Below are positions 1 through 25,534 of a DNA stretch of 25,534 nt, in pieces (position 1 is the first letter of the stretch; each line of letters opens with the position of its first letter). Source of the stretch: a virus; the IMG/VR virus record IMGVR_UViG_3300015265_000016, positions 1-25,534 of that record; one strand, written 5' to 3'. The notes under the pieces are model-generated. The model was not told the origin of the DNA. It made no database searches and worked only from the letters and a program-made list of their open reading frames with translations. Position numbers and translations under genes: made by a program.

Positions 1-660
1 AGCGTTGGGGAATCGGGCAGGCCACACGCGGACAACATAGCCGCGCTCAGGGAGCACGTTGTAGAGGCTCATCTCGGTCTGCGGGGTGCCCAGGTACGTG
101 ATGACACCGCCAGGGACCAGCACCGCATCGAACTCCTTCACCGCTTCAGCCAGCTTGTCACGCATGGTCTGGGTCAGTGCGTTGTTCGGGACCTCAACGT
201 CATCCGCGATGATGTGCGTAGCGCGGCCACCAGTGAGCTGGCCAGTGATGCCCACCGAGCGAACCGAGGGGGCCTGGTGAGCTGACGAGGGGCCAACGTC
301 GAACGCCACGATGGAGTCCCGCTGACCCTCACGTGGCTTCAGGTGTTGCAGTAGCGGCATCTCAGCGATGAGCCGCTTCACGAACACGGAGAATGCGTCA
401 GCGCGGCCCTTCGATGCGGACACCACCAGAATGCGTTCTTCTGGATTGCAGTACAGCAGCCACAGGACATAGGCAGCCGTAATCCAGCTTTTGCCGATGC
501 CCCGGAATGCCTCCACGATGCGCCGCTTGGGGCCGTGCTGAAGGAACCGGGCGATGTCGTACTGGACGGGGGTTGGGGTTGGCAGGTTGAGGTGCTGCCA
601 CACCAGGAAGAGGAAGTTTCTGAAGTCTTGCTTCAGGGGGTCTACTGCTTCGTCTGTCAT
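1..660 (-). CDS. Terminase large subunit, N-terminal 220 residues (T7 gp19-like), cut by window edge
   Basis: This is the ATPase motor and nuclease subunit that packages DNA into proheads through the portal. Only the N-terminal ATPase part is visible; the reading frame stays open to base 1, and T7 gp19 is 586 residues. Residues 50-59 hold a Walker A-like loop (EAFRGIGKSW, with K57 and S58), residues 149-156 a Walker B segment (HIIADDVE, with D153 and D154 as the likely acidic pair), and residues 189-194 (YLGTPQ) a coupling-motif-like segment. The match to the T7 family is strong around the Walker A loop. The ATG at 658-660 is preceded by a GGAG only three bases upstream, so the start is plausible but its ribosome site is close. 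It follows the small terminase gene after a 100-base gap. The C-terminal nuclease domain lies outside the window. Confidence 0.95.
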   Translation of the reverse strand, partial: MTDEAVDPLKQDFRNFLFLVWQHLNLPTPTPVQYDIARFLQHGPKRRIVEAFRGIGKSWITAAYVLWLLYCNPEERILVVSASKGRADAFSVFVKRLIAEMPLLQHLKPREGQRDSIVAFDVGPSSAHQAPSVRSVGITGQLTGGRATHIIADDVEVPNNALTQTMRDKLAEAVKEFDAVLVPGGVITYLGTPQTEMSLYNVLPERGYVVRVWPARFPNA

Positions 661-760
661 TGACTCCAGGAAGCGTTAGGAGGCCGCACACGCCTCTGGA
701 AGGGATTCCCTAGTGGAAGCGTGTGGGTAAAAGAAGGGAGCCCCGCAGAGAGGCTATAAA
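661..760 (-). other. Intergenic gap between small and large terminase genes, with inverted repeats
   Basis: No reading frame is supported here. The gap holds a 7-base inverted repeat, CACACGC at 687-693 against GCGTGTG at 719-725, enclosing the smaller palindrome AGGG-ATT-CCCT at 701-711. A competing 5-base stem lies at 680-684 with 692-696. None is followed by a T-tract on the minus strand, so it does not look like an intrinsic terminator. In T7 the space between genes 18 and 19 carries the Rz/Rz1 genes and a late promoter; here the spanins lie elsewhere. A promoter or mRNA processing site is possible but I recognise no promoter consensus. Confidence 0.5.
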
Positions 761-1042
761 TCAGCCGGATGCTGGCTGCCGGTACTCGTCATCCTCACCT
801 TCACCGCCAGTGTGGCCAGGGAAGGGAAGAACGGATGCGAGGTTCTGGAGGGGCTTGTTGGCGCTCGGGATGGCTTCGATGCCGTTATCCTTCAGGAAGC
901 TCTTGGCCACGTTTGCGATGGCTGCGAGGCCCTTCAGGTCTTCCGGGTCGGTTGCCCCGTCGTAGGCCTTGATTGCCTTCGTGAGTGCTGTAGCGATGAG
1001 CCCGTGGAGCTCGTTGAGTGCTTCCTTAGATGCCTGGCTCAT
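761..1042 (-). CDS. Terminase small subunit (T7 gp18-like)
   Basis: The product is a 93-residue DNA recognition subunit of the packaging motor, close to the 89 residues of T7 gp18. The sequence has the family pattern: an N-terminal helical stretch (ELHGLIATALTKAI), a central FLKDNGIEA, and an ANKPLQNLASVLPF segment near the end, followed by an acidic Gly/Glu-rich tail. Its ATG overlaps the holin stop as ATGA (1039-1042), and a GGGGAG lies eight bases upstream, so the start is well supported. The order holin, small terminase, large terminase is that of T7 genes 17.5, 18 and 19. Confidence 0.88.
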   Translation of the reverse strand: MSQASKEALNELHGLIATALTKAIKAYDGATDPEDLKGLAAIANVAKSFLKDNGIEAIPSANKPLQNLASVLPFPGHTGGEGEDDEYRQPASG

Positions 1043-1332
1043 TGTGGAGTCTCCCCAGCCATGCCGAGCTTCTTGCGTACCAGGTCTTCCAGGAAGTGAG
1101 TCCCGAAGATTGCGAAGGCTGCGGACACACCGCAGACAGCTTCGATGGGGAGGTTCGGGTAGACAGCCACGACAGCGGACGCAGCCATGCTCAGGCCGGA
1201 ACCGACGATGACGCGGCCGGTAACCCGCTTGATGTTCATGGGTTCACCGTCAGACAGCAGCTTGCCCAGTGTGATGGCTGCGCCGATTCCGGCGAGCGTG
1301 ATGAGGGTCTTCGTATGCTCTGCGAGTTGCAT
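1039..1332 (-). CDS. Holin with three predicted membrane segments
   Basis: The 97-residue product has three hydrophobic segments, at about residues 8-25, 41-59 and 63-82, then a basic C-terminal tail (RKKLG). This is the layout of a class I holin, which forms lethal holes in the inner membrane at lysis. T7 gp17.5 in the same position is a shorter two-segment holin, so this is a non-homologous replacement or a divergent form. I chose the ATG at 1330-1332. A longer frame could start at a GTG at 1377, but that codon lies inside the terminator hairpin at 1360-1387. No clear Shine-Dalgarno precedes the ATG. It overlaps the small terminase by four bases. Confidence 0.8.
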   Translation of the reverse strand: MQLAEHTKTLITLAGIGAAITLGKLLSDGEPMNIKRVTGRVIVGSGLSMAASAVVAVYPNLPIEAVCGVSAAFAIFGTHFLEDLVRKKLGMAGETPQ

Positions 1333-1354
1333 GAGATTTGCGCGTGCGGAAATG

Positions 1355-1387
1355 AAAAAGGCCCCAGCAGAATTCACTACTGGGGCC
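1355..1387 (-). terminator. Strong Rho-independent terminator after the tail fibre gene
   Basis: On the minus strand GGCCCCAGTAG pairs with CTGCTGGGGCC (1360-1387) as an 11-bp stem with one T-G wobble and a six-base loop TGAATT. It is followed at once by TTTTT (1355-1359). The stem begins 18 bases past the fibre stop codon and the element ends 22 bases before the holin start, so it separates the fibre gene from the lysis/packaging genes. Confidence 0.9.
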
Positions 1388-1405
1388 GTGGAGGGAGGTG
1401 AAGCG

Positions 1406-3952
1406 TTATGCCGAGCGGATAGCGCCGATGATGTTGCTGGACATCAGCCGTGCTCCGTACTCGTTGGGGTGAAGACCGTCCGATGTGAATACCATCGGCG
1501 GGATGCCACGCAGCAGCTCATAGTTATCGATGAAGTCAATGCTGCGAGACTTCGCGATGTTCTTTAGCTGGTTGCGGATGTCAGCCATAGAGCCCCAGTA
1601 CGTCGGGGGTCCGTCGTTCATTGCAGGGTTTGCGCACATGATGACAGCCTGGCAGCCGTCCGGCATCAGGTCAATCATGCGGGGGAGCTTGTTGGCCGTG
1701 GAGGACTGGCTTGGGTAGTTCGGGCCGGTGCCAGCGATGCGGTCATTCGTGCCGAGCTGGAAGAAGCAGAACGAGTCCTTGAAATCCAGCGCGACACCCT
1801 TTCCGAAGCTGTTGTTGGTCGGGTAGGTCGATGCCGATGCGTAGTTGAATGCCACCAGGCCTTCCATGTAGAAGCCGATGTGGTTCACAGAGTCAGCAAC
1901 GTTTTTGATGGTGACGTTAGCCGTACCTGCCGGGAAGCGAACCAGCCGAGACATCCCATAGGCGACCGCACCAGCGGACGTGAAGGTGTCAATCTGAGTC
2001 CCATCAGCGAACACCTGGATGGCAGCTCCGTTGTTGATCTGGCTGTAGCCAATCAGCAGCGAATCGCTACCGGCCGGAATCGGGCAGGTAACCGTATAGA
2101 CACCGCCAACGTACATATCAAGCTGAACTTGCTGCCCGGTGGCGCTGGACGGCGCATTCACGGTGGTCTTCGCTACCGTACCGGTGCCAGCGATGGAAGC
2201 TCCGTACTCGCTCTCCACCTTCTTGAGGGCCGGGTACGTGACCTTAGCGGTCGGGAAGTTGAACATCCAGTACGTGTGCGAGGTCGCCCCGTTGATGCCC
2301 TGGTTCTTCACGCGGATTTGTTTCGGGACCTCGATGGCACCGGCATACACTGATGACGTGCTGGTCCCATCGGCTGGCGGAATGAACTCAATCTTGATCG
2401 CCGCGTTACGTGCAAACGTGAAGGAGTGGTTCCGCTTGTAGTTGAAGAACGGATTCACTTGGCCGAGCCGCGTGGCGTTCATATCGAACGGAGAGCCGGG
2501 CAGCAGGGAGCCCTTCACAGAGACGTTGTAGCGGTCGCTGAACGTCGTACCATCAAAGACGAAGTTGAACTGCTCACCGGTCATGGTGAACGAGATGGAC
2601 CCGAGGCCACCCGGAGCAACCGTAAAGCGCCGCTGAGAGCCCGTCACTGAAGCAGGGCTGTCATAGCTGATCTGGCTTGCGTTTCCGGATACAGCGTAGG
2701 TGAACGGGCCGACATCGAGAAAGGCCAGCTCAATGTTTCGCGTGTGCGTCGTGATTGCCTGCCCGTTGCCAGCTCCAGCCGTCGCGTAGGGCCAATCAGC
2801 GTTGGCCGTGGTGACCGCATAGGACGGCCCGAGCGCTTCTGCGAACCAGCGCTTCATGTTGTTCACGTAGCTGCCAGTCGCGGCGTTGTCCCGTGGGTCC
2901 CCGAGCGTGCCGTTACGGGGGTCCGTTGCTTCAATCCCAGTGACACCGCTGCCCCATGTAATGGAGTCCCCCGCGAAGGTCACGCCTACGAGCTGGTAGA
3001 GCGGATCAGCGATAGCATCGGAGAGAGCGCGGAGCTGACCACCGTAGCGTGACCACGCCCCTGTACGTCCAATCGATGCTGGCTGCTCATCCGTCCAGCG
3101 AATCTTCCCACCCACCTTGAAGCCCCCGTTGCGGTAAATGTTTTGTGTGGGGATGGCCGCTACCGCGTAGACCTTCCCTTGGAGATTCACCGTGACGTTC
3201 TTGAACCGAGTTTCGAGCTTCGAGAACGCAGCGGTGTCATCCGTAGATCCATCGCCAACCGCAAAGTCAGTCGCTGCCAGCGCATCCCGCATCTTGTCCT
3301 GGAAGGTTCGGGTAAGCGCCCCAACGCCATCCTGGATGAACGTCCCGGTGCCGCTGCCCGAGCCTGCCATGATGGACTCAGCATAGTGCTTCGCGGTGTC
3401 CAACGTGACAGCATCCCCGGCCGTTGCGAATGAACGCACGCCAGCATCCCCAGAATCAGCGTATGCCTTGGAAGCTGCCGTAACTGCTGCGTCACCAGCA
3501 TCTGTGTAGGTTCGGTCCGAGGCCGAAGTGCTGTCTACGTATGCCTTCGTGGATGCGTCATTCGGGTTGATCGGAGCTCCGACATTGACGATGCGATTGC
3601 CGAGCGCATTATACATTCCGGGGAACAGGAACCCGAGCTTGGTCCCAGCCTCATCCAGCGTCTCCTGCATGCAATATAGGAGCTGAAGCGTCTCCAGATT
3701 CAGGTCCGATTCAGTGAGTGTCGATGCGTCCTGATACGTAACCTCGGCAGGGGTCTTCGGAGTGTTCCGGCGGATTTCTACCGTGGACCCTACCGGCGCA
3801 TTGACACTGATTGCGCTGGAGTTGATCCAGGAAAACGCGCCCGTGGGCACGTCATTGATCCGCACCTCGATGTGGCTCTGGTCGAGATACGGGAAGGGCA
3901 CTGCATAGGGCGTTGCGGAGCCCGTTCCGGGATTGGAAACGCGAGAGTACAT
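1406..3952 (-). CDS. Tail fibre/tailspike with T7 gp17-type N-terminus and SGNH (GDSL) hydrolase domain
   Basis: The 848-residue product binds the host surface. Residues 1-105 match the T7 gp17 virion-anchor domain, including the ESDLNLETLQLLYCMQ region. Residues 130-195 are a helical stretch rich in Asp, Ala and Ser with DAGD/DSGD repeats. Residues 205-285 resemble the entry segment of phage tailspikes (VGDGSTDDTAAFSKL). From about residue 318 an SGNH esterase core is visible: GDSITWGSG with S330 as nucleophile, G552 in NQGING, GTND with N736, and DGLH with D825 and H828. Two beta-rich inserts (about 405-545 and 585-705) interrupt the core and may bind glycans. Family knowledge suggests removal of acetyl or other ester groups from capsule or O-antigen; the substrate cannot be read from sequence. 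T7 gp17 is 553 residues and lacks this enzyme. An AAGG lies five bases before the ATG. Confidence 0.9.
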   Translation of the reverse strand: MYSRVSNPGTGSATPYAVPFPYLDQSHIEVRINDVPTGAFSWINSSAISVNAPVGSTVEIRRNTPKTPAEVTYQDASTLTESDLNLETLQLLYCMQETLDEAGTKLGFLFPGMYNALGNRIVNVGAPINPNDASTKAYVDSTSASDRTYTDAGDAAVTAASKAYADSGDAGVRSFATAGDAVTLDTAKHYAESIMAGSGSGTGTFIQDGVGALTRTFQDKMRDALAATDFAVGDGSTDDTAAFSKLETRFKNVTVNLQGKVYAVAAIPTQNIYRNGGFKVGGKIRWTDEQPASIGRTGAWSRYGGQLRALSDAIADPLYQLVGVTFAGDSITWGSGVTGIEATDPRNGTLGDPRDNAATGSYVNNMKRWFAEALGPSYAVTTANADWPYATAGAGNGQAITTHTRNIELAFLDVGPFTYAVSGNASQISYDSPASVTGSQRRFTVAPGGLGSISFTMTGEQFNFVFDGTTFSDRYNVSVKGSLLPGSPFDMNATRLGQVNPFFNYKRNHSFTFARNAAIKIEFIPPADGTSTSSVYAGAIEVPKQIRVKNQGINGATSHTYWMFNFPTAKVTYPALKKVESEYGASIAGTGTVAKTTVNAPSSATGQQVQLDMYVGGVYTVTCPIPAGSDSLLIGYSQINNGAAIQVFADGTQIDTFTSAGAVAYGMSRLVRFPAGTANVTIKNVADSVNHIGFYMEGLVAFNYASASTYPTNNSFGKGVALDFKDSFCFFQLGTNDRIAGTGPNYPSQSSTANKLPRMIDLMPDGCQAVIMCANPAMNDGPPTYWGSMADIRNQLKNIAKSRSIDFIDNYELLRGIPPMVFTSDGLHPNEYGARLMSSNIIGAIRSA

Positions 3953-3993
3953 AGATGCCTTATGGGGATGCCCAGGAGCGGGCTGGATGTGGA

Positions 3994-4323
3994 CTAGCTA
4001 CGTGGCTTGATTAGCCACCGTGCAAACTGGGGGTTGTCCTGAAGGACACCGATGAGGCCCGATGCTGCGGCCAGCACGAACTTCTCTTCCGTGGCTTCGG
4101 GGAGCTGAACGCCCATGCCGTAGAGGACCGCGTGAAGGAGCTCGTGTAGCACCGTGTCAGCCTCTTCGCACTCTGGAAGGCCATCACGGATGTCAATGCG
4201 TTGCTCCCCGCGATGGCAGAGGCCATACACATCGGGGAGCTGTTCCTCAGGGAGATACGAGATGTCGTATCGTTTCCCCAGCACTCGAACGCGCCGGGGC
4301 CTTACTGCTTTACTGCCCGCCAT
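3994..4323 (-). CDS. Putative HExxH zinc metallopeptidase-like protein
   Basis: The 109-residue product has a zinc-binding HELLH at residues 60-64 in a helix (DTVLHELLHAVLYGMG), and a possible third ligand E79 or E80 in the following helix, as in gluzincins. The N-terminus is basic and contains a short beta-like segment (RVRVLGKRYDISYL), and RIDIRDGLP precedes the active-site helix. This arrangement resembles small ImmA/IrrE- or SprT-like proteins. The gene starts three bases after the gp16-like stop and lies 41 bases before the fibre gene, so it is probably expressed late with virion proteins. T7 has no gene here. Its role is unknown: processing of a virion or host protein is only a guess. 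The ATG has no strong Shine-Dalgarno and may depend on coupling. Confidence 0.75.
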   Translation of the reverse strand: MAGSKAVRPRRVRVLGKRYDISYLPEEQLPDVYGLCHRGEQRIDIRDGLPECEEADTVLHELLHAVLYGMGVQLPEATEEKFVLAAASGLIGVLQDNPQFARWLIKPRS

Positions 4324-4326
4324 CTT

Positions 4327-7300
4327 TTAGTTCTGAATGCGGGGCTTGTACTTCGGGAAGTTGCTGCTAATCATGTCGTTCACGTTGCGCATTCCGAACA
4401 GGTTCCCTCCAGGGATGGAGTACAGCGCATCTCGCATATCCTTCTGGGTGACCACATTGGTGCTGAACGGGTTCACGTATGTCCCTGCAACCTGACCAGC
4501 CGACATCATCCGCATGGCTTGCGTCATCGACGGAGTGATGAACAGGTTCCTGTTGTCGGTGTTGGCAGTGCCATTCGTGAACAACGTCTGACCACCGCTG
4601 ATGGGGTTGTAGACGGTCTCCATCAGGTTCGGCATCAGACCCAGTACAGGCATGCGCGGAATAGCGCCCCACGCGATTGCGGCAGGAGACAGCTTCTCAG
4701 CAAGCTTATCCGGGTCGTGTGCGTAATTGATGGAGTTCTGGAGGGAGTACTCCAGGGCCGCTCCGATGAACGAGTAGGCCCACTGAACGAACGTCGTGCG
4801 GTCCCTGTAGTAGAGGCTCTTCAGGAACTGCTTGGCGTGACCCGCGATTACGAAGGTCTTGAGCTCGGTGAAGATTTTCCCCACCGTGGTGTGCATGAAC
4901 GGGATTGACTCGCCAATGTCGTGGTCCTGAATCGCATCGCGAACCTCACGGGAGATGAGAAGCTGGAACTTGCTGTACGTCTCAGGGCGCTCAGCAGCCC
5001 ACCGCTCATAGTCGATAGCCAATGCTGCGCCGGTCTTCGGGTCCTCAGTGGTGTACTTCTTGAGGGCCGCGTGGACATCCGGCTGGTCATCGTAGGAGAC
5101 CCCGTTGTGGGTCATCCGCTCCCGCTGCTTCTCCGTCATCTTCACCCGCTCAGTCGCGAAGTCCAGATGCTTCTGGGCCATCATCCTGGCGGTCAGCAGG
5201 CGGGACGCCGAGGTGACATGCGAGTTTCCTGAGAGGTGGTCCACCGCATGAGACAGCGTGTTGCTCGCGTTCTCGAAGCGGGTCAGCCCGCGGTCATACG
5301 TGTAGTCAGAGATTTCATGCTGACGTGCATAGGACGCCACGTGCTCACGGCCGAACCCGGTGATCATCTCGATGTCCCTGACGAGCCCCAGCGAAGGCTG
5401 ATGACCAGCGCGGAAGCTCCTGAGGATGCCCATGAAGGTCGGCATGTGGAGCCGCATAGCGCGCATCGAAGACAGCGCAATGGCGTTCTTCATCTCCAGT
5501 GATGCCATCAGGCCAAGCTGTCCCAGCATCGTGGAGCGGGTTACGGCACGCATAGCGGTCAGGAAGCGGTCTGCACGGTTGAAGCTCTGGGTGGACATCG
5601 GACGGCCGGTAACGTGGTCGTAGAGGTCCTGAGCGAACTGCTTGTTGCGGTTGAACTTCTCCGCGCTCTGCGTCATCGACGCGTTCTCTTCGTGCCACTT
5701 GTCAGCTTCCCGCATGTACCTCATGAACTCGGCACGGGACCGGATGCCAACCTCAGCGAGCGCCAGATGACCGCCCATCGAGTTCAGGTAGCGGTCCACG
5801 AGGACACGTGAGTCATTCTCGAAGAGGTCAGACAGCTTGAACGTGGAGCCGTCAGACATGCGCTCCATGTGGTTCTCATCCAGTGCGAAGCGGTACTTCA
5901 GCGCGGGAGCCTGCCCAGCATCGCCAGCCTTACCAGCCTTGCGGTCAAACATCAGGTCCACCAGCGAGTTCACCTCGTGGTCACTGAGGCCCGCCTTACC
6001 GAGCTCATCGCGGAGCGTAACGAGGTCCTTGGAGTACAGGTGAATGTCCTGCATCGCGTGGCTGAACTCCAGCTTCATCACCGCATCCATGAAGCTCTTG
6101 GCCTTGGCGATGTCGCCTGTAAGGCCTGGGACCTGGATAGCGTTGGCCACTGCCTGATACAGGTCGCTCCCGTACTTGGCGAATGCCTCACGGATGTTGT
6201 CCTGACGCCACTGGCGGTTCACGTAGCGGGGGTTGTCCGGGATGTTCTCCGCACCAGCGACTTGAGCCTTCTCCAGGCGCTGCCGCATGTCCGCGTAGAA
6301 GTCCGTCATGGACTTAGCCGCGCGCTGGAGCTGCGGAGCAATGTCCTGGTTCGCATGAAGCACGTCAGTGTCCCCACGGGCCACACGCGCGACATCCTCA
6401 TAGAACTGGCGGTGGAACCCGATGGCTTTCGAGAGTGGCAGCTTGCGCGCCTTGACGGCTTCGTCATATGCTCCACGCGCTTCCATGTGGAACCGGCCAC
6501 CGAGCTCACGGCGGTACTGAGACTTCAGCTCCGACGCAGACCAGCCCTGAGCCTCGTGCGGGTCGATGCCAATGGCGTCCTTGACGAGCTTGAAGCCGAG
6601 GAACTGGAGGTGAGGATTCTCCGACTGGTTGAGGTGCGTGAAGTAGTCCCAGCGGGTGGGGACCTTCTTCCACTTCGCCATTTGCGTGGACTGCTCCCAG
6701 AGGCCCTGGACCGGCGCAGTCTGAGCGGCACCGATAGAGCCGCCAAGGAACCCCTCAGCGGGCTTCGCTGCGGTGTAGCCAGGGGAAAGGTCATGGAGGT
6801 CCGAGCGGTTCACTGAGGCGGTCACTCCGGTCTCCGGATGCTCCACCGTCAGGTCGCCTGTCTTAGGATTCTCATCGACCACGCGGCCTTCGTTCATGCC
6901 CGTACCATCGTCCCACCAGACGGTCTCATGATGAAGGGCAGGGAGCTCGCCATCATTCGCACCGTCACGGGCCCACGGAGCGTCAACGCTTCCCGAGCCC
7001 TCAGCAGCGGCCTCTACGGGCTTCGCAGTGAGTTCTTCGGGCTTCTTGCCCAGCGCCTTAGCGAAAGCCTGCTGTATGGCCGTAGGGGCTTCCTCAGGGC
7101 CATTCACGCGCGCCAGTACGTCAGCTACGCGCTGGTCCTCAGATGCCTTAGCGATATGGCTGTCTACCGCCAGGTCTCGAGACTGCTGATCCTTCAGCGC
7201 TGCCTGCTCAGCGTCGTACTTCGAGAACGCCTCTTCGTACTGCTTGCGCTGCTCTGCGGTGAACTTCGGGCCGGTCGGTTCCGGTGCCTGCTCTGCCACG

Positions 7301-8211
7301 CCAGCGTCAACCTTTGCTGCCTGCTGGAGCTGGTCCACGTACTGCTTGAGCTGCGCCGCTTCCTCCGGAGTGAGCTCGTGGCCGGCCTGCTGCTTGGCCA
7401 GCGATGCAATAGCTGCATTCTCCTGCCCGGCGCGTTGCTGAAGCCGTACTTGCTCACGTGCGTGCAGGCCGATGAACGGCGCAGCGAATGCCATCGACAT
7501 CACGCCAGCCTGGAGGACCCCGGCCGTGTCGTCTTCGAAGTTGTACTGCTGGCGAAGCTTCTCAGTCGCAGCCCCCAGACCGGCAGCGGTCCCGAGACCA
7601 GCCGCGATGGGGCGCAGACGGGATACTTCCTGAGCTGCTTGCGCTGCCGCGTTGATGCCTGCTGCTACACGAGCGCCCTGAGCTGCACCCTTGACCAGCA
7701 GGGAGGCCCCACCAGTGGCCCCCATTGCGGCCAGGTTGATCGGGTCGATGATCCCGAATGCGAGACCGGCTGCGAACCGTCCTGCATTGCCTGCGCCGCT
7801 CAGGTCACCGAGGTCTTGAAGGTCCTTCTGCTTGTCCAGAATGTTCTGCTTTATCCACGCTGCCTGGCCAGCTGAGGAAGCCTGGGCGAACTGTCCATGG
7901 AACTCAGGCCAGATTCCATCAGTGAGCTGCTGGTAGTTCTGCTCATCAAACGGGTTGTACTTCTCGTCAGGCTGGAGCTGGTTCCCAGCCCAGTGGTCGA
8001 TGGCTCCAGGAATCCAGGAGTCCTGTCGCCACATTGCCCCCAGGTAGTCCAGCTTAGACATCCCCGCAGAACGCTCCTGCTTGTCCTGAGCTTGCGAATA
8101 CTGGCCTGCTGGGAAGGGCATCTGCTGGACTACCGGTGCAGTGCTGGGGCTGACTTGTTGCTCAGCCCGGACTGCCTGTACAGCGCTATCAAATGGTGTC
8201 AAGTCTGCCAT
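4327..8211 (-). CDS. Internal virion protein D (T7 gp16-like) ejectosome protein
   Basis: At 1294 residues this is close to T7 gp16 (1318 residues), which leaves the capsid at infection and helps form the channel that draws DNA across the cell envelope. Position after the gp15 equivalent and before the fibre supports the call, as do the size and the largely helical Ala/Gln/Glu-rich sequence. Residues 145-260 hold Gly/Ala-rich hydrophobic stretches (AGLAFGIIDPINLAAMGATG) that could insert in membranes. Around residues 425-475 is a small beta-rich segment (WWDDGTGMNEGRVV). The C-terminal third is helical and ends in KPRIQN. I find no soluble lytic transglycosylase motif at the N-terminus, where T7 gp16 carries one. 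The gene starts eight bases after the gp15 stop. Confidence 0.85.
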   Translation of the reverse strand: MADLTPFDSAVQAVRAEQQVSPSTAPVVQQMPFPAGQYSQAQDKQERSAGMSKLDYLGAMWRQDSWIPGAIDHWAGNQLQPDEKYNPFDEQNYQQLTDGIWPEFHGQFAQASSAGQAAWIKQNILDKQKDLQDLGDLSGAGNAGRFAAGLAFGIIDPINLAAMGATGGASLLVKGAAQGARVAAGINAAAQAAQEVSRLRPIAAGLGTAAGLGAATEKLRQQYNFEDDTAGVLQAGVMSMAFAAPFIGLHAREQVRLQQRAGQENAAIASLAKQQAGHELTPEEAAQLKQYVDQLQQAAKVDAGVAEQAPEPTGPKFTAEQRKQYEEAFSKYDAEQAALKDQQSRDLAVDSHIAKASEDQRVADVLARVNGPEEAPTAIQQAFAKALGKKPEELTAKPVEAAAEGSGSVDAPWARDGANDGELPALHHETVWWDDGTGMNEGRVVDENPKTGDLTVEHPETGVTASVNRSDLHDLSPGYTAAKPAEGFLGGSIGAAQTAPVQGLWEQSTQMAKWKKVPTRWDYFTHLNQSENPHLQFLGFKLVKDAIGIDPHEAQGWSASELKSQYRRELGGRFHMEARGAYDEAVKARKLPLSKAIGFHRQFYEDVARVARGDTDVLHANQDIAPQLQRAAKSMTDFYADMRQRLEKAQVAGAENIPDNPRYVNRQWRQDNIREAFAKYGSDLYQAVANAIQVPGLTGDIAKAKSFMDAVMKLEFSHAMQDIHLYSKDLVTLRDELGKAGLSDHEVNSLVDLMFDRKAGKAGDAGQAPALKYRFALDENHMERMSDGSTFKLSDLFENDSRVLVDRYLNSMGGHLALAEVGIRSRAEFMRYMREADKWHEENASMTQSAEKFNRNKQFAQDLYDHVTGRPMSTQSFNRADRFLTAMRAVTRSTMLGQLGLMASLEMKNAIALSSMRAMRLHMPTFMGILRSFRAGHQPSLGLVRDIEMITGFGREHVASYARQHEISDYTYDRGLTRFENASNTLSHAVDHLSGNSHVTSASRLLTARMMAQKHLDFATERVKMTEKQRERMTHNGVSYDDQPDVHAALKKYTTEDPKTGAALAIDYERWAAERPETYSKFQLLISREVRDAIQDHDIGESIPFMHTTVGKIFTELKTFVIAGHAKQFLKSLYYRDRTTFVQWAYSFIGAALEYSLQNSINYAHDPDKLAEKLSPAAIAWGAIPRMPVLGLMPNLMETVYNPISGGQTLFTNGTANTDNRNLFITPSMTQAMRMMSAGQVAGTYVNPFSTNVVTQKDMRDALYSIPGGNLFGMRNVNDMISSNFPKYKPRIQN

Positions 8212-8219
8212 GTGCGGAT

Positions 8220-11150
8220 TTAGTTGGAAGTCCGCGCGGCCTCCTTGATACCTTGGAGAAACGCGACAGGACCGTTGATCATGAGAGAGCGGAGGTTGTT
8301 ACGGCGGATGTCCTCCCTGCGGTTCCCGTCCTTGTCCAGGTAGGTCACCTTCAGTGCATCGTTGAAGCCCGCGATGTCCTTCCGAGCGAGCGCCCCGATG
8401 GCCTTGTGGAACTGGCCGACATCGCCAACTTGGTACGCCACGTCTGTGAGTGCTGCCCGCTGAGCTTGGTTGATCATCATCCAGAGGCCAGGATTGACCG
8501 ACTCCACCGCCTGCTTAGCGCGCTCGGTGTACCGTGGGAGGGTGACCTCCAGGAGCCGTGCGGCTTGCTCAGGGGTGATCTGCACGGAGCCGTTCTTGAT
8601 CCCGTCGATGGACGTAGCGGGGATACCAGCGCGGCGGAAGTCTTCCCCGATGGTTCCTGCGTTGGCGTTCAGGTTGTAGCCGTAGCCGATGTTGTTTCCG
8701 GCCTTCGGGTTCGGGTCAGGAGTCGCCTTGAGTACGAGGCCTTCGCCCATCGCGGTGAGCGCTGCGGAGAAATTCCCGGACCCCAGGAAGGAGCCAGCTT
8801 GGTTCACCTGGAGCTTGGACCCCTGGCCGGTCAAGCGGGACCCTGCGAGGCCAGCGAAGGAAGCCGGGGCAGTGGGGAAGTTGAAGACGTTGTTCAGGGC
8901 TCCGTTGAATGCACCCTCACGGACCTTCTCAATCTGCCCTTGCGTGACATCGCTGAGCTGCTTGAGGTTTGTGGCCTTCGCCAGGAGCTCCGAGTTATCG
9001 ATGAGGTCTTGCGACGTGGTGGTGCCGTTGCCCAGCTTCTGCTTCAGTGCGGCCATGGCAGAGCGCTCGTCAGCAGACAGCAGCTTGGTCGATGCTGTCT
9101 CCTGCATGATCTGCCCGAAGGTCACATCAGCGAGCTTGTGCACCGGAGCGCCGTTGATGAATGCTGCCAGCGTGTACTTCCCATCCTTGCCGTAGATGAG
9201 GCCCGGACTGACATCTTCGCCGTACTGCTGACGAGCCTTTTCCAGGTAGTTCTTCACGGCTTCCTGCGTCTGGTCATTCGCCTGATTCGGCGGGACCTGG
9301 AGGTCAACCTTGTTGATCGGGTCGTACACGAAGTTCGACTGCACTTGCTGCTGAATCCACGTCTTGGCCTGCTCGGAGCTCGCCGTGGGGTTTCGCGTGT
9401 AGTACTTCTCCAGTTCCAGCCGTGCCCACGCACTGGTGGCTTCCTCGTTCTGCGGGGAGCCGCCGAAGAGACGGCCAGCCACTGGGATGCGCTGATACCA
9501 GCTCGTGGTCAGCCCAGAGACCTCCTTGGCCACTTTCGTCTTCCATTGCGGGTCACTGGTGATTTCCTTAGCCATCTTCTGCGCTTCTGGCGAGACCGTC
9601 TGGTATGAGCTGTGGTAGGCCTGGCTGTCGTCTACGCCCGACGAGCGTTGCTGGACGTATGAGCCGAAAACGTTGGACGCTTTCTCATCAAAGTACAGTG
9701 AGCGAATCTGGTCAGGCATGCCAGCGTAAAGCGCTGCCGCCAGCTTAAACTGACTCGAAGGCGCTCCGTCTTTCGGGGGTACTGCATTGGTGGTTCCGTC
9801 GATGAGGGCCTTCAGCTTGCTGTTAGCGATGTCGCTGCGCCCTGAGCGGCCCGTGATGTCCACGATGGACTTGATTGCCTGTTGCACCTGCGGAAGCTGC
9901 GAGGGGTCCCCTGCAACCTTCCCAGAGGCAACCTGCATGAGAACACCCACGTCCGGCTGCTGGACAGTATCCAGAGCTGCCTGAGCGTCTTTCTTGTCGA
10001 GCGCCCACGCTGTACCAGAGCCCACTGACTGGACCGCCTGTACGTTCTGTTGGGCAGCGTCAGCGAGACCCTGGAGGCGTCGATACTCACCCAGCGCCGC
10101 CCCCGCGCTCTTGAACTGATTCAGCGGCCCGATGCGGTTCACGAAGTCATTGATGTCCGGCTGCTTGCCCTGGCTCGCTGCCTCTTCGTCAGCCACGGTC
10201 CGCTTGAAGAAGTCCGTCTGCTGCGCCTGCTCGATGCGCTGGTTCTGTTCTTCGAGTGCCCGATGTTGGAGCCGTGTGGCCTCAGATTGAATCTTCGGAT
10301 TCATCTGCTGGAGCGTCAGGCCCGTGTGCGGGTCCTTGAACTGAGTGAACAGGTCAAAGAGCTCAGGCCGACCACCAGCTTGCGATGACAGGTTGTTGAT
10401 CTTGTCCAGGAGCATGTCAGCCATCTCCGGCCGGGTCATCATGCCCATCTGACCACGCATCGGCTCCAGCGCCTGCTGAACCCCATCCCACATCTGCTGG
10501 AGGCTCTTGGTCGGATCCAGCACGCCATCAGCGACTGCGGAGAAGTTACCGAATGCGGTCTCCTTCAGGCGCTGGAACTGAACCTGAGCGTAGTCCTTGC
10601 GAACGCTGTCAGCCGTCGTGGCGACGCTCTTCGAAACCTGGTCGACAATCGCGGGGTCCGTGAGGCCCGCCGTGTGCTGCGCTACCTGCTCGTGCAAGAA
10701 CTTCTCCGGGTCAAACCCGTCCTGGTTCTTGTGCTCCTGGTAGGCGCTCAGGATGTCCGTCTGTACCTGGTTGCCAATCTTCAGGCCCACCGCGTTGCGA
10801 TAGCCCTGGGCGAACGTATCGTTGAACGCAGGGTCCACGCGGGAATCCGCAGACGGAGGTGGGACCTTGATGCCTCCGGTTTGTGCGTCGATGAGCCCTG
10901 CATCGCTGAGCTGGCCCTGAGCGGTGCCCGCCTTGAAAGCCTGCGTGGCGTCCTTCTGGTTCTCCAGGTTGACGTAGTGGTCCAGCGCTGGATTGAATAC
11001 CTTCAGGCCATCAATCAGTCCCGCCAGTGTGGGGTCCTGAGCGGGAGCCTGATAGGTGTCCACCGGCCGCTCTTGGGGCTGGAAGGTGACCTGACGCTGG
11101 CCAGGGTCTCCCTGACCGCGCTGGGTGATTTGCTGAGTGTTCGGTGGCAT
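8220..11150 (-). CDS. Internal virion protein C (T7 gp15-like) with C-terminal lysozyme-like domain
   Basis: The 976-residue product is longer than T7 gp15 (747 residues), a helical ejection protein stacked in the inner core. Residues 1 to about 790 are helical, Gln/Ala-rich and fit gp15. The extra C-terminal part, about 795-976, resembles a phage lysozyme (GH24) fold: E803 in MGEGLVLKA, D812 nine residues later as in T4 lysozyme (E11, D20), then NIGYGYNLN at 820-828 where T4 has TIGIGH, then ITPEQAARLLE and an AALTDVAYQVG helix. The usual catalytic Thr and His positions read Asn (N820) and Tyr (Y825), so activity is likely but not certain. It probably opens peptidoglycan during DNA entry. 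Gene order and size support the call. The start follows the gp14 stop by 18 bases. Confidence 0.85.
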   Translation of the reverse strand: MPPNTQQITQRGQGDPGQRQVTFQPQERPVDTYQAPAQDPTLAGLIDGLKVFNPALDHYVNLENQKDATQAFKAGTAQGQLSDAGLIDAQTGGIKVPPPSADSRVDPAFNDTFAQGYRNAVGLKIGNQVQTDILSAYQEHKNQDGFDPEKFLHEQVAQHTAGLTDPAIVDQVSKSVATTADSVRKDYAQVQFQRLKETAFGNFSAVADGVLDPTKSLQQMWDGVQQALEPMRGQMGMMTRPEMADMLLDKINNLSSQAGGRPELFDLFTQFKDPHTGLTLQQMNPKIQSEATRLQHRALEEQNQRIEQAQQTDFFKRTVADEEAASQGKQPDINDFVNRIGPLNQFKSAGAALGEYRRLQGLADAAQQNVQAVQSVGSGTAWALDKKDAQAALDTVQQPDVGVLMQVASGKVAGDPSQLPQVQQAIKSIVDITGRSGRSDIANSKLKALIDGTTNAVPPKDGAPSSQFKLAAALYAGMPDQIRSLYFDEKASNVFGSYVQQRSSGVDDSQAYHSSYQTVSPEAQKMAKEITSDPQWKTKVAKEVSGLTTSWYQRIPVAGRLFGGSPQNEEATSAWARLELEKYYTRNPTASSEQAKTWIQQQVQSNFVYDPINKVDLQVPPNQANDQTQEAVKNYLEKARQQYGEDVSPGLIYGKDGKYTLAAFINGAPVHKLADVTFGQIMQETASTKLLSADERSAMAALKQKLGNGTTTSQDLIDNSELLAKATNLKQLSDVTQGQIEKVREGAFNGALNNVFNFPTAPASFAGLAGSRLTGQGSKLQVNQAGSFLGSGNFSAALTAMGEGLVLKATPDPNPKAGNNIGYGYNLNANAGTIGEDFRRAGIPATSIDGIKNGSVQITPEQAARLLEVTLPRYTERAKQAVESVNPGLWMMINQAQRAALTDVAYQVGDVGQFHKAIGALARKDIAGFNDALKVTYLDKDGNRREDIRRNNLRSLMINGPVAFLQGIKEAARTSN

Positions 11151-11168
11151 GCCTTTCAGTGCGCTCGG

Positions 11169-11726
11169 TTAAGAGGTGTATGTGGTTTGTGGAACGGAGC
11201 CTGACGCCTGGAGCTTTGTCCGCTGGAGGTTGGTGTAGGAATTGACCGCACTGCCTGCAATCTGGAGGCCTGTCCCGATCAAACTCGGCTGCTGAATGCT
11301 TGCTGTTCGCGACACAGCCTGCGAGTAGTTGCCCTGAAGCTGGTTGACCATCTGCCGCTGCTGCGATGACGCATTCGCCTGCATTGTGGCGATGTCCTGA
11401 CCAGCGTTGAAGTCGGCTTCGTTCCCCACGCGGTCGTTGCTGCCCCCGCCGTTGGTCCCAGAGTCGGCCGCAAGGGCCTGGAGGTGTCCCGTTTCGATCA
11501 TCGCCTGGCGAGCTCGCTCTGACATCTGCTCGGCCGCTGCCTGGTTCTGCTGGGTCATCTCGTTTTTCGTCTGCAATACCTGCGAGTCGTAGGCTTCCTG
11601 AGCTGCATGCTCTTGCCTCCGCGAGGTGTCGCTAGCCTGCACATAAGAGGCAGCCGCTGCCGCCGCACTGATGGCCATTGAGGTAATCATCAGCGTGGTC
11701 ATGGTCATAGTGGTTGGTTCACACAT
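11169..11726 (-). CDS. Internal virion protein B (T7 gp14-like)
   Basis: The 185-residue product corresponds to T7 gp14 (196 residues), an inner-core protein ejected at infection that forms the outer-membrane part of the DNA channel. It begins MCEP, has a Met/Ala-rich hydrophobic stretch at about residues 8-30 (ITSMAISAAAAAASY), and a long Gln/Ala-rich helical middle (MTQQNQAAAEQMSERARQA). T7 gp14 also starts with Met-Cys and a hydrophobic segment. The frame is open for another 59 codons upstream, but that part lies inside the gp13-like gene in another frame and is not protein-like. The ATG at 11724-11726 overlaps the preceding stop by eight bases. No strong Shine-Dalgarno is seen, so coupled translation is likely. 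Confidence 0.85.
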   Translation of the reverse strand: MCEPTTMTMTTLMITSMAISAAAAAASYVQASDTSRRQEHAAQEAYDSQVLQTKNEMTQQNQAAAEQMSERARQAMIETGHLQALAADSGTNGGGSNDRVGNEADFNAGQDIATMQANASSQQRQMVNQLQGNYSQAVSRTASIQQPSLIGTGLQIAGSAVNSYTNLQRTKLQASGSVPQTTYTS

Positions 11727-12174
11727 CGCGTACTCGGTAGAAGTGATAGAAGGGGGCGCGCGCTGCTCCGTAGTCCGACACGAGTTCCCCAATGGTGAAC
11801 CCCAGACTACGCAGCCACGCAATCGACGCGGTGTTCTCTGCATGGACGAAATTGAACAGCGCGGGGTAGTCAGCCTGAACCCTGCTGACCCACACCCGCC
11901 CATCCTTCACGAGTCGCTTGGAGAATCGGTAGACTTCCGGAGTGGCCACCATCCAGGGGCTGCCGAAGCCGCCTACCTGAGCAACACCGTAGATGCAGAT
12001 TGGGACATCGAGCTCATCGACCGCCACCCAGGCTTCAGCAGATACGCCAAGAGAGCGCAACAGGGGAGCTTCAGATTCATCACCTGAGGACAGTGCGATT
12101 TCCACTCGGTCCTGCTTGCGGAGCCTGGGGAAGAGGCTGAGGCAGTCCGCTGTTGTTGCCTTGCGAATCTTCAC
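11719..12174 (-). CDS. T7 gp13-like protein with GNAT acetyltransferase-type fold
   Basis: The 151-residue product lies where T7 has gene 13 (138 residues), needed for virion morphogenesis. The sequence has the GNAT-like pattern of that family: MKIRKATTADCLSLFPRL at the N-terminus, a hydrophobic core segment AWVAVDELDVPICIYGVAQV, then FNFVHAENTASIAWLRSLGF, where the T7 protein has a WVGNTSHIRFLKTIGA-like stretch. The typical acetyl-CoA loop (Q/RxxGxG/A) is not clear, so enzyme activity is doubtful. The start is a GTG overlapping the gp12 stop as GTGA (12171-12174), with GGGAGG five bases upstream. An upstream ATG at 12210 would lie deep in gp12 and is not preferred. Confidence 0.82.
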   Translation of the reverse strand: MKIRKATTADCLSLFPRLRKQDRVEIALSSGDESEAPLLRSLGVSAEAWVAVDELDVPICIYGVAQVGGFGSPWMVATPEVYRFSKRLVKDGRVWVSRVQADYPALFNFVHAENTASIAWLRSLGFTIGELVSDYGAARAPFYHFYRVRDV

Positions 12175-14486
12175 ATGCGCCTCCCGAAGCTCACGAACTC
12201 CGCATCCCAACCAGCCGACTGGAACACGGAGGGCAAGTACGAGTCGTTGATGATTTCGATGCGCACCCCCTCATTCGCGGTCATCACTGGGAACCTGAAG
12301 GTGCCCGATTCGATGGACGGAACGCCGAGTGTTGCGGAGCTCGTGCCGAGCGTATGGCCGCTGAACTTGTAGGTGTACGTGTCGCGCGCCTTCGGCTGTA
12401 CCTCAACACGGAAGTACCCGCTGTTGGTGAAGTCGAGATAGAAGCGGCGCAGCTTCAGCTTGCCATTCGTCATGGCCACCTGGTTCTGGTCCTTCGCGTA
12501 TTGCTCCGAGAATCGATAGCGCATCGTGTAGTCCTGGCCGAAGAACACGGGGCCCGCCGTCCAGTCCCCCTGAGCGGTGACCGTGTAGCCACCACTCGCA
12601 GTGAACGGGATACGCTTACCCACCTTGCCAGTGAACGCCGTACCAGCGACCATCTGATAGCCGCTCGGCGGGACCGAGTAGGGGAGCGTGAAGCTCGTCG
12701 TGTTTGTCCCAGCGTTGTAGCTGCCACTGACATACACGCGGTGATCCAGATGAATCACGAAGCCCATCCCAACGTCTGACAGGTCGGACTGCAAGTCCAT
12801 CGTCTCCAGGTACGTCCCATCGCTGCGATTCAGGATGAAGTAGCACCGGTTGTTGATGAACTCCGCGCCCAGCACGGTGGTGCCTGGATCAAACCTAAAC
12901 TTGAACCATGCACTTTGCTGTTTGGTGTTGCCGGACCAGAAGAACTTGTACACATAAACCACGCTCGGATCATCCCGGCAGAGGGCCAGGAGGACATCCT
13001 CAGACGAGCTCGATACCAAGCTGAAGAGATTCGCTGGGATGTACGCAGGGACGTGCGCAGTTACATCGGTTGCATCATTGGTCAGCGTTGTGGCGTCCAC
13101 GTAATACTCACGGATGCCCGTGTGCTGCCCTGCGGTGACTCCGAAGTAGACCGCCTGGCCAATACCTACGGGCCGCGCTTCGGTGCCGCTGTCAAACTCC
13201 GTGGCCACGTCTGCCTTGACGGTCTTCGGGCTCATCAGCTCCTGACCGCCAGTAAGCTGGAACTGGGTCTGGTCAGAGAACAGCAGAAGGCTCTTGTCAA
13301 ACGGGACAGCGAACCTGAGGATGGAGACCTTGTTGGTCCCCACGTTGGTGTCAATCGGGTCCGTGTCGATGACCGCAGTGGCCGTCTTGCCCCAGAAGTT
13401 GTAGTACTCGCCAGCCCGCGACATGCACACGTTCTCGTCCGAGAGGAAGCCCAGGCGGCCACGGTAGTAGAAGATGTCCGCGATGGACCGGCCTACGAAC
13501 GAGGGTGCGGGGTTGCTCACGTTGTCTCCCACCTTTCGCGGCTCCCAAGACACCGGGGAGAACGTGAAGGAACCATCAGCCTGCCGCACGAGTTTCCACG
13601 GCATGGTGTCCGGGACAATCGTGTTGGTCATCCCTGGCTTCGTAGTCTCCACCCAGGCGTTCCCATCCCACTTCACGTAATACGCGCTGGTGCCCCCTTG
13701 GGGGTCACCGGAGACCGTCATGGTGTAGCCGGTCTCGAATGTTGGAGGGAGCTTGCTGAATGTCGGCACGGCCTTGTTCATGTCCAGCAATGCGGTGTTG
13801 CCGTAGCCGTCTGCACACGATGCCTGGGTGATGTTCCCCGAGGTCTTCGTCACCTTCACGATGGAGGTGTTCGGGAGCACCGTGGCCGAGTAGCCAGCTC
13901 CCAATGCGGTGCCGAGTGATGTGGCCAGAGAGCCCGCGATGGAGTGCGAGTCATTGGCAGAATCGCCGGTGCCAAACGAGCCGGTAATACCATCAACGGT
14001 CACGAAGTATGTCATCACCGGCTGAGCAAGGGCCACATAGAAGTACGCCACGTTCCCCGGATTGGCAGCACTAGCGGCTCCCTGAGCTACCTGCTTGGAC
14101 CTGTTCAGGATGAACGTGTAGTCCGCCACGGTGACGAACCCAAAGTCCTGCTGAGGATTCCCAGTGGATAGGTACGCGGCCCCGTTCGGGTAGTTGATGG
14201 TGCGGGGTGAGCCGTCGATGAGACTGTAGACCTGCAATGAGCCGTTGATCGCGAACACTACGTAGCGCTCAGTCGTTGACCGGTTGATAACGTGCACTGC
14301 TGCGTTCGTGATAGTCGAGCGGGTGAGAAGCGCCAGGTAGGACAGCGGGGGCCGCTTACGGAGCCCCGTGGCGATGGTCGGGTAGGCGTTCTCACTGAGT
14401 TCAGCCTGGGTGTCGTGGCGCAGCGTCGGGGGCTGCTGACTGACACCGTTGAAGAGGCTGGGAATGCTCCTATTGATGAGCGTCAA
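12171..14486 (-). CDS. Tail tubular protein B / nozzle (T7 gp12-like)
   Basis: The 771-residue product forms the tail nozzle below the gp11 adaptor (T7 gp12 is 794 residues). Matching landmarks are GVSQQPP at about residues 14-20, GLRKRPPL at 41-48, the INYPNGAAYL region, and SFVGRSIADIFYYRGRLGFL in the middle, nearly the same as SFVGSSINDVFFFRNRLGFL in T7. I start it at a TTG (14484-14486) that overlaps the gp11 stop as TTGA and has GAAGGG eight bases upstream. The in-frame ATG at 14531 lies 46 bases further into gp11, gives a non-homologous N-terminus and lacks such support. T7 gp12 begins MALISQSI, which lines up with MTLINRSI from the TTG. Confidence 0.93.
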   Translation of the reverse strand: MTLINRSIPSLFNGVSQQPPTLRHDTQAELSENAYPTIATGLRKRPPLSYLALLTRSTITNAAVHVINRSTTERYVVFAINGSLQVYSLIDGSPRTINYPNGAAYLSTGNPQQDFGFVTVADYTFILNRSKQVAQGAASAANPGNVAYFYVALAQPVMTYFVTVDGITGSFGTGDSANDSHSIAGSLATSLGTALGAGYSATVLPNTSIVKVTKTSGNITQASCADGYGNTALLDMNKAVPTFSKLPPTFETGYTMTVSGDPQGGTSAYYVKWDGNAWVETTKPGMTNTIVPDTMPWKLVRQADGSFTFSPVSWEPRKVGDNVSNPAPSFVGRSIADIFYYRGRLGFLSDENVCMSRAGEYYNFWGKTATAVIDTDPIDTNVGTNKVSILRFAVPFDKSLLLFSDQTQFQLTGGQELMSPKTVKADVATEFDSGTEARPVGIGQAVYFGVTAGQHTGIREYYVDATTLTNDATDVTAHVPAYIPANLFSLVSSSSEDVLLALCRDDPSVVYVYKFFWSGNTKQQSAWFKFRFDPGTTVLGAEFINNRCYFILNRSDGTYLETMDLQSDLSDVGMGFVIHLDHRVYVSGSYNAGTNTTSFTLPYSVPPSGYQMVAGTAFTGKVGKRIPFTASGGYTVTAQGDWTAGPVFFGQDYTMRYRFSEQYAKDQNQVAMTNGKLKLRRFYLDFTNSGYFRVEVQPKARDTYTYKFSGHTLGTSSATLGVPSIESGTFRFPVMTANEGVRIEIINDSYLPSVFQSAGWDAEFVSFGRRM

Positions 14487-15097
14487 GCAGTGGACCCTTC
14501 GTAGAGAATCGCACTGTCCGGGCGCATCCATGCGTCAGCCACGCTGTAGCTGTCGTAGAACATGTTGTAGTCCCCGTTGTCCCCCTCAGCATCCTTCAGC
14601 GCAACCAGCGCTTTCAGCTCGTCATTCTCCGTGAGCCTGTCGATGGTGTCAGAGGTGAAGGAGGTGGCCTGGAAAGACCGGGCAGCGCAGATTGCGATGT
14701 ACTGGCGTGCAGCCTGCGGGAGCTCATCCCATTCCATGAAGAAGACCACATCAGCGTACAGGTCGCGGTCCCAGATGTACGTGTGATTCTTCTTGTCGTA
14801 CATGCGCTGACCACGCTGAGCCACCTGAGCGTCACTCGTGCGGCGGTCGATAGATGCCTTCAGCGCATTCAGTGGGAGTGTGATGGTGTTGTCACTGGCG
14901 CGCAGTAGGGGAAACCGGTGTTCCGTGTTGAAGGCCCAGCCGGTGGACTGGATGGTGCGGCTGAATTCGAGAAGCTTGGCGCGCGCTGCTGCAACGTCTG
15001 CCAGGCCTGAGTTTGTGATGCTGTTGACCGGGGACTCGCCAATGGCCGCGAGGCACATATTGACGGCTTCCAGCTCGGTCATAAAGGCTGATGCCAT
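14483..15097 (-). CDS. Tail tubular protein A / adaptor (T7 gp11-like)
   Basis: The 204-residue product is the adaptor ring that joins portal to tail (T7 gp11 is 196 residues). The N-terminal ELEAVNMCLAAIGESPVNSI matches the family pattern (AVNxxLxxIGE.PV), followed by ARAKLLEFSRTIQSTGWAFN, equivalent to the QIQSRGWTFN segment of T7. Further on are a YDKKNHTYIWD beta region, ELPQAARQYIAICAARSFQ and a GDYNMFYD near the end. It is the first gene after the T-phi-like terminator, and the ATG has CAGGG eight bases upstream. The 3' end overlaps the TTG start of gp12. Confidence 0.93.
   Translation of the reverse strand: MASAFMTELEAVNMCLAAIGESPVNSITNSGLADVAAARAKLLEFSRTIQSTGWAFNTEHRFPLLRASDNTITLPLNALKASIDRRTSDAQVAQRGQRMYDKKNHTYIWDRDLYADVVFFMEWDELPQAARQYIAICAARSFQATSFTSDTIDRLTENDELKALVALKDAEGDNGDYNMFYDSYSVADAWMRPDSAILYEGSTA
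14495..14500 (-). promoter_or_regulatory. Ribosome binding site deciding the TTG start of gp12
   Basis: The minus strand reads GAAGGG, then eight bases, then TTG. This site, the four-base TTGA overlap with gp11 and the alignment of MTLINRSI with the T7 gp12 N-terminus together support a TTG start. Confidence 0.75.
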
Positions 15098-15121
15098 TGG
15101 GGAAGCCCTGAAGAATTAAAC

Positions 15122-15159
15122 AAAAAAGGGGAGCCCTCCGGTTAAAGAGAACTCCCCTT
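15122..15159 (-). terminator. Strong Rho-independent terminator, positional equivalent of T7 T-phi
   Basis: On the minus strand AAGGGGAG pairs with CTCCCCTT (15152-15159 with 15126-15133). Six further inner pairs, some G-T, extend the stem to 14 bp around a TTAACC loop. The stem runs into TTTTTT (15122-15127). It lies six bases after the DUF2829 stop and 24 bases before gp11, where T7 has T-phi after gene 10, so it should raise head transcripts above tail transcripts. Confidence 0.93.
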
Positions 15160-15165
15160 GGGGTG

Positions 15166-15429
15166 CTACGAGACAACGAGCCAGTCTTCGGCCAGTACGT
15201 CAGTCTGCGAAGCGAGCCACGGGACAACTTCCCCAGTGGCAGTCTTCATGTCGATATGAGCGTGATACTTGACCTCAGTACCTTCCTCATAGATGCCCAG
15301 CAGCGGAGGGCGGTTCACCTTGAACGTGCTGCCGGGAACCAGGAAGAGGAACATCCCCTTCCCATTCCAGCCAGCACGAGCTACGCGAACTCCGCTCTTC
15401 AGGGCTACTACTGCTACCCCAAAGTCCAT
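15166..15429 (-). CDS. DUF2829 protein, Tad2 (Thoeris anti-defence 2) family
   Basis: The 87-residue product has the DUF2829 signature end to end: MDFGVAVVALKSGVRVARAG at 1-20, WNGKGMFLFLV at 21-31, HIDMKTATGEVVPWL at 58-72 and SQTDVLAEDW at 74-83. Known family members called Tad2 bind and sequester the glycocyclic ADP-ribose signal made by Thoeris TIR proteins, and some bind cyclic dinucleotides, so the phage escapes abortive defence. I infer the same role here; not every DUF2829 member has been tested. The ATG overlaps the capsid stop as TAATG, and the nearest GGAG is about 15 bases upstream, so expression probably depends on ribosomes finishing the capsid gene. A longer frame from 15459 would lie inside the capsid gene and breaks the domain start. 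A terminator follows after six bases. Confidence 0.85.
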   Translation of the reverse strand: MDFGVAVVALKSGVRVARAGWNGKGMFLFLVPGSTFKVNRPPLLGIYEEGTEVKYHAHIDMKTATGEVVPWLASQTDVLAEDWLVVS

Positions 15430-16370
15430 TACGTGGTCGTCAGCAGCTCCACTGCGCATTCCGGACGGAGCGAGCCGTGGCCCACTGCGTACTTCGAAAC
15501 GATCAGCGTGCCTTGGCGGCGGATGTCGTACTGCATTTCCTGCGCCAGGTCCAGGAGCTTCACCGTGCCCACCGCTTCCTTCGTCGTGACCACCGCTGCG
15601 GTCTTCGAGAAGTCACCTTGGTACGCGGCCGGGCCCGTGGTGATGTTCGTGTTCGGGAGGTGGTTGGTCTTCTGGATGAAGGCACCGCCAATCTTCAGAA
15701 TCGTCCCGTCCTTGTAGTCACCGTTGCCCACGGTCCAGTCGCGGTTCAGGAGAGCCGTCGATTGAGCCAGGAGGTAGTACTGAGCCGGGCGTACGAACGC
15801 GTTCTTCTGCGACGTTTCCGGGATGTCCTTCTCATCGAACGTCTGGACAGCCGTGTAGATGCCCGCTGCGAGGTCAACAGCCGAAGTCTTGTACAGCGTA
15901 CCGCTGGACGTGAGCTGCGTGCCACCGTATGCGCCCGTAACGGTTGCCGAGAGGCGAGCCGTGAGGCACTTCACCTGGAGCACGTTCTTGTCCCAGTTCG
16001 CTGCGAGAGCGCGGCCCGTTTCGGCCGAGTAGATCGAACGGTAGTCGTAGTGATTCTTCGCCTCATCGATGTTCGCGATAAACGCGTCAGCGATCAGGAG
16101 GTCATCAATCGTGATGACTCGTTCGTTCACGTTCGACGTTTGGCCCACGATTTCCGTACCCGGAGTGTGGTAACGGGCGTTCACGCGCCACGTTGCCGGG
16201 AACTGAGCCGACTTGCCCGAGCTGATCGTGCGGACCGTGTGGAACGGCATCACGATGTTGTTCTGCTCGAACGCGGTCAGCACTTCACCGCCGTAGACCT
16301 TCAGGAAAAGAGCATCGGTAGCGCCCGCGCCATTTACCTGGCCGGGGCGAATGACAACTGCATCTGCCAT
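15429..16370 (-). CDS. Major capsid protein (T7 gp10-like)
   Basis: The 313-residue product builds the icosahedral shell (T7 gp10A is 345 residues). It starts MADAVVIRPGQVNGAGATDA, and the N-terminal half carries ALFLKVYGGEVLTAFEQNN and SGKSAQFPATW, close to the T7 LFLKVFGGEVLTAFART and GKSAQFPVLG-like stretches of gp10 proteins. The central YRSIYSAETGRALA segment is also typical. A good Shine-Dalgarno, AAGGA, lies eight bases before the ATG, and a 155-base leader precedes it. I see no slippery site near the 3' end that would make a 10B-type frameshift form; instead the stop codon overlaps the start of the DUF2829 gene. Confidence 0.95.
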   Translation of the reverse strand: MADAVVIRPGQVNGAGATDALFLKVYGGEVLTAFEQNNIVMPFHTVRTISSGKSAQFPATWRVNARYHTPGTEIVGQTSNVNERVITIDDLLIADAFIANIDEAKNHYDYRSIYSAETGRALAANWDKNVLQVKCLTARLSATVTGAYGGTQLTSSGTLYKTSAVDLAAGIYTAVQTFDEKDIPETSQKNAFVRPAQYYLLAQSTALLNRDWTVGNGDYKDGTILKIGGAFIQKTNHLPNTNITTGPAAYQGDFSKTAAVVTTKEAVGTVKLLDLAQEMQYDIRRQGTLIVSKYAVGHGSLRPECAVELLTTT

Positions 16371-16525
16371 TGTGTAAATCCTTGGATGAGTGAAAAGCGG
16401 CCAGAGGGTGGCCTTGGAGGGTTCACTTCAGAGGACATGCAGGCGTCGGACGTGTGCGAGGTTGTCTCCCCTCAGGGAGGCCAAGTGTTCCGTGCTGATG
16501 TACTTGAGGGATGGGTGGTTACTGC
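16371..16525 (-). promoter_or_regulatory. Capsid gene leader: 155-base non-coding gap with two short hairpins
   Basis: This is the largest gap in the head region. On the minus strand CTCCC-TGAG-GGGAG (16466-16479) forms a 5-bp stem, and GGCCA-CCCTC-TGGCC (16399-16413) forms another, followed by GC and TTTT (16393-16396). The second looks like a weak terminator or an mRNA stabilising/processing hairpin about 28 bases before the capsid ATG. T7 has a strong late promoter and an RNase III site at this position. I could not find a T7-type promoter consensus, so the promoter role is inferred from position. Confidence 0.45.
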
Positions 16526-16774
16526 TTATGCGTCAGTTCGGGTTACCGGCTGAGCGGGGTAGAGCTCCACAAGGGTGTTCGTAGCGTCGCGCCACAAGAT
16601 ACCCATGCGGATTGCTTCGTGAATCGGAATGAGCTCGTTACCGTACTTGATGACCGTGCCATGATCCAGTGCAGGATTCGCCATGTCCATCTTGTTGGTC
16701 CCGAGGGGCCGCGCGGTGGCCAGCAGTGTCCCGCTGGTGTTCACCGTCGCGCCCTTCATGTGAAGGAAGCCCAT
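16526..16774 (-). CDS. Small protein between scaffold and capsid, function unknown
   Basis: The 82-residue product is not recognised. It has a polar, Thr/Asn-rich N-terminal half (GATVNTSGTLL, TARPLGTNKMDM) and a mixed second half (VIKYGNELIPIHEAIRMGIL, NTLVELYP). It has no signal peptide, membrane segment or Cys motif. The ATG lies three bases after the scaffold stop; a second in-frame ATG at 16759 (MKGATV) is also possible, and neither has a good Shine-Dalgarno. The tight fit between scaffold and capsid, and codon use like that of its neighbours, support a real gene, perhaps a minor head or decoration protein. T7 has no gene here. Confidence 0.7.
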   Translation of the reverse strand: MGFLHMKGATVNTSGTLLATARPLGTNKMDMANPALDHGTVIKYGNELIPIHEAIRMGILWRDATNTLVELYPAQPVTRTDA

Positions 16775-16777
16775 CGC

Positions 16778-17617
16778 TTAGAAGGCCGTGGTGGCCGCAA
16801 GCTTGGCCTCAACCTTGGCCCGGAAAGCCGGGTCCTTGGCGTAGCGCGGGTCCTTCATGTCGCTGGTCATCTCAGCTCGCGATGCGTAGCCCGGAGCGCC
16901 AGCGTTGCCAGGCTTGCCACCCAGCAGGCCCGGTTCGCGGCCATTAGCGGCTTCGTAGCGAGCCCTCAGGCCAGCCACTGCAAGCTGCATCTGTTCCGCC
17001 GTACCGGTCACTGCCGTGTTAAACGCTGCGATTTCCGCAGCGTTGAAGCCAGTCTTGGCCCACTCGGTCATCTTCGCGAACTCATCCTTGCCACCAGCAA
17101 TCTCGTAGCCCTGAGCGTTGCGCTGCTCGCCAAGCGCTGCTTGACCAGCGATGTACGCATCGACCATAGCCTTCGGGATGCCAGCCGTTTCGAGCTTCGC
17201 ATACGACTCGTCAGAGAGCGCGCCAGCATTCTGGAACTCCTGACTGAACGTGTTAATGTCCAGGCCCTTACCAGCAAGCACCTCAGCGGCATCGCCAGCG
17301 GCATCGCCAGCGTTCTCCACCGGCTTGCCATCAGCGCCCACTGCGGGCTTCTCAGCGGCTGCTGAGGCCGGAGCTTGCGACTGTTTCTGCTCCAGCTCCT
17401 TGTAGGACTGAGCCCAAGCGGCCATATCTACCTGGCCAGTCTCTGCATTCCAGAACTTCTCCGGCACGTGCTCAGGGCGCGTTGCCGGTTCCGGAGTGAC
17501 AGCTTGGGGGTTCGCTGCGTCGAACTTTGCGACCATCGCAGCGTCGTATTCAGGCGTGCCCGGTTGCGGGGTGTTGACCGCGTTCGGGTCAGCCGATGCG
17601 TTGGCCTTGTCCGTCAT
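16778..17617 (-). CDS. Scaffolding protein (T7 gp9-like)
   Basis: The 279-residue product is the internal scaffold that guides capsid assembly and then leaves (T7 gp9 is 307 residues). It is acidic and rich in Ala, Glu, Gln and Pro in its first 110 residues (NTPQPGTPEYDAAMVAKFDA, PEHVPEKFWNAETGQVDM), then helical. The C-terminal region is more basic (SRAEMTSDMKDPRYAKD, KDPAFRAKVEAKL), the usual capsid-binding end. The PEKFWNAETGQVD segment is typical of these scaffolds. The ATG overlaps the stop of the 56-residue gene by one base (TGATG), with no strong Shine-Dalgarno. It lies between portal and capsid as in T7. Confidence 0.9.
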   Translation of the reverse strand: MTDKANASADPNAVNTPQPGTPEYDAAMVAKFDAANPQAVTPEPATRPEHVPEKFWNAETGQVDMAAWAQSYKELEQKQSQAPASAAAEKPAVGADGKPVENAGDAAGDAAEVLAGKGLDINTFSQEFQNAGALSDESYAKLETAGIPKAMVDAYIAGQAALGEQRNAQGYEIAGGKDEFAKMTEWAKTGFNAAEIAAFNTAVTGTAEQMQLAVAGLRARYEAANGREPGLLGGKPGNAGAPGYASRAEMTSDMKDPRYAKDPAFRAKVEAKLAATTAF

Positions 17618-17787
17618 CAGAAGTCCATCCGATAGGCTTCGTGCGATTCGATCTGAACCGCACCTTCCGGAATCACGAAGCCGTCAGCGAGCGTCTTTGC
17701 CGGGGTCTTCGCTGCTTGCTTTTTCGATGCTTGAGCTGCTTCGGTCTGTACCGGCTCAGCCGATGCGATGGGGGTTGCGTCTGCCAT
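17617..17787 (-). CDS. Small 56-residue protein between portal and scaffold, function unknown
   Basis: The frame begins at an ATG overlapping the portal stop (TAATG) with AAGGA five bases upstream, and ends with a TGA sharing one base with the scaffold ATG. It fills the portal-scaffold gap exactly, which strongly suggests a real gene. The product begins MADATPIASAEPVQ, has a Lys/Ala/Gln-rich middle (ASKKQAAKTPAKT) and ends EAYRMDF. It looks disordered at the N-terminus, with no known motif. A minor virion or assembly role is possible from position only. Confidence 0.7.
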   Translation of the reverse strand: MADATPIASAEPVQTEAAQASKKQAAKTPAKTLADGFVIPEGAVQIESHEAYRMDF

Positions 17788-19352
17788 TACTGTCCTTGTG
17801 TAGGTGCAGCGGCCTGCTGGCCCTGCATGTTCTGCTTCATGAGACCGCCAAGCTGGTTGACAGCGTTGGGGCCGAGCTGTTGGAGCATGTTTTGCATCTG
17901 CGCTTGCTGCTCTGCCGCTGCAATCTGCTCGTCCGTCTTGATGAGCCCATTCATGTCGATGCCCAGCGAAGCGCCAGTGCGCTTGATGAGGTCACCCATG
18001 TTCACGTATGTGGGGGCTACTTGAGGGCCGAGGGATTCCAGCGAGGTCATGAACTGCTGAAGCTTGGTGAGGTCGTTGCCACGCCCGATGGCCTCAATGC
18101 CAGTCGTGATGGCAGGCTTCACGGTGCCCTGAGGGAGGGCAGGAAGTTTGCCCTGGCGTTCCATCTGGAACATCACGCGCTGCACGAGGGGAAGCTGGAA
18201 CTCCTGGCTCAGGGTCGAGTAGACACCACCCAGAGAGCTCTCCAACTCGTTGGCCATGTAGCGGATTTCCTCCGCAGTGACGCGCTCTCCGTTCCGCTGG
18301 ATAGCGGTGTTCAGGAGGAACGCAAACGAAAGCTCTCCGGTGATCGTGTCACACGTCTGCTTTGCCACTGCGAAGTCAGCCTGCTTCTGCATCTGGAGCA
18401 CGGTAACGTCTTCCGCATTGCCTTCCTTCACCGCTCCGGATTCGCTCTCAGTGAGCACGCGGAGCTTCGTGGTGGAGTTCGGCTTGACCAGGAAGAGGAC
18501 CTTAGCGGCAGCCGCGGAGCCCTGTACGATGGCCTTGCGGAGGGCATTCAGTGACTGGAGGTCACCAAGGTACTCTTCCACAAAACCCCGGCCGTAGTCT
18601 TCGCCGTCCACCGCGATGAACCGCAGAGGAATCCAGGGGGACTTACCGAGCGGGTACGACCCATGAGATGCAGGGAGGTCGATGCCGTTCGCTTCCTGCC
18701 ACACCTTCCAGTTCGTCTCAGTGCGCTTTACGCACGTGTAGACCTCAACGGTGTCGCAGTTATCGTCGTTGCTTTTGTTCGCCATGACAGCGGCCCGGAT
18801 GTCGTCCGGTAGCTCCATGGGCGACACGTTCTCCTTCGTGATGATTTCGAGAACGTTCCCCATCGGGTCCCGCTTGACCACATAGCGGTCCAGACGGAAC
18901 ACCTTCATGCCCCCTTCAGGAGCCAGGAAGAACAGCACGTTGCCAGTCACAAGGAGAAGCTTGAGACCTTCGAACGCCGACGTGCGGAGTCCGCTGGTCT
19001 CGATGTTGGTCATCACCGAGCGCTCCATGCTGCTCAGCGCGTTCTCCACCTGAGCCCGCATCCCTTCACGGCCAGTGAGCTTGACAAGCATCACGTCGTC
19101 AATGACGAGGCGGAAGAAGGGGGAGTTCGGTGGAAGCAGTGCGAGAAGTAGCTTGGCTGCCAGATTGTTCACCCCGCGAGCACCAAGAGACTGGTACGGG
19201 GTTCGGAATCGGGTGGCGCTGGTGGTGCCTTCTGGGGGAAGTAGGGTGGGGATGGTCAGCTTAGCGCAGTCACGCCCGCGTTCTAGGTACGCGTAGCGGT
19301 CACCGCTCAGCTTGTCATACCTGCCCCGGAGACTGCTTTCAGCATCGCTCAT
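17787..19352 (-). CDS. Portal / head-tail connector protein (T7 gp8-like)
   Basis: The 521-residue product forms the dodecameric portal through which DNA enters and leaves the head (T7 gp8 is 536 residues). Clear family matches are CAKLTIPTLLPP, TPYQSLGARGVNNLAAKLLL, FVEEYLGDLQSLNALRKAIV, GERVTAEEIRYMANELESSL and GGVYSTLSQEFQLPLV, each with a close counterpart in T7. The C-terminus is Gln-rich (AAAEQQAQMQNMLQQLG). The ATG overlaps the stop of the upstream gene as ATGA; an AAGG lies directly before it, too close for a normal site, so translation is probably coupled. Confidence 0.95.
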   Translation of the reverse strand: MSDAESSLRGRYDKLSGDRYAYLERGRDCAKLTIPTLLPPEGTTSATRFRTPYQSLGARGVNNLAAKLLLALLPPNSPFFRLVIDDVMLVKLTGREGMRAQVENALSSMERSVMTNIETSGLRTSAFEGLKLLLVTGNVLFFLAPEGGMKVFRLDRYVVKRDPMGNVLEIITKENVSPMELPDDIRAAVMANKSNDDNCDTVEVYTCVKRTETNWKVWQEANGIDLPASHGSYPLGKSPWIPLRFIAVDGEDYGRGFVEEYLGDLQSLNALRKAIVQGSAAAAKVLFLVKPNSTTKLRVLTESESGAVKEGNAEDVTVLQMQKQADFAVAKQTCDTITGELSFAFLLNTAIQRNGERVTAEEIRYMANELESSLGGVYSTLSQEFQLPLVQRVMFQMERQGKLPALPQGTVKPAITTGIEAIGRGNDLTKLQQFMTSLESLGPQVAPTYVNMGDLIKRTGASLGIDMNGLIKTDEQIAAAEQQAQMQNMLQQLGPNAVNQLGGLMKQNMQGQQAAAPTQGQ

Positions 19353-19561
19353 CCTTGCGGGATGGTGAGGCCGTTGGCTGCTGTTGCTGCCGTGGTGGGA
19401 TTGGTCAGGTCGATGCGCAGCGCATTACGCCCAGCCGATGTAGCCCGTTGACCGCCTACCGTGTTTGCGTTCGGGGTGTTGTCGGGATTGGCCATCGGAT
19501 TGGGTGCCTGCTGCGGAGCGACCGGCTGCTGCTTGGGAGCGTTCGGCGCGGACATGCACAT
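19349..19561 (-). CDS. Small virion/tail assembly protein, T7 gp6.7/gp7.3-like
   Basis: The 70-residue product begins MCMSAP and is rich in Pro, Gln, Asn and Ala (APKQQPVAPQQAPNPMANPD), so mostly disordered. It ends with a GRNALRIDL segment and a short Gly/Pro tail. T7 gp6.7 also begins with Met-Cys, and both gp6.7 and gp7.3 carry a GRKxL-type segment near the C-terminus; both are virion proteins encoded just before the portal. The similarity is short, so I rate the identity as moderate. I prefer the first ATG (19559-19561), which has GAGG nine bases upstream, over the second two codons later. The stop overlaps the portal ATG. Confidence 0.6.
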   Translation of the reverse strand: MCMSAPNAPKQQPVAPQQAPNPMANPDNTPNANTVGGQRATSAGRNALRIDLTNPTTAATAANGLTIPQG

Positions 19562-19572
19562 GGGGAGGAACC

Positions 19573-19764
19573 TCAGGAGGGGTCGTTAGCCTCTGCATAC
19601 TTCGCGTGCAGGACTTCGACTAAGCGGCGCTCTCCGACCTTAATCCAGAGTTCTTGAGGGGAATCTTTAGGGTCGGGGAGGCGAAGGGGATACAGCTCAT
19701 CGAGTGCCTTCAGGAGGTCTGAAGTGATGAGGCTGCCAATGCGGGATGAGAGGGAATCAGACAT
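19573..19764 (-). CDS. Small conserved-type phage protein, function unknown
   Basis: The 63-residue product opens the head operon. It looks helical and soluble: SSRIGSLITSDLLKALDELY at the start, then a PLRLPDPKDSPQELW stretch and a basic/hydrophobic helix VGERRLVEVLHAKYAEA. I have an impression of similar short proteins before the portal cluster in other T7-like phages, but cannot name a function. The ATG is at 19762-19764 and the only purine-rich sequence before it is AGGG three bases away, so initiation may be weak. An 11-base gap leads to the next gene. The C-terminal half could bind the connector or DNA, but nothing in the sequence shows it. Confidence 0.72.
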   Translation of the reverse strand: MSDSLSSRIGSLITSDLLKALDELYPLRLPDPKDSPQELWIKVGERRLVEVLHAKYAEANDPS

Positions 19765-19874
19765 ACGCCCTATAAAGCATCAGTTAATCTGCAAAATTGG
19801 CGTAGAGCGAGAGTCGGGGTTTAGGATGACTAACCCGCTGAAACCCAGTGATTCCGGGCGTCAGCGGGTACTGC
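19765..19874 (-). promoter_or_regulatory. Gap between replication and head blocks, with a 9-bp hairpin
   Basis: On the minus strand ACCCGCTGA (19861-19869) pairs perfectly with TCAGCGGGT (19833-19841) about the 19-base spacer at 19842-19860, starting six bases after the DUF3310 stop. CCC/GGG (44-46 with 56-58 of 198xx) could extend it inside the loop. No T-tract follows, so it is not a standard terminator; it could be a processing or 3'-protecting hairpin. A TTTATAGGG lies just before the next ATG. As the only sizeable gap between middle and late genes, it is a likely place for a late promoter, but I recognise none. Confidence 0.45.
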
Positions 19875-20279
19875 TCAGTCTTCCAGCAGTCCGTCGATGA
19901 TGAACTGCTTGTACATCTCCAGCGAATGGATGGCCTTGTCCAGGTCCTCCAGCCGCTTGGCCTTGTCGCCCTTCTTGCGGGTGATGTACTTGATGGCCGT
20001 GTGCTGACATGCGTTCAGCCCGTTGGCCACCGAGTACTCCATTGGTTGAATCTTCAGGCCCGTGTAGTGGGAGCCGCCGACTTGACGATGGAGGGCCCCG
20101 ACTTCATCCACGATGGCTGTCTTGGGATTGCTTCCGGTGAGCCTTTCGAGGTTGATCGGCTTCCACTCGGGAAGCACGGAACCGCCGCGCGTCTCCGAGC
20201 TCATGCACGGCCAGCAGTCTTCATGAATCTCACCCTGGCGATGCTTCGCGCACGTATTGCAGTCTCGTTCTTGGCTCAA
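19875..20279 (-). CDS. DUF3310 protein with N-terminal Cys4 zinc-binding motif (T7 gp1.7-related domain)
   Basis: The 134-residue product has two parts. Residues 7-25 hold C7-x2-C10 and C22-x2-C25 with H13 and H19 between, a likely zinc site. Residues about 66-130 match DUF3310: VGGSHYTGLKIQPMEY, then LNACQHTAIKYITR and AKRLEDLDKAIHSLEMYKQ. DUF3310 occurs in T7 gp1.7, a nucleotide kinase acting on dGMP and dTMP; whether this shorter protein has that activity is unknown. The start is a TTG overlapping the upstream stop as TTGA (20276-20279), with AAGGA six bases upstream. A longer frame from 20324 begins inside the preceding gene and is not preferred. Confidence 0.85.
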   Translation of the reverse strand: MSQERDCNTCAKHRQGEIHEDCWPCMSSETRGGSVLPEWKPINLERLTGSNPKTAIVDEVGALHRQVGGSHYTGLKIQPMEYSVANGLNACQHTAIKYITRKKGDKAKRLEDLDKAIHSLEMYKQFIIDGLLED

Positions 20280-20434
20280 GCTTGGTCCTTGTAGTCGTTG
20301 CAGAGGGCGGGAGTGGTGAACCACTGAATCACTTCACGTTCCTGGACCAAGCATCGGACGGCCCCATTGCTGAGGTCAATCTTCCCGTGCTTGCAGTCCA
20401 GGCAGGTCCTACCGGTATTTACTGCGGGTTCCAA
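20276..20434 (-). CDS. 52-residue Cys-rich, probably zinc-binding protein starting at TTG
   Basis: A short frame lies between the exonuclease and the DUF3310 gene. It starts at a TTG (20432-20434) with AGGAAG seven bases upstream, overlaps the exonuclease 3' end by 16 bases, and its stop overlaps the TTG of the next gene. The product has C11-x2-C14 (CLDCKHG), C28 and C45 (ALCNDY), a four-Cys set that could hold zinc, plus an Arg/Glu/Val stretch LVQEREVIQWF. The layout is similar to the Cys motif that opens the next protein, and the two may bind together or be relatives. With no ATG and under 60 residues, it would be missed by simple searches. Confidence 0.72.
   Translation of the reverse strand: MEPAVNTGRTCLDCKHGKIDLSNGAVRCLVQEREVIQWFTTPALCNDYKDQA
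20286..20290 (-). promoter_or_regulatory. Ribosome binding site for the TTG start of the DUF3310 gene
   Basis: AAGGA on the minus strand lies six bases before the TTG at 20277-20279, inside the end of the Cys-rich gene. It supports the TTG over any upstream in-frame start. Confidence 0.65.
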
Positions 20435-21180
20435 AGAATCACTTCCTGTTTCTTGAAGTCGTAATCCGTAGCGCGGCAGATGCGCGCCACACGTGCCTGG
20501 AGAAGGGCATCCTCTTCAGTCAGCCCCTTGCGCACATAGGCGGACCTTACGGCCTCCCACTTGCCCTCTTGGAGGATGGCCTGAGCCTTCACCGGACCAA
20601 TCCCAGGGCAGCCCCTGTAGCCGTCCGTGGTGTCCCCAATGAGGGTCTGGTAGAGATGGAAGTAGTCCGCCTGTTCCTCAGCGATGAGGCGCGGCTTTGT
20701 GTCCTTAGCGGGATTCCAGAGCCAGCCGGGAATGGTCTGGAGGTCCTTGTCTTCGGATACGATGATGCGTTTTCCGGGGACGAGCTTGGGGTGCGTGGAG
20801 AGGATGCCCATGATGTCATCAGCTTCCATAGTGGGCTTTCGGTAGCTGCGGTAGTGCTCCGCAAGGTAGTCCTTGCAGGCACTGAGGTAGACCGGGCGCT
20901 TCGAGTAGTCGCGGTTCGCCTTGTATTCCGGATAGATGCCGATGCGCCAGCCTTCTTCAGTGGGGCACGAGAGGCAGATGATTAGGTCGTCTGCCTTCGT
21001 CTTTGTCAGGTACTCCTGCATCAGCTCATCGAGCCGTGGAGCTACCTCTTCCCACTCATCTACCTGGGTGCATTCGGTTACCTCCCCGGTATCGTCGTCT
21101 TCGAACTTGAAGGTGCGCTGAGCCGTGGAGGCAATCTTGAATGCAACGATGTCCGCGTCAATGAGAAGCGTGGTGGTCAA
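20419..21180 (-). CDS. 5'-3' exonuclease (T7 gp6-like, flap endonuclease family)
   Basis: The product, 253 residues from the TTG, removes RNA primers and degrades host DNA in the T7 system (gp6 is 300 residues). Motifs in order: LLIDAD near the N-terminus (first metal-binding Asp), YPEYKANRDYSKRPV (the YKANR signature), TMEADDIMG and IVSEDKDLQTIPG (acidic metal sites), then GDTTDGYRGCPGIGPVKAQA, the helix-3-turn-helix for DNA binding. The end, YDFKKQEVILWNP, matches the T7 YNFIDKEIYLWRP. The start is uncertain: a TTG at 21178-21180 overlaps the upstream stop as TTGA with GGAAGG about ten bases away, while an in-frame GTG at 21198 adds six residues. Confidence 0.92.
   Translation of the reverse strand: MTTTLLIDADIVAFKIASTAQRTFKFEDDDTGEVTECTQVDEWEEVAPRLDELMQEYLTKTKADDLIICLSCPTEEGWRIGIYPEYKANRDYSKRPVYLSACKDYLAEHYRSYRKPTMEADDIMGILSTHPKLVPGKRIIVSEDKDLQTIPGWLWNPAKDTKPRLIAEEQADYFHLYQTLIGDTTDGYRGCPGIGPVKAQAILQEGKWEAVRSAYVRKGLTEEDALLQARVARICRATDYDFKKQEVILWNPQ
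20442..20447 (-). promoter_or_regulatory. Ribosome binding site for the TTG start of the 52-residue Cys-rich gene
   Basis: AGGAAG on the minus strand sits seven bases before TTG (20432-20434), within the last codons of the exonuclease gene. It is the main evidence for that start. Confidence 0.6.
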
Positions 21181-21446
21181 CCGGTCACCGCCTTCCACTG
21201 AGTGACTGTCACCTGGACCGGCTCCACCTCGTTGGCTTCCGTATCGCCATACTCGCAGTCGCTCCAGTAGCTTCCCGAACGGTTCTGATGGACGGCGTAG
21301 AACTTGCCCGTGAGGGTGTCCTTCAGGATGTCCGTGCGGAGCTCGTACTTGCCGTCACTTTCCCAAGCGCCACGCTCCACTTCTTCCAGCCGCTCGTCTT
21401 CGTCATCAAACAGGCGGATGACGTCAGCGATGGTGAGGGCGCTCAT
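21177..21446 (-). CDS. Small acidic hypothetical protein upstream of the exonuclease
   Basis: The 89-residue product is acidic in its N-terminal half (LFDDEDERLEEVERGAWESD) and has a beta-like central part (GKYELRTDILKD, FYAVHQNRSGSYWSDCEYGD), then EVEPVQVTVTQW at the end. The YWSDxEYGD stretch looks like conserved phage hypothetical proteins encoded near gene 6 in T7-like genomes, but I know no function. The ATG overlaps the nucleotidyltransferase stop as ATGA, with GGAGG seven bases upstream. The stop overlaps the TTG of the exonuclease. Confidence 0.82.
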   Translation of the reverse strand: MSALTIADVIRLFDDEDERLEEVERGAWESDGKYELRTDILKDTLTGKFYAVHQNRSGSYWSDCEYGDTEANEVEPVQVTVTQWKAVTG

Positions 21447-22036
21447 GCGAACACCTCCGTGTACTCCCGGAAGCGGAACGGCACGTACAGGCTGAACTCC
21501 GGGAAGCGTTCCTTGAAGCGCTCCCAGCGGCGCATCGAGCGGTCGAACTGGTGCTGGTCTTCGCAGTGTGTGAGGGTGAAGGAATTGTCCGCCACATCCC
21601 CGATGAACGCACCAGTAAACCCGAAGTCCAGGTCCCCGCCTCCTTCATACCAGCACTGGCAGATGCCGAAGTCGTGATGCTTCACGCGGTCCAGCGGGTC
21701 CATGCCGGGAGCCAGCACGATGACCTGAACCGGCGGTAGGTGGATAGCCCCCATATCAAACGGGTCCACCGATTTGCGAACTTCGTACACGTGCGAGACT
21801 TCGCTCTGACCAGCCTCACCGATGTACTCAGCGGCCAAGCTGGGGTTCACGTGCAGGGCCCCGAACGCAGCTTGGAGCTTGCTGACCAGGTTCGGCTCAT
21901 GAGCAACGAACACGTCGATGTCTTTCACCGGCTTGCCCAGGATGTGGTCCCGGACTGCGCCGCCTGCGATGAGGCCTTTCACGCCTACTTCCTGGAGTTG
22001 CGCCAGGATGCTGTCAAACTGCTCGATGAGATTCAC
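21443..22036 (-). CDS. Nucleotidyltransferase-fold protein
   Basis: From the GTG start the product is 197 residues. Residues 21-45 carry the polymerase-beta-like nucleotidyltransferase signature: GLIAGGAVRD, then PVKDIDVFVAH, with GG at 25-26 and the metal-binding pair D39 and D41. This is like the head domain of class II tRNA CCA-adding enzymes, but the long RNA-binding body is missing. The rest has VIVLAPGMDPLDRVKHHDFG and a Phe/Tyr-rich region near the C-terminus. The target is unknown: RNA ends, nucleotides or a host protein are all possible. The frame is open upstream to 22279, but that part has low-complexity shadow composition. The GTG overlaps the previous stop as GTGA and has GAGGAAAG seven bases upstream. 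Confidence 0.82.
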   Translation of the reverse strand: MNLIEQFDSILAQLQEVGVKGLIAGGAVRDHILGKPVKDIDVFVAHEPNLVSKLQAAFGALHVNPSLAAEYIGEAGQSEVSHVYEVRKSVDPFDMGAIHLPPVQVIVLAPGMDPLDRVKHHDFGICQCWYEGGGDLDFGFTGAFIGDVADNSFTLTHCEDQHQFDRSMRRWERFKERFPEFSLYVPFRFREYTEVFA

Positions 22037-22224
22037 TGTCGTGCTTTCCTCATGACTGATTGTGTGGTTCCCCATGCGGCCAGCGCAGTGCGCGCTAAGG
22101 CGCACCGTTGGCTGATCGTCAGGGGGTTTCCGTTGAGTTCCGTAGCGATGCCCGCGATGGTGAGCTGGCGATGCGCTTCCAGGAGTTCGGCCGTGTGGAA
22201 GGCCATAAGCTGGTCGTGGGTCAT
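22033..22224 (-). CDS. Small hypothetical protein
   Basis: The product is 63 residues from the ATG at 22222-22224 (ATGA overlap with the previous stop) or 65 from the ATG at 22230. I prefer the four-base overlap because it is the rule in this block. The sequence is helical and Ala/Leu/Thr-rich (QLMAFHTAELLEAHRQLTIA, ALARTALAAWGTT) with a basic end (MRKARQ). I do not recognise a domain. No clear Shine-Dalgarno is visible, so reinitiation is likely. Its stop overlaps the GTG of the nucleotidyltransferase. Confidence 0.65.
   Translation of the reverse strand: MTHDQLMAFHTAELLEAHRQLTIAGIATELNGNPLTISQRCALARTALAAWGTTQSVMRKARQ
22044..22051 (-). promoter_or_regulatory. Ribosome binding site deciding the GTG start of the nucleotidyltransferase
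   Basis: GAGGAAAG on the minus strand lies seven bases before GTG (22034-22036). This rejects the longer open frame that reaches 22279 and the in-frame ATG at 22075. Confidence 0.7.
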
Positions 22225-22448
22225 CGACATGCGCGGTAGTCCCAGGTGTCGTGGCAGTCGTACCGCCAGCTCCAGTCACTGCCTTTGCGCTCTACAACCT
22301 CAAGCCAGCGGCAGTCACCCTTGCCGACCCGAACTGGAAACCATGCGAACCACTTGTGCCACTCTTCGAGTCGGTATCGCTGTTCCCTCTGTCGCCGCTC
22401 ACGGGCGCGCTGCTTCTCTTCACGGGTAGGTCCGCAATTGAGCTTCAC
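22221..22448 (-). CDS. Small Trp/Arg-rich phage protein, function unknown
   Basis: The 75-residue product starts MKLNCGPTREEK, has a strongly basic helical stretch (RARERRQREQRYRLEEW), then HKWFAWFPVRVG, GDCRWLEVVERK and a Trp-rich end. The WFAWxPVRVGxxDCRWLE pattern resembles small conserved proteins I associate with various phages and prophages, none with a function I know. The start is a GTG that overlaps the Rz1 stop as GTGA, with AGGAGG seven bases upstream, so it is well supported. Its stop overlaps the start of the next gene. Confidence 0.82.
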   Translation of the reverse strand: MKLNCGPTREEKQRARERRQREQRYRLEEWHKWFAWFPVRVGKGDCRWLEVVERKGSDWSWRYDCHDTWDYRACR

Positions 22449-22780
22449 TGCGGGTCCTCCTGGAACTGCTCAATCCGCGCCTTGTCCGCGTTGCACGAGT
22501 TGAGCTGGTTGTCATATGCCTTGATGCAGTCCACCAGGTCCCCGTTAGTTCCCAGCCGGCACACCGCTGATTGCGTCCGTGAGGTGAGACTTTTCGGGAT
22601 TGCCACTGTCTTGGTCTCGGTGACAATCGGAGCTTCGGACTGCGGTGCGTTCGCACAGGCTACGAACAACAGCGGCAGGGACAGGCTCAGCAAGCCAAGC
22701 TGGACCAGCCGGGACTTGCCCCGCGGCCTGATGCATCTCTTGATGGAACGCCGCGTTGTCTTCATGGATGTGTTGCTCAC
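22445..22780 (-). CDS. o-spanin, Rz1-like outer-membrane lipoprotein
   Basis: The 111-residue product is the outer-membrane partner of Rz in the last lysis step, outer-membrane disruption. It has a basic N-terminus (RRSIKRCIRPRGKSR), a hydrophobic segment (residues 25-41) and a lipobox-like LLFVAC with C42 as the likely lipidated residue; F at -3 is unusual. The mature part starts ANAPQSEAP. The gene starts inside Rz in another frame and runs 100 bases beyond it, the overlapping type of spanin pair. The GTG at 22778-22780 has AGGAG about ten bases upstream; an internal ATG at 22765 is the alternative and would still include the signal. Confidence 0.85.
   Translation of the reverse strand: MSNTSMKTTRRSIKRCIRPRGKSRLVQLGLLSLSLPLLFVACANAPQSEAPIVTETKTVAIPKSLTSRTQSAVCRLGTNGDLVDCIKAYDNQLNSCNADKARIEQFQEDPQ
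22456..22461 (-). promoter_or_regulatory. Ribosome binding site for the GTG start of the 75-residue gene
   Basis: A full AGGAGG on the minus strand lies seven bases before the GTG at 22446-22448, inside the end of Rz1. Confidence 0.7.
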
Positions 22781-23018
22781 TTCGAGCTTTCTCCTGGGTG
22801 ATGTTGTCGAGCTGCTGGAGCTTCTTCACGGCCACGTCAGTGGCGCTCGAAGCCTTCGCAGCGTCAGCCTTCAGGGCCGCGTTGGTGCCCTTGAGCTGCG
22901 TCGTCTGGATGAGGTTCTGGTTGTGCTTGTGGACCCCGTAGGTCCCGATGCCCAGCAGAGCGAGGGCCAGCACGATGAGGGCAACCGTGCGGATGCAGAA
23001 GGACTGGAATGGGATCAC
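22545..23018 (-). CDS. i-spanin, Rz-like inner-membrane protein
   Basis: The product, 157 residues from the GTG at 23016-23018, is the inner-membrane half of the spanin complex that joins the two membranes at lysis. It has an N-terminal hydrophobic segment at about residues 10-28 (RTVALIVLALALLGIGTYG), then a periplasmic coiled-coil-like region (LKADAAKASSATDVAVKKLQ, ITQEKARSEQ) and a C-terminal part with two Cys. The start overlaps the upstream stop as GTGA and AAGGGG lies eight bases before it; a GTG nine bases earlier is also in frame. Rz1 is embedded in its 3' half. In T7 these genes (18.5/18.7) lie between the terminase genes. Confidence 0.85.
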   Translation of the reverse strand: MIPFQSFCIRTVALIVLALALLGIGTYGVHKHNQNLIQTTQLKGTNAALKADAAKASSATDVAVKKLQQLDNITQEKARSEQHIHEDNAAFHQEMHQAAGQVPAGPAWLAEPVPAAVVRSLCERTAVRSSDCHRDQDSGNPEKSHLTDAISGVPAGN

Positions 23019-23266
23019 TTGAACCACCCCTTGCGTCGCGGCGGTTGACCTCCAGCGAGCTCGGGGCTTAGCTTAGGCTTCCCATCCAGAGCGTCACGCA
23101 GCAGGATGTAGAGCGGACTCTGATACGAATCCCTGAAGTCGTCCGGCGTGTACGTGGATCGATAAAGCGCATTCTTTACTTCATTCGCCTCTGCTTCGGT
23201 CAGGCTCAGCGTCACGAACTTGCGAGGCTCCGTGATGTCCTTCGTCTCGATGTTGATAGATGCCAT
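23015..23266 (-). CDS. Small hypothetical protein upstream of the spanins
   Basis: The 83-residue product has a beta-like start (SINIETKDITEPRKFVTLSL), then TEAEANEVKNALYRS, YQSPLYILLRDALDGK and a basic end (PPRRKGWFK). The FVTLSLTEAEANEV stretch recalls small phage proteins with a short helix-containing fold, but I can give no function. The ATG shares one base with the previous stop (TGATG) and has GGAGG about seven bases upstream, a strong site. Its stop overlaps the Rz start by four bases. Confidence 0.8.
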   Translation of the reverse strand: MASINIETKDITEPRKFVTLSLTEAEANEVKNALYRSTYTPDDFRDSYQSPLYILLRDALDGKPKLSPELAGGQPPRRKGWFK

Positions 23267-23490
23267 CAGTGGACCTCCAGCCAGGCTTTACCTTTCCGCG
23301 TGGCGAACCACTTGCGGCCATACGTCCCGCGCTCCTGCTCGGTCGTGATGAGGCCCATTGAAGCGGCCATTGCCACGTACCCCGCGTTCACACGAGCGAA
23401 GTCACATTGGAGGCTGAAGCCGCCGTGCTGAGCCACCGACAGGACCTCAATGAGTCTCTGCCCAGCTTCGGCCGATTCCGTACTCGCCAT
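23266..23490 (-). CDS. Small winged-helix-like protein overlapping the DNA polymerase 3' end
   Basis: From the ATG at 23488-23490 the product is 74 residues. A helix (AEAGQRLIEVLSVAQHGG) is followed by VNAGYVAMAASMGLIT and a wing-like YGRKWFATRKGKAWLEVH, the pattern seen at the end of winged helix-turn-helix domains (GLI...Y..T.KGxxWL). DNA binding is inferred. The start is uncertain: this ATG overlaps the polymerase by 44 bases without a clear Shine-Dalgarno; an ATG at 23568 would overlap by 122 bases and adds a Ser-rich stretch; a GTG at 23436 has GAGG eight bases upstream but cuts the first helix. The stop is firm because the next gene overlaps it. Confidence 0.7.
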   Translation of the reverse strand: MASTESAEAGQRLIEVLSVAQHGGFSLQCDFARVNAGYVAMAASMGLITTEQERGTYGRKWFATRKGKAWLEVH

Positions 23491-25345
23491 CGAGCGGGCA
23501 CTTGAAGTTGAAGTACTCGCCAGCTTTTTGGATAGCCCGGACAGCCAACTTCCCAACTGTTTCACCATGTTCTTCGTCTATCTCGATTTGCCATTCGTCG
23601 TGAACGTTCGCAACGAATTCGTAATGAACCCCCGGCACGAGACCCAACGCTTGGATGTCAGCGTCGAGAATGCACAGGGCCTTTTTCATCTGGATTGCAC
23701 CTGCGGATTGCAGGAGGGTGTTGAGCGCTGAGTGCTGCGAACGGATGTGCAAGATGCAGCCGTCGAGACCACGGAGGAAGCCGCGTTCCTTGACCGCCTT
23801 CTTGACGCGCTCCACCAGCTTCCCGAGGGCGGGGAGGTTGCGCATGAAGTCCGTGCGGGATTTCTTCCCACGGCTCCGTGCTTTCTGTCCCTTGACCCGC
23901 GTGAGGATGAAGCCGAGCTTCTCGTCACCGGCCCCGTAGATGAACGCGTAGAACCACGTCTTGGCGATGTCGCGGCCACTCTCGCCCTCGAAGTACTTGC
24001 CCTTGGGGTCCAGCCCGAGAGCCCGAGCGTTGACAGAGTGGATGTCAGTGCCCTGGCTCTTGTCTCCCTCCAGGACCACCTTCACGTACTCGCCACCGTC
24101 ATACGCGGCCATGTACCCAGCGAGGTCACGGAGTTCCAATGCGGCAGCATCTGCGCCCACCAGCACCTTGCCTTTGGGAACCACGAATAGAGCTCGGCAC
24201 TCCTTCCCGAACGGGGAGTAGCTGGCTGGCACCTGGCCCATGTTCGGTCGGCTGTGGGTCATCCGCCTGGTCACTGCGCCATTCGGATTCACCGAGCCGT
24301 GCATGCGCCCGTTCTTCTCGTTCTTCAGCCAGGCTTCCTTACCCTCAGCCAACTGACCGAGCCGCTTGCACACCATCAGGTACTTCACGAGTGCCTTGGC
24401 TTCGGGATACGGAAGCTGGCTCAGGATGGTTTCATCCACCGTTGGCTTGCCGTCCTTACCGAACTCGTCAGGCCTCCATCCGTACAACCTGCGGAACCAC
24501 AACGCGATGTGGTCACGGCTCCCTGGGTTGAACTCGGTGAGCTTGATCTTCTGGAACGGAACACCAGCCACGTAGCCGCGCTTCTTGTCGTCCCGCTTCG
24601 GCGTGAAGAGGGGACCATCACGCATCCACATGGGCTTGAAGACAGTCGCAAGTTCCTCTTCGGTCTTCAGCTTCTCCTTGACCAAGAGAGCCAGCAGGCG
24701 AGCTGCTGCTTCTTTGTCGAACATGAAGCCGTGCCGTTCCTGTCGGGAGAGAATCCAGGCCACACCATGCTCAATCGCAATGGCCTCCCGCGAGTACTCC
24801 TTGCTCTCCAGCTTCTGGAACAGCTTCAGAGTCACTGCAGTGTCCTGGACACAGTAGTCCTCCATTGCTTGGTTCCAGCGCTTCCACTTTTCCTTCTTGC
24901 GCGTGGCTTCGTCAGCGATGTTCGGGTCGCCCTGATAGTCGCCCTTGTAGTCACCCAAGCGGTAACCCCAGGCCTCCAGCGACTGTCGCTTGCGAAGGTT
25001 GCCGGGGAGCTTGCCCTTCTCGTACAGCTTGGTGTCGATGTCCCAGAGGTCCGGATAGACCAGGCGCGCGTACACCAGCGTGTCAATGAAGCGGTCTGAA
25101 GAGGTGGGGAGGGTGAACCACGAGTACAGCTTTTGAATGGCTGGGATGTCGTAGCTGATGCCGTTGTGCCAGGCCGTGAAGTCAGCAGCCATCGCCATCT
25201 GAAGGCCAGCTTCGATGGTCATGATGGGGGACTGCGAGTTGAAGACGTGGACCTTGTTGGTGTCGATGTCTCTCAGGACGATGCAGTGAATCTGCGTGAT
25301 CTGGTCCAGGAGGCCATCGGATTCGATGTCACCAATCAGACGCAT
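23447..25345 (-). CDS. DNA polymerase with 3'-5' exonuclease (T7 gp5-like, family A)
   Basis: The 632-residue product replicates the phage genome (T7 gp5 is 704 residues). Exonuclease motifs: D6 and E8 in GDIESDG, HNGISYD at 60-66, and YCVQD at 164-168. Polymerase motif A is GADAAALELRDLAGYM with D399; motif B is GRDIAKTWFYAFIYGAGDEK with R458, K462 and Y466; motif C is VHDEW with D583 and E584. T7 Y526, which governs dideoxynucleotide use, corresponds to Y466. Most of the length difference lies in the thumb: between the exonuclease and FNPGSRDH (residues 272-279) the thioredoxin-binding insert of T7 is reduced by roughly 36 residues. No intein or split is seen. The ATG lies three bases after the stop of the upstream gene. 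Confidence 0.96.
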   Translation of the reverse strand: MRLIGDIESDGLLDQITQIHCIVLRDIDTNKVHVFNSQSPIMTIEAGLQMAMAADFTAWHNGISYDIPAIQKLYSWFTLPTSSDRFIDTLVYARLVYPDLWDIDTKLYEKGKLPGNLRKRQSLEAWGYRLGDYKGDYQGDPNIADEATRKKEKWKRWNQAMEDYCVQDTAVTLKLFQKLESKEYSREAIAIEHGVAWILSRQERHGFMFDKEAAARLLALLVKEKLKTEEELATVFKPMWMRDGPLFTPKRDDKKRGYVAGVPFQKIKLTEFNPGSRDHIALWFRRLYGWRPDEFGKDGKPTVDETILSQLPYPEAKALVKYLMVCKRLGQLAEGKEAWLKNEKNGRMHGSVNPNGAVTRRMTHSRPNMGQVPASYSPFGKECRALFVVPKGKVLVGADAAALELRDLAGYMAAYDGGEYVKVVLEGDKSQGTDIHSVNARALGLDPKGKYFEGESGRDIAKTWFYAFIYGAGDEKLGFILTRVKGQKARSRGKKSRTDFMRNLPALGKLVERVKKAVKERGFLRGLDGCILHIRSQHSALNTLLQSAGAIQMKKALCILDADIQALGLVPGVHYEFVANVHDEWQIEIDEEHGETVGKLAVRAIQKAGEYFNFKCPLDGEYGIGRSWAETH

Positions 25346-25348
25346 CCA

Positions 25349-25534
25349 TTACCACCCATACGACGAGTCGGTGATGTACACCTGAGCGTTAGAGCGGAGC
25401 TCGTTCTGGACTGCGTGGCGGCTGTTCCGCGTGATGCGAATGAACCAGCGGAAGCCGCGTTGCTTGGCTGGCTGGCCGCGATGCCACGAGTGGACGTTGA
25501 ACTCAGCAACCTGACCAGATTCAACATGCTGAGC
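25349..25534 (-). CDS. C-terminal 61 residues of an unidentified gene upstream of DNA polymerase
   Basis: An open frame enters at the right edge and ends with TAA at 25349-25351, just before the polymerase ATG. The visible part contains EFNVHSWHRGQPAK, a basic aromatic stretch (RGFRWFIRITRNSRHAV) and a short end (VYITDSSYGW). Codon use matches its neighbours, and the frame reaches the polymerase with a three-base gap, so a real gene is likely. I do not recognise it; the start is outside the window. The overlapping frame 25336-25527 has low-complexity Ser/Thr/Arg composition and appears to be a shadow. Confidence 0.65.
   Translation of the reverse strand, partial: AQHVESGQVAEFNVHSWHRGQPAKQRGFRWFIRITRNSRHAVQNELRSNAQVYITDSSYGW

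Follow-up and report, generated by a model that had tools for sequence, protein, structure and literature searches.

Deacetylating receptor-binding proteins are increasingly recognised as an alternative to depolymerases. In the E. coli phage G7C, the SGNH receptor-binding protein gp63.1 removes O-acetyl groups without cutting the backbone (PMC10743462). Ester removal has also been described for another phage SGNH fibre, Possum gp66 (PMC9569702), and two Klebsiella prophage SGNH proteins are active on pNP-acetate (PMC13123978). The joining of a T7-type N-terminus to an SGNH domain is already known from the Pectobacterium phage Q19 and its relatives: the tail spikes of the T7-like phages Q19, PP47 and PP81 combine a T7 gp17-type N-terminus with an SGNH domain (PMC7693777). 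The insertion of a beta-sandwich into an SGNH core is likewise already known, in cellular enzymes (PMC9487903). The Ape1 enzyme (CE3) has a CBM35-like domain, residues 104-221, located between S80 and G236 (PMC6174289), and in CE20 esterases an inserted beta-sandwich helps to form the active site (PMC12313940).

The stretch of DNA analysed here, a virus contig of 25,534 bases referred to as the window, carries a T7-like late gene set, entirely on the minus strand, from the DNA polymerase to the terminase region. Its tail fibre gene at 1406-3952 is of the T7 gp17 type, as seen from its PF03906 N-terminus and from its position between the gp16-like and holin genes (Table 1). A standard T7 gp17 N-terminus had been claimed in the original prediction, and the PF03906 match at residues 2-142 bears this out; this region also matches solved N-termini of T7-like fibres. 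The C-terminal half belongs to the SGNH/GDSL hydrolase superfamily, with the serine of block I, the glycine of block II, the asparagine of block III and the aspartate and histidine of block V; its C-terminal part matches PF13472 (Lipase_GDSL_2) at residues 716-836 (E 1e-10). Residue 231 marks the start of the module common to the window fibre and to Pseudomonas putida phages. The plus-strand reading of 1406-3952 contains many stops and was discarded as a gene.

Table 1. Tail fibre gene of the window and the parts of its product
Feature	Position	Strand	Remarks
Tail fibre gene	1406..3952	minus	848 aa; T7 gp17 position, between gp16-like and holin genes
Residues 2-142, T7 gp17-type N-terminal virion-attachment domain	3527..3949	minus	PF03906, E 7.3e-30
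Residues 143-230, Ala/Ser/Asp-rich linker or stalk	3263..3526	minus	From sequence; putative role
Residues 231-278, head-like segment	3119..3262	minus	Resembles endosialidase N-terminal extension, PF12218, below Pfam cut-off
Residues 300-412, SGNH core part 1, block I GDSITWG	2717..3055	minus	Nucleophile S330, codon 2963-2965
Residues 414-548, insert 1, beta-sandwich module between blocks I and II	2309..2713	minus	In 26/26 rows of the family alignment
Residues 549-568, SGNH block II NQGING	2249..2308	minus	Oxyanion G552
Residues 570-711, insert 2, CBM35/CBM6/CE2-N-like beta-sandwich between blocks II and III	1820..2245	minus	Homologous to insert 1
Residues 713-848, SGNH core part 3	1409..1816	minus	Block III N736, block V D825/H828

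The family was enlarged by profile searches to include a further 33 viral contigs and 12 bacterial loci, and an alignment of 26 rows was examined. The SGNH residues initially proposed turned out to be exact, namely S330 in GDSITWG, G552 in NQGING, N736 in LGTND and D825/H828 in DGLHPN. All five are invariant in the 26 aligned rows, so a chance set of motif matches can be discarded. Their spacing is far from compact: blocks I and II are 222 residues apart in the window, blocks II and III 184, and blocks III and V 92, compared with approximately 69, 37 and 91 residues, as read from motif positions, in G7C gp63.1, which is devoid of inserts. Two large beta-rich inserts are thus indeed present, as had been predicted, but this comparison brings each of them nearer to 150 residues than to the sizes of about 140 and 120 first given. 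The gap between blocks I and II is 199-237 residues in 26/26 rows. The gap between blocks II and III, in contrast, is 184-191 residues in six rows (the window and the IMG/VR viral contigs L007-L011) and only 31-41 in the other 20. Since the block I-II insert is common to all 26 rows, only the block II-III insert is unusual. They also call for caution with motif spacing, which can conceal an SGNH domain that is split.

An AlphaFold2 model of residues 231-848 was built with the family alignment. Its mean pLDDT is 73; most of the SGNH core, including the surroundings of the blocks, and most of insert 1 reach 80-94, whereas insert 2 is of low confidence in this full model (block means 31-77). Despite the split chain, the modelled region contains the three-layer alpha/beta/alpha SGNH fold. 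In the VIA-align superposition, the core is assembled from the two ends of the chain (model 61-618), and the best match is the CE17 mannan acetylesterase 6hh9 (Z 20.1, 2.1 Å over 198 residues), followed by Ape1 4k3u (Z 18.6), the acetylxylan esterase Axe2 (Z 18) and a phage tail fibre, 9lna (Z 15.9); CE2 enzymes are also found among the matches. The SGNH esterase fold proposed from the motifs is thus recovered by structure prediction, the split core superposing on solved SGNH esterases with Z up to 20. Separation of S330, N736 and H828 had been named beforehand as the outcome that would speak against the proposal; in the predicted model, the core holding all three superposes as one SGNH fold instead. 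When the full model was compared by Foldseek with viral structures, SGNH-type matches were numerous, and the best of them aligns over 588 columns with a protein of 1182 aa.

The two inserts look like copies of one module. They align by hhalign over their full length (96.0%, 125 columns), defining a beta-sandwich module of approximately 135 residues. The C-terminal modules of relatives are matched by insert 1 at 99.3% and by insert 2 at 96.3%, and these profile-profile pairs cover 114-126 columns. Unrelated segments gave at most 2.3%, and column-shuffled profiles (20 per pair) at most 2.2%. From these profile comparisons, insert 1, insert 2 and the C-terminal domains of the P. putida phage proteins are assigned as copies of one homologous module. 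Folded alone, with an alignment that mixes insert 1 and C-terminal modules, insert 2 is predicted as a ten-strand sandwich (pLDDT 88.6, pTM 0.83). The best VIA match of this model is the CBM35 2w47 (Z 11.6), with CBM6, CBM36 and CE2 N-terminal domains close behind (Z about 10-11.6), and Foldseek matches it to TSP4 of phage CBA120. At the sequence level, Pfam CE2_N is weakly matched by 7 of 18 module sequences (best E 8e-4), the window insert 1 has no match in Pfam, and the module profile finds nothing significant among PDB sequences (galectins at E 0.2). The inserts are, on the modelled fold, CBM35/CBM6/CE2-N-like beta-sandwiches; since the CBM families tie within Z 1-2, this assignment designates a class and not one CBM family. 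A CBM-like fold is not in itself a proof of sugar binding.

How the known systems compare with this architecture can now be detailed. Like the window fibre, G7C gp63.1 pairs an SGNH domain with two CBM-like domains (PMC10743462, PMC13082707), but its SGNH core is compact and these domains are C-terminal; hhalign, starting from the single G7C sequence, shows no similarity between them and the modules of the window family. The Pectobacterium spike has, like the window core, a CE17 enzyme as its closest structure (CEX 6hfz; PMC7693777). The Q19 core is however compact, with about 70 residues from the block I serine to the block III asparagine, and has no inserts. In Ape1 and CE20, the SGNH core is also interrupted by a beta-sandwich, in Ape1 at the position of insert 1, but these are cellular enzymes with one insert, not two. 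The CE2 and CE17 esterases, among the best structural matches, also associate an SGNH core with a CBM-like beta-sandwich, although the accessory domain is N-terminal (CE2) or C-terminal (CE17) and not inserted. CE2 membership was considered and rejected: CE2 is defined by a CBM-like domain N-terminal to the SGNH core, and here the modules lie inside the core. The enzyme type is known and it is the double insertion that is unusual. No report of two homologous inserts in one phage fibre, or of the same module at three positions across a family, was found in the literature searched, mostly outside subscription journals, and no assayed enzyme with the double-insert SGNH architecture was found there.

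The closest relatives support a modular origin of the C-terminal part. In tblastn searches of phage genomes, matches spanning residues 231-848 were found only in P. putida phages of different virus types (the T7-like Waldo5, the LUZ24-like tf and the 75-kb Holyagarpour), with 29-36% identity. The gp63 protein of tf and the tailspikes of Waldo5, Stamos and Holyagarpour indeed share the same SGNH module, including insert 1, over this range. Unlike the window fibre, these proteins have no insert 2 and carry one homologous module (two in tf) after the SGNH core, and those of tf and Holyagarpour lack the T7 N-terminus. Residues 1-230 match other, T7-like phages, such as Rhizobium TRX32-1 (39%), and the window capsid gene matches Rhizobium phages. 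The same SGNH module is found behind other N-terminal anchors in L007, L015, L012 and L018. The acquisition of the host-specific part as a module, put forward in the original prediction, thus stands, since the two parts of the protein match different sets of phages.

Insert 1 is present in all 26 rows. Two of these rows are chromosomal enzymes of Bacillus litorisediminis, whose N-terminus is hydrophobic and which carry no phage part. One of them adjoins genes for UDP-sugar dehydrogenase, epimerase and LytR-CpsA-Psr proteins, a neighbourhood of the polysaccharide-synthesis kind, and the other sits among housekeeping genes. Insert 2 was found only in the window, in the five viral contigs L007-L011 and in a Leclercia chromosomal copy (L040). 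These relatives have both inserts at the same places as the window, at about 35% identity, and the N-terminal anchor of L007-L011, unlike that of the window, resembles Klebsiella phage tail proteins. A second scan of viral contigs for double-insert members returned the same five only; a search of viral contigs with the module of the window as a single-protein query gave no match, and insert 2 alone has no match in phage genomes. In a maximum-likelihood tree of the core, with the insert columns left out, the six double-insert rows lie on one side of a branch with support 95/92, which is consistent with a single gain of insert 2. A recent duplication of insert 1 within the window phage itself, as the origin of insert 2, is disfavoured by this clade and by the presence of insert 2 in L007-L011 (about 30% identity).

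Some of the bacterial loci show features of their own. The Leclercia copy (L040, 4001-5619) has a disrupted frame, its ORF ending at 5431, and could be a pseudogene or reflect a sequencing error. In Pseudomonas bubulae (L047, 4001-6621), the match covers 2621 bases and extends beyond a 699-aa ORF with one full SGNH core; the excess may reflect a second copy, or the gene may be broken. Beside a Bacillus SGNH relative (L045, 4958-7533), a SMODS/DncV-like nucleotidyltransferase, a 152-aa ORF and a patatin gene likely form a CBASS-type defence set.

Our main reading, to which a probability of about 0.75 can be given, is that the protein is a T7-like virion tail fibre whose distal SGNH carbohydrate esterase, with two CBM-like inserts, de-esterifies a surface polysaccharide at adsorption. 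From what is known of the family, residues 2-142 would fix the fibre to the virion. The chain, though interrupted twice, would fold into one SGNH core, with S330, H828 and D825 as the putative triad and G552 and N736 in the oxyanion hole. The inserts would branch off from the core at the block I-II and II-III loops, and their probable role is to keep the surface polysaccharide over the active site. The enzyme would then remove ester substituents, most likely O-acetyl groups, leaving the backbone uncut. The predicted esterase class is well supported, the fold, the residue conservation and the homology of the modules having all been obtained by computation. With an ester-cutting enzyme placed behind a virion-attachment end and bearing sugar-binding-like inserts, the fibre probably strips ester groups, likely acetyl, from host surface sugars. 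A surface polysaccharide ester as the substrate can reasonably be inferred from the characterised phage relatives (PMC13123978, PMC9569702, PMC10743462). By its SGNH domain in a virion receptor-binding protein, the fibre would belong with deacetylase tailspikes of the G7C gp63.1 type, deacetylation itself being predicted.

Other roles can be envisaged for the inserts. Phage fibres are trimers, and the insert domains could pack between subunits; they would then serve the fibre as structural spacers or in trimerisation, and not as carbohydrate-binding domains. This looks unlikely, given that insert 1 is also found in two chromosomal Bacillus enzymes that have no fibre and that CBMs dominate the structure matches. 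The domain might also be mainly a lectin-like receptor binder, its CBM-like modules doing the binding and its esterase site being weak or dispensable for infection. The large binding surface offered by the core and two inserts, as well as the C-terminal CBM-like copies of relatives, would suit such a role, which is nevertheless rated even lower: the catalytic residues do not vary in any of the 26 divergent rows, a sign that catalysis is under selection.

The SGNH part could otherwise be an esterase that acts during penetration on another target, for example on the O-acetyl groups of peptidoglycan or on the acyl chains of lipids. The Ape1 peptidoglycan O-acetylesterases, which also have an inserted CBM, are indeed among the best structural matches. 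Xylan and mannan esterases however score equally, so the general fold match gives no preference to peptidoglycan. Moreover, the protein is a receptor-binding fibre with a gp17 N-terminus, and those phage SGNH fibres that have been characterised target O-antigen or capsule. This is the least probable of the three explanations.

In the window family, carbohydrate-binding-like modules are not fixed appendages, since homologous parts are found both within the catalytic core and following it. A tentative extension, held at somewhat less than even odds, is that one CBM-like module family has been copied into three scaffold positions (the block I-II loop, the block II-III loop and the C-terminus, with up to two copies there), and that phages vary their grip on the substrate by moving and duplicating it round an unchanged catalytic core. 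The window fibre would be the double-insert end state, with both modules roofing the active site. The family also provides a natural series of zero, one or two extra modules, in which module position could be tested against substrate choice.

Three other minus-strand ORFs of the window deserve mention. Between the gp16-like gene and the tail fibre, a 109-aa ORF with an HELLH motif (3994-4323) matches phrog_1233, of unknown function, and weakly a phage peptidase family, and is possibly a small metallopeptidase. In T7, the murein transglycosylase sits on gp16; here, the gp15-like internal virion protein (8220-11150) has a C-terminal phage lysozyme domain (PF00959, residues 803-933). The ORF at 21443-22279 has a PolyA_pol head-domain match (PF01743) and encodes a nucleotidyltransferase-like protein.
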